The notes beneath the pieces were generated by a model, which saw nothing but the letters and a program-made list of their open reading frames with translations, was not told the DNA's origin and searched no databases. Positions 1 through 64,000 of a stretch of 64,000 bases of DNA are shown piece after piece. Made by a program: the position numbers and the translations under genes. The DNA is taken from positions 1 through 64,000 of the forward strand of contig CALLWB010000052.1 in assembly GCA_938016265.1 (NCBI GenBank), in the 5' to 3' direction. The number at the start of each line of letters is the position of its first letter. The stretch's first letter is position 1. This stretch comes from an uncultured Saprospiraceae bacterium (GTDB lineage: Bacteria; Bacteroidota; Bacteroidia; Chitinophagales; Saprospiraceae).

Positions 1-1
1 C

Positions 2-148
2 ACAACTATTTATAACCAGCTTGGACAGAATGTATTTACTTCAAACAATAGTGACATTCTTCAAATTAGCCATCTAACTCAAGGGGTGTATTTCCTTAAA
101 ATTAATCATGAAAACAATGAATACATTTTTAAAATCATTAAATATTAG
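2..148 (+). CDS. C-terminal tail of a T9SS type A cargo protein (5' end outside window)
   Basis: An open frame enters from the left edge and ends at TAG 146-148, giving 48 visible residues. They contain the pattern YNQLGQNVF, then LTQGVYFLKI, then a basic end FKIIKY. This is the usual shape of the type A C-terminal sorting domain that directs outer-membrane export through the type IX secretion system and is then removed or anchored. The body of the protein is outside the window, so its function cannot be stated. The end overlaps the start of the next gene by 41 nt in a different frame, which suggests the two are co-transcribed. The family call is good; the cargo is unknown. Confidence 0.75.
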   Translation, partial: TTIYNQLGQNVFTSNNSDILQISHLTQGVYFLKINHENNEYIFKIIKY

Positions 149-674
149 TTGTTTGATTCTCTTGGCTTCTATAGTTTTTTATTCATGTGTTAGTAGTAAA
201 GATGCATCTTCAGATATAGAAAACACAATTGCAACAAGGGATAGTACTATAGCCATAAGAGCAATTTATATTCACCCAAATCCATACAAAGAAGTAATAA
301 TTGATAATGTTGGATTATCAATAAAATTGATCCACAAATCAAAGCCTTGGCTCAAGACTGGAGGTGGCAGAAGGGGACGGCTTAGGACTTTAAAAATTCC
401 AGATCTAATCCATGGTTATCCAATTGATTCTTTCGATCTAGAAGTCACCTACAGAAAGATACTTCCAGGAAGTAACATCTATGATCCCAATATTTTCAAT
501 CCAGAACAACCGTATAAAATTGGTGATCCAGGATCTTACCTAGGTGATACTATAACACTTCCCTTTTTCTTGAACTATCCTTGCTGTTTAGATGGAAACT
601 TTAAGTTAAGGCAACCGTGGGTTTTATCTAGCCATGGGGGAAAACCTCCAGAGTGCCCATGTGTAGAGAAATAG
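108..674 (+). CDS. Putative lipoprotein, first of a tandem paralogous pair
   Basis: This encodes 188 aa. The N-terminus has a hydrophobic stretch ending in the lipobox VFYSC (Cys27), so the product is probably a lipoprotein. ATG 117 (Met4) is an equally good start. I do not recognise the family. It shares with the next gene a mid-region R..Y..NP.PYK and a conserved C-terminus: LNYPCCLDGN (Cys159-Cys160), then SHG, then CPC at 183-185. The four C-terminal cysteines are shared with the paralogue, which suggests disulfides or metal binding outside the cytoplasm (inference). It starts inside the end of the T9SS cargo gene and sits 21 nt before its paralogue, so the three probably form one transcript. 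Confidence 0.7.
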   Translation: MKTMNTFLKSLNISCLILLASIVFYSCVSSKDASSDIENTIATRDSTIAIRAIYIHPNPYKEVIIDNVGLSIKLIHKSKPWLKTGGGRRGRLRTLKIPDLIHGYPIDSFDLEVTYRKILPGSNIYDPNIFNPEQPYKIGDPGSYLGDTITLPFFLNYPCCLDGNFKLRQPWVLSSHGGKPPECPCVEK

Positions 675-695
675 CATACTCACAACTTAACAGAA

Positions 696-1223
696 ATGGA
701 CAAACCTAAAGGATTATTAAGTGCTTGTATTTTTATATGGTTCCTAACATTTTTTTCTTGTGGGATGGGACATGTCATCACAGAAATTTCACCACTTGAA
801 AACAATAGAGTCATTAAGATAAGGACAGTTTATACAAACCCATCTCCGTATAAGAAACTCATTACTACAAACTTAAAAACTGCGGTATATTTAACTCATA
901 AGACTAACTCTCGTTTAAAGAAAAGAATAAGTGCAGAATTCGGCTTTCACGAGATTGAAAGTCCGCTATCAATATTTGACCAATCTATAGATTCTTTTAA
1001 TTTAGAAATTTCAATTTTCAAAAAGAGCAATCCTGGTGAAATGTATTCTCCTATAACCCCATACATTATCAACGATATAGAGGAACTTTTTGGTAAAGAA
1101 CTCTCTATTCCTGATTTCTTAAATTATCCTTGCTGCTTAGATGGAAACTTGGAACTAAAAAAAGCTTGGATTGAAACTTCTCATGGTCCAGCCCTAGGAG
1201 ACTGTCCATGTAGAGATTACTAA
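696..1223 (+). CDS. Putative lipoprotein, second of the tandem paralogous pair
   Basis: This encodes 175 aa with a lipobox-like LTFFSC (Cys22). It is a diverged duplicate of the upstream gene. Both have a YTNPSPYK / YIHPNPYK element near residue 50, an IDSFNLE / IDSFDLE element, LNYPCCLDGN near the C-terminus and SHG followed by a CPC pair in the last residues. Identity is otherwise low, so the duplication is old or the proteins are under diversifying pressure. There are no transmembrane segments after the signal. Function is unknown. The ATG at 696 follows the previous stop by 21 nt. No terminator is obvious between this gene and the convergent small gene at 1252. Confidence 0.68.
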   Translation: MDKPKGLLSACIFIWFLTFFSCGMGHVITEISPLENNRVIKIRTVYTNPSPYKKLITTNLKTAVYLTHKTNSRLKKRISAEFGFHEIESPLSIFDQSIDSFNLEISIFKKSNPGEMYSPITPYIINDIEELFGKELSIPDFLNYPCCLDGNLELKKAWIETSHGPALGDCPCRDY

Positions 1224-1251
1224 TGGATATAGTTCATCTAATAGCCATCGA

Positions 1252-1500
1252 TTAAACATCTGGTTCAATATCCTTATCCTTAGTAATTTGATTTGTTCGC
1301 TTTCTGACTTTACCAATGTTCAGAATCTGTTCAACTTCTTGCTCATGCTCAAATTGAGCGAAACCATCTGACAATGCCTGTTCAATTGCTTCATCTCCAA
1401 ACTTCACATCTAAAAGACGTTCTAGTACTTTGGGTTCAGTCGCCGCAAGCAAATAACCATAGTTGAAGTATTTTATATAAAGTTTATCTTCTGCAAGCAT
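1252..1500 (-). CDS. Small hypothetical protein in a regulator cluster
   Basis: This encodes 82 aa: an N-terminal half with aromatic residues (YIKYFNYGYLLA), a central acidic helix (FAQFEHEQEVEQIL) and a basic-then-acidic tail. I do not recognise it. It lies 3 nt downstream of the excisionase-like HTH gene, on the same strand and following the XRE repressor, so it is probably the last gene of a three-gene transcript. Small proteins like this are common beside the control genes of integrated elements, but nothing in the sequence shows its role. Confidence 0.5.
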   Translation of the reverse strand: MLAEDKLYIKYFNYGYLLAATEPKVLERLLDVKFGDEAIEQALSDGFAQFEHEQEVEQILNIGKVRKRTNQITKDKDIEPDV

Positions 1501-1503
1501 AAT

Positions 1504-1773
1504 TTAAAAGGTTTCACGGGCATTTTTTTCCAGATATTCCATAATTGAATCTCTATCAAACAATGTTAATTTACGCATTGGCTGAGAAAAACGAATCAGT
1601 CCTTCATTCTTCAACTTTTGAAGTGTGGTTTTCGAGGTAATTCTAAGTAAAGACATACATTCTTCTACTGAAACCCATTTGTCTGGTTTCTTTCCGTGTT
1701 TTTCCAGCAATCGTTCGACTACAGTATCAACGAGATTGTGGAAGGCTTCTGTTTGTATGCAAATAACTTCCAT
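1504..1773 (-). CDS. Excisionase/MerR-like helix-turn-helix protein
   Basis: This encodes 89 aa. Residues about 30-83 match the HTH_17 type: WVSVEECMSLLRITSKTTLQ, then a wing-like LIRFSQPMRKLTLFDRDSI and a closing helix MEYLEKNA. Such proteins in Bacteroidota bind DNA as excisionases or small regulators and usually belong to mobile elements. The N-terminal 28 residues form a helix before the DNA-binding part. It is 2 nt downstream of the XRE regulator and 3 nt upstream of the 82-aa gene, so the three are co-transcribed. No integrase is in the window, so any element is either remnant or extends elsewhere. Confidence 0.7.
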   Translation of the reverse strand: MEVICIQTEAFHNLVDTVVERLLEKHGKKPDKWVSVEECMSLLRITSKTTLQKLKNEGLIRFSQPMRKLTLFDRDSIMEYLEKNARETF

Positions 1774-1775
1774 TT

Positions 1776-2186
1776 CTATTTAGAGTTAAACTGTTTTTGA
1801 ATCAGTTCCTGTAGGAAATTAACTTGCTCTCGGAGATGATGAATTTCAGAACGCATTTCCTTCATTTGTTCTTCATATTTTTCAAGTTGCTCTCCAGTAC
1901 CGCTGTGTACGGTACTGTACATGGCTACTCCAGCTCCAAAATGTGTGCATTTATTATTCGAAAAGAAAATCCTATCATTAAAATTCAACAAGTCAAATAT
2001 ACTTACTTCTAGTATCTCTGCTATATTTTGAAGCCGTTCAGTATCAATCTTCTTGTTTTCCTTCTCAATAGAACAATATGTTCGTTGAGATACGCCAAGA
2101 CGATCTGCCATATACTCCTGAGTATACCCTTTGAGCTCACGAACCTTTTTGATGTTTTCGCCTACTCGTAATTCCTTAGTTGTCAT
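1776..2186 (-). CDS. XRE-family transcriptional regulator with C-terminal coiled coil
   Basis: This encodes 136 aa. Residues about 8-68 are a classical HTH_3 domain: VGENIKKVRELKGYTQEYMA, recognition helix VSQRTYCSIEKE, then LQNIAEILEVSIFDLL. Residues about 98-134 are a predicted coiled coil rich in E, K, Q and L (EKYEEQMKEMRSEIHHL), suitable for oligomerisation. It is a likely autorepressor of the divergent region ahead of the 2308 gene. The architecture resembles regulators of integrative elements, but free-standing XRE proteins are also common. It is the first gene of the minus-strand trio. Confidence 0.8.
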   Translation of the reverse strand: MTTKELRVGENIKKVRELKGYTQEYMADRLGVSQRTYCSIEKENKKIDTERLQNIAEILEVSIFDLLNFNDRIFFSNNKCTHFGAGVAMYSTVHSGTGEQLEKYEEQMKEMRSEIHHLREQVNFLQELIQKQFNSK

Positions 2187-2269
2187 ATCTCCGTTTTTAT
2201 AATTTCTAAATTACCCTATTTTACTTCTAAACTAGTAGATTTTTGTTAAGCAACCTCATTTTCTTATAT

Positions 2270-2292
2270 GTAATTTGCTGCTACAAATTTAC
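2270..2292. promoter_or_regulatory. Possible operator in the divergent intergenic region
   Basis: The 121-nt space between the XRE gene and the 2308 gene contains an imperfect palindrome, GTAATTTG - 6 nt - CAAATTTAC. The right arm includes CAAATTTA, which on the minus strand reads TAAATTTG, a fit to the Bacteroidota -7 element TAnnTTTG. A repressor site overlapping its own promoter would make sense here, but this rests only on symmetry and position. Confidence 0.3.
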
Positions 2293-2307
2293 TAAAAATT
2301 AAGAACA

Positions 2308-2577
2308 ATGAAGCAGAAATTAACGTTCAAAAAACGCTGTGGGAAAGACCCACATACATTACCCGAAATTATTGAAGCAGGAGGAAGTCTTGCCGCTGAC
2401 GGTTGCCCAGATGTTTGGGAACTTAGCAATGGCGACTTTGCCGTTATTGGTATTCGCAAAACTCAGGAATTGAAAGCTCTATTACCAGAATCTGCTGGTT
2501 GTGGCGATGATGAAGAGATCGTTTTAGTGCCTAGAATCGTATTGGCAAATGCCAAGCAGGATATTCCTGGCTACTAA
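2308..2577 (+). CDS. Small conserved-looking orphan protein
   Basis: This encodes 89 aa with no signal peptide or membrane segment. The notable features are three cysteines (11, 33 and 65) and a compact motif GGSLAADGCPDVWELSNGDF followed by AVIGI, which reads like a small beta-rich fold. I do not recognise the family. It has its own terminator downstream (2617-2660) and is divergent from the XRE regulator, so it may be the target of that repressor (inference). Codon use is like its neighbours. The ATG at 2308 is the only reasonable start. Confidence 0.6.
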   Translation: MKQKLTFKKRCGKDPHTLPEIIEAGGSLAADGCPDVWELSNGDFAVIGIRKTQELKALLPESAGCGDDEEIVLVPRIVLANAKQDIPGY

Positions 2578-2616
2578 GATATATCTTCGAAATCAAGATC
2601 ATCAATTTATTGGAAT

Positions 2617-2660
2617 GCTCCTTTTGTTGTCAATGCTAGCAAAAGGAGCGTTTCCTTTTT
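2617..2660 (+). terminator. Rho-independent terminator
   Basis: A perfect 10-bp stem, GCTCCTTTTG (2617-2626) pairing with CAAAAGGAGC (2640-2649), is followed by GTTTCCTTTTT. It lies 40 nt after the stop of the 2308 gene and closes that transcript. Confidence 0.8.
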
Positions 2661-2748
2661 GAGAATATCTTGTGATTTAAGCAATGACAGCTTGCAAATA
2701 GAAAGTTATCCACTATATACTATCTATCCAAAAGGATAATTTTTTAGA

Positions 2749-3210
2749 ATGGATTTTCTCTACCAAAATTGGTTCGACATCACCCAAACAGTATTTATAG
2801 TACTAAGTTTCCTAATAACAGCATTCGCACTAAGAAATGACATCCGTGCCTGGAAAGTAGAACACCTCATCAACATAAATGACAGCTACAAAGCAATCTG
2901 GGAAAAGACCTACGCCATGCCTGAACTCTCTAGAATCCGAAAATCTAATCTAGACTTAAAAACTAACCCAATTACCGAAAAAGAAAGGCGATTAGCTCGT
3001 GAAATTATCATGCACATCTATATTGTTTATGAAGCCACAAAACTCAAACAAGTACATTTCGAAATGGAGAAGGATATTTACGATTTTCTTCACCTACCAA
3101 TTCCTTCAGTTATCTGGAACGAGGTAAAGAAATATCAAAACAAAGATTTTGTTCGATTCATTGATAAGCTTCTAAGCAAGAGTCGACTTGAAACAATTGA
3201 GCTAATTTGA
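2749..3210 (+). CDS. Membrane-anchored hypothetical protein
   Basis: This encodes 153 aa. One hydrophobic segment at about residues 12-28 (TQTVFIVLSFLITAFAL) is followed by RNDIRAW and a wholly helical cytoplasmic part with many charged residues. The shape resembles small bacterial proteins with a single N-terminal anchor and a helical domain, but no catalytic motif is visible. It stands alone between a terminator and the minus-strand tRNA operon. The 170 nt upstream hold a short TATCC-AAAA-GGATA hairpin with a T-run immediately before the ATG, which could attenuate expression (speculative). Confidence 0.6.
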   Translation: MDFLYQNWFDITQTVFIVLSFLITAFALRNDIRAWKVEHLININDSYKAIWEKTYAMPELSRIRKSNLDLKTNPITEKERRLAREIIMHIYIVYEATKLKQVHFEMEKDIYDFLHLPIPSVIWNEVKKYQNKDFVRFIDKLLSKSRLETIELI

Positions 3211-3262
3211 TGGTCACTTCAAAAAGGTGGCACTAAGAATATTTTTTTAAAAAAATTCCCCC

Positions 3263-3303
3263 TTGTTCAAACACAACAAATTGTTTGAACAATGTTTGAA
3301 CAG
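3263..3303. repeat. GTTTGAACA repeat cluster (two direct copies and one inverted)
   Basis: TTGTTCAAAC (3263-3272) and GTTTGAACAA (3283-3292) form a perfect 10-bp inverted repeat. A further direct copy, GTTTGAACA, follows at 3294-3302. It lies in the short space between the 153-aa gene and the tRNA operon terminator. It could be a protein-binding site or the scar of an element boundary; the sequence does not decide. Confidence 0.45.
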
Positions 3304-3311
3304 CCCTTCCT

Positions 3312-3344
3312 CAAAAACAGAAAAGCCTCACCGAAGTGAAGCTT
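3312..3344 (-). terminator. Terminator of the tRNA operon
   Basis: On the minus strand AAGCTTCAC - TTCG - GTGAGGCTT makes a 9-bp stem with one G-U pair and a UUCG-type tetraloop, followed by TTCTGTTTTT. It begins 19 nt beyond the 3' end of tRNA-Leu, as expected for the end of the tRNA-Gly/tRNA-Leu transcript. Confidence 0.8.
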
Positions 3345-3363
3345 AACGTCTTGATAATCAAAG

Positions 3364-3447
3364 TGCCCCGGGCGGGAATCGAACCCGCACTCCCTAATGG
3401 GAACAGGATTTTAAGTCCTGCGTGTCTACCAGTTCCACCACCAGGGC
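3364..3447 (-). tRNA. tRNA-Leu(UAA)
   Basis: The minus strand gives a class II tRNA. Acceptor GCCCTGG pairs with CCGGGGC, with discriminator A at 3364. The D region is TGGAACTGGTAGACACG. The anticodon stem CAGGA/TCCTG encloses loop CTTAAAA (anticodon TAA). There is a long variable arm and a T loop GGTTCGATTCC. The 3' CCA is not encoded, consistent with the CCA-adding enzyme at 48495. It is co-transcribed with tRNA-Gly 87 nt upstream. Confidence 0.95.
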
Positions 3448-3534
3448 GAATTGGGTGTGGATGAAGCTTGCTAGTTCGCAATTATCATCCCGGTAGAAAA
3501 TTCAACGGGTTTGGGACTAACCAAACCCGAATTG

Positions 3535-3607
<73 letters not shown>

Positions 3608-3616
3608 TTGTGCGTG

Positions 3617-3649
3617 CAAATATAAGTAAAGTCATTCTATAATAACAAG
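3617..3649 (-). promoter_or_regulatory. tRNA operon promoter, Bacteroidota type
   Basis: On the minus strand TATATTTG (+ strand 3617-3624) fits the -7 element TAnnTTTG, and a TTG (3646-3648) lies 21 nt upstream as the -33 element. Transcription would start within a few nucleotides of the tRNA-Gly 5' end (3607). Confidence 0.7.
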
Positions 3650-3747
3650 CATGTGACGACTTTTTTAACCACTTTTTTTTCACAAAAGTTCCGCAAACGT
3701 AAAATACTTTATATGAGCGACTTACAGGCGTTCTAAAATCATACTTT

Positions 3748-4392
3748 TTATAATACCAAAGACTGATAAGAAGAAGCTTTGTTTTCTAATTTTCCCAAAC
3801 TTGTTATTAGGAGCCCTGCCCCATTCGCCAAACACTCTTTTTCTAGTAACTGAGATGCCAATTTCGTATTTTCTGTATCCAGGTGACTGAATGGTTCGTC
3901 CAGCAGAATAAAATCAAAGGGTTGGCAGACAGCACGAATAATTGCCACCCGCTGTCGCTGGCCATAAGACAACTGCTCGCAAGAACGGTCCAGTAGATCG
4001 GCGATCCCTAGCCTTCCAGCCATGGCTCTTATTTCTTTTTCCGACTTATGGTTGGTCAGTTGATTTTTTAGTTGAATGTTTTCGAGCGCCGTAAATTGCA
4101 AAAACAGACGTAAGTCTTGAAACACGATGGCCAATTGCCTAGTACGCAGGGTTGCCCAATCTTCTGAAGATAGCAGATCTGTTGTTTTCCCGCAGACGCT
4201 TAAGGATCCTGCAAAATCTGTTCTTAGTCCATAAATGATATGAATAAAGGTGGATTTCCCTTTTCCACTAGGCGCAAATATATGATACCGTGCTCCCTGC
4301 TCAAACGTTAAAGATTGTCCCCATATTTTAGAGTTATCTAAAAGTCCACCCAAGGGTGCAGGGATTATATTTTTAAGCGCAATGGTATTCAT
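3748..4392 (-). CDS. ABC transporter ATP-binding protein, LolD/FtsE-like
   Basis: This encodes 214 aa, a single nucleotide-binding domain. Visible motifs are Walker A APSGKGKST (residues 40-48), Q-loop VFQDLRLF (about 91-98), signature LSYGQRQRVA (about 139-148) and Walker B ILLDEPFSHLD (about 160-170). The usual H-loop histidine is not found: the segment reads LLITSLGKLE where TSHD would be expected. The size and the FQDLRLF loop fit the LolD/FtsE group that works with FtsX-like permeases, but no permease gene is adjacent. It is preceded by 96 nt of noncoding DNA with short TTAATGG-type repeats. The ATPase family is certain; substrate and partner are unknown. Confidence 0.85.
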   Translation of the reverse strand: MNTIALKNIIPAPLGGLLDNSKIWGQSLTFEQGARYHIFAPSGKGKSTFIHIIYGLRTDFAGSLSVCGKTTDLLSSEDWATLRTRQLAIVFQDLRLFLQFTALENIQLKNQLTNHKSEKEIRAMAGRLGIADLLDRSCEQLSYGQRQRVAIIRAVCQPFDFILLDEPFSHLDTENTKLASQLLEKECLANGAGLLITSLGKLENKASSYQSLVL

Positions 4393-4488
4393 AGATTGGT
4401 TAATGGTGCAATTGTTAATGGGATAATGGTTGACGGGATTAGTTTCGGCGACTATTATTAACCATTGACTAATCTACTAGTAAGCCAA

Positions 4489-6072
4489 TCAGATTTCCAT
4501 ATCCTCTTCCGAATCTGCTTCTGTATTTTCCTTCAAATAAGCCTGATTCATCATTTTCATCAATGTTTTTAAGCTATTTTCATTAGGAGAATTGGTGTCT
4601 AACAAAACGGTCGTATTCTCCCGATTACCAGAAATTTTCAGATTTTTGAAGTGGCTAAGATCCATGTCTTTTACGACTTTATCCATTAATTCAAAATCAG
4701 CAAAAACTCCGAAAACACTGCTTGAAAGGACATCATTGATATCTTTATTTCCGCTAGCGGCTGTTGTAAAACTTCCATTTTCAATCAAATTGATATGGTT
4801 GGTACTTGTAGAAAGATAAAGCAAATCGCCCTTTACCAAAAGAAAAAGATCGCCATTGGTAGCTGCTCTGCCCAAAAAGCCCAGGCTGCGTCTGGTACTA
4901 CCTTTTAGTAGATACTTGTTGGCGCCCACCGATTCTAATACCTTGTTTCTGACCCCTGACTTAAAAAATTCTTCCGCTTTGTTTTTATCAATAATATTCG
5001 AAGTAAAAAGCACTTGATCTTCATTTCCTTGGTCTTTGTAGATCGATAAGGCCAAATCTCCACCAAAAGCAATGGCTAGGTCCTTAAACTCCATTCCGGT
5101 TTCTTCCAGACGTTCATTTAATGTACCTAGGAACCCTTTTTCATTTAACACTTGATTAAGTCCTTTAAAATCAAGTGCTAGGGTCACTGCGGCGATTAGA
5201 TTTTCACCGGGTATTTTATTGGAAAAATCAGTTTTAATGGTATTCTTAAACAACAAACTGAAATCTTTAGTTATGGCGTCTTTCATCTCATAGTCCAGCA
5301 TCCCCTTCATTGTTCCATCCTCAAAATCCCAATTTGCATACATGTAGTTATCCAGCATGTCTTCTTTACTGACACCTGCCATTGCTGATCCAAACAAAAC
5401 CATCGGGGGCAAATTATTGACAATCGGATTTAAATTGATCCAGGAAGAAAAATCATGATCTTCGCTCATTGCCTTGCTGAAATTTGGAGCATTTGCAACG
5501 GTATTGGAGTTTCCTTCAACAAACAATTTGCTGACTTCAGATAATTGAGGGGTACCGCGATTTGCGCCCGTGATATAGACCATTTCATCATTCCATGCAA
5601 CGATACCATTGCCATTAGCTGGATTGGTATATTGAAACCCATCTGCTTTGCCAATGTCCTTAAAATTTAGCCGTTGTAGAAGCTCTTCAAATGTATTTTT
5701 ATCTTCCAAAGACATAAGTAATCCGCCAATTATTTGTCGTTTTTTGTCTTCGTCATTTTTTGCAAAAACGTAAGCGTTCTTCTTCAAATCAACACCGCTT
5801 TTCGACGGATCTTTCATGATTTCTGCTAAGGTTGGATTGTCTTTTTCTGCCTCTTCTAGCGTTTGTTTATAAAACGCCATATTTTTTACGGATTCGAAAT
5901 CTGCCTTGCCCAACAAATTCTGAAAGTTCATGGAGGTTACGATGGCGGCATCTGCAGGAATTTGTTTTGCCAATGCATCTACCTCATTGCCAATCTCCGT
6001 TTTGCAGGCAGTAATAAACAGTACGACGGCAAAAAGAACGCCAGTCAACTTAGAAAATGATATTCGTTTCAT
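4489..6072 (-). CDS. DUF4836 family lipoprotein
   Basis: This encodes 527 aa with lipobox FITAC (Cys23). The following residues, IPADAAIVTSMNFQNLLGKA, and the repeated beta-alpha pattern through residue ~500 match DUF4836, a family almost limited to Bacteroidota whose members start with an IPADA.VV motif and are thought to sit in the cell envelope. The biochemical role of the family is not established. The tail is acidic (EADSEEDMEI). It is transcribed on its own: the upstream gene on this strand ends 75 nt away and the next starts 97 nt downstream. Confidence 0.82.
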   Translation of the reverse strand: MKRISFSKLTGVLFAVVLFITACKTEIGNEVDALAKQIPADAAIVTSMNFQNLLGKADFESVKNMAFYKQTLEEAEKDNPTLAEIMKDPSKSGVDLKKNAYVFAKNDEDKKRQIIGGLLMSLEDKNTFEELLQRLNFKDIGKADGFQYTNPANGNGIVAWNDEMVYITGANRGTPQLSEVSKLFVEGNSNTVANAPNFSKAMSEDHDFSSWINLNPIVNNLPPMVLFGSAMAGVSKEDMLDNYMYANWDFEDGTMKGMLDYEMKDAITKDFSLLFKNTIKTDFSNKIPGENLIAAVTLALDFKGLNQVLNEKGFLGTLNERLEETGMEFKDLAIAFGGDLALSIYKDQGNEDQVLFTSNIIDKNKAEEFFKSGVRNKVLESVGANKYLLKGSTRRSLGFLGRAATNGDLFLLVKGDLLYLSTSTNHINLIENGSFTTAASGNKDINDVLSSSVFGVFADFELMDKVVKDMDLSHFKNLKISGNRENTTVLLDTNSPNENSLKTLMKMMNQAYLKENTEADSEEDMEI

Positions 6073-6146
6073 TGTTTAATTTTTGGGGGTAATGATTAAA
6101 CCATATTCCTTCCTCATAAAATGAGTTTTTCATCGAATGAATAACG

Positions 6147-6770
6147 TTATAGATCAGCAGGATCTATTTCAATGGATTCGGCATTTAACTCTTTTAAGGT
6201 AGCAGCTAATTCTTTTAAAATTGCTTGTAAAGTAGTTGGGTTTTCCAGGGCATCAGCAGACAGTTCAATTTCTTTGCTAAGTCCCCAATTTTGTCTAAAC
6301 CCATGGTCTTCAACTAATATTTGTCCAAGTGTTGTATTTTTTTCTAGCTCAATTAATGGGATTATTTCGACTATCGTGCGACCAGATTCTGGATCTACCA
6401 ACCCAACATTAAAATAATAATCATCAATTTCTCCAAACAAACAAGTCTTCAAGGATTGTCCGATACTGTTTGCTCCTACTGCACCATCTCTAAATTCCAA
6501 TGCCTTGAATGCTGGTTTTTTGAACAATCGTTTTCGGTCTGCCAAACTATTGTAATTGGTGCTAATTGAAGCAAACGCAATAATGGTAGCAAAGCCAGCA
6601 GCATACACCAAAGAAAGCGGCAATCGTTCAAGTAACATATCCATAGCAAAACCGTGATCCAGGAAGGTAGGAATAAAAGTAAGCGGCAAAATAATCACTA
6701 CAGAAACGAGCCATCCTTTAATCAATGATTTTTTGTCTGCAATGATTAGTCTTTTTAGGTCATCAATCAT
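6147..6770 (-). CDS. Two-helix membrane protein of unknown function
   Basis: This encodes 207 aa. After a charged N-terminus (MIDDLKRLIIADKKSL), two hydrophobic segments at about 18-35 and 48-67 form a hairpin in the membrane. They are followed by a soluble C-terminal part of about 130 residues rich in acidic and leucine residues. There is no signal peptidase site and no recognised domain. It lies between the OmpA operon and the DUF4836 gene on the same strand, but separated from the former by nearly 200 nt, so co-transcription is uncertain. Confidence 0.6.
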   Translation of the reverse strand: MIDDLKRLIIADKKSLIKGWLVSVVIILPLTFIPTFLDHGFAMDMLLERLPLSLVYAAGFATIIAFASISTNYNSLADRKRLFKKPAFKALEFRDGAVGANSIGQSLKTCLFGEIDDYYFNVGLVDPESGRTIVEIIPLIELEKNTTLGQILVEDHGFRQNWGLSKEIELSADALENPTTLQAILKELAATLKELNAESIEIDPADL

Positions 6771-6963
6771 ATTAAGGTTTCAATTTTGTAGAGAATTGCC
6801 CTTCGAAATAGGATACAATTGGAATAAACAGATTAAGCTAACGTTAATAATCCATTCAAGGTAATGAAGTACGAACAATAGAAAATTAATTGATAGACCA
6901 AAACCTACCTATTTTCGACAAGCTATTGGTTTTCCTAAAACTAAGATAAGTACCGATAGTTTG

Positions 6964-9534
6964 TTACTCTTGAGAAATATTTCCAATCAGTTTGCACTCG
7001 GTCCTTCTATTGAGTTGCATGTTCTCTTCTGTATCATTAGGAGCAACAGGCTTGGTTTCCCCATATCCTTTGTACTTTAATTGATTGGAGTTTGTGCCAT
7101 TATCTACTAGATACTGCACCACACTTTTGGCTCTTTTTTTCGACAGATTCAAATTGTAACTTTCCTCGCCGGAGCTATCGGTATGCGAACCAATTTCAAT
7201 AATTACCGTAGGATTATCCTTCAATAATCTGGCTAGTTTATCCAGCCCTGATCTTGATTCAGGTTTCAACTCATAGCTATTTTTTTCGTAGTAGATTTTT
7301 TCAATTTTGAAAACGGAGCCTTCTTTTTTAGTTTTAAGAGCCACGTCTCTTTTGTCTCCCATTGTACCGTCAGGTGCGAATGTACTAACAGAAAAACTTG
7401 TGGTCAGATGTCCTTTCTCTTTAAAATTTATGATGTAGGTTCCTTGGTCTCTCAAGGAAACCTTATAGCCTTTTGAGGTAGAATATGCCTCGCTGTATAT
7501 TTTTCGCTTGTTCGTCGTCGGATTAAATTTATAAGTGGTAACGGTCGCTCCGGCCAAGGGGTCCAGATTGTTCCCATCACTCGAAAATACCATTCCTACG
7601 ATTTCCATCATTACCTCCGACTCCCCTGCCGGATTGGACTCAACAACTGGATCTGGAATTACAACTGGATCTGGAATTACGACTGGATCAGGTATAACAA
7701 CTGGATCAGGTATTACTATTGGCTCTGGCTCCACCACTACTTTTTCTGGTTTTGGTTTAGGTTTCGGCTTAGGGATTACCGGATCTTTCTTAGGCGGTAC
7801 AATCACAGGTTCTTCTTTTTTAGGAGGAACTATGACTGGTGGATCTTTCTTAGGCGGAGCTGGTGCTTTGGGTTTGTCTTTTATTAAGTAGAGATCTTTT
7901 CTCAATGTTCTTGACCCTGTCATTCCTTTCGTATCCAGCTCTATGTACTCTGTACTGTAGCCTGGATAACTAAATCTTAGGGAGTATTTTTTCCCTGGTT
8001 CCAAGGGCAGAAAATAGGGCTCTGCGGAAGGCGAAAACACTTCTGCCTGTAATAAAGATTCCTTTGCATTCAGGTTTTCGAAAAGTTGGATTTTTGCGCC
8101 CTCCAATTCGATGATTTCGTCATCAGAAGCTCCAAATACAATACCTTCTACATTGATCCCTTTCTGTGCAAGTGGGTCTTTAGACTTGGCGGGTAAAGGT
8201 TCTTTGTAGTCAAAATCAACCCCATAAATTTTATCACAACAAGTTTCTGTATTTACTCCAAACTGATTATTTCTATTGGATACGAAATAACCATATTTCC
8301 GATTGGGTACCATGATAAAATACATGTCATCCAGGCTAGAATTTACAGGAGTCCCTAAATTCTCAACAGTACCCCATTTAGCACCTTGTTTTTTTGCTTT
8401 GAAAACGTCAAACCCTCCAATCCCTGGATATCCATTAGAGCTGAAGAATAAGGTAGATAGTTGCTTGTCAAAATAAGGAGTGATGTCGTTATTAGAGGTA
8501 TTGACCGTATTGCCCATGTTTACTGCTTCCGCATAATTGCCTTCTGCATCTCTGTCTACATACCAGATATCTGACCCTCCACGACCACCGGGACGATTAG
8601 AGGAAAAGTAGATTCGCTCCTTGTTATAGCCATTCTCTGCGGCACTTGGGCTTGAGCTTTTGTACCCTAGTAAATTCATTTCTTTTACCTGCAAAGGAAT
8701 GGACCAATAGTCATTTCTATACTCCGTTACATAGATGGCGCAATTAGAACTTGGTAATTCGTCAACTGGACATCTCGTAAAATAAAATCGATTGCCATCC
8801 GGTGAATAAGAACCATGACCAGTATGATAGGTAGACAAACGTTGGGGTGCTTTTAGCAAAACAGGTTTACTCCATTTGCCGTCCGCCCCCTTGTCAGCAA
8901 CCAGGATTTCCGAGCGTTTTGAACTAGAACTATGACCTAAATAAAATTTTGAACGAATCGAAGAAAATACCAATGTCGTATCACCAAGCGGCAATGGTGC
9001 ATAATCGGTATAGCCGCTATTCACATTCTTGCCCATTATAAAAACCTTGGTCTTCTCGTCCGACTGCATTTTTTGAGCCATTGAACAACCGGTTATTTCG
9101 GCCCGCGACCAATTCTTATAAAAATTACTTCGATTACCATCATAAGTATCAATAAACTGTTCAAATTGATCTTTTGCCTGAGCATATTTGGCGTTGCGCT
9201 TATAGGATTGCGCAAAGTGAAACTGAATCAATGGGTAGTTTAATGCAGTAGCCGCATCATCATAACTCAGTACCCTCCCAAAATAGAACTCTGCTTTCTT
9301 ATAATCCCGTGCCTTGTAGTAGGTATCTGCCAATTGATACATGACCGGAATATTGTCTGGCTCTTCTTCCAGCACATTATTCAAATAGTCTACGGCATTG
9401 TAATAACTATGATTGATTAACAACTCATTGGCCATAGCAAGGTTTTTAGATACAGAAACCTTCCCCTTTCCAGGCTGGGCGGTACTAAAAACGGCTAATC
9501 CAATAAACAGGACAAATAATATATACTTCTTCAT
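6964..9534 (-). CDS. OmpA-family envelope protein with TPR and PD40 (WD40-like) repeats
   Basis: This encodes 856 aa starting at ATG 9534, chosen because MKKYILFVLFIGLAVFSTAQ is a clean signal peptide; an upstream in-frame ATG at 9582 would bury it. The order is: TPR region (~30-140); PD40 beta-propeller blades with repeated DIWYV / DVFKA and SSNR.GG motifs (~180-440); a carboxypeptidase-regulatory-like domain (~470-550); a proline-lysine linker (~555-645) with IPDPVV repeats; a second beta domain; and an OmpA C-terminal peptidoglycan-binding domain (~745-852, IGSHTDSSGEESYNLNLSKK). Proteins of this architecture accompany PorP/SprF and SprB-like adhesins in gliding Bacteroidota and probably tie the secretion machinery to the wall. 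It is the last gene of the adhesin operon. Confidence 0.88.
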   Translation of the reverse strand: MKKYILFVLFIGLAVFSTAQPGKGKVSVSKNLAMANELLINHSYYNAVDYLNNVLEEEPDNIPVMYQLADTYYKARDYKKAEFYFGRVLSYDDAATALNYPLIQFHFAQSYKRNAKYAQAKDQFEQFIDTYDGNRSNFYKNWSRAEITGCSMAQKMQSDEKTKVFIMGKNVNSGYTDYAPLPLGDTTLVFSSIRSKFYLGHSSSSKRSEILVADKGADGKWSKPVLLKAPQRLSTYHTGHGSYSPDGNRFYFTRCPVDELPSSNCAIYVTEYRNDYWSIPLQVKEMNLLGYKSSSPSAAENGYNKERIYFSSNRPGGRGGSDIWYVDRDAEGNYAEAVNMGNTVNTSNNDITPYFDKQLSTLFFSSNGYPGIGGFDVFKAKKQGAKWGTVENLGTPVNSSLDDMYFIMVPNRKYGYFVSNRNNQFGVNTETCCDKIYGVDFDYKEPLPAKSKDPLAQKGINVEGIVFGASDDEIIELEGAKIQLFENLNAKESLLQAEVFSPSAEPYFLPLEPGKKYSLRFSYPGYSTEYIELDTKGMTGSRTLRKDLYLIKDKPKAPAPPKKDPPVIVPPKKEEPVIVPPKKDPVIPKPKPKPKPEKVVVEPEPIVIPDPVVIPDPVVIPDPVVIPDPVVESNPAGESEVMMEIVGMVFSSDGNNLDPLAGATVTTYKFNPTTNKRKIYSEAYSTSKGYKVSLRDQGTYIINFKEKGHLTTSFSVSTFAPDGTMGDKRDVALKTKKEGSVFKIEKIYYEKNSYELKPESRSGLDKLARLLKDNPTVIIEIGSHTDSSGEESYNLNLSKKRAKSVVQYLVDNGTNSNQLKYKGYGETKPVAPNDTEENMQLNRRTECKLIGNISQE
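7645..7734 (-). repeat. 18-bp tandem repeat, five units, coding for IPDPVV
   Basis: Units of 18 bp begin at 7645, 7663, 7681, 7699 and 7717 (consensus AACTGGATCTGGAATTAC on the + strand). They encode consecutive IPDPVV hexapeptides in the linker of the OmpA protein. The last unit is diverged. Number variation by slippage would alter linker length without a frameshift. Confidence 0.85.
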
Positions 9535-9556
9535 CGATAATAATATTGATAAAATT

Positions 9557-10570
9557 CTAGTAAAATCTAATTGCAGGAACAATAGGTTCTGCTTTTCTGA
9601 ATACGCTGCCGGTATAGGTTATTGCCACCTCGTAGGCTCCTACTCCATTAGAAGCGCTTTTTAAGGTGGAAGTATTAAGATCGAAACCAAAACCCAGGCG
9701 TAATCCTTTATATTCAAATCCAACCAAACCATAGATGGCATCGTTGATTCGAGTTCCTCCACCTACAGAAACACCAAGCTCCCGATTTAGAAAATAGGAG
9801 GCTTTCAATCCGGCATTCAACTCACTGGCGCTTGCTTGAGTATTATACAAAACATGAGGGTGCACTTTTATCTTGTCTGAAAGGGCTATATCTGCTTCTA
9901 GGTGCCCAGAGATTCTCATAGGCAATTCCCCATCTCCGCTATAAAATGTTTCCTTAGCAGGTATCAAATGAAAGACCGCCGCTCCTAACTTGACATTCAC
10001 TTTTTTGCTGAAATACGAACTCCAGGTCAACCCAGCATTCAAATCAACATTCAAAAAACTAGTATTGACAACACCATCCATAGATACGATGTTTGGATCA
10101 ATGATCTCCCCATTAAATTGGTCCTGAAAAGTGACTTCCGTGGCATTGATTCTTTTGTTGATGACTCCAACTTGTGCTCCTGCAGACAAAAAATGTTTTC
10201 CATCTCTATCGGTGCTTAGATGATAGGCAAAACCCAGCTGTGCACCAACATTATTGAACACGCCCCCACCCGATTGGTCATTGTAAGCCATCAGCCCAAG
10301 ACCAAACGAATTGTTGCCCTCTCCAGCTTTCAAATTCACATCAACTGCCGCGAGCGGAGTAGAATAAGTGGAGGAATTTCCAACACCTGGCCATTGATTT
10401 CGATAAATAGCCATAAACCGGTAAGTCCCATCGATATGTCCGGTAAAAGCCGGATTTAGATACACAGGTGCCTCATAAAACTGCGTAAAGTTTGGATCTT
10501 GAGCTTGCAAACTTGTGCAAATCGCCAAAAGCGAAAGTCCAAAGCAGATTTTTTGTATAATTAATTTCAT
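9557..10570 (-). CDS. PorP/SprF family type IX secretion system membrane protein
   Basis: This encodes 337 aa. Signal peptide about 1-23, then DPNFTQFYEAPVYLNPAFTG, the hallmark start of PorP/SprF proteins, followed by alternating beta strands with glycines typical of an outer-membrane barrel and ending in FRKAEPIVPAIRFY. SprF-type proteins are needed for export or anchoring of SprB-type adhesins in Flavobacterium (known for the family). Here the gene sits 41 nt downstream of a giant SprB-repeat adhesin and 22 nt upstream of the OmpA protein, the expected order for a dedicated adhesin-export set. Confidence 0.9.
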   Translation of the reverse strand: MKLIIQKICFGLSLLAICTSLQAQDPNFTQFYEAPVYLNPAFTGHIDGTYRFMAIYRNQWPGVGNSSTYSTPLAAVDVNLKAGEGNNSFGLGLMAYNDQSGGGVFNNVGAQLGFAYHLSTDRDGKHFLSAGAQVGVINKRINATEVTFQDQFNGEIIDPNIVSMDGVVNTSFLNVDLNAGLTWSSYFSKKVNVKLGAAVFHLIPAKETFYSGDGELPMRISGHLEADIALSDKIKVHPHVLYNTQASASELNAGLKASYFLNRELGVSVGGGTRINDAIYGLVGFEYKGLRLGFGFDLNTSTLKSASNGVGAYEVAITYTGSVFRKAEPIVPAIRFY

Positions 10571-10611
10571 ATTATTGAATAATAATTTCGTTTTTATTAT
10601 GTGAATTCGCT

Positions 10612-13600
10612 TTACCGGAGTAATGCAATATGTCCATTTATCGTCTTCGCTGCGTTTTGATCGTCTGTATATTCTGCTACAAAGACATAAGTACCAACAG
10701 GTTGGTCATTTCCTTTGTAGGTTCCATCCCAAGGGGATGTATTGTCATGAATTACTTCTCCCCAGCGATTAAAAACGCGGAATACTTTGAGTGTTGAACC
10801 TCCTTGTATTATTGGAATAAAGGTGTCATTATGACCATCAGCATTTGGGGTAAACCCTGTTGGGACAGCCACTACACCTCTTGGAGTAACGTTTACTAAA
10901 AGTGAATCCCGTCCAATACATCCTTCTCTTGAAGTTACTTCTATTATATAGTTTGTCGTTTCTGTAGGCGACACGATTACTTGATCTCCTATTGGATCAT
11001 CTACTCCAGCAGCGGGCGTCCAGAGAACATCAAATGGGGGCAACTCACTTATCGCAACACTTACTGCAGCGGACTCCCCTACAAAAAAAGAAATATCCGG
11101 TCCAGCATCAACAGTTACAGAATCCAGTTCTGTTATTATTACCGAGCCTGTTTGCTCACAAAGGTTCTCATCGTTTACTGTGACGGAATAACTCCCTGGA
11201 GCAAGATTACTGATGTCCTCAATAAATTCTCCATTCGACCAGGAGTAATTATAGGGAGACGTTCCACCCAATACCGTAAGATCAATTCTACCAGTTGCTT
11301 GCCCAATACAAGAAGCTATCGTGTTAAAATTAAGTGCGATTGGATCCGGTTCAATAACACTTACAGGGTTTGAAGAATAGGTAGAGGTACAGCCCAAATT
11401 ATCTTTTACTACAATTTCGTAATTGCTACCCTCCGCTAGACCAGGAAAAGTAAAGGTGGCGTTTGCACTATTCGCAAATTGGAAGCCATTATCAATCGAA
11501 TATTGGTATGGGCCATTTCCTCCTGATACCATCATTGTAATACTCCCGTCAACTTCCCCAGTGCAACTAATATTTACTGCTTGGACACTTAAAAGTTCAA
11601 AGTCGGTGCATGCTGGATTTGTAAGGGTTATTATTTCTTGAAGAATACATCCAGATGCATCGGAGATCGTAATAGTACAAGCACCAGGGCCTAAATTGCT
11701 TACATTAAATTGTCCGGCGCAACCTGTTCCTCCTCCAGGAGTAACCGTTCCACAAGTGGCGGTTACTGAATACGGTGGGACTCCTCCAGTTGGCGAAATA
11801 CAAATTTGACCATCGCTCACTCCAATTGAGCTGGGGTTGATGGATACAATCCCAGGATTGACAGGCGTTGTGGGTTCTGTGATTTGGACAGTGGTCGATA
11901 CGCTGCATTGAAAATCATCAATTACGGTGATGGTGTAGTTTCCAGCTCCAAGTCCAGTAATAACATTAATGGTGTCATTAAGCATGGAAATGGTATCGGA
12001 CATCAATCCATCATTGACTACATACATAAACGGAGCACCGCCACTTCCTACAGCAACTGTTACTGTACCAGAATCATCTCCACTACAAAGTACATTTGTC
12101 GTAGATACTGAATCTAACGTAAATGCTGAACAGTCTGCTGTCATTATTACAAGTCCTGAAATATCGTGCGTACAACCATTTGCATCTGTGACTAGAACAT
12201 CATAAGTATCAGGAGAAAGTCCCGTCAACTCGAAATTTCCCTGGCAGGAGATCGGCCCTAAATCTAAAAATGTGCCGGAACCTCCCATGCCACTTGTATA
12301 GGTAACAATATAACCGGGTGTTCCGCCAACAACACAAACTTCAATAGCCCCATCATTTCCTAGGGAGGAAGAGTTAGTGGTATTTGCGGCAGCAAGGATA
12401 TCTGAAGGTTCAACCAAAACGACAGGATTAGAATTGTATACTGCTTGACAGAAGTTGCCATCTCTAATAACAATGTCGTATGACCCAGCAGTAAGATTAC
12501 TAAATGTCCTATTGGATAAGGTGGATGTTGAGGTAAATGTCAGTCCACCATCCAGCGAATATTGATAGGAAGAACTTCCAGAACCAAAAATGGTAATCGA
12601 ACCATTGCTCTCCCCAAAACACAAGGGATTATTATTTATTACTACGGAATCTATTGCAATGAGGCAAGAAGGGCTACTCACAAGAATACTTTGAATGGTG
12701 CTGGAACAACCTGTAGCATCTTCCACTATTATTTGATAGTTGGAAGGAGGTAAGTTGGTCCACTGATAGTTAGCATCACAAGATACCATTCCTTGATTAT
12801 TTTGAAATCCTAGGTTTGGTGTGAGGGTGACGGTGTAGCCAGGAGTGCCACCATCAATACACAAATTGATCATTCCATTGGACAATCCGATATTCGTTTC
12901 AGGTACGGCAGTAGCCGAAATCATCAATTCTGGTGGTTCAGAGATCAAAAACTGAAATGGATACATGACCACACAACCATTATTATCTGTAACGGTGATA
13001 TTGGAGTACAATCCCGCCGGAAGGTTTTCAAACACAAAAGAAGAAGACATTACTGTAGTGTCAGGAATGCCATTGCCAATGGAGTAGGAATATCCGGGAT
13101 CGCCTCCTTGCGTAAAAATTGAAATTGATCCATCATTATCTCCGTGGCAGGTAATATTTGTAGAATTACCAGATTGAAACAAAAACTGTGAGCAATCTAC
13201 CTCAAACACAAGCACTGCAAAAAGGGTATCAACACATCCATTCGCGTCTTCCAGATATATATCATAGTTGCCACCTGCCAAATTGGACAAGGTGTAACTA
13301 TCATTGCAAACGACTGAAATTGTTGGCCCTGCGATAGTACCCACTGGGGGATTAGAAGAAATAGTATATGGAGCATTACCACCAGTAGCACAAACCTCTA
13401 TTGTCCCATCCATTGCCCCTGGCCCCGAGACATTTGTTACACTTTGTAGGGTTAGGGAAGGATTTTCAAACAACTCCCACTCTACGGTATCTGAAGTGAC
13501 ACAAATTCCATTTGTAATCGTCCAGGCAAATACATAATTTCCTTGTTGCAACCCTGTTACCAAAGAATTGTTTGCATTGGGGTTTACGATAGTACCTGAT

Positions 13601-14640
13601 GGTCCAGATACCATATTCCAAACACCCCCTCCCAAGACAGGGATATTCCCAGAAAGCGATAGGGCCGTTTGTTCACAAATTTGTAAATCGGGGCCTGCTG
13701 CAGCAACTGTCCCTCCAAAAGCAACGGTAATTCTTACCGTGTCAGTAGTCACACAGGGGCCGTCTGTGATTCTCCAGACATAATCGTAGTTTCCTGTGCT
13801 CAATCCTGTTACCGTAGAAGTTGGTGAAAAAGGATTGATTATCGTTGATGGATTTCCTGTGATTTGAGTCCAGACGCCATTTCCAGAACCCGGAAGATTT
13901 CCAGCCAGGCTGGTGGATGTCTGACTACAGACGATTTGGTCTGGCCCTGCATCAGCTTGTACTATTGCAATGTTGTTGACTACGACCGTATCTCTGGAGG
14001 CAAACACTCCACTACAAGCACCATTTTGATTTATTAATTGAAATTCATAAACACCTCCAACTAAATTTGTAACCGCCGTAAACACTGCGTTTGGAGTTAA
14101 AATTGTAGCTGTTGAAGGACCCGAAACTTGCATCCAGGTTCCAAACCCAACTTGTGGAGGAGGGGCAAATAGCGTAGTTTGTGTTGCGCCACAAAGTTGC
14201 TGGTCATTCCCTGCATTAGCTATTGACGGATATTCATTTAGATAAACTACCAGATAGTTAGAAGAAACAGTTGCGCAAATAGATGCGGAAGTATTTGAAA
14301 TATTCCCGGAAGCATTCAACACGCCAAAAAAGGAAACTCCATAAACATGATATTCAGAAGCTGGTAATAATTCGAAATTAAAGGAGTTGCTCGAAACAGT
14401 AAGAATAACCTGATCTGCGCTATTGGTGATTATGAAGGAATAGTTCGCCAAACTACCAAGATCATTGCTAAATCCTGCATTATCCTGCATACCATCCTTA
14501 CAATAGGACAATGTATCCATTGTGGAGATAACATTGCTGGAAAGGCATTGTGAACTTGCACTATAGCCAGTAGAGGACAAGATTACGATCACTAAAAAAA
14601 ACAAGCGCGAAAGAATAAGGAGATTGAATTTTGTTTTCAT
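10612..14640 (-). CDS. Giant SprB-repeat adhesin with T9SS type B C-terminal domain
   Basis: This encodes 1342 aa. Signal peptide about 1-30; three PKD-like domains beginning AGxDxxxC (about 140-392); then eight SprB-like repeats of about 88 aa that alternate between two types (about 398-1100), plus a ninth short one; an Ig-like domain (about 1166-1240); and a gliding-motility C-terminal domain (PTGFTPNADGHNDTF, then VFNRWGEVI, WDG, PVGTYVFVAEY, ending GHIALLR). The type B tail means secretion through T9SS and attachment at the surface. The protein is probably the mobile or surface adhesin served by the PorP/SprF and OmpA genes that follow. The first Met at 14640 gives a good signal peptide. 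Confidence 0.9.
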   Translation of the reverse strand: MKTKFNLLILSRLFFLVIVILSSTGYSASSQCLSSNVISTMDTLSYCKDGMQDNAGFSNDLGSLANYSFIITNSADQVILTVSSNSFNFELLPASEYHVYGVSFFGVLNASGNISNTSASICATVSSNYLVVYLNEYPSIANAGNDQQLCGATQTTLFAPPPQVGFGTWMQVSGPSTATILTPNAVFTAVTNLVGGVYEFQLINQNGACSGVFASRDTVVVNNIAIVQADAGPDQIVCSQTSTSLAGNLPGSGNGVWTQITGNPSTIINPFSPTSTVTGLSTGNYDYVWRITDGPCVTTDTVRITVAFGGTVAAAGPDLQICEQTALSLSGNIPVLGGGVWNMVSGPSGTIVNPNANNSLVTGLQQGNYVFAWTITNGICVTSDTVEWELFENPSLTLQSVTNVSGPGAMDGTIEVCATGGNAPYTISSNPPVGTIAGPTISVVCNDSYTLSNLAGGNYDIYLEDANGCVDTLFAVLVFEVDCSQFLFQSGNSTNITCHGDNDGSISIFTQGGDPGYSYSIGNGIPDTTVMSSSFVFENLPAGLYSNITVTDNNGCVVMYPFQFLISEPPELMISATAVPETNIGLSNGMINLCIDGGTPGYTVTLTPNLGFQNNQGMVSCDANYQWTNLPPSNYQIIVEDATGCSSTIQSILVSSPSCLIAIDSVVINNNPLCFGESNGSITIFGSGSSSYQYSLDGGLTFTSTSTLSNRTFSNLTAGSYDIVIRDGNFCQAVYNSNPVVLVEPSDILAAANTTNSSSLGNDGAIEVCVVGGTPGYIVTYTSGMGGSGTFLDLGPISCQGNFELTGLSPDTYDVLVTDANGCTHDISGLVIMTADCSAFTLDSVSTTNVLCSGDDSGTVTVAVGSGGAPFMYVVNDGLMSDTISMLNDTINVITGLGAGNYTITVIDDFQCSVSTTVQITEPTTPVNPGIVSINPSSIGVSDGQICISPTGGVPPYSVTATCGTVTPGGGTGCAGQFNVSNLGPGACTITISDASGCILQEIITLTNPACTDFELLSVQAVNISCTGEVDGSITMMVSGGNGPYQYSIDNGFQFANSANATFTFPGLAEGSNYEIVVKDNLGCTSTYSSNPVSVIEPDPIALNFNTIASCIGQATGRIDLTVLGGTSPYNYSWSNGEFIEDISNLAPGSYSVTVNDENLCEQTGSVIITELDSVTVDAGPDISFFVGESAAVSVAISELPPFDVLWTPAAGVDDPIGDQVIVSPTETTNYIIEVTSREGCIGRDSLLVNVTPRGVVAVPTGFTPNADGHNDTFIPIIQGGSTLKVFRVFNRWGEVIHDNTSPWDGTYKGNDQPVGTYVFVAEYTDDQNAAKTINGHIALLR

Positions 14641-14777
14641 TTGTTGTATTTAATAAATCAATCGGAACAAATTCGTTTTAATTGATTTAGAAGTATCCAA
14701 AATATGGAAGCCTGTTCAAATTTTACAGGCTAAAAAATTGGTGTGTTTTTAGTGTTTCCACAAGAAAAATTCGGGCG

Positions 14778-14808
14778 CAAAATTACAGAAATAGGCACAC
14801 ATAACAAA
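14778..14808 (-). promoter_or_regulatory. Promoter of the adhesin-SprF-OmpA operon
   Basis: On the minus strand TTTG (+ strand 14805-14808), 19 nt, then TAATTTTG (14778-14785) is a full match to the Bacteroidota consensus. The predicted start near 14771 leaves a leader of about 130 nt before the adhesin ATG. The rest of the 349-nt gap to the divergent gene at 14990 is AT-rich and shows nothing else clear. Confidence 0.7.
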
Positions 14809-14937
14809 CTTTACCATAGAATTAGTTCTATTTTAACAAATATGATACCTGTTTCTATAAAATTCTTTCGATTTCTTTGATAATCAAACCTTAGTTTCTT
14901 TTCAATTCTTATTTCTTTTATGGTGTAATATTTTTCG

Positions 14938-14945
14938 TATTTTTG
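14938..14945 (+). promoter_or_regulatory. Possible -7 element for the carboxylase gene
   Basis: TATTTTTG fits TAnnTTTG and lies 44 nt before the ATG at 14990. No good -33 TTG is found at the proper spacing (the site reads TTTC), so the call is weak. Confidence 0.35.
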
Positions 14946-14989
14946 GCGATTCTTAATATTAGATTTCGCTATAATAACCCATTCATTAT

Positions 14990-16636
14990 ATGTCATCAAA
15001 GAAAGTAAAGCAAGACTTAGAATTTAATCAGAATGAAGATGCTATGCGACTTGATGTCTCCAAACGAGATAGATTATTAGACAAAATTCATCTTGGTGGA
15101 GGAACAAAAAAAATCGAAAAACATAAAAGTAAAGGCAAACTTACCGCCCGCGAACGTGTTGACTACCTAATTGATAAGGACACTGATTTTTTAGAAATCG
15201 GAGCTTTTGCGGGTTTTGGAATGTATGAAGAATATGGTGGTTGTCCTGCCGGAGGAGTGGTCACCGGCCTGGGTTATGTGAAAGGAAGGTTAACGATGAT
15301 CGTCGCCAATGATGCGACGGTAAAAGCAGGAGCCTGGTTTCCAATAACCGGAAAGAAAAACCTCAGAGCGCAAGAAATTGCCATGGAAAACCGATTGCCA
15401 ATTATTTATCTGGTGGATAGTGCAGGGGTGTTTCTACCAATGCAAGACGAGATCTTCCCTGACAAGGAGCACTTTGGCAGAATGTTTAGAAATAATGCGG
15501 TTATGTCTAGTATGGGAATTCCCCAAATATCTGCAATAATGGGTAGTTGTGTGGCTGGAGGCGCTTATCTCCCAATCATGTCAGATGAAGCATTAATCGT
15601 AGATAAAACAGGAAGTATTTTCCTAGCAGGTCCGTACCTCGTAAAAGCAGCCATCGGCGAAAATGTAGATAAAGAAACATTAGGTGGCGCAAGTACACAA
15701 TGCGAAATATCCGGTGTGACTGATTATAAGATGCCGGACGACAAAACTTGCCTGGACACCATAAAAGATCTCATTGACAAGATGGGATCCTTCGAAAATG
15801 CTGGGTTTGACCGGGCAAAGCCTGCCTTACCAGCTAAGGATATGGAAGAGATTTATGGCTTGTTTCCTGAAAATCGTGCAAAACCTTATGACTCCTACGA
15901 GATCATTGAGCGCCTAGTAGACAAATCGGAATATACAGAATACAAAAAAGGATACGGAAAGACAATTATTTGTGCGTACGCCAGAATAGACGGTTGGTCA
16001 GTGGGTATCGTCGCTAACAGTCGCCAAATTGTCAAAACTGCAACTGGTGAAATGCAGTTTGGAGGCGTCATCTACTCTGATTCTGCCGACAAAGCAGCGC
16101 GCTTTGTTATGAATTGCAATCAGAAGAAGATACCACTAGTTTTCTTGCATGATGTTTCTGGATTTATGGTCGGGAAACGATCGGAGCACGGTGGCATTAT
16201 CAAAGACGGGGCAAAAATGGTCAATGCTGTTTCCAACTCTACCGTTCCTAAATTTAGCATAGTAATGGGCAATTCTTATGGTGCTGGTAATTATGCCATG
16301 TGTGGAAAAGCGTATGATCCAAGGCTGATTGTTGCCTGGCCAAGCGCAAAAATCGCCGTAATGGGTGGCGCACAAGCAGCAAAAGTACTAGTGCAAATAC
16401 AAGTAGCTTCCAGAAAAGCAAAAGGAGACGTGCCTGCTCCAGAGGAAGAAAAAAAGCTTTACGATGAAATAAAACTAAGATACGATACACAAACAACTCC
16501 TTATTATGCGGCAGCAAGACTTTGGGTAGATGCGATCATCGACCCCCTCGAAACACGTACCGTTATTAGTATGGGAATCGAAGCCGCTAACAATGCGCCA
16601 GTCAAAAAATTTAATCCGGGTATTATTCAAACCTAG
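14990..16636 (+). CDS. Acyl-CoA carboxylase, carboxyltransferase (beta) subunit
   Basis: This encodes 548 aa, normal for the biotin-dependent carboxylase beta family. The crotonase-like N and C halves are both present: KGKLTARERVDYLID near residue 50; VDSAGVFLPMQDEIFPDKEH and MGSCVAGGAYLPIMSDEA in the N half; GFMVGKRSEHGGIIKDGAK and GNSYGAGNYAMCGKAYDPR in the C half. The FPDKEHFGRMFRN and FLAGPYLVKAAIGE stretches are closest to methylcrotonyl-CoA carboxylase beta, so leucine degradation is the likely pathway, but propionyl- or geranyl-CoA cannot be excluded. No alpha subunit is adjacent. It carboxylates an acyl-CoA from carboxybiotin in the cytosol. Confidence 0.88.
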   Translation: MSSKKVKQDLEFNQNEDAMRLDVSKRDRLLDKIHLGGGTKKIEKHKSKGKLTARERVDYLIDKDTDFLEIGAFAGFGMYEEYGGCPAGGVVTGLGYVKGRLTMIVANDATVKAGAWFPITGKKNLRAQEIAMENRLPIIYLVDSAGVFLPMQDEIFPDKEHFGRMFRNNAVMSSMGIPQISAIMGSCVAGGAYLPIMSDEALIVDKTGSIFLAGPYLVKAAIGENVDKETLGGASTQCEISGVTDYKMPDDKTCLDTIKDLIDKMGSFENAGFDRAKPALPAKDMEEIYGLFPENRAKPYDSYEIIERLVDKSEYTEYKKGYGKTIICAYARIDGWSVGIVANSRQIVKTATGEMQFGGVIYSDSADKAARFVMNCNQKKIPLVFLHDVSGFMVGKRSEHGGIIKDGAKMVNAVSNSTVPKFSIVMGNSYGAGNYAMCGKAYDPRLIVAWPSAKIAVMGGAQAAKVLVQIQVASRKAKGDVPAPEEEKKLYDEIKLRYDTQTTPYYAAARLWVDAIIDPLETRTVISMGIEAANNAPVKKFNPGIIQT

Positions 16637-16722
16637 GTTTTATCATCTGATTGTAATAATTCATCACAAAATCAACAATTTCAAGGTCCGTTCGTTTAGA
16701 AGAATGACTTTAATGATAAAAA

Positions 16723-17157
16723 ATGGGAATCATACTACTACTTTCGATTTTTGTAGTTGCTTTAGCTGGCACAGCGATCTATCGAAACACGAAAAAACAA
16801 AATCAAATGGGTCTTGACACACTCGATGCTAAAATGGAAGACGAAACAAGCAAAAAAGAAGGTTGGTTTAAAAAATTGCAGGCTCGATGGGGAGTTTCTG
16901 CCGGCAGAGCAGTTATCATTCTGATCGTATTTGCCATGACAGGAACTACCGTTCTTTTTATCAAGGCACCAATTCTAAATTTCATTATTGGTACTAGCGA
17001 AAAAACCTGGATTCATAGTATCATTTATTTCATTCTTATTCTACCGATCTATAATATTTTGTTGTTGATCTACGGTTCCCTTTTTGGTCAATTCAATTTT
17101 TTCTGGGACTTTGAGAAACGATTTTTTAAGCGATTTGTCCCCGGTAAGAAAAAATAA
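16723..17157 (+). CDS. DUF6787 family membrane protein
   Basis: This encodes 144 aa. An N-terminal hydrophobic segment (residues 1-20) is followed by a charged linker, then LQARWGVSAGRAVIILIVFA leading into two further membrane segments and the end YGSLFGQFNFFWDFEKRFFK. The RW.V....RA and YG.LFGQF.FFW.FEKR signatures are those of the small Bacteroidota membrane proteins classed as DUF6787. No function is known. It is 86 nt after the carboxylase and 16 nt before the RNA methyltransferase, with which it is probably co-transcribed. Confidence 0.7.
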   Translation: MGIILLLSIFVVALAGTAIYRNTKKQNQMGLDTLDAKMEDETSKKEGWFKKLQARWGVSAGRAVIILIVFAMTGTTVLFIKAPILNFIIGTSEKTWIHSIIYFILILPIYNILLLIYGSLFGQFNFFWDFEKRFFKRFVPGKKK

Positions 17158-17173
17158 GTCCTAATTTAGCCAA

Positions 17174-18364
17174 ATGGCAAAACCAAATCACAAATCCAGT
17201 CGAAAAGATCAATTCATAGCAAAAACGCTGTTTGGTCTGGAAGAATTATTAGCCGAAGAGCTTAGACAACTTGGTGCTCAAAAAGTATTGATCCTTCGCA
17301 GGGCGGTATCTTTTGATGGAGATAAGGAGTTGATGTACCGAGCTAATTTGCACTGCCGAACAGCCCTAAGAATCCTAAAAGTAGTCTATCAGTTTACTGC
17401 GAGAAACGAGGAAGAACTGTATCGTGGTATTCAGGATATCTTCTGGGAGAAGCATATGTCTTTGAATGATACGCTTTCTGTTGATGCGGTAACGTCTTCT
17501 GAGATTTTTCGGCACTCCAAGTATGCTGCATTAAAAACGAAAGATGCGATTTGCGATCAGTTTAGAAGGAGGACTGGCAAACGCCCTTCGGTAGAAACCA
17601 GACATCCCAACCTCAAAATCAATGTTCACATTTTTGAAGATAAGGTGACGGTCTCGCTAGATAGTTCGGGAAGTTCGCTGCATATGCGAAACTACCGACA
17701 AGGCGACCACCCTGCTCCAATAAACGAAGTACTTGCTGCTGGTATGATCATGCTGACGGGCTGGGATGGGACGACCGATTTTATTGATCCGATGTGCGGT
17801 TCTGGTACGTTGCTAGCGGAAGCGGCATTGATCACTCAAAACATTGCACCTGGCGCGTTACGACGGTATTTTGGATTTCAAGGATGGCGTAGTTTTAATA
17901 AACAACTCTGGGAAAAAATAAAAAAAGAGGAACGAGAAAACAGAACCGAACCACGATGCAAAATTTTTGGTTATGACAAATCCAACTTGTCCATTCGTCA
18001 TTCTAAAGACAACTTGTTCATTCGGGAATTTTCTTTTATTCGAATAAAACAAGCTCGATTTTCGGAGTTAGAACCGCCTGTCAAATCAGGTATTATGGTG
18101 TTCAATCCGCCTTATGGGGAGCGATTGGGCAAGGAGGAAGATATTGACGCTTTTTACACCATGATCGGAGATTCACTTAAACAACGATTTGCCGGTTATG
18201 ATGCTTGGATAATATCTTCCAACAAAGAAGCGTTAAAACAGGTAGGACTTCGCGCTACGAATAAACATCAATTGTATAACGGTGCGCTCGACTGTAAATT
18301 TCAATGTTTTAGCATGTATGAAGGCAGTCTTACGCCAAAAGGAGAAGAAGAAGAAGAAGAATAA
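17174..18364 (+). CDS. THUMP-domain class I SAM-dependent RNA methyltransferase (RlmL N-half type)
   Basis: This encodes 396 aa. A THUMP domain (~60-160) precedes a Rossmann methyltransferase domain with motif I IDPMCGSGTLLAEAAL (~204-219) and catalytic motif IV FNPPYGERLG (310-319), the N-x2-3-Y signature of base N-methylation. The layout matches the YcbY/RlmL N-terminal half, which makes m2G2445 in 23S rRNA in E. coli; the exact target here is inference. The C-terminus ends in a run of six glutamates from GAA codons. Its stop overlaps the next ATG (TAATG), so the small secreted gene downstream is translationally coupled. Confidence 0.88.
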   Translation: MAKPNHKSSRKDQFIAKTLFGLEELLAEELRQLGAQKVLILRRAVSFDGDKELMYRANLHCRTALRILKVVYQFTARNEEELYRGIQDIFWEKHMSLNDTLSVDAVTSSEIFRHSKYAALKTKDAICDQFRRRTGKRPSVETRHPNLKINVHIFEDKVTVSLDSSGSSLHMRNYRQGDHPAPINEVLAAGMIMLTGWDGTTDFIDPMCGSGTLLAEAALITQNIAPGALRRYFGFQGWRSFNKQLWEKIKKEERENRTEPRCKIFGYDKSNLSIRHSKDNLFIREFSFIRIKQARFSELEPPVKSGIMVFNPPYGERLGKEEDIDAFYTMIGDSLKQRFAGYDAWIISSNKEALKQVGLRATNKHQLYNGALDCKFQCFSMYEGSLTPKGEEEEEE

Positions 18365-18708
18365 TGCGACTATCTTTTCTAATCTTATTTGTTTTATTGT
18401 CTAGGATTTGCATTGGGCAGACTTCCTACACGTCGCTATTTCTAAAACCTAAATTCTCCTTGAATAACCCACCTAGTATTCAACAAATAAAAACTCCAAC
18501 AACTCAATTCCAAACTGCTCCTAGCCCATTTACTACAAAAACGCCTACGGTACCTCAAGTAGCTGTGCCTCCGGGTTTTGCTTACGAGGAATTGGGGGTA
18601 TTTTGTAAACTAGAATATAATATGGGTAAAGGTGCCCGACTTCCTGTGCGGTTTCGTCTTGGTGAATTCCATTATACGGAAGGATTGGAAGGGAAACATT
18701 CACAATAA
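18364..18708 (+). CDS. Small secreted protein of unknown function
   Basis: This encodes 114 aa. MRLSFLILFVLLSRICIGQ is a good signal peptide with cleavage after residue 18 or 19. The mature part has a Pro/Thr-rich stretch (residues ~35-65: KTPTTQF, KTPTVPQVAVPPG) and a short C-terminal part with one cysteine and basic residues. I do not recognise the family. It starts inside the stop of the methyltransferase and ends 5 nt before the frameshifted gene, so it is part of the same transcript. Confidence 0.6.
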   Translation: MRLSFLILFVLLSRICIGQTSYTSLFLKPKFSLNNPPSIQQIKTPTTQFQTAPSPFTTKTPTVPQVAVPPGFAYEELGVFCKLEYNMGKGARLPVRFRLGEFHYTEGLEGKHSQ

Positions 18709-18713
18709 ATAAA

Positions 18714-19014
18714 ATGATCAAACAGATCGCATTTATAGTTGCGATTTTGCTCCCTGGCTTTAAATGGCTCAAAAGATTTACAAGTACTGGCAACGAAAAA
18801 TTTTCCAGAGTGGAAAAGGATATTGAATGAATCTGGCAATCAAAAGGTAACAATTAAAGAACTTGCCCACCTCAACCATGTATTTCAAAATTGTGAAACT
18901 GGTTTGCCTGATGAATACGAATCAATAAAAGAGTCGTTTTCCCAAAGTACTATGAAGGAAATAACTGGTTGGATAAAAAACAATTACAATTATCGCTGCT
19001 CATCCAATAACTAG
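18714..19014 (+). pseudogene. Small secreted protein interrupted by a one-base frameshift
   Basis: ATG 18714 begins a typical signal peptide, MIKQIAFIVAILL, but this frame then runs into unlikely sequence and stops at 18830. The +1 frame, blocked upstream by TAG at 18736-18738, continues ALNGSKDLQVLATKNFPEW and on for about 90 residues to TAA. Removing one C from the CCC run at 18752-18754 would give a continuous signal peptide ...VAILLLALNGSKD and one intact secreted protein of about 99 aa. The gene is therefore either a recent pseudogene or affected by a sequencing error. An alternative is a TTG start at 18739, which would lack the signal peptide. The protein family is not recognised. Confidence 0.55.
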
Positions 19015-19061
19015 GAAAATCAACAGTCCTCTGCTTGTAAGTTGCTTTATTGTGAAAAAAA

Positions 19062-19089
19062 TGCGTCCTTTTCTCCAAAACTACGTGTA
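19062..19089 (+). promoter_or_regulatory. SigZ-type promoter, copy 1 (ahead of sigZ)
   Basis: TGCGTC (19062-19067), 16 nt, CGTGTA (19084-19089), 31 nt before the sigZ ATG. The same two hexamers at exactly the same spacing, with a T-rich start of the spacer, occur before the next two genes. This predicts that the sigma factor transcribes its own gene. The CGT in the -10 is common for extracytoplasmic-function sigma promoters. Confidence 0.75.
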
Positions 19090-19120
19090 GTACAAATGTA
19101 GATCATTTAAAAAAACAAAA

Positions 19121-19663
19121 ATGGGAGATATTTCAGATTTGTGGATAAAATTTAATGCGGAGATTCGCCGGTACATTGTTCGCCGAATTGGAGATAAGGC
19201 AGAGGTCGATGACATTGTTCAGGATGTATTTTTAAAAATCATTAAAAATCGGCAAAAAATACAAACTGTTGAAAATGTCCAGGAATACCTATATAAAATG
19301 ACCCGAAATACGATCGCCGATAATTTCAGAGTAAAGAAAATAAAGTTGGTTGAATTGAAGGGCGTAGAGCGGACAGAGGAAGAAGCTGATGAAAATTTGA
19401 ATACGCTAATATCGGAGTGCTGCATTAAATTTTTCATCGACAAATTGCCTGAAAAATACAAGGAGGCACTCACCTACACAGAATTAGAAAAACTATCTCA
19501 AAAAGAATTTGCAGAAAAAGCCAACATCAGTTATTCCGGAGCGAAGTCCAGAGTACAACGAGGAAGAGAAAAACTTAAAGATCTTCTAAATGAATGCTGC
19601 CAATTTGAGAGCGACAAATATGGCAATTTGCTGGATTCTGAGGCGCCCAATTGTGGCTGTTAA
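19121..19663 (+). CDS. sigZ: RNA polymerase sigma factor, SigZ type
   Basis: This encodes 180 aa. Sigma region 2 occupies about residues 5-75 (AEVDDIVQDVFLKII, VQEYLYKMTRNTIADNFR). Region 4 occupies about residues 105-160 (LPEKYKEALTYTELEKLSQK, then ISYSGAKSRVQRGREKLKDL). The C-terminal tail is LNECCQFESDKYGNLLD followed by NCGC, a cysteine-rich extension seen in SigZ-like factors. No anti-sigma gene is adjacent on either side. The CC and CGC cysteines could sense thiol oxidants or metals directly (inference). The neighbours are two tiny cysteine-pair proteins under an identical promoter, which suggests a dedicated regulon. Confidence 0.85.
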   Translation: MGDISDLWIKFNAEIRRYIVRRIGDKAEVDDIVQDVFLKIIKNRQKIQTVENVQEYLYKMTRNTIADNFRVKKIKLVELKGVERTEEEADENLNTLISECCIKFFIDKLPEKYKEALTYTELEKLSQKEFAEKANISYSGAKSRVQRGREKLKDLLNECCQFESDKYGNLLDSEAPNCGC

Positions 19664-19673
19664 ACCCAATGCA

Positions 19674-19701
19674 TGCGTCTTTTTTTCACTTAGCACGTGT
19701 A
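19674..19701 (+). promoter_or_regulatory. SigZ-type promoter, copy 2 (ahead of the Cys-rich lipoprotein)
   Basis: TGCGTC (19674-19679), 16 nt beginning with T7, CGTGTA (19696-19701), 43 nt before the ATG at 19745. It is identical in both hexamers to copy 1. Confidence 0.75.
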
Positions 19702-19744
19702 GTTAATAGATCAATTAGATTTTTTAACTAAAAATTCTCTTAAA

Positions 19745-19939
19745 ATGAAAAAATTAATTTTTTGCTCCTTTCTCTTTTGTGCAACTTTTTTTCAAAGCTG
19801 TTCTGCAATCAGGTGCTGTGCAACGGAGCCTTGTGAGCCTGAAGTTTGTTGCCCTGGAAACGCTGAATGCTGTGCGGTTTCCAATACTTCAACTTCTTCT
19901 GAACTCCTAGGACAAGCTACTGTAAATAAAGACGAGTAG
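19745..19939 (+). CDS. Tiny cysteine-rich lipoprotein of the SigZ module
   Basis: This encodes 64 aa. The signal MKKLIFCSFLFCATFFQSC ends in a lipobox with Cys19. The mature part then reads CSAIRCCATEPCEPEVCCPG followed by NAECC: eight further cysteines, six of them in adjacent pairs, within 30 residues. The remainder is Ser/Thr-rich and ends in an acidic tail. No known domain. Closely spaced cysteine pairs suggest soft-metal or metalloid binding, or a redox buffer, at the membrane surface (inference). It is controlled by a promoter like that of sigZ and closed by its own terminator. Confidence 0.75.
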   Translation: MKKLIFCSFLFCATFFQSCSAIRCCATEPCEPEVCCPGNAECCAVSNTSTSSELLGQATVNKDE

Positions 19940-19987
19940 GCTTGCAGATGGCCAAACTTATCGTTGTAACTCAAATCATTTTTATTC

Positions 19988-20020
19988 AAAAAGCCTCTTA
20001 CAAAAAGGGGCTTTTTGTTT
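19988..20020 (+). terminator. Terminator after the Cys-rich lipoprotein
   Basis: AAAAAGCC (19988-19995) pairs with GGCTTTTT (20009-20016), followed by GTTTTC. It separates the lipoprotein transcript from the third SigZ-type promoter. Confidence 0.75.
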
Positions 20021-20053
20021 TCTGCCTCTTCTTTTGAATTATATTTTCAAAAT

Positions 20054-20081
20054 TGCGTCTTTTTTCACCATTCAGCGTGTT
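20054..20081 (+). promoter_or_regulatory. SigZ-type promoter, copy 3 (ahead of the 59-aa Cys-pair protein)
   Basis: TGCGTC (20054-20059), 16 nt beginning with T6, CGTGTT (20076-20081). It differs from the other two copies in only the last base of the -10, and lies 47 nt before the ATG at 20129. Confidence 0.72.
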
Positions 20082-20128
20082 AAAAGTAAATACAGACAAC
20101 AATTTTTTCATTATTCAATAACAACACC

Positions 20129-20308
20129 ATGAAATCTATAAAAAAAGAATCAGGGAAGATTGCACCAAGTAAAGGAACATGCTGTGAAACTTCCACAAAC
20201 AAAGAAACAAATAGTAAGGTATGTTGCCTGCCACCTTCAGATGGCTCTTCCTGCTGCGATAAAACGGAATCAAAAGAAGAAAATGCGAAAAAATCAGGCT
20301 GCTGCTAA
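20129..20308 (+). CDS. 59-aa protein with four Cys-Cys pairs, SigZ module
   Basis: ATG 20129 to TAA 20306-20308 encodes 59 aa, too short for most gene finders. It has no signal peptide. Four CC pairs are spaced through a lysine/serine-rich, low-complexity chain: GTCCETST (18-19), KVCCLPP (32-33), SSCCDK (42-43) and the extreme C-terminus SGCC (58-59). It is a probable cytoplasmic counterpart of the Cys-rich lipoprotein at 19745, and the last residues resemble the cysteine tail of SigZ. The SigZ-type promoter at the right distance and the exact reading frame of the cysteine pairs support it as a real gene. Function is unknown; metal or metalloid binding or thiol buffering is inference. Confidence 0.7.
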   Translation: MKSIKKESGKIAPSKGTCCETSTNKETNSKVCCLPPSDGSSCCDKTESKEENAKKSGCC

Positions 20309-20375
20309 TTTATTCAGACAAATTTTTGCTGAAGGAGAAAGTAGTCTCCTAAGTTAAACAAAGGTTAAAGTTCGA

Positions 20376-20939
20376 TTATTTTTTTTCTTGCCAGCGGTAG
20401 GAGTTGAGGTCAAAACCTGCCAAATCAAGTACCCGATCGACGACCGTGGAAGCCAGTTCTTCAAACGTTTTTGGGCGACTATAAAAGGAAGGAGATGCTG
20501 GACAAATGATGCCCCCAGCCTCCGCAACTGTTTGCATATTTCGGATATGAATAAGGCTATATGGGGTGTCCCGTACTACTAAAATCAGACGCCTTCTTTC
20601 CTTCAAAACGACGTCAGCTGCACGGGTAGTCAAATCAGTAGAAACACCAGTCGCAATGCGGCCTAACACACCCATCGAGCAAGGACAAACAATCATTGTT
20701 TCATACTTGGCCGAACCGGAAGCAAAGGGAGCCATAAAATTATTTTTTTCATAAAATGAAAATGGATAATTTTTATAATCTTCGTTGTCTAATTCTAACT
20801 TCCAGGTGAGCTTTGCATTTTCGCTCATGACGATGCCTACCTGGTCAATTTGAGGATGAAGTTGCTGCAATTTGTCTAGTAAAACTTTTGCATAAATTGC
20901 CCCACTTGCACCACCAATTGCTACAACCACTTTTTTCAT
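20376..20939 (-). CDS. ubiX: UbiX-family flavin prenyltransferase
   Basis: This encodes 187 aa, normal for UbiX. Visible are the FMN-binding start VVVAIGGASGAIYAKVLLDK, the ASGSAKYETMIVCPCSMGVL segment and the RRRLILVVRDTPYSLIHI segment with the conserved Arg-Asp-Thr-Pro. The enzyme prenylates reduced FMN with dimethylallyl phosphate to make the cofactor used by UbiD-type decarboxylases, serving ubiquinone or menaquinone and aromatic acid metabolism. No ubiD gene is near. It is convergent with the SigZ module and divergent from the thioredoxin-like gene. Confidence 0.92.
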   Translation of the reverse strand: MKKVVVAIGGASGAIYAKVLLDKLQQLHPQIDQVGIVMSENAKLTWKLELDNEDYKNYPFSFYEKNNFMAPFASGSAKYETMIVCPCSMGVLGRIATGVSTDLTTRAADVVLKERRRLILVVRDTPYSLIHIRNMQTVAEAGGIICPASPSFYSRPKTFEELASTVVDRVLDLAGFDLNSYRWQEKK

Positions 20940-21037
20940 AATAGTAAATTTGGTAAATTTGGAATTATATTTGATTTTGAATGATCAAGATACTATTTCG
21001 ACATCAACAAACATGTCGTTAATCTAAATCAATTTTT

Positions 21038-21592
21038 ATGAAGAATGTTTTGACCGGGACTATATTTATGGTTTTTATTTTAAGCATTTTTTCTTTTTCC
21101 ACCAAGCAAACTCTTGACATCGAGCAAGGTAATGTAAAATGGTATACTTGGCAAGAAGCAGTCGAAGCATCTAAAAAGGAAAAGAAAAAAATCTTTATCG
21201 ATATCTATACGGATTGGTGCGGCTGGTGCAAACGAATGGACAAAGCAACGTTCGAAGATCCTGAAGTCGCCAAATTTCTAAACGAAAACTTCTATCCTGT
21301 AAAAATGAATGCAGAAATGAAGGATGAAATCGTTTATAACAACCATACCTTCAAATTCGTAGCTTCAGGAAGAAAAGGTTATCACCAACTGGCAGCGGCC
21401 TTATTGGATGGTCGCCTCTCCTACCCGACTACCGTTTTCCTAAATGAAGAATTTGAAATCATGCAGCGAATTCCAGGATTTATGGATGCCAATCAATTTA
21501 GTATGGTAATGGAATATCTCGCCGGAGACTATGACAAAAAAATATCCTGGGAAGAATTTCAGGTCCAATACGCAGAACGAAAAAAATTATGA
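21038..21592 (+). CDS. Secreted thioredoxin-fold protein (CGWC)
   Basis: This encodes 184 aa. An N-terminal signal (about 1-21) is followed by a thioredoxin-like domain of the thioredoxin_7 type: WQEAVEASKKEKKKIFIDIY, then active site DWCGWCKRMD (Cys61, Cys64), then a cis-proline region YPTTVFLNEEFE. Such periplasmic proteins reduce or isomerise disulfides. A strong terminator follows at 21623. The upstream region has two TAAATTTG and one TATATTTG motifs, any of which could be the -7 element. Confidence 0.88.
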   Translation: MKNVLTGTIFMVFILSIFSFSTKQTLDIEQGNVKWYTWQEAVEASKKEKKKIFIDIYTDWCGWCKRMDKATFEDPEVAKFLNENFYPVKMNAEMKDEIVYNNHTFKFVASGRKGYHQLAAALLDGRLSYPTTVFLNEEFEIMQRIPGFMDANQFSMVMEYLAGDYDKKISWEEFQVQYAERKKL

Positions 21593-21622
21593 TGGTAATT
21601 AATCATCGAAAAATAGAACAGA

Positions 21623-21660
21623 AGCCGAATCGTGACAAACCGATTCGGCTTTTTTTATTT
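21623..21660 (+). terminator. Strong Rho-independent terminator
   Basis: AGCCGAATCG (21623-21632), 8-nt loop, CGATTCGGCT (21641-21650), followed by TTTTTTATTT. A perfect 10-bp stem and T-run after the thioredoxin-like gene. Confidence 0.92.
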
Positions 21661-21748
21661 CGATACCCCTCTTCACTTTCATTGAGTCGAGCTCGTTTTT
21701 CTTATTAATTTTTCTAATTTTGACTTTTCTGATTAATTAATAATTGCT

Positions 21749-22948
21749 ATGAAAAAGAATACGTTAGGCTTTGGCTCTTTTTGCGCGAATGAATTAAAGA
21801 CAGACCAAAAAGTACGTCCTCATCAACTCCCTATTTATGCGACTTCTTCCTTCGAATTTGATACGATTGATCAGGGGATTGATATTTTTAAAGGGAAAGA
21901 AAAGGGGCATGTTTATGGCAGATATGGCAATCCGACAATTGAGACGGTGGCCAATAAAATTGCTGCGCTGGAAGGATTCGGTTTGGACATCGAGCCTCAT
22001 GGAATAATGGTCGGCTCTGGAATGGCAGCGATCTCCACCCTATTTCTAGGATTGCTGAAAGCAGGAGACAAAATATTGACGCAAGGAAATTTATACGGAG
22101 GCACCACGGAACTACTAAAAAAAGTGCTTGGCCCATTCCAAATAGAAACTATCTTTACTAATCTTCAAGATACAGAGCAGGTAGAACAAATTTTGAAGGC
22201 GGACCCTGATATCAAACTACTCTACTTTGAGACGCCTGCCAATCCTACCATGGCCTGTGTAGACATCGAGCGACTATGTGCTATCGCCCATTCACTAGGA
22301 AGAAAAACCGCAATTGACAATACGTTTTGCACCCCCTATCTCCAACAGCCATTTAAATTTGGGGCTGACTTTGTACTTCATTCTACTACCAAATTTCTAA
22401 ACGGACATGGCAATTCAATTGCAGGAATTGTCATAGGAAAAGACAAGGAACTAATGGAACAGAAAATCTGGACCGCCATGAAACTTCTAGGCACCAACTG
22501 CAATCCCTTCGACGCCTGGCTTGTCAACAATGGACTAAAAACACTGGAGTTGAGAATGGACCGACATAGTGCCAACGCTCAAGCTATTGCAGAGTTTCTC
22601 CATCAACACCCCTCGGTAGACCGAGTCAATTATAACGGGCTTCCCTCCCACCCTGATCACGAAATCGCGAAGAAACAGATGAGCCAATTTGGCGGCATGC
22701 TGAGTTTCGAACTAACTGGTGGACTGGAAGCTGGTATCCGATTTATGAATGCTATTCAACTTTGTACACTTGCGCCGACGTTGGGCGATGTGGACACCTT
22801 GGTACTGCATCCTGCTTCCAGCTCGCATATCAATGTCGCCAAAGAACTGAGGGAGGCAAACGGGATAACAGATGGTTTGATTCGGCTGTCTGTCGGAATT
22901 GAAAATGTGGAAGATTTGATTGCAGATATAGGGCAAGCTATTGGATAA
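21749..22948 (+). CDS. Trans-sulfuration PLP enzyme (methionine gamma-lyase / cystathionine gamma-synthase group)
   Basis: This encodes 399 aa, full length for Cys/Met metabolism PLP enzymes. Motifs: YGRYGNPT (56-63), GSGMAAIST (89-97), YFETPANPT (159-167), and LHSTTKFLNGHGN with the PLP lysine at 215. The SGMAAI and HGN-type context favour methionine gamma-lyase, but cystathionine gamma-synthase and O-acetylhomoserine sulfhydrylase share nearly all of this, so the reaction is not fixed by sequence alone. It is a cytosolic tetramer in known relatives. It has its own transcript between two terminators. Confidence 0.85.
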   Translation: MKKNTLGFGSFCANELKTDQKVRPHQLPIYATSSFEFDTIDQGIDIFKGKEKGHVYGRYGNPTIETVANKIAALEGFGLDIEPHGIMVGSGMAAISTLFLGLLKAGDKILTQGNLYGGTTELLKKVLGPFQIETIFTNLQDTEQVEQILKADPDIKLLYFETPANPTMACVDIERLCAIAHSLGRKTAIDNTFCTPYLQQPFKFGADFVLHSTTKFLNGHGNSIAGIVIGKDKELMEQKIWTAMKLLGTNCNPFDAWLVNNGLKTLELRMDRHSANAQAIAEFLHQHPSVDRVNYNGLPSHPDHEIAKKQMSQFGGMLSFELTGGLEAGIRFMNAIQLCTLAPTLGDVDTLVLHPASSSHINVAKELREANGITDGLIRLSVGIENVEDLIADIGQAIG

Positions 22949-22983
22949 GGGATGCGTTCTATTAATATTCAAAGAAGAAAAAC

Positions 22984-23007
22984 GGCCAGACATAAGAATG
23001 CCTGGCC
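22984..23007. terminator. Possible bidirectional terminator between convergent genes
   Basis: GGCCAG (22984-22989) and CTGGCC (23002-23007) form a GC-rich stem in the 89-nt gap between two convergent genes. It is flanked by an A-rich run on the left and TACATTTTCTT on the right, so it could serve either strand. The stem is short. Confidence 0.5.
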
Positions 23008-23037
23008 TACATTTTCTTGAATGTTCTTTAGGTTTGA

Positions 23038-24168
23038 CTAATAGTATTTATAAACTTTGTTTGAATAACCATTATTTATAGACCATAAAGCTTTATCTGT
23101 TCCGTTTACCTGTCCATCAAAATTGAGATCTGCATTGGTATAGTGATTAAAAAAACCGTTTTGTTGGTTCCATAAAATTTTATCCCCTCCATGGATTTCT
23201 GATACAAAAGAATCTGATAGTTGATCTATATCCCCAACATACATCACCCAGATATCCGGCCCCTGAGAAAGCCTTTTTTGGCCAAATCCCCAGCCAGAAA
23301 GAAAGTAGCTATCTTGCACTCTAAAATCATACTCCAGAAGATTGCCGACAAGTTTCACATAACCATGACTCATCACTGCCATATGGTTGCGGTGTTCGAT
23401 CACTATATAACAGTTTTCTTGATTAATTTCGTTGGAAGTGAGACAATTTCCAACTAATTCTATGTGCCCATCTTTATATAACAACCCTGCTCGTTCAGCA
23501 AGAATTGTTGTTGGCGAGTTGTGTGTTCCAGTTTCACTTCTGAAAGAAAGGTATACCCAATCTACTACCTCCTCGTCGTAGGGCCCACTGAAGCTGTTTT
23601 CGGCAGGTGTACCTTGATAATTGATTGGTGGAACATTGTAGGGTTGGCCGGGGGGAGTGGGTATTGACACCGTGCTTAGGGGAGTCTGTCCTGGTAACAA
23701 CCCTCTATGCGCACTACTACCAGTTCTTAAATTTAGAGACGTTTCCATTTCCTTGGTGGTTGGATTGTAGGCCCCTTCCAAAAAAACATGAATATTCAAA
23801 TTAATACAAGTAACTACATTGACCTGTACATACACAGAATCGCATGTCTGCGTCGAATCGCAAGAGGTGTAATAAAACTCATCGTCTCCAAAAAATATTT
23901 GTCCAGGAAAATAGGACAATGTACCATCAATTGCAAGGGAGATAATAGCATCTGGATTTTTGGAAGAAACAATTGGACCAGGGATTATAGAGTTCGTGGG
24001 ACAATCGTTTATGGCAACATTTACGAACATCGGTACGCCCAAATCCGTTGTAAAAGAATCCTCCAATGCACAGCCATTCGGTGCAGCATTCGCATAGGTC
24101 AAATTGAAGTAAGCGGCAATAAAAAAACAGCCAAAAAGCAAAATAGACTTAAATGTTAAACACTTCAT
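23038..24168 (-). CDS. Secreted Ig-like protein with the HRNH/dockerin-like C-terminal module
   Basis: This encodes 376 aa with a signal peptide (about 1-28). Residues ~35-125 are an Ig-like beta domain (DSFTTDLGVPMFVNVAINDC, DGTLSYFPGQIFFGDDEFYY). From ~128 follows a module also present in the proteins at 28363 and 43084: VFLEGAYN, RGLLPGQ, QPYN.PPINYQGTP, VVDWVYLSFR, AERAGLLYKDG, YIVIEHRNHMAVMS, YDFR, then WVMYVGD and two repeats ending ADLNFDGQVNGTDKALWSIN, which resemble calcium-binding dockerin loops. No T9SS type A or B tail is seen. It is probably a surface or secreted protein; its role is unknown. Confidence 0.75.
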   Translation of the reverse strand: MKCLTFKSILLFGCFFIAAYFNLTYANAAPNGCALEDSFTTDLGVPMFVNVAINDCPTNSIIPGPIVSSKNPDAIISLAIDGTLSYFPGQIFFGDDEFYYTSCDSTQTCDSVYVQVNVVTCINLNIHVFLEGAYNPTTKEMETSLNLRTGSSAHRGLLPGQTPLSTVSIPTPPGQPYNVPPINYQGTPAENSFSGPYDEEVVDWVYLSFRSETGTHNSPTTILAERAGLLYKDGHIELVGNCLTSNEINQENCYIVIEHRNHMAVMSHGYVKLVGNLLEYDFRVQDSYFLSGWGFGQKRLSQGPDIWVMYVGDIDQLSDSFVSEIHGGDKILWNQQNGFFNHYTNADLNFDGQVNGTDKALWSINNGYSNKVYKYY

Positions 24169-24232
24169 TTTTAAATTGTTTAAAGGTTAATTAATGTAAT
24201 AAAATGGTAGTAGTTAGGCCATTTAGTTTCAA

Positions 24233-24479
24233 TCAGGATTGGAAACAAGAAGTGTTGGAATAAGGAATAACAACGCTTGATTTTAAGCAGTAGGAATTGT
24301 AAACTCCATCTTTATTTTTCCAGAAATTATGATCGGACAAATTTATATCCGCATTAATAGGATCACTCTGAAGATTGTTTGCAGCATACATAACATAGAA
24401 ACATATTCAAAAAAAATAAATAAAAAAAGCTGGTTAACAGGATGGATTTAAGAGTGTTCAGTAAAAATAAACGCTTCAT
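24233..24479 (-). pseudogene. Deleted relic of another HRNH/dockerin-like protein
   Basis: On the minus strand an ATG at 24479 starts a signal-peptide-like run, MKRLFLLNTLKSILLTSFF. About 70 nt later, in the next frame, an open stretch reads FYVMYAANNLQSDPINADI and continues LSDHNFWKNKDGVYNSY before TGA at 24233. The second part aligns with WVMYVGD...DKILWNQQNGFFNHY and LYAGDGDQVTDPAGYDI of the two intact relatives. So a signal peptide and the extreme tail of a fourth family member remain, with the middle lost and the frame broken. It lies directly upstream of the intact copy at 23038. Confidence 0.65.
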
Positions 24480-24977
24480 TTTCTAAGAGTTTTGCCCATA
24501 TATGTATTAGAGATTTAGTTCAGTGCCGAAAACCAATAAAATTGCTAGAAGTACCAGCATTACAGGTTTTCTGCGCTAAATAAAAAATTTAGTACACGTT
24601 CAGGAATAAGTGAATAATGTAAATACAGTTGGTTTCCAGCAGGTTAGACTGGAATCAATCATTTACAATCAGGTTAGAAATTATAAAGCGATGGAATAAT
24701 TTAAAGACAAAACAAAAACACGATAAGTACAATTAGAGCGATTCTGTTTTGTAGAATATCAATAAAATGATAGTTGTCCAGTAGGTAAGCTGGTACATAT
24801 TTTAGTAGGAATAACTGATAGGATATCTTAGGATGGAATTGAAAGATTTCAAAGCAACTAATCGCCTTGCATTACAAGATTAAACAAAATAATATTAATT
24901 CACAAGAAATGAACATTATTTTCCTAAGATTTATTTTCTAAAACTGGGAGATAAATCAACGAAACTGTTAGGAAAAA
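24480..24977. other. AT-rich noncoding stretch
   Basis: About 500 nt between the relic gene and the stop of the minus-strand gene at 24978. I find no open frame with coding character on either strand, no clear promoter and no repeat. It may be further decayed sequence of the relic. Confidence 0.5.
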
Positions 24978-26021
24978 CTAGACTATTTCTTGTTTATATA
25001 GGGGTTTGAACATCCGAACATACTCTCGTGTGGAAGAATCGATATCTTCCCGGACTTTATAATAATCTTCGTGTTCCTCCATGGAAACAAAGTGCTGACG
25101 GTAAGAAACAGCCACTCGATCCTGCTCCGCACCCATCGCCCGGAAGATCCACTTTTCAGTAGTGGCGTCCACCTTACTCCGCTCTATAAACGACATCAAA
25201 ACCATATTGTGCGAGGCATTCGACCCCGATCCACTATACAATTGAATAATACACCCTGGGGTAACTTCGTCTATTTTTAATTGTTCAAATAGGTTAGAAT
25301 TCTGCAAGCTTCCTGCGGTTATGTAATGATTATTAGACATTAGATCCGGTTTATACCCAGCGGCAAAAACGACGTCGTGTACAAAAATATTGCACTTCCA
25401 AAGATCAGGCCCCCAGTTGACTTTAAACAGTGTTTCACCATTTACAACTTCCGTTCGATGGTCTACCGCTCCCACCAAATCAGTATTTGGACTAAGAAAT
25501 ACCAATGAACTAGTCCCATAACTTTTACCAATCTGCCCTGCTCCACGATACCTGGCAGTGGCTAGTAGTTTTTTGTTAGGCCATTCCTCCATTTGAAGAT
25601 AATTCGCCTTGGCCGCTTCTAGTTCTTTGTGCTGCAGGCAATATTCGTAAAAACACAATTCTTCAATCGAAGGAATATATACCTGGTCATCGACCTTGAA
25701 GGGTTTATTATTGTTGAATGCGCTGAGTGTGCTTTCATGCATCCCGTGATCCTCGGCCACTTTTTCATAGTCGATAAACTGACCTCCCGGCTCCAAATCA
25801 TCAAAGGTCACAAAGTAATCCGTACCAGGTTCAAGGGCTACACCTTCTACATTAAGCGCTTTTAATGGGTAAGAAACTATAGGAGTGGGATCAGATGGTG
25901 TTTCTATCAATGGCTCCTCTTCGATTGGTGGATCTTCTACTAATACATCAGTGTCAGGATCAGGATTAGGTGTAGGCGTAGGCGTTTTTTTGCCAAACAG
26001 CATTTGAAAGAATTTACACAT
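24978..26021 (-). CDS. LysM-like protein with putative Cys-His amidase/peptidase domain
   Basis: This encodes 347 aa. It starts MCKFFQMLFGKK with no normal signal peptide. A Pro/Thr/Asp/Glu-rich tether follows (about 13-50). A LysM-like segment occupies about 83-117 (EKVAEDHGMHESTLSAFNN, then VDDQVYIP). A C-terminal domain contains LWKCNIFVHDVVFAAGYKP (Cys210) and NASHNMVLMSF (His271). The order Cys in a KCN.FV.DV helix, then His at a strand start, resembles NlpC/P60 or CHAP cell-wall hydrolases. That assignment is inference and has not been checked by search. It is transcribed alone or behind the membrane TPR gene. Confidence 0.6.
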   Translation of the reverse strand: MCKFFQMLFGKKTPTPTPNPDPDTDVLVEDPPIEEEPLIETPSDPTPIVSYPLKALNVEGVALEPGTDYFVTFDDLEPGGQFIDYEKVAEDHGMHESTLSAFNNNKPFKVDDQVYIPSIEELCFYEYCLQHKELEAAKANYLQMEEWPNKKLLATARYRGAGQIGKSYGTSSLVFLSPNTDLVGAVDHRTEVVNGETLFKVNWGPDLWKCNIFVHDVVFAAGYKPDLMSNNHYITAGSLQNSNLFEQLKIDEVTPGCIIQLYSGSGSNASHNMVLMSFIERSKVDATTEKWIFRAMGAEQDRVAVSYRQHFVSMEEHEDYYKVREDIDSSTREYVRMFKPLYKQEIV

Positions 26022-26171
26022 GGAGTTTCAGTTTTATATATAAAATCGAGTTGCTAAGTTACAAACTTATTTGTTTAGTTGGTTATTAAGTTATTTACGG
26101 AGTCCTCACCATTTAGCATTCTTAATAACCTAAAACGCCTAATAACTCAATAACAGAATACACTTAACAAC

Positions 26172-28079
26172 CTACTTCTTCAAACTAGGATCGATAGCAA
26201 CTGCTTTGTCAAAATTGCTTTTGGCTTTCGCCTGATTGCCCATGCGCTGATAGGTAATACCAAGGTTCAAATAATACCGGGCATTGCCTGGATCCTTAGC
26301 AATTAGCTTTTCGTAAATCGGGATGGCTTTGGTGTATAGCTGTTTTTCGGCATAGGCATTTCCAAGGTTCTGTAAAACACCAGGACTGTCTTGTTTGAAT
26401 TCATTGACTGCGCGCTCCAAATAAAAAATGGACTTGTCGAAATCACGTACCAAGCGCCCGTACACCTTTCCTAACAATGAATGGCTGTTGATGTGATTGG
26501 GGTGTAGTTCCAATGTTTTATTCAGGTATTTGATAGCCTCTTGTGCGTTGTCTTTTTGATCGTAAATACTTCCTAAATTGTACAAACAATGATGAAATTT
26601 CGGATTGATTTCGGCACCCAATTTGAAGTGTTTTTCTGCTGCATCCAACACTGATTTCGGAGTAGTTTTGGGATCGGCTAAGTAGTTTTTCAACAAAGTA
26701 TTTCCATAATAATACTGCATTTTAGCACTGTTGGCCGAAGTGATTACATCTTGTTGGAAGAGGGTTTCATTGTCATACCAATCTTTGTTTCGAACGACTG
26801 TCTTCAGGCAACTGGCCAGTACAATAACGCCGACTAATCCTAGAAGACCGTAGTTTTGTTTTAAATTTGGGGTGAATTCTTTTTCCTTGAAGAATAGGGT
26901 CATTCCATAAGCCAATGCCAAACAAAAACCCAGGGTAGGAATAAACAAAAACCGCTCTCCCATTGGAGCTCCGATGTTAAACACAATATTCGAAGTAATC
27001 GACAACGGTGCTAAATACAACAAAATACAAAGCGCAAAAATATTCTTAGACTTCAGTTTCAACACCATAAATATCCCCATTCCAAAATGAAAAATCAAAC
27101 TGATAATCACAAAGATATTCCCCCACCCCACAAACGGTATTTGGTTGAACGAATAATCAGAAGTCAATGGATGCGGAAGAATCTGTAGGAAGAAATACTT
27201 TAAAAGAATCAGAAAAATCGTGGCATATTTTTCGCTAAAAGAGGAATTGACAAACGGGTTTTCCATGATGTCCGTACTATCCGCTCCGCCTGGCATTCCA
27301 ACGAGTGACACTCGTATCGCCAAATATAAAATGGCAGGAGCCAGAAAAATTAATCCCTTCACCACATCTCCAGAAAGGGCATCTTTTCGGAAATAATAAA
27401 TCAACAACGGGAAGACTGGCAGATAAGTAATTGCGGTCTCCTTCGCTAATAATCCCAGAAAATACAAGACGCTTCCTATAATCAACCATTTAGAATACTG
27501 CTTCGTATCGACCGCTTTGAACAGGGCGACAATCGCCAACAATAAAAAGAAAAAACACAGGAGTTCGTCCCTACTTTTAATATTGGCGACCACTTCTGTA
27601 TGGAGTGGATGCACTGCAAAAATCAAGGTAGTCAAATACGGAATCAGCGAACTGCGGCCAAAGCACAACTCCAGCACAAGAAATAACAAGTACAAACAAA
27701 TGCAATAAAACAGAACATTCATTAAATGACTAAAAAAGGGCTGTTTGCCAAAAAACTGATACTCGATAGCAAACATTGCTAGGGAGAGCGGCCGATACCG
27801 GCCTCCTGTCAACTCTGTACTTTCCCCATATATTCCTTCAAAAAAATCTTTAGTCATTAGATCCTTGATCCCTGAAAATCCCTGTTTAGTAAATTCATTT
27901 TCCGTGATCACGATCGAATCGTCAAACGCATATTGATGCCCTAGCGTATTCACATACAAACCAAAGGATAAAACCATAAGAAATCCCAGAAAATAGGTTC
28001 TTCCTTTATTCGATAAGGGTAACTGCTTGGTTTGTTTATTCGATTTTACAACCTTCTTTTTTTTCTTATTCTTTTTCAT
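26172..28079 (-). CDS. Multi-pass membrane protein with C-terminal TPRs, TMTC-like
   Basis: This encodes 635 aa. A lysine-rich cytoplasmic start (about 1-25) is followed by about ten membrane helices to residue ~440. Extracytoplasmic motifs include YAFDDSIVITEN, GGRYRPLSLAMFAIEY, HPLHTEVVANIKSRDELL and AKETAITYLP. At least five TPRs (~455-635) end the protein, such as YNLGSIYDQKDNAQEAIKYL and YLNLGITYQRMGNQAKAKSN. The FDD, RP and HP.HTE motifs are those of the TMTC / DUF1736 group related to GT-C mannosyltransferases, so a glycosyltransferase role is plausible. It lies upstream of the LysM-like gene. Confidence 0.8.
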   Translation of the reverse strand: MKKNKKKKKVVKSNKQTKQLPLSNKGRTYFLGFLMVLSFGLYVNTLGHQYAFDDSIVITENEFTKQGFSGIKDLMTKDFFEGIYGESTELTGGRYRPLSLAMFAIEYQFFGKQPFFSHLMNVLFYCICLYLLFLVLELCFGRSSLIPYLTTLIFAVHPLHTEVVANIKSRDELLCFFFLLLAIVALFKAVDTKQYSKWLIIGSVLYFLGLLAKETAITYLPVFPLLIYYFRKDALSGDVVKGLIFLAPAILYLAIRVSLVGMPGGADSTDIMENPFVNSSFSEKYATIFLILLKYFFLQILPHPLTSDYSFNQIPFVGWGNIFVIISLIFHFGMGIFMVLKLKSKNIFALCILLYLAPLSITSNIVFNIGAPMGERFLFIPTLGFCLALAYGMTLFFKEKEFTPNLKQNYGLLGLVGVIVLASCLKTVVRNKDWYDNETLFQQDVITSANSAKMQYYYGNTLLKNYLADPKTTPKSVLDAAEKHFKLGAEINPKFHHCLYNLGSIYDQKDNAQEAIKYLNKTLELHPNHINSHSLLGKVYGRLVRDFDKSIFYLERAVNEFKQDSPGVLQNLGNAYAEKQLYTKAIPIYEKLIAKDPGNARYYLNLGITYQRMGNQAKAKSNFDKAVAIDPSLKK

Positions 28080-28362
28080 AGGTCAAAATTGGCCTAAATA
28101 TATGGTTTTTTGACTATTAGTTTGCAGCCTACAATTCAAAATTTAGCTTTATTTATGATGTATGGAGAAACCTACTTTCATAGGGACGACTTTGTTCTTG
28201 AATACAAATAACATAATTTTATAAATTAAAAAACACACATTATGTAACACATTAAGAATATATAATGATGAACAAATAGTTGATTTCAACCCAATACTTA
28301 CTTATTTTACCATCTGGTGGTGTTATGAATTTTATGACCATCAATCACTAACAACCTTGATT

Positions 28363-29952
28363 ATGAAAAAAATTATACTATTTGGTTCTTTTCTATTTGC
28401 ATTTATATGCGCCTATTCACAAATTCAGTTATTAAACGATGAGTTTGACGATGCCTCTACGCTAACTAATTGGCTAAACATTGATGATGTAGAGGGTTGG
28501 AATGCTGATCATTTAGAAGCACATGACATAAATACCAGTCAAGCTGGAAAGCTTATGATGATGCCTTATACGTCGAGCTGGTATCAAGATTACCGAGGGA
28601 CTATTTTGTTTAAGGAAATAACTGGAGATTTTATCATCACTACCGAAGCCACAGCGACTAATCGCTCAGGGACAGGATTTCCTTCGAGCGCCTATTCTTT
28701 AGCAGGTCTGATGATCCGTACACCAAGAAATATTACGAATGGTGCTGCAGATTGGACTTCTGGAGGCGAAAACTACGTTTTCCTTGCTACAGGTCATGCC
28801 ACAGGCAGTAGTTCCTTAGCCCATCTCGAAATAAAAACAACCATAAACGGCAATTCCACTTTAGCCGTCAACCAAATACCAAGTGCTAGCAATGTTCGAA
28901 TCCGCTTCGCTCGAATCGGCGGATTTGTGATTTGTCTGTATCAACTGCCAGGTGGCGACTGGACAGTGCATAGACGATTTTATAGAAATGACTTTCCTTC
29001 CACAATGCAAATCGGTTTTGTCACTTATACCGATTGGAATAAAGTAAACAGTTACGCTCCAATTTTTCAAAATAGCAATGTCATCAATTCCAATTTAAAT
29101 CCAGACCCAAGTTCCAATCCGAGTTTACCATTTACTCCAGACCTAATTGGCGGATTTGAATTTGCTAGATTTGATGATGTCAATTTACCACCGGACCTAA
29201 TTGGAGTCAATTTATTAAGTAATGCAGTTACCAACCAACAACTTCTCAGTTTTTTAGGGTTCACTTCACAGCCTTATGCGCAGGCTTTTGTAGAAGTACA
29301 AGCAAATGTACTGTTATCCGGGCCATTGGACCCCGTTTCTCAACTCATGTCTGACGATCTTCGCACAGCAAGCCTACTACCAAACAATCAACCCTACAAC
29401 ACTGCCCCGTGGAACTATGAAGGCACCGAACAAGCAGGAGCTGGCGTATTAAATACCGCCTCCAATGATGCTATAGTCGACTGGATCCTTGTAGAACTGC
29501 GAGACCATCTCAATCCTCAAAATATCCTTGCTACCAAAGCAGCCCTATTGCAAAGAGATGGTGATGTAGTAGATGCCCAAGATGGGATCAGCCCACTGCG
29601 ATTCGATAATGTTTCTGATGGAAATTATTTTGTTTCGGTCAGGCATAGAAATCACCTCGGATGCATGACTGCTGCACCGGTTGCCCTAAGTTCAAGCGCT
29701 TCAATAATTGATTTTACTACAAGTCCTGTTTATGGTGTGAATGCGCAAGCTCCCTTGGGCAGTATACAGGCATTGTGGCCCGGAGACGTTACGTCTAATG
29801 GCACTATTGATGCTGGTGATCGAAGTTCTACCTGGAATAATCGCAATCAAAGTGGATATTTGTATTCCGATTGTACTATGGACGGTTATTGCGATTCAGC
29901 AGATAGAAGTACTACATGGAATAACCAAAATAGAACTGCTCAGTTGCCGTAG
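28363..29952 (+). CDS. Secreted concanavalin-like protein with the HRNH/dockerin-like module
   Basis: This encodes 529 aa, with start ATG 28363 giving signal MKKIILFGSFLFAFICAYSQ; a TTG two codons earlier is less likely. Residues ~22-265 form a beta-sandwich domain (LLNDEFDDASTLTNWLNIDD, YSLAGLMIRTPRN, MQIGFVTYTDW) like the LamG/DUF1349 sugar-binding type. From ~300 the shared module follows: VLLSGPLD, SLLPNNQPYNTAPWNYEGTE, IVDWILVELRD, ATKAALLQRDGD, YFVSVRHRNHLGCM. Two dockerin-like repeats close it (GTIDAGDRSSTWNNRN, GYCDSADRSTTWNNQN). It is a probable surface lectin or hydrolase accessory; no catalytic motif is seen. The 283 nt upstream show nothing clear. Confidence 0.75.
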   Translation: MKKIILFGSFLFAFICAYSQIQLLNDEFDDASTLTNWLNIDDVEGWNADHLEAHDINTSQAGKLMMMPYTSSWYQDYRGTILFKEITGDFIITTEATATNRSGTGFPSSAYSLAGLMIRTPRNITNGAADWTSGGENYVFLATGHATGSSSLAHLEIKTTINGNSTLAVNQIPSASNVRIRFARIGGFVICLYQLPGGDWTVHRRFYRNDFPSTMQIGFVTYTDWNKVNSYAPIFQNSNVINSNLNPDPSSNPSLPFTPDLIGGFEFARFDDVNLPPDLIGVNLLSNAVTNQQLLSFLGFTSQPYAQAFVEVQANVLLSGPLDPVSQLMSDDLRTASLLPNNQPYNTAPWNYEGTEQAGAGVLNTASNDAIVDWILVELRDHLNPQNILATKAALLQRDGDVVDAQDGISPLRFDNVSDGNYFVSVRHRNHLGCMTAAPVALSSSASIIDFTTSPVYGVNAQAPLGSIQALWPGDVTSNGTIDAGDRSSTWNNRNQSGYLYSDCTMDGYCDSADRSTTWNNQNRTAQLP

Positions 29953-30020
29953 GGTGAAGTTGGTAAAGGGTAGCAAAAGGAGCCCCTCTATTCAGATCAC
30001 CATTTATTTCCATTACTAAT

Positions 30021-30052
30021 TTTGTCGAACATAAATAGAATACTTACTTTTG
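30021..30052 (+). promoter_or_regulatory. lysC promoter, Bacteroidota type
   Basis: TTTG (30021-30024), 20 nt, TACTTTTG (30045-30052). Transcription would start near 30059, leaving a leader of about 12 nt before ATG 30071. Confidence 0.7.
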
Positions 30053-30070
30053 CCAGCTAAAATCGACAAC

Positions 30071-31351
30071 ATGAAGGTATTTAAGTTCGGTGGTGCTTCG
30101 GTAAAAGACCCTGATTCTATAAAAAATGTAGCAACTATTTTACAACGATTTGCCAATGAAAAGGCTGTCATTGTTGTTTCTGCCATGGGAAAATCGACCA
30201 ATGCACTGGAAAACGTGGTCAACGCCTACTATAAAAAAACAGGCACTGCGACGGAATTGCTGGATAAGGTAAAAACCATGCATTACGAAATTATGCAATC
30301 CTTGTTTAAACCTAACAATGAAATTTTTGCGCACATAAATGACCTGTTTGTTGAAATTGAATGGGTATTGGAAGATGAACCGGAAGAAACCTATGATTAT
30401 ATCTACGATCAAATCGTTTCTATTGGAGAATTTTTATCCACCAAAATCGTAGCAGCCTATTTGAATGAAATCGGTGTCCCGACGACCTGGATAGATGCGC
30501 GTGATGTGATCCTTACGGATAATACCTACCGGGAAGCCAGAGTAAACTGGAAGGAAACGGAGCAAAAGATGTTGGCCAAAATTCCACCTTTAGCAAACAA
30601 CGGTTTTGTAGTAACCCAAGGATTTGTCGGCGGAACTAGCGAGAACTTTACCACCACTTTGGGAAGAGAAGGTTCAGATTTTACCGCAGCCATCTTTGCT
30701 TTTTGCCTGAATGCAAAATCAATGTCCATTTGGAAAGATGTACCGGGTATTCTGACAGGCGATCCACGATTGTTCAAAAATGTCACGAAAATTGACCGCC
30801 TTTCCTACCGCGAAGCTATTGAGATGACGTACTACGGTGCAAAGGTGATCCATCCAAAGACGATAAAGCCATTACAAAACAAGAATATTACGTTGTATGT
30901 GAAGTCGTTCAAAGATCCTGATGGAGCAGGCACAATTATCTCTTCGGCGATAGAAGACTATTATCCGCCGGTGGTAGTGGTAGAAAAAAACCAGGCACTC
31001 CTGCATATATCTACTAGAAACTTTTCCTTCGTTGCAGAAGACAATTTAAGTCATATTTTTTCACTGTTTGCTAAGCATCGGAATAAGGTAAATATGATGC
31101 AAAATACAGCGATCAGTTTTTCTGTTTGTGTGGACAATCTCCCAGAACGAATTCTCCCCTTATTAGAAGATCTAAAAGAAAACTTCAAAGTGGTCATCGA
31201 TGAAAATTTGGAGTTGATTACCGTTCGCCACTACAAGGAAGAGGTTTTGACTACTTTGAAAACTGGCAAAATCGTTTTATTAGAGGAGCGGATAAGAAAT
31301 ACGACTCAAATGGTAGTAAAGGAAATCCCCGCAATAGAACGAATAGCTTAA
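30071..31351 (+). CDS. lysC: Aspartate kinase (monofunctional)
   Basis: This encodes 426 aa, with start ATG 30071 (MKVFKFGGASVKDPDSIKNV); an upstream in-frame TTG at 30050 overlaps the promoter and is rejected. The kinase domain shows KFGGASVKD at the N-terminus, VVSAMGKSTNAL, TLGREGSDFTAAI and SIWKDVPGILTGDPR. One to two short ACT-like regulatory segments follow (HISTRNFSFVAEDNLSHIF onwards). It phosphorylates aspartate at the head of lysine, threonine and methionine synthesis. No homoserine dehydrogenase is fused. Its stop overlaps the convergent transporter gene by 4 nt. Confidence 0.93.
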   Translation: MKVFKFGGASVKDPDSIKNVATILQRFANEKAVIVVSAMGKSTNALENVVNAYYKKTGTATELLDKVKTMHYEIMQSLFKPNNEIFAHINDLFVEIEWVLEDEPEETYDYIYDQIVSIGEFLSTKIVAAYLNEIGVPTTWIDARDVILTDNTYREARVNWKETEQKMLAKIPPLANNGFVVTQGFVGGTSENFTTTLGREGSDFTAAIFAFCLNAKSMSIWKDVPGILTGDPRLFKNVTKIDRLSYREAIEMTYYGAKVIHPKTIKPLQNKNITLYVKSFKDPDGAGTIISSAIEDYYPPVVVVEKNQALLHISTRNFSFVAEDNLSHIFSLFAKHRNKVNMMQNTAISFSVCVDNLPERILPLLEDLKENFKVVIDENLELITVRHYKEEVLTTLKTGKIVLLEERIRNTTQMVVKEIPAIERIA

Positions 31352-31794
31352 AAATTTCGAATAAGCAATACCCCACTAATAATAAATAAAGCACCAACTA
31401 TTCGTTGCCAGTTGATTTGGTGGAGCGGCATACCAACCAAGCCATAGTGATCCAACACTAGCGAGGCACTCATTTGCCCTAGAACCAGCAGCCCAAACGT
31501 TAGTGCTGCTCCAATTTTAGGCACTAAGATGATCACCGTGACAACATAAAATGCACCTATAAACCCAGGTGTCCACAAGGACCAGTTTACAGTAGACGCT
31601 TCACTTATCTGACTAAAATCAACTCTCGCCACTAAACAATAAAACAATACCCCCATCGTGCCAATAACAAAAGAAATAAGCGCTGCAAACACCGGGTCAG
31701 ACACCACTTTCCCCATTTTTGCGTTGAGTCCTGCTTGTACCGGTAAAATGGCTCCTGCCACCAACGCGATCAATAAATAGATAATTATTTTCAT
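31348..31794 (-). CDS. DMT-family transporter, YdcZ/DUF606 type
   Basis: This encodes 148 aa, almost entirely five hydrophobic helices. The start IIIYLLIALVAGAILPVQAG followed by LNAKMGK, and the later FIGAFYVVTVIILVPKIGAA and QMSASLVLDHYGLVG, are typical of YdcZ-type half-size drug/metabolite transporters, which dimerise in the inner membrane. Substrate is unknown. The gene is convergent with lysC with a 4-nt overlap and shares no close partner of its own family. Confidence 0.85.
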   Translation of the reverse strand: MKIIIYLLIALVAGAILPVQAGLNAKMGKVVSDPVFAALISFVIGTMGVLFYCLVARVDFSQISEASTVNWSLWTPGFIGAFYVVTVIILVPKIGAALTFGLLVLGQMSASLVLDHYGLVGMPLHQINWQRIVGALFIISGVLLIRNF

Positions 31795-31852
31795 GAAATT
31801 TTTCTTTCGTTTGTTGGTTTCTAGTCTACAAATCTATATTAATTTTGGTAGT

Positions 31853-32977
31853 CTACTGTTTTTGAATGCGCTTCAAAATTTTCTTGGACAAAATATCCAC
31901 GGCTCTAAGTAATCCTGAACTAAACTCCATATAACCCAAAAAGTATAAGCCGGGATGGGTCTGCGGTATTTCCCAATGCGGTGGAAATCCTTTGTCATCC
32001 ACTATCGCATCTGCCCCTTCTAAAAACTTATCCAAGCCGCATCGGTAGCCAGTAGCCAACAACACAAAATCGAAAGGAAGTTCTTCCCCGTTTGAAAATT
32101 GAATCCCGGTTTTTGTAAAGGATTTTACATCTGGCAATACTTTGATGTGGCCTTGTTTGATCAAATCAATGGTTCCAATATCTATTAATGGCGTTTTTCT
32201 GTGGAGTCGCATTTCCTTTGCAGGAGCCAGAGAAGGTTTTGGTAATCCATATCCACTAAGATCTCCCACTACCAGTTTCTGGATGGATCTGCCTATAAAA
32301 TCACTGATTACGTTAGGCACATTTTCCAGCATAATAGCGGATTTTTGATAGCTTCTTCCCATCACTTTTATCGGCACTACATTTACTGAGCTGCGTACTG
32401 ATATGTGGGAATTTGCTCCACATTCATAAAGTTCCATTGCAAGTTCGGCTCCTGTATTTCCGATCCCGATGACGAGCGCATTTTTGTTCTTCCAAGCCTT
32501 ACCATTTCTGTAATTTCGGCTGTGGATAATTTCTCCTTGGAAGTCGCTCATACCCGGCCATTCTGGTTTATTGGGTGACCTGTTTTGGCCGGTGGCAACG
32601 ATGACATTCTCCGTAAGGAAAGTAGCTTTATCTGTTTCTACTCTCCAGCCTTTTCCATCCTTATTTTTAGAAATCCATTTGACGGCGGTATTGTATTGAG
32701 GATGGATATTCATTGCTTTCGCATAATTGCCTAAATATTCGGCGACTTTTGCCCTTGGTACATAGTCAGGATAGTCTTCGGGGAAAGGCAAATAGGGCAA
32801 TGCAGAATGCTGTTTGAGGGTATGCAAGTGCAAACGGTCGTAATGATGGTGCCACATATACCCCGGCCGATCTTGTTTTTCTATGATCTCGTAGGGAATA
32901 CTAAATTTTTCAAAATGAGCGGCCATGGCAAGACCAGAAGGTCCAGCGCCAATGATTATATTTTGTATTTGCTTCAC
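31853..32977 (-). CDS. FAD/NAD(P)-dependent monooxygenase-like oxidoreductase
   Basis: This encodes 374 aa. An FAD site IIIGAGPSGLAMA lies near residue 7. A second dinucleotide motif LVIGIGNTGAELAMELY (~170) would bind NADPH. LLATGYR (~310) is the usual ATG motif between them. Sequence is of the flavin-containing monooxygenase / YUCCA-like group (HHHYDRLHLHTLKQHSALP near residue 44), somewhat short at the C-terminus. The likely reaction is oxygenation of a small nucleophile or ketone; the substrate is not inferable. It is divergent from the sterol desaturase-like gene. Confidence 0.85.
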   Translation of the reverse strand: MKQIQNIIIGAGPSGLAMAAHFEKFSIPYEIIEKQDRPGYMWHHHYDRLHLHTLKQHSALPYLPFPEDYPDYVPRAKVAEYLGNYAKAMNIHPQYNTAVKWISKNKDGKGWRVETDKATFLTENVIVATGQNRSPNKPEWPGMSDFQGEIIHSRNYRNGKAWKNKNALVIGIGNTGAELAMELYECGANSHISVRSSVNVVPIKVMGRSYQKSAIMLENVPNVISDFIGRSIQKLVVGDLSGYGLPKPSLAPAKEMRLHRKTPLIDIGTIDLIKQGHIKVLPDVKSFTKTGIQFSNGEELPFDFVLLATGYRCGLDKFLEGADAIVDDKGFPPHWEIPQTHPGLYFLGYMEFSSGLLRAVDILSKKILKRIQKQ

Positions 32978-33101
32978 CTGCTTATTATTTAGTATATTTA
33001 TCGTTGATTATCCCCGCTGAGGTTGCTTTTAGATATTCTAAATTAGCTTCAATAAAAGACGGGATAAAAATAACAGGATTAATTAGAAATCTAATATATC
33101 A

Positions 33102-33944
33102 ATGGATACAATAATAAGTTATTTTTCTGCAATGCCTACAGTACACCGAACCGCTGTATTAGTAGGAGGACTGACTATCTTTTTTCTTATCGAAAATGCA
33201 GCTCCTTTATTTACCAACAAATATGACAAGTGGCACCATTCAGGTATTAATATTTTCTTTACCCTAACCACGGTGCTTGTCAATTTTGTTATGGCATTTA
33301 TATTGGTTTATACTGCAGATTGGGTGGTGGCAAACGGATTTGGGTTGTTGCAATGGACAAATGCATCCGCCTTAGTTTGTGTGACCGCAGGACTGATGTT
33401 GATGGATCTAATTGGAGCTTACACCGCACATTTTACAGAACATAAAGTTCGATGGATGTGGCAATTCCATGTCATTCATCATACCGATCAACACGTGGAT
33501 ACCACGACAGCCAACAGGCATCATCCAGGAGAAAGTGTGATCCGTTTTGTATTTACTACAGTCGCCGTTTTGATTGTTGGGGCGCCAATGTGGTTAGTCT
33601 TTTTGTATCAGTCACTGTCTGCCTTACTCAGTCAGTTCAATCATTCCAATGTTTCCATGCCTAAGTGGCTGGATAGTGCATTACTGCTGGTGATTTGTAC
33701 GCCCAACATGCATCGTGTACACCATCACTACCGCCAACCCTATTCGGATTCTAACTATGGAAATATTTTTTCTCTTTGGGATCGTGTGTTTGGAACTTAT
33801 AAGGTGGTAGACAATACTAAATTGGTCTATGGCGTGGACACTTATATGGATAAAGAAGAAGCCTCTTCATTGATGAATTTGCTAAAAATTCCTTTCGCAG
33901 GCTACCGCCATCCGATTGACCATCCAACAGAAGAAAAGTTGTAA
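33102..33944 (+). CDS. Sterol desaturase / fatty acid hydroxylase family protein
   Basis: This encodes 280 aa with four membrane segments. The di-iron histidine clusters are all present: HFTEH (110-114), HVIHH (123-127), RHHP (140-141) and HRVHHHY (204-209). The family hydroxylates or desaturates lipids such as sterols, carotenoids and fatty acids in the membrane; the substrate here is unknown. The gene starts 125 nt from the divergent monooxygenase gene and ends 13 nt from the convergent DUF5683 gene. Confidence 0.88.
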   Translation: MDTIISYFSAMPTVHRTAVLVGGLTIFFLIENAAPLFTNKYDKWHHSGINIFFTLTTVLVNFVMAFILVYTADWVVANGFGLLQWTNASALVCVTAGLMLMDLIGAYTAHFTEHKVRWMWQFHVIHHTDQHVDTTTANRHHPGESVIRFVFTTVAVLIVGAPMWLVFLYQSLSALLSQFNHSNVSMPKWLDSALLLVICTPNMHRVHHHYRQPYSDSNYGNIFSLWDRVFGTYKVVDNTKLVYGVDTYMDKEEASSLMNLLKIPFAGYRHPIDHPTEEKL

Positions 33945-33957
33945 AATTTAGTACTCT

Positions 33958-34707
33958 CTAGAAAGAAACAGCGTATTCAGTCATCACTTTCCTTTTGGGA
34001 CGAAGTGTCAAACCAATGCCGACAGCAGGTTGCACTGTTCCAGGTTGCCTCATTAACTTAGGCTGCCAGTCAAGTGACAAATCATCCGAAACGTCAAAGG
34101 TTTGAAGATGTGCGTCAACAAACGCATCAATCCCTGTTAAGACATAAACCACCACCATTCCAATATAAGAGACTTCAAGATTTTTCCGGTAATTGTCTCG
34201 TATCGTTGCCAAATCTCCTATAGCATATTGTTCTAACAATGGATCATTGTTCAGGTCATCATCTAAGGCATTGCGATAAGCAAATTTAAACTTCTTATGT
34301 TCTTTTGTGTTGAAGGCTACAAAATAACTAGCAACTCCCAGTCCACCGTACACAATAGGAATTTTCCAGTATCTTTTATTGAAAGCCTGGCCGGATCCCG
34401 GGAGTATTGCAGAGAATAAAACGGCTTTTAATGGGGCTTTTTTCTTTCGGTCTAGCGCTTTGCCGATTAGCTCTTTGGCTTTGCTGGGTGCAATTGTGTC
34501 TGCTGGAATTTCCTTATTAACTACCTCTCCATTTTGTTGAGGTGTTGGGCTAATTGTTGGTTTTATGGCTGGAGGTATCGTATCGATCCCACTATTCACA
34601 ATTTTTCCTTTTCCAAGTTTCGCCTTTGGCTTGTCTTCATCCTGAGCAAAAAGAGCAACCGACAATAAACAAGTTAGCAGGATTGTAAATAGTGGTTTGA
34701 TTTGCAT
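33958..34707 (-). CDS. DUF5683 family protein
   Basis: This encodes 249 aa: signal peptide (~1-21), a Lys/Pro linker, then KKAPLKAVLFSAILPGSGQA with NKRYWKIPIVYGGLGVASYF (~90-135), the hallmark of DUF5683, and a second hydrophobic stretch YIGMVVVYVLTGIDAFVDAH (~180-200). It is a membrane or envelope protein of unknown role, usually encoded next to parB in Bacteroidota. Here its ATG follows the parB stop with no gap (TAA-ATG), so it is translationally coupled to parB. Confidence 0.85.
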   Translation of the reverse strand: MQIKPLFTILLTCLLSVALFAQDEDKPKAKLGKGKIVNSGIDTIPPAIKPTISPTPQQNGEVVNKEIPADTIAPSKAKELIGKALDRKKKAPLKAVLFSAILPGSGQAFNKRYWKIPIVYGGLGVASYFVAFNTKEHKKFKFAYRNALDDDLNNDPLLEQYAIGDLATIRDNYRKNLEVSYIGMVVVYVLTGIDAFVDAHLQTFDVSDDLSLDWQPKLMRQPGTVQPAVGIGLTLRPKRKVMTEYAVSF

Positions 34708-35610
34708 TTATTCTTCTATCATTTCAAGAATACGGTTAAAATCTTCGTCGCTTGTAAAATTTATTACGATAGATCCTTTGCCGCTATCGTTTCTTTTTAT
34801 AGCAACTTTCGTACCTAATTTGGAGCATAAATCGTCCTGCACTGCTTTGAACTCTGTAGACAGGCCATTAGCAGCGGCGGTTTTTTTCTTTTTGGACTGC
34901 GAGCTGTATTGACGGATCAATTCTTCTGTTTTCCTTACGGACAATCCACCCTCTTTTATTTCTTTGTAGATCATGAGTTGTAGGGCGACATCATCAAGCC
35001 CAGCAAGCGCTCTGGCGTGTCCCATAGAAAGATCGCTGCTCTTAATACCTAATTGTACTTCCGGCGGTAGTTTTAACAATCGAGTATAGTTGGTGATGGT
35101 ACTTCTGTTTTTTCCCATTCGCTCGGAGAGCTTTTCGTGGGTCAGTTTACATTCGTCCATCAATCGTTGATAGGTGATGGCGACTTCAATGGCATTGAGG
35201 TCTTCCCGTTGGATGTTTTCGACCAGTGCCATTTCGAGCATTTCCTGGTCGTTTGCCAATCGAACATAAGCTGGAACTTCTGTGAGTCCTGCCAATTTGG
35301 AAGCGCGCATTCTACGCTCCCCACTGATCAGTTGATAGCTTTTATTGTTTAGCCGGCGGACGGTAATCGGTTGAATCAGTCCGTGTGTTTGTATCGATGT
35401 TGAAAGCTCTTTTAGTGCTGTTTCATCAAATTCAGTTCTTGGTTGAAAGGGGTTTACCTCAATAATTGACAAGGACAACATGGCAACATTACTGGAAAGT
35501 GTATTTACAATAGACACTTTTTTTTCTTCTTGTCCTTCCTCAATATTATCTATATTATTTAAGAGTGCTCGTATTCCTTTTCCTAGTGCTTTTTTAGTCC
35601 TTTTGGCCAT
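34708..35610 (-). CDS. parB: Chromosome-partitioning protein ParB
   Basis: This encodes 300 aa. The start KRTKKALGKGIRALL is typical. The CTPase/ParB domain includes VNPFQPRTEFDETALKELS, QPITVRR, LISGERRMRASKLAGL (the GERR box) and VENIQREDLNAIEVA. It is followed by an HTH (LSERMGKNRSTITNYTRLLK) and a C-terminal dimer domain. ParB loads at parS and spreads as a sliding clamp to organise and segregate the origin region. It is encoded behind parA with a 158-nt gap holding a possible promoter. No parS-like 16-mer was found in the window by eye. Confidence 0.95.
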   Translation of the reverse strand: MAKRTKKALGKGIRALLNNIDNIEEGQEEKKVSIVNTLSSNVAMLSLSIIEVNPFQPRTEFDETALKELSTSIQTHGLIQPITVRRLNNKSYQLISGERRMRASKLAGLTEVPAYVRLANDQEMLEMALVENIQREDLNAIEVAITYQRLMDECKLTHEKLSERMGKNRSTITNYTRLLKLPPEVQLGIKSSDLSMGHARALAGLDDVALQLMIYKEIKEGGLSVRKTEELIRQYSSQSKKKKTAAANGLSTEFKAVQDDLCSKLGTKVAIKRNDSGKGSIVINFTSDEDFNRILEMIEE

Positions 35611-35644
35611 TTTAGTATATTTAAAACCTGAAAATTCTGAATTG

Positions 35645-35652
35645 CAAAATTA
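35645..35652 (-). promoter_or_regulatory. Possible parB promoter -7 element
   Basis: On the minus strand TAATTTTG matches TAnnTTTG, 35 nt before the parB start. No TTG at the proper -33 spacing was found. Confidence 0.35.
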
Positions 35653-35768
35653 CAAAAAAATTACCGAATCATACTTGCTTAGAAATTGTAATTTTGAAGA
35701 TTTTGGTCTATAGAAAAGCCCCAAATTAATGGGGCGAATTCTTGAAGTTGTTGTATGTTATTTTTTTG

Positions 35769-36548
35769 TTAGGCGAATTCCTCCACCATATTTTTTTCTA
35801 AAATTTCTTTGGCTAGGTTTAGAAAATTTAGTGCGCCTTTGCATGTTGCGTCATATAAGGCGACTGGTTTTCCAAGTCCAGGCGCTTCTCCTAGTCTTGC
35901 ATTTCGATGAATAATTGTATTAAACACTTGCTCCTTGAAGTGTTCTCTAACTTCTGCCACTACTTCTCTGGCAAGACGCAGACGGCCATCGTACATAGAT
36001 AATACGATTCCTTCAATCTCCAGATTAGGATTCAGGCTTTTTCTTACCAATTTAATGGTATTCATAAGTTTCCCTAAACCTTCGAGGGCAAAAAATTCAC
36101 ACTGCATAGGTACTATTACAGAATCTGCGCAAGTCAATGCATTGATAGTGATCAGCCCAAGTGAAGGCAGACAATCTATAATAATAAAATCGAAATGATC
36201 ACGTAAAGGGTTAAGTACCGCTTTCATTACATGCTCACGATCAGGTCTATTGATCAGTTCAATCTCCGCTCCTACCAAATCCAAATGAGCAGGAATTAAG
36301 TATAAATTAGGTGTTTCCGTTTCTACTATAGCATCAAGCGGGCTTAGCTCGTTGATCATACAATCGTAGATACTATTTTCTACCTGATGGGTGGCGATTC
36401 CGATACCTGAAGACGCGTTGGCTTGTGGATCAGCATCAATTAATAATACTTTATAATCTAATAGAGCAAGACTCGCAGAAAGATTAATGGCTGTCGTCGT
36501 TTTTCCGACCCCTCCTTTTTGGTTTGCGATAGCAATAATTTTTCCCAT
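35769..36548 (-). CDS. parA: Chromosome-partitioning ATPase ParA (Soj)
   Basis: This encodes 259 aa. The deviant Walker A KGGVGKTTTAINLSASLA (~10-27) carries the signature lysine. VLLIDADPQANASSGIG and FIIIDCLPSLGLITINAL follow as the A' and Walker B motifs. It is full length for chromosomal Soj-type ParA with no N-terminal HTH. It forms ATP-dependent gradients on the nucleoid and is displaced by ParB. The product ends in EEFA. It is the first gene of the parA-parB-DUF5683 cluster, with a consensus promoter at 36687-36719. Confidence 0.95.
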   Translation of the reverse strand: MGKIIAIANQKGGVGKTTTAINLSASLALLDYKVLLIDADPQANASSGIGIATHQVENSIYDCMINELSPLDAIVETETPNLYLIPAHLDLVGAEIELINRPDREHVMKAVLNPLRDHFDFIIIDCLPSLGLITINALTCADSVIVPMQCEFFALEGLGKLMNTIKLVRKSLNPNLEIEGIVLSMYDGRLRLAREVVAEVREHFKEQVFNTIIHRNARLGEAPGLGKPVALYDATCKGALNFLNLAKEILEKNMVEEFA

Positions 36549-36686
36549 TGAAAATATTTATAGTCAGTAGCATAAAACTACCGATGATATTCAATTAATT
36601 ACAATTAAAATGCGATAAAGAAATGAGTGTTGGGGAGTAAGTTTAGGTGGTTTCGAAGTTTTTTTGAAAACTGGCTTTTCGAAAAC

Positions 36687-36719
36687 CAAACTTATAATCC
36701 TACACAAATTTATTACAAA
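36687..36719 (-). promoter_or_regulatory. parA promoter, Bacteroidota type
   Basis: On the minus strand TTTG (36716-36719), 21 nt, TAAGTTTG (36687-36694). It predicts a leader of about 130 nt before the parA ATG at 36548. Confidence 0.65.
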
Positions 36720-36746
36720 TAATGATTTAATTAAGTGAATTCCCTT

Positions 36747-37427
36747 TTAAATTTCAAAAGTTTTTCCGATTTCAGGTAAAATCAGATTTTTCCCTTTCTT
36801 GCTGAAGGCTTCTTTTGCTGCCTCATGATCTATTTCTATAAAACCAAAGGTATCATAATGACAACCTATAATGGTATCACATTCAATAAAATCACTTGCT
36901 AATACAGCATCTTCATATCCCATCGTAAAATTATCCCCAATCGGCAGGATGGCAAAGTCCAATTTCGGGCAAGTCATTGGAATCAATTTCATGTCCCAGG
37001 TGAGTGCAGTGTCCCCTGCGAAATAAAAAGTCCCTCCATCTCCAGAAATAACAAATCCTCCTGGGTAACCACCATAAGAACCGTCTGGAAAACTGCTGGA
37101 ATGAATCGCATTTGTCATTTTTACTGTTCCAAAGTCAAAATTCCATTTACCACCATGATTCATCGGGTGATACTTATGTCCTTTCGATCCGAAATGGGTA
37201 GCCACCTCGTATCCTCCTACTACTGTTGCCTGATTATTTTTGGCGATCGTTTCCACATCGACAATATGATCCTGATGTGCATGAGAGACAAGGACATAAT
37301 CCGCTTTGATACCATTGACGTCAATTTCTTTTGCTTGTTCGTTAGGAGAAATAAACGGATCAAAAACAAGCATTTTGCCATTATATTCTATTTGAAAACT
37401 GGCTTGACCATAGAATGTGATTTTCAT
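36747..37427 (-). CDS. UPF0173-type metal-dependent hydrolase (metallo-beta-lactamase fold)
   Basis: This encodes 226 aa. The start ATG 37427 is chosen because MKITFYGQASFQIEYNGKML is the normal family N-terminus; a longer frame to 37625 would overlap the divergent gene. The metal motif is HAHQDH (49-54), with further ligands in HSSSFPDG, FAGDTALTWDMKL and GCHYDTFGFIEID. The family (YtkL-like) has the fold but a poorly known substrate. It is encoded alone on the minus strand, divergent from the FMN reductase gene. Confidence 0.88.
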   Translation of the reverse strand: MKITFYGQASFQIEYNGKMLVFDPFISPNEQAKEIDVNGIKADYVLVSHAHQDHIVDVETIAKNNQATVVGGYEVATHFGSKGHKYHPMNHGGKWNFDFGTVKMTNAIHSSSFPDGSYGGYPGGFVISGDGGTFYFAGDTALTWDMKLIPMTCPKLDFAILPIGDNFTMGYEDAVLASDFIECDTIIGCHYDTFGFIEIDHEAAKEAFSKKGKNLILPEIGKTFEI

Positions 37428-37496
37428 TATTGATTTTTTGAAATTTGCTATTAACGATGTAAAATATCTATTAGATACGAAGTAATCAAGAAATTG

Positions 37497-37528
37497 TTGA
37501 TTTTTAAGGTTACACTTTCTTACCTTTG
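37497..37528 (+). promoter_or_regulatory. Promoter of the FMN reductase / peptide-binding protein genes
   Basis: TTG (37497-37499), 21 nt, TACCTTTG (37521-37528), 34 nt before the ATG at 37563. Confidence 0.55.
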
Positions 37529-37562
37529 CCCTAAATTTTGAGACAAAAATTGTTGTAATCGA

Positions 37563-38102
37563 ATGATAACTGTAATTGCGGGAACGAATCGGGAAAATAG
37601 TAAAGCAAATATTATCGCCAACCATTACTTACAATTGTTAAAAGAGCAAAGTGAGGAATCTCAACTTTTATGTCTTGATAGTTTGCCGCTGAATTTTATG
37701 CATCCCCAAATGTATTCTTCAGAGGGCCAAAATAAGGAACTGGCTACTATTCAAAATAAATACATTATTCCTGCCTCAAAGTTTATTTTTGTGGTATCCG
37801 AATATAACGGAAGCTTCCCAGGTATATTGAAATTGTTTATTGACGCTTGTTCTGTACGAGAAATTTCTTCCAGTTTTTATGGTAAAAAAGCAGGTATTGT
37901 AGGTGTTTCTTCTGGACGTGCAGGCTGCTTGCTGGGAATGGATCACTTGTCGTCCATTTTGAACTATCTAAAACTAACTATACTCCCAAACAAACTGCCT
38001 ATTTCATCTATAGACTCACTCATAAGTGAGCGTGGTGAAATTATTGACGAATTAACAAAAAAATCAATTCACCAACACGTAAATCAATTTATTGAGTTTT
38101 AA
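37563..38102 (+). CDS. NADPH-dependent FMN reductase family protein
   Basis: This encodes 179 aa of flavodoxin-like fold. The phosphate-binding loop is VIAGTNRENSKANIIANHY (residues 3-21). VVSEYNGSFPGILKLFID near residue 80 is the typical flavin-contact motif (PEYN..FPG in the family), and KKAGIVGVSSGRAG follows. The enzyme would reduce FMN or a quinone/azo substrate with NAD(P)H in the cytosol. It is 20 nt upstream of the peptide-binding lipoprotein, probably only by shared transcription. Confidence 0.88.
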   Translation: MITVIAGTNRENSKANIIANHYLQLLKEQSEESQLLCLDSLPLNFMHPQMYSSEGQNKELATIQNKYIIPASKFIFVVSEYNGSFPGILKLFIDACSVREISSSFYGKKAGIVGVSSGRAGCLLGMDHLSSILNYLKLTILPNKLPISSIDSLISERGEIIDELTKKSIHQHVNQFIEF

Positions 38103-38122
38103 ATCAGATTAAGCATTATTTA

Positions 38123-39736
38123 ATGAATAATAACATCCTATTCGGTCTAATTTTAGTTGCAGTTAGCATTTTTATGGTTGGTTGCAAATCAGATAGTGCT
38201 GCTACAAAAAAATCCGTATTCACTTACAATCAACCGAATCAAGTGACCTCCTTAGACCCTGCTTTTGCTAGAAATATGTCTAATATTTGGAGTGTTGATC
38301 ATATTTTTAATGGGTTGGTGCAGTTGGACGAAGATTTGAATATCCAACCTGCTATTGCAAAGCGTTGGGAAATATCTGAAGACGGAAAGGCCTATCTGTT
38401 TCATCTGCGGAGTGATGTCTATTTTCAGGATCATGAGGTATTCCCTAATGGGAAAGGTAGAAAAGTAGTAGCAGAAGACTTCAAGTACAGCCTGGGCCGG
38501 ATCACTGATCCTGCTGTCGGCTCTCCAGGTAGTTGGATTTTCAAGGACAAACTGGTGATGCCGCATTCTTTTACTGCGTTGAATGATACGCTTTTTGTCA
38601 TCCGCCTTCAGCAACCCTTTCGCCCGATGTTAGGGATTTTGACCATGCAATATTGCTCCGTTGTCCCCTATGAAGCGGTCGAAAAATACGGAAAAGATTT
38701 TGGTAGAAATCCGGTTGGAACAGGCCCTTTCAAATGTGTGAAGTGGTTGGACAAACAGGCATTAGTCCTCTTAAAAAATGACAACTATTTTGAAAAGGAA
38801 AAGGGGGCAGCCCTACCCTACTTAAACGGTGTGCGTGTCAACTTCATGGGTGATCGGAACACAGGCTACCTGGAATTCATGAAAGGCAATCTTGACTTTA
38901 TCTCTGGGCTCGAATCTTCTTTCGTCAATGAATTGCTGACCAAAGAGGGAGCCCTTCAGGAAAAACATAAACCAACCATAGACTTCCATAAAGCCCCTTT
39001 CTTAAATACAGAATACCTTGGGATCAATCTGGAATTTGAAGGAGAAACGCCTCTAAAAAAGAAGAAAGTGCGACAAGCACTTAATTATGCTATTGACCGG
39101 GAAAAAATGTTGAGAAACCTTCGCAACAACGTAGGACAACCTGCAAACGCTGGTTTTATTCCAAGAGGTTTGCCGTCTCACAATCCGATAAAAGTAAAGG
39201 GATATAGCTACAACCCTCAAAAAGCGAGAACCTTACTTGAAGAGGCAGGCTACCCAAATGGAAAAGGATTGCCAGTTATAAAGTTATTTACTAATAATGA
39301 TTATAAAGATATTTGCACCTATTTAACGAAACAATGGGAGGAAATCGGAGTACAAACAGAAATAGAACTCATGCAATCTGCCGTTTTAAGAGATTTGATG
39401 GTAAAAGGAAAGGCCCCATTGTTTAGAGCTTCCTGGATAGCAGACTACCCTGATGGAGAGAGTTTTTTGACTGTTTTTTATAGTAAAAATCCCGCGCCAC
39501 CCAACTATACACGATTTAATAACGTTAAGTATGATGAATTATACGAACAAGCACTCGCTGAAAATGACAACACCAAACGTTATGATTTATATCACCAAAT
39601 GGAGCGCATCTTAATAGAAGAAGCTCCAGTAGTGTTTTTATTTTATGATGAAACCGCAAGATTCTCCAAAAAACAAGTATCTGGATTCAATAATAACGCC
39701 ATTAATCTTTTGTCTGTCAAACGATTAAAATTTTGA
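38123..39736 (+). CDS. ABC transporter substrate-binding lipoprotein, peptide/nickel (SBP_bac_5) family
   Basis: This encodes 537 aa. The lipobox SIFMVGC (Cys21) is followed by the family opening TYNQPNQVTSLDPAFARNMS. Inner motifs include AKRWEISEDGKAYLFHLR, VVAEDFKYSLGRITDP, PVGTGPFKCVKW, RQALNYAIDREKML and APLFRASWIADYPDGESFL. The family binds oligopeptides, dipeptides, nickel or other solutes for an ABC importer, but no permease genes are adjacent. It is probably held at the membrane surface in the periplasm. Confidence 0.9.
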   Translation: MNNNILFGLILVAVSIFMVGCKSDSAATKKSVFTYNQPNQVTSLDPAFARNMSNIWSVDHIFNGLVQLDEDLNIQPAIAKRWEISEDGKAYLFHLRSDVYFQDHEVFPNGKGRKVVAEDFKYSLGRITDPAVGSPGSWIFKDKLVMPHSFTALNDTLFVIRLQQPFRPMLGILTMQYCSVVPYEAVEKYGKDFGRNPVGTGPFKCVKWLDKQALVLLKNDNYFEKEKGAALPYLNGVRVNFMGDRNTGYLEFMKGNLDFISGLESSFVNELLTKEGALQEKHKPTIDFHKAPFLNTEYLGINLEFEGETPLKKKKVRQALNYAIDREKMLRNLRNNVGQPANAGFIPRGLPSHNPIKVKGYSYNPQKARTLLEEAGYPNGKGLPVIKLFTNNDYKDICTYLTKQWEEIGVQTEIELMQSAVLRDLMVKGKAPLFRASWIADYPDGESFLTVFYSKNPAPPNYTRFNNVKYDELYEQALAENDNTKRYDLYHQMERILIEEAPVVFLFYDETARFSKKQVSGFNNNAINLLSVKRLKF

Positions 39737-39828
39737 TTATTTTTGTGAACTTAAATTTAGTGGATTAATATTTGCTAATGCTGAACTGAAAACCATTTGA
39801 AAATTAATTTATACAAAACTAACTTAAA

Positions 39829-41889
39829 ATGAAAAACCATTATTTTAGTTTAACGCTCGTATTATTATTTGTAAGCGTATCCCTATTTGGCCAAAATGTA
39901 AAGGTCGAAGGGTACATTTTTGCAGAAAACAATACTGGCTTCCTAAATGATGTAACCGTAGGATTTTTTACACCCGATTCTATATTTATTGAATCGGTAA
40001 AATCTGATGTGGAGGGAAAATTTGAGGCAGAACTCCCCGCAGGTAAAAATTATCGGGTAATTACGACAAAAAAAGGATTCCAAAAATCCGAAACCGAACT
40101 TTCTACTGTAGGTAAAAAAACAGAAGAAACCGTTTATACAAAGATATCCATGGCAAGAGCACCAGGATATATCTTTGAGGCGACTTTATCTGAATTGGTT
40201 GGTGCAGACCACGAGGGGCCAATCGATGCGTTGACTGAGTGTACAATTGAGATTTACAACAATACAAAAAAGGAAGAGGTTCTTGTTTTAAAAAATCATC
40301 CAAGACACACCTTCTCCTTTACATTTGAAAAAGGGAACTCGTATACCCTGATGATCAGAAAGAAAGGGTTCTTCACTAAGCGACTACAGGCAAATGTTGA
40401 TATCAATGATTGTATTTTATGCTTTGAAGGTATTGGTACCATCCGACCAGGGGTAAGTGACAACTTATCAGCAGTAGGAGGACATAGCGCCGGTGTTCTA
40501 GGAACAGACATCAAACTAAAGAGAATCGAAATCGGTGAACCTATCGAAGTAAATAATATCTACTTTGACTTCGGGAAATGGGATATCACTCCTCTAGCAG
40601 AAATGGAATTAGAAAAATTGGCTGGAATCCTGAAGGATAATCCACACTTGTTGATTGAGCTTGGTGCACACACTGACTCAAGAGGTTTCGAAGATGAAAA
40701 CTACGAGCTTTCCGCTAAAAGAGCGAGGTCAACAGTTGACCATCTTGTTTTTGAAGGTATTGATAAGAATAGAATGACGGCTAAAGGATATGGGGAATCA
40801 ACCTTGAAAAATAAATGTAAAAGTAAAGTCCCTTGTTCTGATGAAGAACATCAAGTAAACAGAAGAACAGAATTCAAAGTATTAGGATATACTTCAAAAG
40901 ACCCTTACGAAGATAAAAGTTTGCGTCAAATTATTTTTGATGAACAGGTTGATGCAATGGTTGCCGGATATGAAGAAAATACGGTCATCATGGTTCCTGA
41001 AGACGGCAAAGCTCCAGTAAATCTAGAACGTGATAAAGAAGGGAAAGTACTCCCAGGACAAGAAGGCATCGTAGTGGTTCCTCCATTACCAGAAGGAGAA
41101 GAAGCAAAGGGAGTAGCCAACGATCTATTAGGAGGAAATACCGAAACAGTAAAAATCGGATCCCAGGAGGCAGAAGTAGTGAAACCAACCCTTGGAAAAG
41201 GCCAAGAAAGCATCACCAATCCAGAATTGGAAATCATCCCTGATCCTATTGAAGATGCAGTGAAACCTGCTCTTGGTAAAGGAACTTCTAAGGCTACCGA
41301 AATAATAGAAATTGTGGAAGATCCTGAAATGCCTGAACCGTTAGAAAAAGTGATCACCGCTACAACACGACCTGCTACAACATCACCGGCAGTAGTAGAA
41401 ATCGTAGAGGAAATTGTTCCTGAAATAGCAGAACCTGTTGAAAAAGTAATAACAACAACGACACAACCTGCAACTCCTAACGTCGATCCAATTGCAGGAG
41501 ACGTAGACTTAGAAACAGCCATCGCAGCACAAATTGCAAATATTGAGGCCGAAGTAGAAATGGAAGAAGCCATCGAGGAAGGAGGAGCAGATACAGTAAA
41601 AGAAATAGACAATAGCACTCCACAAGTGACAAAATTAGATAAATCCTATACTGGTTTTAAAATCGAAATACTAAGCTCTGAGGAAGAATTACCTCTTACA
41701 CATGCTATTTTTAAAGAATTCGGAAAAATAGATGTTGAGTTAAACGTTGATAAAAAATTCCATTACCTAATGGGTGATTTTAGAAATGGGAATCTGGCGG
41801 AAGCATTTTTAGCTCGATCCGTAAAACCAAGATACAGCTCTGCTAAAGTAGTTCATTATCAAGGAGGTGAGCGTTTTAAAATAGACTAA
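39829..41889 (+). CDS. OmpA-family protein with regulatory-like domains and SPOR-like C-terminus
   Basis: This encodes 686 aa. Signal ~1-21; two CnaB/carboxypeptidase-regulatory-like domains (~23-115 and ~115-205); an OmpA C-terminal peptidoglycan-binding domain (~235-350: IYFDFGKWDITPLAEMELEK, GAHTDSRGFEDENYELSAKR); a long acidic, Pro/Glu/Thr-rich linker (~370-600) with repeated KP.LGKG and PLEKVIT.TT.PAT elements; and a last ~80 residues resembling a SPOR-like fold (YTGFKIEILSSEEEL). It probably ties an outer-membrane or periplasmic complex to the cell wall. A TATTTTTG motif at 39738-39745 may be the promoter -7 element, without a clear -33. A strong terminator follows. Confidence 0.85.
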   Translation: MKNHYFSLTLVLLFVSVSLFGQNVKVEGYIFAENNTGFLNDVTVGFFTPDSIFIESVKSDVEGKFEAELPAGKNYRVITTKKGFQKSETELSTVGKKTEETVYTKISMARAPGYIFEATLSELVGADHEGPIDALTECTIEIYNNTKKEEVLVLKNHPRHTFSFTFEKGNSYTLMIRKKGFFTKRLQANVDINDCILCFEGIGTIRPGVSDNLSAVGGHSAGVLGTDIKLKRIEIGEPIEVNNIYFDFGKWDITPLAEMELEKLAGILKDNPHLLIELGAHTDSRGFEDENYELSAKRARSTVDHLVFEGIDKNRMTAKGYGESTLKNKCKSKVPCSDEEHQVNRRTEFKVLGYTSKDPYEDKSLRQIIFDEQVDAMVAGYEENTVIMVPEDGKAPVNLERDKEGKVLPGQEGIVVVPPLPEGEEAKGVANDLLGGNTETVKIGSQEAEVVKPTLGKGQESITNPELEIIPDPIEDAVKPALGKGTSKATEIIEIVEDPEMPEPLEKVITATTRPATTSPAVVEIVEEIVPEIAEPVEKVITTTTQPATPNVDPIAGDVDLETAIAAQIANIEAEVEMEEAIEEGGADTVKEIDNSTPQVTKLDKSYTGFKIEILSSEEELPLTHAIFKEFGKIDVELNVDKKFHYLMGDFRNGNLAEAFLARSVKPRYSSAKVVHYQGGERFKID

Positions 41890-41910
41890 ATTCTGTCGAA
41901 AAATACTAAA

Positions 41911-41949
41911 AAAGCCAGCTTGAATAACTTCTCGAGCTGGCTTTTTTTC
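41911..41949 (+). terminator. Terminator after the second OmpA gene
   Basis: AAAGCCAGCT (41911-41920) pairs perfectly with AGCTGGCTTT (41935-41944), followed by TTTTCTT. Confidence 0.88.
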
Positions 41950-42012
41950 TTAGTAAGAAAAATCGTTTGAGTAAAATTTGTATTTTGTTGGTCAAAATAA
42001 GCAGTAGACAAT

Positions 42013-42843
42013 ATGCAACAATCAGAATTTAACTGGAGAACAAGAGACGGGATTAACATTTTTGCAAAAATTTGGAAACCAGAAAGTGAGGCGCAGGCAG
42101 TAATTTGTTTAGTACACGGGATGGGCGAACACTGCTCCAGATATCAACACCTTGCAGATTATTACACCAAAAAAGGATACGCCATCATTGCAAATGATCA
42201 TCGTGGTCATGGGAAATCGGATGGCAAACGGGGACATTGCCCTAACTACTCCGTTTTTATGGATGAAATTAGCAGACTTCTAGAGGAGGCAGAATCCCGT
42301 TTTCCTGAAAAACCTGTTTATCTGTATGGCCACAGCCTAGGAGGTAATCTGGTGTTGAACTACTTGCTTAAACACAAACCAAAAATCCAAGGAGTAGTTG
42401 CTACATCTCCATGGATACGACTGGCTTTTGCTCCACCAGCTTTTATGATCATGCTTGGGAAAGTTGCCAGAAAAATTGCTCCCTCTTTTTCTCAAAGTAG
42501 TAACCTGGATACCAAACATTTGAGCCATGATCAACAAGTCATTGACAAATACATTAACGATCCGTTAATACATGACAAAATCTCTTCAGAAATGGGTATG
42601 GCAGTTATGGATGCCGGTGAATGGCTACTCAGTTCCCAATCAAAAGTTGATATCCCCCTCCTGCTAATGCATGGTACGGGCGACCAAATCACCTCCTCAG
42701 ACGCCACCGTTGAGTTTTCAAAATTAGTATCAGGAGATGTTACTTTAAAACTTTGGGATGGTCTTTATCATGAAATGCACAATGAAGTAAACCCTACTCA
42801 GCTATTTGATTTCACACAACAGTGGCTGGAAAGTAAAAAGTAA
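42013..42843 (+). CDS. Alpha/beta hydrolase, monoacylglycerol lipase / lysophospholipase-like
   Basis: This encodes 276 aa. Oxyanion HGMGEHCSRYQHLAD (35-49), the RGHGKSDGKRGH loop, nucleophile GHSLGG (Ser108), acid near HGTGDQITSS and terminal histidine in LYHEMHNE make a complete catalytic triad. The HGMGEH and RGHG motifs are those of monoacylglycerol lipases and PldB-like lysophospholipases. It lacks a signal peptide, so it is cytosolic. It is encoded alone, with a 240-nt gap to the next gene. Confidence 0.9.
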   Translation: MQQSEFNWRTRDGINIFAKIWKPESEAQAVICLVHGMGEHCSRYQHLADYYTKKGYAIIANDHRGHGKSDGKRGHCPNYSVFMDEISRLLEEAESRFPEKPVYLYGHSLGGNLVLNYLLKHKPKIQGVVATSPWIRLAFAPPAFMIMLGKVARKIAPSFSQSSNLDTKHLSHDQQVIDKYINDPLIHDKISSEMGMAVMDAGEWLLSSQSKVDIPLLLMHGTGDQITSSDATVEFSKLVSGDVTLKLWDGLYHEMHNEVNPTQLFDFTQQWLESKK

Positions 42844-43083
42844 AATCAAAAATTGACTTCTCTATTTTTACCACCGACTTAACCAAAATTAAGTCCGGAT
42901 AGTAATTTATTGTATGGTACTTAAATAAAAGAGAGTAATGCGGTGAATCTATATCCCAGCAATAGACAAACATAAAAAATATTCCTATTCCAAAAAACAA
43001 AATAATTTGATTAGGAAATTCACTAATTTTATACTGATAAAAGCAGAGTAAATGGTTAATATTCAAGACAAACCAGCAACACA

Positions 43084-45975
43084 GTGAAAACAATTAACTC
43101 CACCTCCTTAATCCTAACTTTCCTAACCAGCCTATTCCTAACCACTCTCCATGCCCAACACAACTGGGTTCGTACAAATCCTGGAGGAGGAGGCTCTTTC
43201 AGCACAATTGAACAAGGCCCGCCTGCAGCTAATGGAGCGGGACAGATCATAGCAGGTAGCGACTTGAGCGGCGCATACTATAGTTGGAATGGAGGCCAAT
43301 CCTGGAATGTCTACGGTTCTAGTCGCGGAGTAACGTCCACACATATTGGAGGAGTCGGATTTCACCCTACCAATCCAGATATTTTTTTCCTGGCTTCTGA
43401 TGATGGGATCTTCAAAAGCGCAACTGGTGGTGGATATTTTTATAAAGTTTTACAGAATGGCTATATCACCGATGTTCGGGTTGCTCCTAGCAATCCTAAT
43501 ATAGTTTATGCAGCCTCTCACTCAGCATGGGCAGCGGCGAATGGACAAGTATATAAGTCGAATGATGGAGGAGATACCTGGTCATTAGCCAGCAACAGCA
43601 CGCTTCCTAGTGGTCTACGAATATTAAAATTGAGAATTCACCATACCAACTCCAATGTGGTCTATCTCGTAACAGGAAAATCCAGGCCTGTGCCCAATGG
43701 ACCTGCTAGAGTTTTTCGATCTATGGACGGTGGTCTAAGTTGGACAGAGATCGCTCCTTCAAATGATCAGATCATGGATATTGCCCTCGATCCAATCGAT
43801 AGCGACGTCGTCTATGTGAGTACCATGCAAGACATCACTAATGGAAATGGCGAATGCATCGCCGGCAATAAAGGCAATCTCTACAGAAGCACCAACCAAG
43901 GAACTAATTGGACCAATATTGCGAACTATGGGGGCGTCATTTTTATTCCATCTACTAACAATCAAACCATTCGACTCATCGACCCAAGATGTCCATTTGA
44001 TTGGTTTGCAGATGCTGGAACCTGGACAAGTACCGACTATGGATCCAACTGGACTCGTACTGGCGATCCATCTACTTGGGGAAAAGGCTATCAAGCCAAT
44101 GCCCTGCCCTTTTGGTCTTACGGAGAAAGTTATAATGGCCTATGCAAGACAATTAGCGGCAGCTTGACAGTCCCGGATGCAATATTCTGGTGCAATCCAC
44201 AATGGACCTACGGTTCTTTCGATGGTGGAAATGCCTTCAATCACTTGCATACTAATGAAACTAGCCTCGGCACCAACTTCTGGCAATCCACTGGCGTGGA
44301 CAACGTCGTAATGCTCGACATTGACATCAATGAAACAAACACCAATGAGATGTATATCGGTTTTGCCGATCTGGGATTGTTTCGAAGCGTGGATGGTGGG
44401 CTGAGTTGGCAAATGTCCAATGATGTCGCTTATACAGGGAACTGGGATGGCAACGGAGGGAACACCAATAGTGTACTTTGTGATCCTGATCGGCCCGGTA
44501 AGGTTTGGGCATGCCAACAAGGAGACTCTGGAGAGCCTGCTTATCTAATATCCAGTTCGCTGGCAGGTGCACCCAACTCCTGGGCGACCAGCAATAATGG
44601 GTTGCCCCAAGGCACTTTTTTACTAGGACTTTCTCTGGACAGAACCAGTCCTTCAATAAATAGGACACTCTATGTCACCATGGATGGCAATGTATACAAA
44701 AGTCAGGATGATGGAGCCAATTGGTCTCTTGTGCTAAGTAATGGAAGCTTGTATTTTACTGCAGTAGATGCAATAAATGGGTCTAAAGTTTATGCTGGAG
44801 GAGCAGATGGTCTTTATTATTCCTCGAATAGTGGTAGTACCTGGACAAAAATTTATACAATTGGAGCTAGCGGAAATACCTGGCCCTTTGATAATTATTA
44901 TGTAGGAATTTCTGATATAGAAGTGGATCCTAGTATTGAAGGTATCGTGCATATAACCGTATACGGTACAAGTGTCGGTGGTATCTTCAGTAGTGAAGAT
45001 GGTGGAAATAGCTGGGTCACTTTGTATTCTAGTCCTTATATGCGCTGTTTGGATATCTATGGAGCAAACAACCAAATTATGTATGCAGGGTCTAGTTTTG
45101 CCTATTACTCAGGAGGCTACGATCCATTATCTGAGGGTGTATTGGCTAGCACAGATGGCGGCCTCACTTGGTCTACAGTCAATGAAGATATGCCCTGGAA
45201 ATCAGCCGTCACTATGGAGTTTCAAAATGGCCCTACCCCAAACATTTTTGTAGGGTCTTCTGGTTCCGGGTTTCAATATGCACAAGTACCTGGCAGTTAT
45301 TCTCTGGATTTAGATATACAGGTGGCTTTGGAGGGCGCCTACAATGATTTTACGGGTACAATGACGAATCAACTCCAGCAAAAAGGATTGCTTCCAGCAG
45401 GTCAATCTTACAATGCGGCTCCATGGAATTATTTTGGGACGGAAGGGCAAGGCTGGAGCAATACGGACTATCCTTCTGGAAGCGTAGACTGGGTTTTGGT
45501 CTCTCTCCGAACCGACGTTGGCAAAAGTACTGAAGTAGCACGGGCAGCGGGTCTACTGCTAGTAGATGGCTCAATTTTCTTTCCTGATAATGAGTCCTTT
45601 CCAAGTACATTAGGGACCGAATTTTACATTGTAGTGCAACATAGAAACCATATTGGAGCAATGAGTCCTTCTCAAATTATAGTAGATGGTACTAGCCTTT
45701 CCTATGATTTTCGCTCAGCCGATAGCTATGCAGATGCTGGGGCTGGTCAGAAAAATAAATCAGGGACGTGGGTGTTGTATGCTGGGGATGGCGATCAAGT
45801 TACTGATCCTGCAGGTTATGATATAAATGGCGCCGACGGGGTAAAATGGAATTTACTAAATGGCACTTTCAACCAGTATCTAATTGAAGATTTTAACTTG
45901 GATGGGGAAGCAACAGGGGCGGACAAACTGATCTGGTCGATAAACAATGGTGTGTTTTCTTCTCTTGAGAAGTAG
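43084..45975 (+). CDS. Secreted Asp-box beta-propeller protein with the HRNH/dockerin-like module
   Basis: This encodes 963 aa, starting with GTG 43084; no ATG fits the signal peptide (~1-25, ending TLHAQ). Residues ~28-735 form one or two seven-bladed propellers with about nine Asp-box motifs (DGGDTW, DGGLSW, TNQGTNW, DYGSNW, DDGANW, NSGSTW, DGGNSW, DGGLTW), as in sialidases, GH74 xyloglucanases and VPS10-like proteins. The C-terminal ~210 residues are the module shared with 23038 and 28363: VALEGAYN, KGLLPAGQSYNAAPWNYFGT, SVDWVLVSLR, YIVVQHRNHIGAMS, then two dockerin-like repeats ending FNLDGEATGADKLIWSINNG. Secreted and probably glycan-acting (inference). Confidence 0.8.
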   Translation: MKTINSTSLILTFLTSLFLTTLHAQHNWVRTNPGGGGSFSTIEQGPPAANGAGQIIAGSDLSGAYYSWNGGQSWNVYGSSRGVTSTHIGGVGFHPTNPDIFFLASDDGIFKSATGGGYFYKVLQNGYITDVRVAPSNPNIVYAASHSAWAAANGQVYKSNDGGDTWSLASNSTLPSGLRILKLRIHHTNSNVVYLVTGKSRPVPNGPARVFRSMDGGLSWTEIAPSNDQIMDIALDPIDSDVVYVSTMQDITNGNGECIAGNKGNLYRSTNQGTNWTNIANYGGVIFIPSTNNQTIRLIDPRCPFDWFADAGTWTSTDYGSNWTRTGDPSTWGKGYQANALPFWSYGESYNGLCKTISGSLTVPDAIFWCNPQWTYGSFDGGNAFNHLHTNETSLGTNFWQSTGVDNVVMLDIDINETNTNEMYIGFADLGLFRSVDGGLSWQMSNDVAYTGNWDGNGGNTNSVLCDPDRPGKVWACQQGDSGEPAYLISSSLAGAPNSWATSNNGLPQGTFLLGLSLDRTSPSINRTLYVTMDGNVYKSQDDGANWSLVLSNGSLYFTAVDAINGSKVYAGGADGLYYSSNSGSTWTKIYTIGASGNTWPFDNYYVGISDIEVDPSIEGIVHITVYGTSVGGIFSSEDGGNSWVTLYSSPYMRCLDIYGANNQIMYAGSSFAYYSGGYDPLSEGVLASTDGGLTWSTVNEDMPWKSAVTMEFQNGPTPNIFVGSSGSGFQYAQVPGSYSLDLDIQVALEGAYNDFTGTMTNQLQQKGLLPAGQSYNAAPWNYFGTEGQGWSNTDYPSGSVDWVLVSLRTDVGKSTEVARAAGLLLVDGSIFFPDNESFPSTLGTEFYIVVQHRNHIGAMSPSQIIVDGTSLSYDFRSADSYADAGAGQKNKSGTWVLYAGDGDQVTDPAGYDINGADGVKWNLLNGTFNQYLIEDFNLDGEATGADKLIWSINNGVFSSLEK

Positions 45976-46206
45976 AATTTGTTTTTTACTAGAAGTAGAA
46001 CGTATTATCCAAAACCTTCTAGCTGATCGTATTTTTGGAAAAATATTCCATATAATTATTAAAAAAACTTATTTTGCAGCCGATTTCAACAAACCTTGAT
46101 AGTTAGCAACAACAATTGCTTATCTCCGTACAAAGAAATCGAACGTTTCTTGTAATTAACATGGAGGATTCAAAACATAATTCCTTCAACAAAACAACTA
46201 AAAAAA

Positions 46207-46524
46207 ATGAGTACTGCTAAAGAATTATTAAAATCACTAGAAGAAAATTTCGACGGTAGTAAAGTAGATGCCAACACCCTTTTTCACTTTGTTTTAGAAG
46301 GCGATAGTGGTGGAGATTTTACTGTAGAAATAGAAGATGGCGCTTGCAAAGTTTCTGAAGGATTGACAGGAGATGCAAAATGTGTGGTCAAATCAACTGA
46401 TCAAACTTTTATTGATGTATTAACCAAGAAAGTAAATCCAACAATGGCTGTTATGAGCGGAAAACTCAAGATTAGCAATATTGGAGAAATGATGAAATTT
46501 GCTAAGCCTTTCGGCCTAATGTAA
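46207..46524 (+). CDS. SCP2 sterol-carrier domain protein
   Basis: This encodes 105 aa, a single SCP2 domain: VDANTLFHFVLEGDSGGDFT, then VSEGLTGDAKCVVKSTDQTF, then MSGKLKISNIGEMMKFAKPF. The domain binds lipids or acyl chains in a hydrophobic tunnel. There is no signal, so it is cytosolic. In bacteria the role is not fixed. It has its own transcript with a terminator at 46579. Confidence 0.9.
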   Translation: MSTAKELLKSLEENFDGSKVDANTLFHFVLEGDSGGDFTVEIEDGACKVSEGLTGDAKCVVKSTDQTFIDVLTKKVNPTMAVMSGKLKISNIGEMMKFAKPFGLM

Positions 46525-46578
46525 AATAATTGGTTACTTTCATAATCAATGAAGTAACGAACATTCCCTTTTTTATAG

Positions 46579-46611
46579 ATACCTGTTGCTGAACACAACA
46601 GGTATTTTTTT
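46579..46611 (+). terminator. Terminator after the SCP2 gene
   Basis: ATACCTGTTG (46579-46588), 7-nt loop, CAACAGGTAT (46596-46605), followed by TTTTTTG. A perfect 10-bp stem. Confidence 0.9.
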
Positions 46612-46677
46612 GTCTATTAATTTGACGACTTCGTCATTAGAATTTCGGGATACCAATACAATGATTAACTTTGATAT

Positions 46678-47559
46678 ATGATTTTGAAAGTCGATAATTT
46701 GGTCAAAAAGTATGGTGCTGTCACGGCAGTTAACAATTTGTCATTGGAAGTCCACAAAGGACAGGTTTTCGGCATTCTAGGGCCCAATGGAAGCGGCAAA
46801 ACAACCACCCTTGGTGTGGTAATGGGCGTCATAAAGTCAGATAGTGGTTCCTTTTCTTGGTTTGGAGAAAACCAGCCGCAAAAGGCAAGAGGGCAGATTG
46901 GCACTTTACTCGAAACGCCCAATTTCTATCCATACATGAATGCGGTTGACAACCTAAAAGTGGTTGCCCACATCAAAAAAACAGCGCAGCCAAAAATCGA
47001 CGAGCTACTCGAAATGGTCAACCTGAAGGATCGAAAAAAATCAAAATTTACGACCTATTCCCTAGGAATGAAACAACGATTGGCCATCGCGGCCGCCATG
47101 ATCTCCGACCCGGAAGTCCTAGTGCTAGATGAGCCAACCAACGGATTGGATCCAGAAGGAATTGTTGAAGTTAGAAATCTGATTCTCCAAATTGCAAAAA
47201 AGGGGAAAACAATCATTCTGGCTAGCCATATGCTGGATGAAGTAGAAAAAATTTGCTCACACGTGGCCATTATCAAAAAGGGAGCGTTGCTTTCTGTTGG
47301 TGGTGTAGGTGCGATCATCAATAAACAACAGACCGTAGAAATTGGAACAGAAGACCAGACCCAGCTAAATGCGTTGCTGGAAAAATGCACGTTTATCCAC
47401 TCCTTTTCCCCTACGAAACTAGGATACGAACTCGTTTTGAAAGATGAATTCTCCGCAGCGGATCTAAACAAATACTTTTTTGACAACCACCTTGTCCTCA
47501 CTCATCTGCTAGTAAAAAACAGAAGCTTAGAACAAGAATTTTTAGAAATCACCCAATAA
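46678..47559 (+). CDS. ABC-2 type exporter ATP-binding protein
   Basis: This encodes 293 aa. Walker A GPNGSGKT (35-42), Q-loop near LLETPNFYPYM, signature YSLGMKQRLA, Walker B VLVLDEPTNGLDPEG and H-loop ILASHMLDE are all intact, followed by the ~80-aa C-terminal part typical of CcmA/DrrA-like exporters. It pairs with the permease gene 2 nt downstream. A TAACTTTG element at 46666-46673 lies only 5 nt before the ATG, so the transcript may be nearly leaderless or the element may be chance. Confidence 0.93.
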   Translation: MILKVDNLVKKYGAVTAVNNLSLEVHKGQVFGILGPNGSGKTTTLGVVMGVIKSDSGSFSWFGENQPQKARGQIGTLLETPNFYPYMNAVDNLKVVAHIKKTAQPKIDELLEMVNLKDRKKSKFTTYSLGMKQRLAIAAAMISDPEVLVLDEPTNGLDPEGIVEVRNLILQIAKKGKTIILASHMLDEVEKICSHVAIIKKGALLSVGGVGAIINKQQTVEIGTEDQTQLNALLEKCTFIHSFSPTKLGYELVLKDEFSAADLNKYFFDNHLVLTHLLVKNRSLEQEFLEITQ

Positions 47560-47561
47560 CA

Positions 47562-48371
47562 ATGCTGCGACTCCTTCAATTAGAATGGTTAAAACTAAAG
47601 CCCAATGCTACCTTTCGGGTCTTTGTGCTCCTGTATTTTTTGGCATTGCCGTTGTTTTTTCCGATTGGGCTATTTATGGATTTCCCGAAGGAGTTTTCCA
47701 TTTTGAGTATTTATTCCTTCCCTGATGTATGGTCGTTTGCCGGGTATTTGGGGAGTTGGCTTACTTTTTTCTGTTTTGGTTTTCTAGGGGTTCTGATGAT
47801 TACCAATGAATATGCCTTCAAAACGCTTCGACAAAACATTATGACTGGTTTGACCAGAAGTGAGTTTTTGGCCAGCAAACTAATAATGTTTGGCGCAATC
47901 AGTTTATTCGCAACTATTTATTATTGCATAGTCGTCCTAGGATATGGATATTCCAATACCGACTTCATCATCAACTCCAAAGTACTGGAGCAGACCTATT
48001 TGATTCCTTCCTATTTCCTTCAATGTTTTGGCTATATGTGTGTCGGATTTTTTATTGGTTTTCTGGTAAAACGTTCAGGACTAGCAGTGTTTTTATTGTT
48101 GTTTTACACGTTTTTTATTGAAAATATTTTCCGACAGGTTATTCATTTTAATATAGCTCCCGGACCTTTAGTCAATTATTATCCTATGAATTCGCTGGAA
48201 GACTTGGTACCGCTGCCACTCCGACAGCTAAAATTTGCTCAAAATCAAGCCTGGCAAAGAGACAACGTCGAGTTTTTATTAACCCAAACAGAGGCAATAT
48301 TAGTATCGAGTTGTTGGATTGGGATTATTATTGGAATGATTTATCTAATCCTGAAGAGGCGTGATTTGTAA
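47562..48371 (+). CDS. ABC-2 type exporter permease
   Basis: This encodes 269 aa with six membrane segments. ITNEYAFKTLRQNIMTGLTR after the second helix is the usual coupling region of ABC-2 permeases, and the last helix ends in LILKRRDL. The ATG is 2 nt after the stop of the ATPase, so the two form one operon and one transporter. The substrate is unknown; such pairs export lipids, drugs or act on envelope components. Confidence 0.88.
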   Translation: MLRLLQLEWLKLKPNATFRVFVLLYFLALPLFFPIGLFMDFPKEFSILSIYSFPDVWSFAGYLGSWLTFFCFGFLGVLMITNEYAFKTLRQNIMTGLTRSEFLASKLIMFGAISLFATIYYCIVVLGYGYSNTDFIINSKVLEQTYLIPSYFLQCFGYMCVGFFIGFLVKRSGLAVFLLLFYTFFIENIFRQVIHFNIAPGPLVNYYPMNSLEDLVPLPLRQLKFAQNQAWQRDNVEFLLTQTEAILVSSCWIGIIIGMIYLILKRRDL

Positions 48372-48494
48372 GTGATCGAAGAAGTAGAGTGGCTTTTTTG
48401 TTGGCGCAAAATTGCCTAGGCGAAACAGCGAGTTAAGAACAGTCGCTCTCTATCATCAGTTTTGCAACAGCAATACGAGTTCTTCTACAAGAAT

Positions 48495-49922
48495 CTATTT
48501 ACTAGCAGCAATCCTAGTAAGCCCAAGTTCCTCCCCTTTTACCAACATAAAATCAAATGCATCCTGATATTCATTAGGAATTTCGCCATCTAAAATAGCT
48601 TCTCGAATCGCATTTTTGATGATTCCGACTTCTCTGGAGGGAGTAATATCAAATGTTTCCATGATCAATTCTCCCGAGATGGGTGGCTCCCAATTTCGGA
48701 GACTGTCTTTTGCTTCTACTTCCTTTAGTTTTTCGCGGACAAGCTCATAGTTACTCAGGTATCGTTTTACTTTTTTAGGATTCTTTGAGGTAATGTCTGC
48801 TTCACATAAGATCATCAGATCATCGATGTCGTCTCCTGTCTCAAACAACAGACGTCTGATGGCTGAGTCCGTAATATTTTCTTTGGTCAGACTGATAGGA
48901 CGTAGGTGCAGACGAACTAACTTTTGTACATACTTCATCTTAGCATCCATCGGCAATCGTAGCCTTCTGAAAATCCGTGGAACCATCTTCGCCCCCAGTG
49001 CCTCATGACCGTGAAACGTCCAACCGATTTTAGGATCAAACCGCTTAGTCGGGGGTTTGGCAATGTCGTGAAACAAGGCTGCCCATCGCAACCAGATATC
49101 GTCAGTGTTCTTACAAATATTATCAATTACCTTCAAGGTATGAAAAAAATTGTCCTTGTGCCCTAACCCCCTTTTCACCTCTACCCCATACAACGCATGC
49201 ATCTCTGGAAAAATAATCTCCAACAATTCACTATCAAACAACAATTTGAATCCAATCGATGGTTGGTCGCTTGCCAGAATTTTTTCTAATTCAATAGTGA
49301 TGCGTTCTTGGGAGATGATTTTTATTCTATTCTTATGCCGTTTTATTGCTTGAAAGGTAGATGGCTCAATAGTAAAATTGAGTTGGGTAGCAAATCGAAT
49401 GGCCCGCATCATACGAAGTGGATCGTCTGAAAAAGTTTGTCCAGGTTCCAATGGTGTTCTCAAAATTTTGCTTTCCAGATCTTCCAAACCGTTGAACGGG
49501 TCTACAATTTCACCAAAGTTATATTCATTAAGAGAAACCGCCAATGCATTGATCGTCAGATCTCTTCGATTCTGATCATCTTCTAATGTGCCATCATCTA
49601 CTGTTGGATTTCTGGATTCGAAACGATAAGACTCTCTTCTCGCTCCTACAAACTCTACCTCCATGCCACGGTGATTGAACATTGCGGTACCGAATCGTTT
49701 GTAAATGGCGACCTTGGGTTCTGGCGAAAGCGATTTAGCAACTTTTCTGGCGAGTGTAATTCCATCGCCAACGCAGACAATGTCAATATCTTTGCTAGGC
49801 CTTGCCAGCAATCGATCGCGAACATATCCGCCGATCACAAAAACGGGGTAATCCAATTCTTCCGCAACCTGGCTAATTAGAGAAAAGATACTTTTCTCAT
49901 GCTGTTTAATATCGAATAGCAT
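48495..49922 (-). CDS. cca: CCA tRNA nucleotidyltransferase with HD domain
   Basis: This encodes 475 aa. The nucleotidyltransferase core [20 protein letters not shown] (DxD metal site) starts near residue 31. [20 protein letters not shown] and [17 protein letters not shown] are typical of class II enzymes, and [16 protein letters not shown] is the R-M-RA-RF box. An HD domain with [13 protein letters not shown] follows (about residue 288). It adds or repairs the tRNA 3' CCA, and both tRNA genes in the window lack an encoded CCA. It is transcribed alone. Confidence 0.93.
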
Positions 49923-50092
49923 TAATAGAAAATAAAACTATAGAAAAATAAATTAAATAAGAGAAACACAATTCCGTTCCGTCCGTACAATTACTGTAAG
50001 TGTAAAATTAGCAATTGTAATTGAAATTTATCAACAAAAACGATAGTTTGCTCGTTCTTGTAGTAAGAAATCGGAAATCTCAAAGCTAATAA

Positions 50093-50662
50093 CTAATTTC
50101 TAATGAAGATTAGTTCCTTATCATCAGTAATTTTGACAATAGTGGAAGGTTCTTCCCATTGATCATCGTCTCTTCTGTGATGAACGACATAATCCACAAG
50201 GGCAAGTAGCTCTGGGTTTATTTCATCAAAGGTACGAGGAGGTGGTTCATTGCTAAAATTAGCGGAAGAAGAAACAAGAGGTGCTCCGAGTTGTTCGATC
50301 AATGTTTTACAGAAATCTTCTTTTATTATTCGTATCGCCACACTACCATCGGCTGAAATAACGTTATTAGGAAGATTTATAGCATTTTCATAAACAATTG
50401 TAAGCGGTCTCTTATGAAACTCAATCAAATTATTCGCTTTTGGAGGTACTCTTTCTACAAAATGGCTCAATGTTTCGGCATTATTCCAAAGCAATACCAT
50501 TTTTTTTTGAGGAGCTCTTTTTTTAATGGAGAACAATCTATCGACTGCTTTTTGATCCGTAGCAAGGCATCCAATGCCCCAAACGGTATCTGTAGGATAA
50601 ATGATAATACCTCCTTCTTTTAATATAGGTACTATTTTTGATATTTCTTCTTTAAAGGACAT
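50093..50662 (-). CDS. L-threonylcarbamoyladenylate synthase (TsaC/Sua5/YwlC)
   Basis: This encodes 189 aa of a single YrdC domain without the C-terminal Sua5 extension, so TsaC-like length. Motifs: GIIIYPTDTVWGIGCLATDQ, KKRAPQKKMVLLW, RPLTIVYENA, VAIRIIKEDF and APLVSSSANFS. It makes threonylcarbamoyl-AMP from threonine, bicarbonate and ATP for the t6A37 modification of tRNA. It is divergent from the PKD protein gene with a 47-nt gap. Confidence 0.93.
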   Translation of the reverse strand: MSFKEEISKIVPILKEGGIIIYPTDTVWGIGCLATDQKAVDRLFSIKKRAPQKKMVLLWNNAETLSHFVERVPPKANNLIEFHKRPLTIVYENAINLPNNVISADGSVAIRIIKEDFCKTLIEQLGAPLVSSSANFSNEPPPRTFDEINPELLALVDYVVHHRRDDDQWEEPSTIVKITDDKELIFIRN

Positions 50663-50670
50663 TAATAGTG

Positions 50671-50678
50671 TAAATTTG
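50671..50678 (+). promoter_or_regulatory. Probable -7 element for the PKD/T9SS protein
   Basis: TAAATTTG, a match to TAnnTTTG, 31 nt before the TTG start at 50710. No clear -33 TTG is present. Confidence 0.4.
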
Positions 50679-50709
50679 CGTGAATATTATAAGGCTAAAA
50701 TAAAAATAA

Positions 50710-52953
50710 TTGATACGATTATATAGTACATTTTTGCTGCTTTTCTTTTTTTTAGCATTCAATAACAATTTGTCTGCACTTCATATCATTGGAGGAGACA
50801 TCTCTTATGTGTGTTTGGGCAATAATAATTATCGGTTTATTATGAAGGTGTATCGAGATTGTGCCACTGAAGATGGTGCTCCGCTCGATGACCCTGCCTC
50901 CATCACTATTTGGGAGTTCAATGGCAACAATCCTACTCAGTATGGAGCTCCGCTTGCTGTGCAACTATCTACAGACAATCTTATTCCTCCAGTACTCGAT
51001 AGTCCTTGTCTCGAACCACCTCCGGGGTTGTGTGTTCAAGAAGGTACCTATCTTTTTCCTCCTGCAGGTCAGGATCCATTGAACCTTCCCTTCAATCCCG
51101 ATGGCTACGTGATTGCCTATCAACGTTGCTGTCGAAATACAACAATCAATAATATACTTGCTCCAGGTACCGTAGGAGCTACCTATACCGTTACCTTAAC
51201 GGAAGAAGCGCAATTAAAGTGTAACAATAGTCCAATTTTTAATGATTTTCCTCCAATTGTCATTTGTGCAAACGAACCGATCAACTTCGATCACTCTGCT
51301 ACGGATAACGATGGAGATTCTTTAGTTTATAAATTTTGCGAACCAACAGTGGGTGCGTCTTCCAATATACCTGCTCCGATGATTACCTCCGTACCATTTG
51401 TCAATTTCCCGCATTTCCCTACTGTAAATTTCTCGGGGCCCTTCACTTTTCAGGCGCCGCTCCAGGGCAATCCAACTGTCGCTATCGATTTAGAAACTGG
51501 ACTGATCACTGGAACCCCTACCTTCATAGGTCAATATGTTGTTGGTATTTGTGTAGAAGAATATAGAAATGGGGTATTGATGGGAATAACCAGGCGTGAT
51601 TTCCAGTTTAATGTAACCAGTTGTCAGCGGACTATAACCGCTGATGTCCGGGAAGACTCCCTGATCGGACCAAGAGAATATCTAATTGTTTCCTGCGGAG
51701 AAGAAACGGTGACCATTATTAATGAAAGTTCGCAGGTTCAGTTTATTGACGGTTATTTTTGGGAATTTGAATTAGTTCCTGGAGATCCACCGTTCACCAG
51801 TACAGCGACCAACCCAACAATCAACTTTCCCGGCCTTGGTTCTTACATGGGAACATTGATTGTAAATCCAGGCAGTTTAAATTGCTCAGACACGGCTACA
51901 ATATATGTCGATGTATTCCCAGAAATAAAGGCAGAATATGAGTTTTTGTTTGACCCTTGCGAACCTACCCCAATAGCTTATACCGACCTTTCTTTCTCAG
52001 GATCTGGAACAATTACCGATTGGTTTTGGGATTTTGATGATGGAACATTTTCTACCGACCAAAGCCCCGTCCACCTGTTTACAGAAGCAGGTACTTTTGA
52101 TGTCGCATTAACTGTAACTGATATTAATAATTGTCAAGACACCTATGTACAGACGATAGAATGGTACCCTGAATCAGAAATAATGATCATGCCGGAAGAC
52201 GACACCGGATGTGAGCCATTTACCGTAACCATCATCAACAATTCCTTCCCGATAAACGGATATACTACAGAGTGGACACTTGGAGACGGGCAAACCTCGA
52301 CAGAATCTAGTCCTACACATACTTATGAAGAGCCAGGTGTCTATACCGTTTCAATAAAAATTACCTCTCCGATAGGTTGTGTTTCTCAGCAGACTTTCCC
52401 GGATTTGATAACTGTTTTTCCTACTCCGATTTCGGATTTTGCATTTTCACCAGATACTCCTACGAATTTCGACCCCTTGGTTACGTTTAGTGATCAATCT
52501 ACTGGTGCAGCAATGTGGTATTGGGATTTTGGTACTGGAGATTTCTCTACGCAAAGTAATCCTACCTATTCCTTCCCGGACACTGGTCGATTTGATGTTC
52601 AGCTAGTCGTGACCCATCCTCAAGGATGCACAGATACCAGTGTACAGGTAGTAGATGTTGAACCCCGATTTACCTACTTTCTTCCAAATGCCTTCACACC
52701 AAATTATGATGATGTTAATGATGGTTTCCAGGGAGCTGGAATATTCTACGGTATTGAACAATTTGAAATGACCATTTGGAATCGATGGGGGGAGCTTATT
52801 TTCACGGCCAACGATCCTAATATTGCTTGGAATGGTAAGAAAAACAATACTGGAGGTATGGTCAAAAACGGAGTGTACGTCTACCTCGTCAAGATTATAG
52901 GTGCTCGAAATCAAAAATTTGAGTACAAAGGATTTGCCACTGTCATTCGATAG
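50710..52953 (+). CDS. PKD-domain surface protein with T9SS type B C-terminal domain
   Basis: This encodes 747 aa. The start is TTG 50710: in-frame stops lie just upstream, and no ATG is available before the signal peptide (IRLYSTFLLLFFFLAFNNNL). The N-terminal half begins LHIIGGDISYVCLGNNNYRF, a domain common at the start of Bacteroidota gliding-associated proteins, with conserved cysteines. Three or four PKD domains follow (WFWDFDDGTFSTDQSPVHLF, WTLGDGQTSTESSPTHTYEE, WYWDFGTGDFSTQSNPTYSF). The C-terminus is the type B sorting domain (PNAFTPNYDDVNDGF, IWNRWGELIF, GVYVYLVKI, ending FATVIR). It is a cell-surface adhesin or structural protein exported by T9SS. Confidence 0.88.
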   Translation: MIRLYSTFLLLFFFLAFNNNLSALHIIGGDISYVCLGNNNYRFIMKVYRDCATEDGAPLDDPASITIWEFNGNNPTQYGAPLAVQLSTDNLIPPVLDSPCLEPPPGLCVQEGTYLFPPAGQDPLNLPFNPDGYVIAYQRCCRNTTINNILAPGTVGATYTVTLTEEAQLKCNNSPIFNDFPPIVICANEPINFDHSATDNDGDSLVYKFCEPTVGASSNIPAPMITSVPFVNFPHFPTVNFSGPFTFQAPLQGNPTVAIDLETGLITGTPTFIGQYVVGICVEEYRNGVLMGITRRDFQFNVTSCQRTITADVREDSLIGPREYLIVSCGEETVTIINESSQVQFIDGYFWEFELVPGDPPFTSTATNPTINFPGLGSYMGTLIVNPGSLNCSDTATIYVDVFPEIKAEYEFLFDPCEPTPIAYTDLSFSGSGTITDWFWDFDDGTFSTDQSPVHLFTEAGTFDVALTVTDINNCQDTYVQTIEWYPESEIMIMPEDDTGCEPFTVTIINNSFPINGYTTEWTLGDGQTSTESSPTHTYEEPGVYTVSIKITSPIGCVSQQTFPDLITVFPTPISDFAFSPDTPTNFDPLVTFSDQSTGAAMWYWDFGTGDFSTQSNPTYSFPDTGRFDVQLVVTHPQGCTDTSVQVVDVEPRFTYFLPNAFTPNYDDVNDGFQGAGIFYGIEQFEMTIWNRWGELIFTANDPNIAWNGKKNNTGGMVKNGVYVYLVKIIGARNQKFEYKGFATVIR

Positions 52954-53146
52954 TGGTTTCAAAAAAAATGATGTAGGAACGAATCATCATTCGTCCTCGT
53001 CCAATTGATTTCGTACTTAATTTGGTGGTATGTTATACAGGAAAGCTTAACAGTAGTGCGATTGGGCAATCGAAAACTCTGCGTTTAGAAAAAAAACAAA
53101 TTTTGTAGGTCGCTAATTATCAGCTCGAAGTAAGGCTAAAATGACA

Positions 53147-53177
53147 ATCTCCTTACCGTTTTCACGATTAAGGAGAT
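53147..53177. repeat. Inverted repeat in the 252-nt intergenic region
   Basis: ATCTCCTTA (53147-53155) and TAAGGAGAT (53169-53177) form a perfect 9-bp stem with a 13-nt loop, downstream of both convergent genes. There is no good T-run on either strand, so it may be a weak terminator or a protein site. Nothing else is recognisable in 52954-53205. Confidence 0.4.
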
Positions 53178-53205
53178 GATATATTTTGGTTAGTAGTTTC
53201 TCTGG

Positions 53206-53622
53206 TTAGGCAGCGCGGAAATTCCATTCATCAAACACGTCATTTGATTTGTCAAAAGCGGATACCCAAGTGAGAAACAGATCTCTGAATCGGTCTAGTT
53301 CTGCTTGTAGCAATTCGATATAATCGGCGTGTGTAAGGTCTAAGTGTTTGCAAAGGGTCGTCTGACTGTGTAGCTCTCTTGCTGCTAGTTTGATGAGTGT
53401 TGCCATGTCTAGGCGATGGGTATACAAATCACCGCCTTCTGCGTTCGCTATTTTTGCGGGGATGATGTACGCATTCTCCAACATTAATTCGCCGATCATT
53501 TTACTTTCAGAGTTTTCTGTAAAAGACTCTACCACTGCTTTAGTGATTTCTACGATTTCCATCCCTTTCTTAAATACCAATAAGTCTCGGTAATCTCCCA
53601 TTACTTGTTTTTCTTGTTTCAT
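53206..53622 (-). CDS. Four-helix-bundle protein (IVP-like)
   Basis: This encodes 138 aa, all helical. YRDLLVFKKGMEIVEITKAV near the N-terminus corresponds to the F.DL.VW..A.EL pattern that opens the bacterial four-helix-bundle family first seen in 23S rRNA intervening sequences. ENAYIIPAKIANAEGGD resembles the S..SIP.NIAEG segment of that family. Here it is on its own, not in an rRNA gene. The function of these proteins is not established. Confidence 0.65.
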   Translation of the reverse strand: MKQEKQVMGDYRDLLVFKKGMEIVEITKAVVESFTENSESKMIGELMLENAYIIPAKIANAEGGDLYTHRLDMATLIKLAARELHSQTTLCKHLDLTHADYIELLQAELDRFRDLFLTWVSAFDKSNDVFDEWNFRAA

Positions 53623-53765
53623 CTTTTTACGGTTAGAAAGTTAAATAGGTTTCGTCGCGACGCGAATAATAAGTAGATTCTCTACTCATTTTTTATTCTT
53701 TTATGAGTAGTGTTTCTATCTTGTGTTTGGTAAATAGGAAAAATCATACCACATTCTCAAAGAAC

Positions 53766-55601
53766 ATGAAACTTGTAGTTAGTATAATATTATTGTTGTT
53801 AGTTCCTCCCCTCCTATTTGCTCATCAAGATACAATAATACTTCCAACCGTTCAAGTTTTTCCTTCTCATAATTACCCTTTAAGAAGCCTTGATTCAACT
53901 GTTTATACATTTTTTGTGACAGCGTCTGTTGACGAAGCCCTAGAATATCAGGCCCCGGTTTTTATAAAAAATTATGGTGTAGGTCAAATATCCAGCCTTT
54001 CCTTCAGGGGAACCGGAGCTCGACATACCAAAATATTCTGGGAAGATGTGCCATTAAATTCTCCGATGTTAGGAGAGTTGGATGTCTCGCTTTTGCCGAA
54101 CTTTTTTTTCAATGACATCGATTTCCAATTGGGAGGAAACAATCTGGAGAATGGTAGTGGGGCAATTGGCGCACAACTGAATCTGCAAACTAAAAAAGAA
54201 CAGGCTGGCTTCCAACTATTCCAAGAATTCAGTTCGCTGCTAAACAGTAATACGGTTCTTCAACTAAATTATAACAAAAATCGATTTTCTGGGAGCACAA
54301 AAGGGTTTTATCATTTTGGAGCCAACCGATTTCATTATAAAAATAAATTGCAACAAGGGCGTCCTAAAACGGCAGCCAGTCATTCTGATTTTAGGCAAAC
54401 TGGTTTCATGCAGTCGGCTCATTACCAAATCAACAAAAAAAATACGCTTACCGCAAAAGCCTGGTATCAGTTTAGCAACAGGGACTTAGAATTTCCGACC
54501 GCCAACCAAAAAGACAATTATCAACGGACTTTCGTCGAATGGAAAAGAACCGATTCGAAAAGTATCCTCTCCTTGAAAGCAGCCTGGCTCCGCGAACAGT
54601 TTCTTTACCTGGATACACTGGAAAGTCATGCAACAAAAATATTCGCGAAAGCTAAATTTGGCCTCAGTCTGCCACATTCTCTTTTCTTTCAATCGGGAAT
54701 TGATCTAAACGCAGACCGAGCAGAAGCCGATGGCTATCGATCAGGTATCTCACAAAATCAAATCAGCGGTTTTGCAGAGCTGACTGGGGAGACCTGGAAA
54801 AAATTTCACTGGAAAGTAGCACTTCGTGAAGTTTGGCTGGATGAACAGCTTTCTCCTTTATTATATAGTATACAATTGTCCTACAAACCATTTGGTGATT
54901 TGTTGTTTTTTCGTGTCAATCATTCCAGAAACTACAATTTCCCAACCATCAATAGTCGATTCTGGCAGCCAGGCGGCAATCCCAACCTTAGCCCGGAAAA
55001 ATCAATGGGTGCCGAACTTAGCCTCCTAACTAAATACAAGAAACCCGGAAGATGGCAGTATGCGGCAGAACTCAATCTTTATAGGAACTACATTGACGAT
55101 TGGATACAATGGTCACCTGTAAACGGTCAGAATTTCTGGGAGGCAAAAAACCTAAAAAAAGTAGTCAATCAGGGAATTGAGATCAATACCCGCTTCGATT
55201 TTTTCATAAAAAAATCAATAATCGGTCTAACTGGCATTTACACTTTCAGCTCCGCCATCAATAAATCGATCGTTATTGGCAACGAAAATCTACTAGGAAA
55301 ACAACTAATCTATACTCCAAAATTTCAATGGAAAAGTATCCTTAGTTTCCGCCATAAAAAATGGAGTGTCTATTACCACCAACAATACGCGCATATTCGA
55401 TATACAACAAGTGACAATCAAAGTCAATTGCCTGGTTACTATATGAGTAGCCTTTCGGCGAATTATGATTTTTTAATAAATAAAAGAAAACTAGTCACTA
55501 AATTTAAGATTGATAATATCTTTAACGCTGATTATGAAGTGGTCGCTGGTAGGCCAATGCCATTGCGTAATTTTGTACTAGGAATTGGATTAACTTTTTA
55601 A
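53766..55601 (+). CDS. TonB-dependent outer-membrane receptor
   Basis: This encodes 611 aa, with start ATG 53766, where MKLVVSIILLLLVPPLLFAH is a signal peptide; the in-frame ATG at 53703 precedes it needlessly. The plug domain (~40-165) has ISSLSFRGTGARHTKIFWED, GELDVSLLP and NLENGSGAIGAQLNLQTKK. The barrel follows, with strands ending in aromatic residues and the last strand NFVLGIGLTF. Length and the plug sequence are close to BtuB-type receptors, so vitamin B12 or a siderophore are candidates. There is no cobalamin riboswitch or partner gene nearby. No N-terminal carboxypeptidase-like domain, unlike SusC. Confidence 0.88.
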   Translation: MKLVVSIILLLLVPPLLFAHQDTIILPTVQVFPSHNYPLRSLDSTVYTFFVTASVDEALEYQAPVFIKNYGVGQISSLSFRGTGARHTKIFWEDVPLNSPMLGELDVSLLPNFFFNDIDFQLGGNNLENGSGAIGAQLNLQTKKEQAGFQLFQEFSSLLNSNTVLQLNYNKNRFSGSTKGFYHFGANRFHYKNKLQQGRPKTAASHSDFRQTGFMQSAHYQINKKNTLTAKAWYQFSNRDLEFPTANQKDNYQRTFVEWKRTDSKSILSLKAAWLREQFLYLDTLESHATKIFAKAKFGLSLPHSLFFQSGIDLNADRAEADGYRSGISQNQISGFAELTGETWKKFHWKVALREVWLDEQLSPLLYSIQLSYKPFGDLLFFRVNHSRNYNFPTINSRFWQPGGNPNLSPEKSMGAELSLLTKYKKPGRWQYAAELNLYRNYIDDWIQWSPVNGQNFWEAKNLKKVVNQGIEINTRFDFFIKKSIIGLTGIYTFSSAINKSIVIGNENLLGKQLIYTPKFQWKSILSFRHKKWSVYYHQQYAHIRYTTSDNQSQLPGYYMSSLSANYDFLINKRKLVTKFKIDNIFNADYEVVAGRPMPLRNFVLGIGLTF

Positions 55602-55614
55602 AGTAATAGGAACG

Positions 55615-56619
55615 ATGATAAATTTGATGAGTGATACAGTAACCCGCCCTACTCCATCCATGCTAAAGGCAATGATGAGCGCAGAAGTGGGCGATGATGT
55701 TTTCAAGGAAGACCCTTCTATCAACCATCTTCAAGAAAAAGTGGCTGATTTGTTTGGAATGGAAGATGCGTTGTTTTGCCCATCTGGGACCATGACCAAT
55801 CAGATTGCGATCCAGGTCCAAACGGGCAGACTCGATGAAATGATTTGTGAACAAAGCTCTCATGTTTATCGCTCAGAAACTGGCGGCTACGCCGCGAATG
55901 CCGGGATCGGAGTAAAGCTACTACACGGAACGAATGGAAAAATAACTGCCGACCAAATCGCAAAGGACATCAACCCAGACTATGATTGGGTTCCCCGTTC
56001 TTCCCTTGTAGTACTTGAAAATACTTGCAATTTTGGAGGTGGGAGTTATTACCGAAAGGAAGAAATTCAGCCCATCACCGATTTGTGTAAGGAAAAGGGA
56101 CTAGCGCTGCATCTTGACGGCGCGCGGATCTTCAATGCATTGACGGCTTCTGGTGACACTGCCAGAGATATGGGGCAACTATTCGATAGTATTTCTGTTT
56201 GTCTGTCTAAGGGACTTGGGGCGCCTGTGGGGTCCTTGTTAGTTGGCAGTCGGGAATTGGTAAAACAGGCAAGACGTGTTCGAAAAGTGCGAGGTGGTGG
56301 AATGCGACAGGCAGGTTTTTTGGCAGCTGCTGGCACATATGCCCTGGACAATCACCTAGATAGATTGCAAGAAGATCACGACCGAGCTAAAATTCTTGGT
56401 GAACAACTTGCTAAAAAATCGTTTATTGAGAACATCCGCCCCATTCATACCAATATTTTGATTTTTGATGTAAAGGCACCGATGACCGCTGCGACTTATC
56501 TGGAAGACTTAAAATCAAAGGGAATTCTTGCTGTTGCCTTCGGACCACAAACGGTTCGTTTTGTCACCCATTTAGACATTACCGAAGATCAATTTCAAGA
56601 ACTCGTCCGTGTACTTTAA
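55615..56619 (+). CDS. Low-specificity L-threonine aldolase family (PLP)
   Basis: This encodes 334 aa. NLMSDTVTRPTPSMLKAM at the N-terminus, FCPSGTMTNQIAI (54-66), LHLDGARIFNA (166-175) and CLSKGLGAPVGS with the PLP lysine at 199 are all present. RKVRGGGMRQAGFLAAAG closes the core. It cleaves L-threonine or L-allo-threonine to glycine and acetaldehyde, or acts on related beta-hydroxy amino acids. It begins 13 nt after the receptor stop, so they may share a transcript. Confidence 0.92.
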   Translation: MINLMSDTVTRPTPSMLKAMMSAEVGDDVFKEDPSINHLQEKVADLFGMEDALFCPSGTMTNQIAIQVQTGRLDEMICEQSSHVYRSETGGYAANAGIGVKLLHGTNGKITADQIAKDINPDYDWVPRSSLVVLENTCNFGGGSYYRKEEIQPITDLCKEKGLALHLDGARIFNALTASGDTARDMGQLFDSISVCLSKGLGAPVGSLLVGSRELVKQARRVRKVRGGGMRQAGFLAAAGTYALDNHLDRLQEDHDRAKILGEQLAKKSFIENIRPIHTNILIFDVKAPMTAATYLEDLKSKGILAVAFGPQTVRFVTHLDITEDQFQELVRVL

Positions 56620-56640
56620 TGGTTAATCGAGGATTTAAAT

Positions 56641-56666
56641 GAAAAAAGGAGTCGATAATCGACTCC
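56641..56666 (-). terminator. Terminator of the bioA - TPR protein transcript
   Basis: On the minus strand GGAGTCGA - TTA - TCGACTCC (56648-56666) is followed by TTTTTTC. A perfect 8-bp stem with a 3-nt loop, 36 nt beyond the stop of the minus-strand gene. Confidence 0.88.
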
Positions 56667-56701
56667 AATTTCAGAAATGGGTAGTTATTTCATATTTCGT
56701 A

Positions 56702-57310
56702 TTAGCTTCCTTGAGGATTTACCATTAAATTGGTCATTGATCTTAGGTTAGCATCTTCAGGATATTTTTTCAATCCTTCGTTGAGCGTAAACTGTGCTTT
56801 TTGAGGATCCGTTTTCAGGTAGGATTGCACAAGTAGTTCATACACCTTTGCCAATCCATAGTTTCTAGACTTTAGGGTTTCCAGATACGGAATTGCATCC
56901 TGAAAATTGCCGATGCTAACTGCCGAAGCTGCGGAGGCATAGATGGCATAGGAATTTACTTTTTCTTTAGGCAGTTTGGCTTCCCCTTCTTTGAATGCTT
57001 TCCAAGCTGCAGCGAACTTTTGGCTATAGGCCTCTTTTGATTTGTTATCAGTTTGGAGTTGAACTCCTTCTCTGAAAAGTCCCACTGCACATGCGAGCAT
57101 TCCTTTGGAAATTTCTTCCACTTCAGCGTCTCTTCTAGCAAATTTCATTGCCTTTTTGTAAGCAACAAAAGCGGCTTCCTTTTGGTTTGTTTCACTCAAC
57201 AAGGTGTCTGCTTTTTCGAGTGCTTTTTCAAACTTGCCTTGCGGTGAAATAACGTAGGAAGAAAAGAGCAAAAACCCAATGATCAGCAATACAGAATTAG
57301 TCAATTTCAT
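56702..57310 (-). CDS. Secreted TPR-like helical protein
   Basis: This encodes 202 aa. The start is taken as ATG 57310, where KLTNSVLLIIGFLLFSSYV is a signal peptide; ATG 57343 is in frame and would add 11 residues. The rest is helix-turn-helix repeats of TPR type (KFEKALEKADTLLSETNQKE, FQDAIPYLETLKSRNYGLAK, KAQFTLNEGLKKYPEDANLR). It is probably a periplasmic scaffold. It lies 44 nt downstream of bioA on the same strand and shares its terminator; a link to biotin is unlikely. Confidence 0.7.
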   Translation of the reverse strand: MKLTNSVLLIIGFLLFSSYVISPQGKFEKALEKADTLLSETNQKEAAFVAYKKAMKFARRDAEVEEISKGMLACAVGLFREGVQLQTDNKSKEAYSQKFAAAWKAFKEGEAKLPKEKVNSYAIYASAASAVSIGNFQDAIPYLETLKSRNYGLAKVYELLVQSYLKTDPQKAQFTLNEGLKKYPEDANLRSMTNLMVNPQGS

Positions 57311-57354
57311 CTTTTCAGTTTTAAACGAAGTTGACCATTTCATTACAAAACAGA

Positions 57355-58674
57355 TTAGAACTGTTTGTGGTCTACTTCAATGTTAGTTAGTAATTGTTTT
57401 ATGGCCCGATACACTTTTTCCAATTCCTCGTCTGTTATACAATATGGAGGAAAAATGTAAACAGTATTACCAAGTGGGCGTAAAATGATTTTCTGGCGCA
57501 CAAAAAATTCCCAAACATAATCTCTAATGTTATTGAAATAAGAAACTTCAGAACCTATAACAATATCAAAAGCTAGAATCACTCCTCGCTGTCTCAAATT
57601 TCCAACGAGTCGATTATTTTCTATTTCTTCAGAAAATATTTTGTGCTTGTTAGTAATACGCAAGATATTGTCCCATGTTTCATTTTTATCAAACAAATCT
57701 AAACTTGCCAAAGCGACAGAACAAGCTAATGGATTGCCCGTACAGGAATGACCATGAAATAGAGTTTTGTATTTATTATCAGAATAGAACGCATTAAATA
57801 TATCTTTAGTACAAGTGGTGACTCCAAGTGCCATAGTACCACCAGTTAATCCTTTAGAAAGACAAAATATATCTGGTTTTTGAGATATGTGATCAGTAGC
57901 AAAAAACTTTCCTGTTCGTCCAAAACCGACCATCACTTCATCGGCAATACTAACAACATTATTTTTTCTGCAAAGTCCAAGTAATTGTTCTAAAACAGTA
58001 GTAGAGTACATGAGCATTCCACCCGCACCAAGAATCAACGGCTCAAAAACAAACCCTGCAACATCACCATCTTTTATCAATTCTTCAAACTGTTGAATGC
58101 ATAGCTCTTCCTTTCCAGCGACTGGGGTATCGATAAACTCGACATCAAACAGAAAAGGCGCAAATGGTTCGGTAAAAGCGCTTCTCCCTCCTACCGACAT
58201 CGCTCCAAAAGTATCCCCATGATAGGCATCTTTGAAAGCAATGATCTTTGTTTTTGGATTTCCGATGTTGTGCCAGTATTGGAAACACATTTTCAGTCCT
58301 ACTTCTACGGATGTTGAACCGTTGTCAGAATAAAAAACGCGAGCCTGATTTTCTGGCAATTTTTCTAACAGTCGTTCTGCCAATTCAACAGCGGGCCGAT
58401 GGGTGAAATTTGCAAAAATTGCATGCTCCAAGGTGTTTGCCTGCTCTGCCAGTTTTTTGGCGAGATAAGGATGTGCATGGCCATGTGAATTCATCCACCA
58501 GGAGGCAATGGCATCTATATATTCGTTTCCCTCTTCATCATAAAGTCTGGCGCCTTCCCCACGGGCAATCGCAATTGGCAATCCCGACGTTTTCATTTGA
58601 GTAAAGGGATGCCAGATAACCGCATGATCACGTTCTGCTAATGTCTTTTGTTGTTGACTACTTTTATTTTCCAT
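57355..58674 (-). CDS. bioA: Adenosylmethionine-8-amino-7-oxononanoate aminotransferase
   Basis: This encodes 439 aa of class III aminotransferase. HPFTQMKTSGLPIAIARGEG and DAIASWWMNSHGHAHPYLAK (with the paired tryptophans) mark BioA rather than other class III enzymes. SDNGSTSVEVGLKM, IADEVMVGFGRTGKFFA (Asp245) and CLSKGLTGGTMALGVT (PLP Lys274) follow. It transfers the amino group from S-adenosylmethionine to KAPA to give DAPA in biotin synthesis. No other biotin genes are in the window. It is divergent from the small HTH gene with a 222-nt AT-rich gap in which nothing else is clear. Confidence 0.94.
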   Translation of the reverse strand: MENKSSQQQKTLAERDHAVIWHPFTQMKTSGLPIAIARGEGARLYDEEGNEYIDAIASWWMNSHGHAHPYLAKKLAEQANTLEHAIFANFTHRPAVELAERLLEKLPENQARVFYSDNGSTSVEVGLKMCFQYWHNIGNPKTKIIAFKDAYHGDTFGAMSVGGRSAFTEPFAPFLFDVEFIDTPVAGKEELCIQQFEELIKDGDVAGFVFEPLILGAGGMLMYSTTVLEQLLGLCRKNNVVSIADEVMVGFGRTGKFFATDHISQKPDIFCLSKGLTGGTMALGVTTCTKDIFNAFYSDNKYKTLFHGHSCTGNPLACSVALASLDLFDKNETWDNILRITNKHKIFSEEIENNRLVGNLRQRGVILAFDIVIGSEVSYFNNIRDYVWEFFVRQKIILRPLGNTVYIFPPYCITDEELEKVYRAIKQLLTNIEVDHKQF

Positions 58675-58896
58675 GGGGACAAAAGTAAGTTTCCTAAGCT
58701 AAAATTTCTATTTTGTTAAAAATCTATTTTTTTACACTACGTTTTTTTGCCAATTACAATTTTTTGTTTTAAATTTATAAAAAAATACAATATATCATTT
58801 GCCTCAACCGGAAAGACAAAACCTAATCTTTCACAAAAACAAGATCAATCCAATTATTAGTAGTATAAATTTTCTTTACTTATAAAATCATTTCAT

Positions 58897-59151
58897 ATGA
58901 ATATCACATTTGCTGAATTAAGGAAAATCAAACACAGCCTGCCCACAGGAAGTGTCAAACTCATTGCACAGCGTTTAAGTTTAACAGAACAAACTGTCCG
59001 AAACTATTTTGGAGCAATGAAGTACGATGCTGGAGAAATTGCTGACTTTCAGCTACAACCAGGTCCTGATGGAGGGATTGTTAGCTTAGATGATACCGCA
59101 ATTCTCGACGCTGCAAACCAAATCCTTCAGGAACAAAATTCGCATAATTAA
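58897..59151 (+). CDS. Small HTH DNA-binding protein
   Basis: This encodes 84 aa. The N-terminal half has an HTH-like region (LPTGSVKLIAQRLSLTEQTV, then RNYFGAMKY) reminiscent of FIS/LuxR-type recognition helices. The second half, QLQPGPDGGIVSLDDTAILD, is typical of short DNA-binding proteins found widely in Bacteroidota. It is probably a nucleoid-associated or transcription factor; the target is unknown. It is closed by a terminator directly after the stop. Confidence 0.75.
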   Translation: MNITFAELRKIKHSLPTGSVKLIAQRLSLTEQTVRNYFGAMKYDAGEIADFQLQPGPDGGIVSLDDTAILDAANQILQEQNSHN

Positions 59152-59184
59152 AAAAGAAGACATCCAATGTTTTCTTTTTGTTTT
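59151..59184 (+). terminator. Terminator after the small HTH gene
   Basis: AAAAAGAAGACAT (59151-59163) pairs with ATGTTTTCTTTTT (59167-59179) with one G-T pair. The T-rich 3' arm and TGTTTTT beyond act as the termination tract. Confidence 0.7.
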
Positions 59185-59238
59185 TAATAGCCTACTCTTT
59201 TAACTATTTATAAAGGTAGCCTTGGTGCACCTTACTTT

Positions 59239-59319
59239 ATAATTAGGTGATTTTTTTTAATCGTATTTTTCGGGAACTTTTTCTCCTAAAAAATACTATT
59301 AATAAAATCACCTAATTAT
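59239..59319. repeat. Long inverted repeat (32-nt arms) in the methyltransferase leader
   Basis: The left arm (59239-59270) begins ATAATTAGGTGATTTT and the right arm (59288-59319) ends AAAATCACCTAATTAT: 16 bp perfectly complementary. The inner parts, TTAATCGTATTTTT and AAAAAATACTATTAA, continue the match with one mismatch and one indel. The loop is 17 nt. As RNA it would be a long hairpin ending 10 nt before the ATG at 59330. It may be a regulatory leader structure or a small palindromic mobile remnant. Confidence 0.8.
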
Positions 59320-59329
59320 TTTTAACACT

Positions 59330-60118
59330 ATGGAAGATTATCTAAAAATCAATAAAGACCTCTGGAACAAAAAAACGCCAATACATCTTAAATCAAAGAT
59401 GTACGATCTCCAGGCTTTCAAGGATGGCAAAACTTCATTAAGCAAAATCGAACTCGACCTGCTTACTGAAATAAAAGACAAAAAGCTACTCCATATACAA
59501 TGTCATTTTGGCCAGGACACCCTCTCCTTAGAACGATTGGGGGCGGAAGTCACTGGTGCAGATCTATCGAACGTTGCCATTGAGGAGGCTAGAAAATTGA
59601 CAACAGAGCTAGGACTAAACGCTAAATACGTATGTGCAAATGTCCTGGAACTGGACCAACACCTTGAAGGAAAATTTGATATCGTGTTTGCCTCTTTTGG
59701 CGTTGTTGGCTGGCATCCGGAACTTACTCAGTGGGCTAAGCAAATCAACCATTTCCTAAAGCCAGGCGGACAATTCATATTTGCGGAGTTTCATCCTGCA
59801 GTGTGGATGTACGATGATGATTTTACGAAAGTCACCTATTCCTATTTCAACAAAGAAACAATCATTGAAGAAGAGGAGGGTACTTACGCAGATAGAACCG
59901 CAGAGATCAAACATACCTGCTATAGCTGGAACCATAGCTTATCGGAAGTAATAAATGTCTTAATGGCCCAAGGCCTTGCCATTACTCATTTTGATGAATA
60001 TGATTATTCTCCGCATGACAGTTTTTTACACACTGTACCTTGTGAAGGTGGCTTTCATATAAAAGGCTTTCAAGGCAAGCTACCAATGGTCTATTCGCTC
60101 GTCGCTACCAAATCCTAA
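59330..60118 (+). CDS. Class I SAM-dependent methyltransferase
   Basis: This encodes 262 aa. Motif I is LLHIQCHFGQDTLSLERLGA followed by EVTGADLS (about residues 51-78), then FDIVFASFGVVGWHPEL and FLKPGGQFIFAEFHPAVWMY. The QCHFGQDTL motif is common to a Bacteroidota group of small-molecule methyltransferases; the substrate is unknown. A long hairpin ends 10 nt before the start, so translation may be modulated. It stands between the HTH gene and miaB on the same strand. Confidence 0.88.
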   Translation: MEDYLKINKDLWNKKTPIHLKSKMYDLQAFKDGKTSLSKIELDLLTEIKDKKLLHIQCHFGQDTLSLERLGAEVTGADLSNVAIEEARKLTTELGLNAKYVCANVLELDQHLEGKFDIVFASFGVVGWHPELTQWAKQINHFLKPGGQFIFAEFHPAVWMYDDDFTKVTYSYFNKETIIEEEEGTYADRTAEIKHTCYSWNHSLSEVINVLMAQGLAITHFDEYDYSPHDSFLHTVPCEGGFHIKGFQGKLPMVYSLVATKS

Positions 60119-60148
60119 GATTTTAACAAAATTACAACAGGTGACAAA

Positions 60149-60179
60149 TTGGCAGTCTGCCGAAAAAGACGTAATTTTG
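60149..60179 (+). promoter_or_regulatory. miaB promoter, Bacteroidota type
   Basis: TTG (60149-60151), 20 nt, TAATTTTG (60172-60179). The leader would be about 14 nt before ATG 60200. Confidence 0.7.
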
Positions 60180-60199
60180 CACCTCAATAATTGTGAACT

Positions 60200-61645
60200 A
60201 TGGAATTGTACGACGATAACCCAACGATAGACTTCCTAAAACAGGATAAGAAGATAGATGAAGACAAGCAAGGCAACGTTTTCTTCAAAGAGGAGTTGGT
60301 AGACACCAGTAATCAAAAGAAATTTTATATCGAAAGTTATGGATGCGCCATGAATTTTAGTGATTCAGAGATTGTCGCCTCTATCTTATTGGAATCTGGT
60401 TTTCATCCTACAAAAAACATGGAAGAATCGGATTTGATATTGATCAACACCTGCTCTATTAGAGAAAAAGCAGAAGCTACGGTTAGAAAAAGACTTCGAA
60501 TTTTTGATAAAGCTAAACGAAACAAACCGGGCACTTTGGTCGGTGTACTCGGCTGCATGGCAGAACGGCTAAAGACAAAATTACTAGAACAAGAAAAACT
60601 CGTAGATTTAGTTGTTGGCCCTGATGCATACAGAGATCTTCCAAAGCTAATCAGCACTGCCGAAGAGGGAGATAAAGGAGTCAATGTATTCCTTTCCAGA
60701 GAAGAAACCTACGCAGATATTAGTCCGATTCGCCTTCAATCAAACGGCGTTTCCGCTTTTATTAGCATTATGAGAGGCTGTGATAATATGTGCTCCTTTT
60801 GTGTGGTTCCCTTTACCCGAGGCCGAGAGCGTAGCAGAGATGCCTTTAGTATTATAGCAGAAGCCAATGATTTGTTTAATCAAGGATTCAGAGAAGTTAC
60901 CCTGCTTGGGCAGAATGTCGATTCTTATAAATGGGAAAATCCAGAAACAAAAGAAACCGTCAATTTTGCACATTTACTGGAGATGACGGCCAAAGTAAAT
61001 CCACTGCTTCGAATTCGATTTTCTACTTCCCATCCGAAAGACATTACGGACGAGGTGATTCATACTATGAATAAACACCATAATATCTGTAAGTACATCC
61101 ACCTTCCAGTACAATCAGGAAACTCGCGTATACTAAAACTAATGAACCGAACGTATGATCGAGAATGGTATATGGAACGTGTAAATAGTATTTACAAAAT
61201 TATGCCTGACTGTGCTATTTCTGCTGATATCATCACCGGTTTTTGCTCGGAGACGGAAGAAGAACATCAGGAAACACTTTCAATTATTGAATTTGCTAAG
61301 TATACCATGTCTTATATGTTCTTTTATTCGGAACGACCTGGTACATTGGCCGCTAAAAAATATCCAGATGATATTCCCCTGGAGGTCAAAAAAAGACGTC
61401 TATCCGAAGTCATCGATGTGCAAACTAGAATATCATTGGAATCCAACAAAAAGGATATCGGAAAAACATTTGAAGTTTTAATAGAGGGCGTTTCTAAACG
61501 ATCTGATTTAGATTTTAAAGGCAGAAACTCTCAAAACAAAATGATCATTTTTCCTGTTGTAGAAGGATACCAGCCCGGAGATTACATAAATGTAAAAGTC
61601 AATGAGGTATCTTCGGCAACGTTAAAAGGCATTGCTATAGCCTAG
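60200..61645 (+). CDS. miaB: tRNA-2-methylthio-N6-dimethylallyladenosine synthase MiaB
   Basis: This encodes 481 aa. The N-terminal UPF0004 domain has cysteines in YGCAMNFSD (49), [14 protein letters not shown] (85) and GCMAERL (119). The radical-SAM cluster is GCDNMCSFC (194, 198, 201). A TRAM domain closes the protein ([20 protein letters not shown] onward). It adds the methylthio group to i6A37 of tRNAs using two iron-sulfur clusters. It heads the conserved Bacteroidota order miaB - sigma-54 activator - lptE. The N-terminal 40 residues are an acidic lineage-specific extension. Confidence 0.95.
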
Positions 61646-61714
61646 TATTTTCCCTAAACCACTATGCTTATGGTCCGACTTTCGGTTTTTTCCTTTTAAC
61701 AGACTAAAAAAAAT

Positions 61715-62986
61715 ATGAATTTACAAAGTGTAAAACAACGTTTTGGAATTATTGGAAGCTCTCAAACTCTAGACAATCAATTGAACAGAGCGATTAGAGC
61801 TGCTTCAACAGACTTGTCCGTCCTGATAACAGGAGAAAGTGGTGTTGGTAAGGAAGTATTCTCAAAAATCATCCACGAACTTAGTCCCAGAAAACATAAC
61901 AAACGAATGCCGATCAACTGCGGCGCATTGCCAGAAGGCACCATCAACTCCGAACTTTTTGGACATGAGAAAGGTGCATTTACCGGAGCAATAAGCGAAC
62001 GAAAAGGGTATTTCGAAACCTTCAATGGAGGAACTATTTTTTTAGATGAAGTCGGTGAAATGCCACTGGACACTCAAGCCTTTTTACTTCGTGTTTTGGA
62101 GTCTGGCGAATTTGTACGGGTCGGTTCGTCCAAAGTATTAAAAACGGATGTCCGTGTCGTAGCAGCCACCAACGCCTCTTTGCTCGATAAAATACGCGCC
62201 GGAAAATTTAGAAATGATTTATACTTTCGGTTGAATACGGTGCCTATTCAGGTTCCAGCCTTGTCTGAACGCAGGGAAGATATAAGTTTGTTATTCAGAA
62301 AATTTGCTTCGGACTACGCAGAGAAATACAGAAGTGAGACGATCCGCTTGGACGAAGGCGCTGTCCAATTGTTGGAAAGCTACAAATGGCCGGGGAATAT
62401 CAGGGAGCTCAAAAATATTGCAGAACAAGTTTCTTTGCTTGCGACCAATAGAAATATGACCGCAGAAGATTTGCTGAAATTTATTCCTAAAGCAGCCGAT
62501 CGAAATCTACCAATGGTTACGGGAGACGGAAAAAATAATGGCGAGAATTTCCATGAGCGAGAAATATTATACAAGTTGTTGTTTGATATGAAAAAAGACC
62601 TCAATGACTTAAAGTCCTTGGTTTTCGAACTGATCAGCAATAACAATCTTAGTGTGCCGGACCTTAACAAACTGCCTCAATTCACACAATATGAGCAAAC
62701 CTCTCCTACCCGAAAGGAATTTGCTTCCTACGGAAACAAAAACGATAATGAATCCATTGGCAGACCAGCATCTGGTTCTTCAAAACCAATAATTATCGAC
62801 CCTTCAAGCAACTATAATAATGCTATCGAAGTAGAAGAAACCCTATCGCTGGAAGACATGGAGAAAGATATGATTCAAAAGGCATTGACCAAACATAAAG
62901 GAAAACGAAAGGATGCCGCTTCTGAACTGGGAATATCGGAACGAACGCTTTATAGAAAGATTAAATATTACGACGTAAAAGAATGA
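61715..62986 (+). CDS. Sigma-54-dependent activator without a sensory domain
   Basis: This encodes 423 aa. The AAA+ domain starts almost at residue 10. Walker A GESGVGKE (40-47), GAFTGA loop (87-92), Walker B GGTIFLDEVGEMPLD and sensor/R-finger FRNDLYFRLNTVPIQVPALS are intact. A variable linker (~260-380) precedes a Fis-type HTH (MIQKALTKHKGKRKDAASEL, then GISERTLYRKIKYY). There is no receiver, GAF or PAS domain, so activity is probably constitutive or set by a partner. The stop overlaps the lptE start by 4 nt (ATGA), so the two are translationally coupled. Confidence 0.92.
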   Translation: MNLQSVKQRFGIIGSSQTLDNQLNRAIRAASTDLSVLITGESGVGKEVFSKIIHELSPRKHNKRMPINCGALPEGTINSELFGHEKGAFTGAISERKGYFETFNGGTIFLDEVGEMPLDTQAFLLRVLESGEFVRVGSSKVLKTDVRVVAATNASLLDKIRAGKFRNDLYFRLNTVPIQVPALSERREDISLLFRKFASDYAEKYRSETIRLDEGAVQLLESYKWPGNIRELKNIAEQVSLLATNRNMTAEDLLKFIPKAADRNLPMVTGDGKNNGENFHEREILYKLLFDMKKDLNDLKSLVFELISNNNLSVPDLNKLPQFTQYEQTSPTRKEFASYGNKNDNESIGRPASGSSKPIIIDPSSNYNNAIEVEETLSLEDMEKDMIQKALTKHKGKRKDAASELGISERTLYRKIKYYDVKE

Positions 62987-63480
62987 AAAGACTAATCGCT
63001 ATCACTCAAATCTGCTTGCTTTTAGCCTTAGGAAGTTGTTATTCCTTTAAGGGAATAAGCATTCCGCCCGAGGTACAATCGTTTACCATTATTCCTTTTG
63101 AGAATAACGCAAATAATGTGGTGCCTACACTGGCGCAGACATTTAGTGAACGGCTAAAGGATAAGGTATTGACAGAATCAAGATTGAACTACGCGAATGC
63201 CAATGGCGACGTAGAGTTTAAAGGAGCGATTACTGCTTATCGGATTTCACCCGTTGCGCCTACTCCAAATGCGACTACCGCCTTCAATAGACTAGAAATT
63301 GAAGTCATGGTGGATTATGCATGTGTAACCAAACCCGATCTCGATTGGAATAATCAATTTCGGAGGTTTGCAGATTATGATAGTGGAACGGACTTAGCCT
63401 CTGTGCAGGATCAGTTGATTGAGGAAATTAATGAACAATTGGTAGAAGATATTTTTAATAAAGCATTTAATAATTGGTAA
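62983..63480 (+). CDS. lptE: LptE-family LPS-assembly lipoprotein
   Basis: This encodes 165 aa with lipobox LALGSC (Cys19). The mature part YSFKGISIPPEVQSFTIIPF with NNVVPTLAQTFSERLKDKVL matches the LptE fold of Bacteroidota, where a beta-sheet and helices plug the LptD barrel. It would help LptD insert lipopolysaccharide in the outer membrane. It overlaps the sigma-54 activator by 4 nt. The gene symbol rests on family resemblance and the usual gene order. Confidence 0.85.
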   Translation: MKRLIAITQICLLLALGSCYSFKGISIPPEVQSFTIIPFENNANNVVPTLAQTFSERLKDKVLTESRLNYANANGDVEFKGAITAYRISPVAPTPNATTAFNRLEIEVMVDYACVTKPDLDWNNQFRRFADYDSGTDLASVQDQLIEEINEQLVEDIFNKAFNNW

Positions 63481-63525
63481 TTTATATTAGATTTAGCCCT
63501 CACAATTGGGTTCAAACCTACTTAC

Positions 63526-64000
63526 ATGATGACAGGAAATAAATTTACAACCATTTTAGAGCACTCCGAACAGCTTTGGAACCTCGATTTTGAGGAGTTG
63601 AAAATACTTGTCCGTCAATATCCGTATGCTCAAAATTTAAGATTGCTGCTTGCAAAAAAGGCACAGTTGGAAAACAAATCAGAATTTGGGAAACACCTGA
63701 ATCTTGCCGCAACTTATGCACCGGATAGAACTTATTTATACCATTACATTAAAGACAATATTCCACAACCAGAAGAAGAGCTAGCTGGGAGCAATGAAGA
63801 GGTTTTTGCCTATGATCTTACTGGTGCACTGGAAGGAGTTGCGTCGCTTTCCACATCAGAAGAAGAAATACTGCCTTCCGTCCCTGCCTTTGAGCTCCTA
63901 TCTGAATCAGAAATTGCCAAAGAGGAAATCTTAGAATTGGAGCAAACTGCAGAAGCAGACGACCCCGAAATCAAGGAGGAGGAAACTATAGAGACAGCCG
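63526..64000 (+). CDS. Hypothetical protein (3' end outside window)
   Basis: The frame starts at ATG 63526, with a second ATG at 63529, and runs 158 codons off the right edge. The opening, TTILEHSEQLWNLDFEELKI then VRQYPYAQNLRLLLAKKAQL, is the pattern of a helical protein usually encoded after lptE in Bacteroidota, where the region is often called TPR-like. The later visible part is strongly acidic (EEEILPSV, EILELEQTAEADDPEIKEEE). No signal peptide, so it is cytosolic. Function is unknown. Confidence 0.75.
   Translation, partial: MMTGNKFTTILEHSEQLWNLDFEELKILVRQYPYAQNLRLLLAKKAQLENKSEFGKHLNLAATYAPDRTYLYHYIKDNIPQPEEELAGSNEEVFAYDLTGALEGVASLSTSEEEILPSVPAFELLSESEIAKEEILELEQTAEADDPEIKEEETIETA

Follow-up and report, generated by a model that had tools for sequence, protein, structure and literature searches.

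The 64,000-nucleotide stretch of DNA analysed here (hereafter the window), from an uncultured Saprospiraceae bacterium, carries a gene for an ECF sigma factor resembling SigZ, followed by two genes for very short Cys-rich proteins. The initial annotation had proposed that a bipartite element occurring before each of the three genes is a promoter recognised by SigZ, which would thereby activate itself and two tiny thiol proteins. This raises the question of whether SigZ is indeed the reader of the element, and what kind of regulon lies behind it.

The sigZ gene and the three promoter copies

The sigZ gene (19121–19663, forward strand) encodes a 180-aa protein that matches the NCBIfam SigZ profiles and has the layout of an ECF (group IV sigma-70) factor, with sigma-2 and sigma-4 only (Pfam Sigma70_r2 and Sigma70_r4_2). 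Neither curated cut-off is reached (TIGR02959, 1.7e-49, 167.9 bits against 168.65; NF007215, 8.5e-53, 179 bits against 212). SigZ is the best family for the protein by a wide margin, the next family scoring 84.8 bits, and positions 1–165 of 170 and 4–173 of 181 of the two profiles are covered, which amounts to the full length including the C-terminal Cys region. The same two profiles define the SigZ of B. subtilis, which scored above cut-off in a control search, whereas that of the window narrowly misses both cut-offs.

The window SigZ has a C100–C101 pair in the linker between sigma-2 and sigma-4, a C159–C160 pair after sigma-4, and a C-terminal C178-G-C180. In an alignment of 69 SigZ rows, C159 is present in 62, C160 in 63, C178 in 57, C180 in 53 and the linker residue C101 in 43, being missing in the other 26 (being distant, partial or broken, eight loci, L071, L073, L141 and L146–L150, were left out of this alignment and of the 63-row tree described below). 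None of the seven window neighbours of sigZ scanned with Pfam and NCBIfam matched an anti-sigma family, and no anti-sigma product name occurs in the annotated stretches of nine plasmid loci, as judged from product names only. An AlphaFold2 model of the window SigZ (3 sequences) had a mean pLDDT of 66, with most of the tail below 50, and given these low values no conclusion was drawn from it. Just 5' of sigZ, the open reading frame (ORF) at 18739–19014 matches only the C-terminal end of the EstD esterase family (profile positions 347–420 of 421, 4.9e-07) and looks like a gene remnant.

All three copies of the element are on the forward strand and are exact, with a spacer of 16 nt in each. The first (19062–19089, TGCGTC-N16-CGTGTA) lies 31 nt 5' of the sigZ start codon, and has equivalents upstream of sigZ in relatives; the second (19674–19701, TGCGTC-N16-CGTGTA) lies 43 nt 5' of the start codon of a 64-aa ORF; the third (20054–20081, TGCGTC-N16-CGTGTT) lies 47 nt 5' of the start codon of a 59-aa ORF. 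The T-rich beginning of the spacer described by the initial annotation is present in all three as TGCGTC[C/T]TTTT, and the T run 3' of TGCGTC is part of the conserved element. The accompanying statement that nothing else is conserved was roughly right, as a three-way alignment is invariant at TGCGTC-nTTTT and at CGTGT with scattered identity elsewhere. A spacer of exactly 16 nt holds for the window, but relatives have either 15 or 16.

In 200 dinucleotide-shuffled windows the exact motif did not occur (mean 0, maximum 0). Across the organism's own genome (7.44 Mb, 146 contigs), with spacers of 15–17 allowed, four exact matches were found versus two for the reversed control; the fourth, on contig 53, lies inside an ORF of ~520 codons, has no T tract, and was set aside. 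With one mismatch allowed, the genome gave 22 matches versus 18 for the reversed control. A loose pattern with two mismatches was rejected, as it gave 13 genome matches versus 21 for the control, and five matches in the window that were equalled in 31 of 100 shuffles. Since loose matches stay at control or shuffle level, what stands out is the cluster of exact copies alone, and with a tight pattern the three window sites were the only ones found in the genome.

The 64-aa protein (19745–19939, forward strand) has ten cysteines and, by eye, a signal-like N-terminus; it was earlier annotated as a putative lipoprotein. It matched no Pfam or NCBIfam family, and Cys-rich proteins with similar N-termini occur at two other SigZ loci (L066 and L058). 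The 59-aa protein (20129–20308, forward strand) is Lys-rich with four Cys-Cys pairs, and likewise has no match in Pfam or NCBIfam. Between the two units lies a hairpin resembling an intrinsic terminator, followed by TTTTCT (19987–20017, forward strand); the region contains two terminator-like sites versus a shuffled mean of 2.7, so that the hairpin is weak evidence alone. A thioredoxin-like protein near the Cys-rich genes (21038–21592; Pfam Thioredox_DsbH, 1.1e-17) has no SigZ-type site.

Conservation of the promoter and covariation with SigZ

To place the element in a wider context, a protein search of 198 genomes of the order and a TIGR02959 profile search of 395 genomes of the phylum were used to find SigZ-like genes. 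The best-scoring matches were used as loci: 23 from the order and from related-locus searches (window included; the search from the window gave three relatives) and 49 from the phylum, with longer stretches fetched for some. One locus (L116) was excluded as a copy of the window. Three of 74 BLAST places, with products below 100 aa, were dropped for a failed start setting or a short piece. These were L124, a fragment in L141, and the second of the SigZ-like genes in L056; L124 does carry a site upstream of sigZ. A strict rule (TGC[AG]TC-N14..17-CGT[CG][TC]N, with at least three T in the first five spacer bases) was then applied within 3 kb of the SigZ-like gene (1.5 kb for shorter stretches), covering 71 genes and 354 kb.

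The scan returned 47 sites in the sense orientation, three of them the window's, versus one antisense, while dinucleotide-shuffled loci gave a mean of 0.16 and a maximum of 1 in 50 shuffles. The single antisense site lies upstream of a MATE gene divergent from sigZ (L151, genome G423). Among the 68 SigZ-like genes with at least 150 nt upstream, 31 have a sense site by the strict rule, and 17 have one no more than 300 nt upstream of the set start; starts in some loci were set too far upstream, so that sites in L061, L117 and L118 were counted inside the ORF though they lie 5' of a later ATG. In relatives the sites are mostly 5–100 nt upstream of start codons. No strict site was found on either strand of 11 loci of other ECF sigma genes (38 kb).

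Scans of whole genomes gave a picture that depends on position. In the order (198 genomes), a degenerate pattern had 29 matches versus 40 for the reversed control; 15 of the 29 are at SigZ loci, and of the other 14, 10 overlap an ORF that starts with ATG and spans 80 codons or more. The pattern is thus not enriched genome-wide relative to the control, and its special feature is its position. A tighter pattern in the phylum (395 genomes) had 23 matches versus 10 for the control, and 18 of the 23 fall in 13 of the 33 genomes with a SigZ above 150 bits: 16 within 0.8 kb of the SigZ gene, one at a distance of 4.5 kb and one on a different contig. The expectation that the motif would recur upstream of sigZ and Cys-pair genes in related genomes was therefore borne out, by both the order-wide matches at SigZ loci and the strand bias. 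Random occurrence throughout the genome, which would have counted against the proposal, was not what was seen: the only other exact copy in the organism's own genome is intragenic, and the sites of relatives cluster at SigZ. On these sequences, the consensus is TGCRTC-YTTTT-N10/11-CGTCTW in most SigZ lineages examined and CGTGTW in the clade of the window. As a separate observation, one further site of the consensus type (L093, G110:C395:3207–3233) lies in no ORF of 80 codons or more and precedes, by 252 nt, what by eye is a pseudouridine-synthase-like ORF; that genome is 82% complete and its best SigZ-like match is weak (6.0e-11).

A SigZ tree of 63 rows, of which 35 have a site by the rule used at that stage, showed clustering of the site-bearing rows (12 changes versus a shuffled mean of 20.9, with none of 500 shuffles as low). 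The midpoint root has site-bearing SigZ proteins on either side, and the deep branches are weakly supported. One seemingly site-less clade has ArsI downstream, and reading of the ArsI upstream regions revealed TGCGTCTTTTT-N11-CGACTA. Other variants are TGTATC with [AG]GTCT upstream of CxC peptides, and TGTGTC with AGACT upstream of a thioredoxin-like protein. A widened rule, made after these variants had been seen, gave 50 sense and three antisense sites in 63 loci. With all sources combined, 55 of the 63 tree rows have a site, 20 of them beyond the initial 35 and coming from the widened rule, other scans or inspection by eye, and eight have no acceptable site.

The –10 half of the element varies with the sigma protein. 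Residue 56 is Tyr in five rows. Four of the five carry sites, in each case including one whose –10 hexamer has G at position 4, and two of the four carry a C-type site as well; in 51 rows with Trp, the base is C. Residue 97 ties with residue 56 in tracking this change. Residue 63 is Arg or His in nine rows, namely the eight CGAC rows and L131, where CGACG is seen by eye; as N63 is retained in three AGACT rows, this residue does not rank in the top six columns for tracking the T-to-A change. The covariation amounts to about two clade-level events, with classes assembled by hand. Sigma region 2, where residues 56 and 63 lie, contacts the –10 element. The co-occurrence of the promoter with SigZ genes, together with a –10 half that shifts from one sigma clade to the next, makes it most likely that SigZ is its reader.

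Genes behind the sites

The genes downstream of the sites include sigZ itself, ArsM, ArsI, Cys peptides, PhzF, thioredoxin, MATE and HMA genes. Sites lie upstream of ArsM in seven loci (L053, L056, L059, L062, L102, L103 and L136), of ArsI/CadI in two (L072 and L113), and of PhzF-like proteins in three (L056, L067 and L133), with a variant site found by eye in a fourth (L128). Assignments were made on N-terminal fragments of 80–130 aa (ArsM, NF008823, 1.5e-45; PhzF, TIGR00654, 1.3e-25; ArsI_CadI, NF041414, 7.9e-18 and 4.2e-23). Longer downstream proteins matched MATE, HMA, thioredoxin and PAP2, the last at 27.7 bits with a cut-off of 27.2. One HMA-domain protein (G296:C9, L169) is encoded far from sigZ, with a site upstream that overlaps two predicted ORFs. 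PhzF, PAP2, an aspartyl protease and DUF5916 are not obviously related to arsenic.

Peptides of 26–64 aa with CxC or CC motifs follow a site in L023 (two peptides), L054, L066, L111, L114, L115, L117, L118, L123, L125–L127 and L134, and in several of the peptide-bearing loci the Cys peptide lies between the site and sigZ. Short ORFs (26–48 aa) with CxC repeats, resembling metallothioneins, are found beside sigZ in L117, L118, L125–L127, L134, L135, L137, L143 and L144. The proposal that SigZ drives the element is thus supported by sites upstream of sigZ and of Cys peptides across relatives, but its restriction to tiny thiol proteins was probably too narrow. With the same site upstream of ArsM and ArsI in other genomes, the regulon is probably one of metalloid detoxification.

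A tblastn search of the 71 loci found ArsM in 9, ArsI in 15 and PhzF in 4, all in the sense orientation and no more than 2.5 kb downstream of the sigZ start (a weak antisense ArsM match in L150 was excluded). In raw numbers, ArsM or ArsI follows sigZ in 24 of the 71 loci. In the window, there is no ars gene next to sigZ. The organism's own ArsM is encoded elsewhere in the genome (G000:C89:18288–19118, L170, 303 bits), the 200 nt before it contain no site of the SigZ type, and the arsenic role at the window locus hence rests on relatives.

SigZ-like loci on plasmids were also analysed, a thirteenth, which was a second near-identical Priestia locus, being left out. Three strict sites were found in the 12 loci, compared to a shuffled mean of 0.02 and a maximum of 1 in 300; the strict site was not found in the other nine, and the SigZ-like loci of Vibrio, Photobacterium, Rhodococcus and Nonomuraea have no site of the strict form. 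The Ideonella dechloratans plasmid has the order ArsI, two ArsC, ACR3, sigma, permease, thioredoxin, ArsA, with the site TGCATCTTTTGGGGCGGTCCTGCGTCTT just after the sigma gene and upstream of the permease. This permease has sub-cut-off similarity to SaoE or Cu/Zn efflux transporters. In Sulfuricella denitrificans, the plasmid order is ArsM, thioredoxin, ArsC, sigma, TolC/RND, and TGCATCCTTTTGGCCTGTCGTTCGTCTC follows the sigma gene. Both of these betaproteobacterial ars-cluster sites are of the type TGCATC-N16-CGTC, and the Sulfuricella and Ideonella sigma factors just miss the TIGR02959 cut-off of 168.65 (161.9 and 161.2 bits, respectively). The SigZ of Priestia megaterium is above both SigZ cut-offs, and its site lies upstream of a divergent aldo/keto reductase. 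The Arenibacter and Hymenobacter loci, both from Bacteroidota, have variant sites. Taken on this comparison, the predicted promoter, its position and its regulon are well supported.

A candidate metalloid-responsive sigma factor

The B. subtilis SigZ promoter is reported to have a C at –34 (PMC6713349), and if TGCGTC is aligned with the SigW element TGAAAC (an alignment made here), the TGC of the window sites falls at –36 to –34, which fits. No function is given for SigZ, one of the ECF sigma factors of B. subtilis, in a 2023 table (PMC10141391). Metal-activated ECF sigma factors are known in the form of CorE and CorE2 of Myxococcus xanthus (former ECF44, now ECF238; PMC8999054). For CorE, the C-terminal Cys-rich domain and a linker CxC are described as essential for activity, and ECF287 and ECF288 are mentioned as possibly CorE-like on account of their C-terminal cysteines (PMC8999054). 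CorE shares with SigZ a linker Cys and a Cys-bearing C-terminal extension (in most SigZ rows a CC pair and C-terminal Cys), which makes it, by Cys motifs, a working model for SigZ, and ECF287 and ECF288 resemble SigZ in their Cys-rich C-terminal extensions. The Cys-rich C-terminal extension of CorE is longer than that of SigZ. The linkers differ too, being CxC in CorE but CC (100–101) in the window SigZ and a single Cys at 101 in most relatives (43 of 69).

With ArsM, ArsI/CadI and Cys peptides behind the same promoter, the regulon most likely responds to arsenite or another thiophilic metal. We hypothesize that arsenite or another thiophilic ion would be sensed directly by the SigZ cysteines, namely the linker Cys present in most members, the Cys pair after sigma-4 and the C-terminal Cys, with no anti-sigma factor involved. 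SigZ would then read the three window sites and switch on its own gene and the two short Cys-rich proteins, autoregulation would amplify the response, and the two peptides may bind or chelate the metal(loid), the first acting in the envelope and the other in the cytoplasm. Across Bacteroidota, the same pair of sigma factor and promoter would switch on ArsM, ArsI/CadI and metallothionein-like Cys peptides. Overall, it is quite likely that SigZ is an ECF sigma factor that regulates its own gene and serves the response to arsenite or other thiophilic metals, with sensing probably by its own cysteines. The wider proposal, that SigZ is a one-component metalloid-sensing sigma factor in several phyla, with binding of arsenite or methylarsenite to cysteines of the linker and C-terminus turning on sigZ, ArsM/ArsI and thiol peptides through a promoter conserved in Bacteroidota, Betaproteobacteria and Bacillota, stands at about even chances in our judgement.

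The signal could instead be general thiol stress or copper, cadmium or zinc stress, with the promoter still belonging to SigZ and the arsenic genes being just some of its outputs. The metallothionein-like CxC peptides, the HMA protein of G296, the thioredoxin and the MATE pump behind sites all agree with this, as do the lack of an ars gene at the window locus and the name ArsI/CadI, which covers cadmium too; the presence of ArsM or ArsI at 24 of 71 loci, and the two named plasmid loci being ars clusters, count against it, and we regard it as a real possibility that falls short of an even one. A different objection concerns the element itself, as ars genes are also controlled by ArsR-type regulators, and an ArsR-like ORF (by reading of the sequence) lies near sigZ in L111, so the 28-bp element might be the operator of an ArsR-like repressor. 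However, the element is non-palindromic, with two blocks at ECF spacing (15–16); it is found mostly 5–100 nt upstream of start codons with a 47:1 strand bias, the –10 half differs from one sigma clade to the next, and the TGC start agrees, by the alignment made here, with the C at –34 described for the B. subtilis SigZ promoter (PMC6713349). A repressor operator is thus very improbable. Least probable of all, to the point of being hardly credible, is that the three copies are a local duplication of one promoter-gene unit with no wider meaning for a regulon: promoters 2 and 3 do share T-rich spacers and both precede short Cys-rich proteins, but the flanks beyond the two blocks align poorly, the proteins they lead to are not alike, and the element stands ahead of unrelated genes at independent loci throughout the phylum.

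Control of arsenic resistance by SigZ would have its output genes (ArsM, ArsI, ArsC and ACR3) in common with ArsR-controlled ars operons, but would be positive, acting instead of or besides ArsR repression. In the literature searched, with most subscription journals outside its reach, nothing was found linking SigZ to arsenic or a sigma factor to an arsenite methyltransferase, and for the B. thetaiotaomicron regulatory map (PMC12596196) a term search of the main text returned no SigZ and no words beginning with arsen-. The regulator is of a known kind, an ECF sigma factor, with a predicted target set that is undescribed within the literature searched and a metalloid signal that is probable. 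For the little-understood SigZ family, the comparison yields a promoter, a regulon and a testable candidate signal. If the proposal is true, arsenic detoxification would be under positive control at the level of the sigma factor, and a function would be suggested for the orphan SigZ of B. subtilis. In a fair number of Bacteroidota, ArsM and ArsI may be controlled by a sigma factor and not by ArsR repression alone, and the unannotated Cys-rich peptides of 26–64 aa are suggested to be part of metalloid defence.
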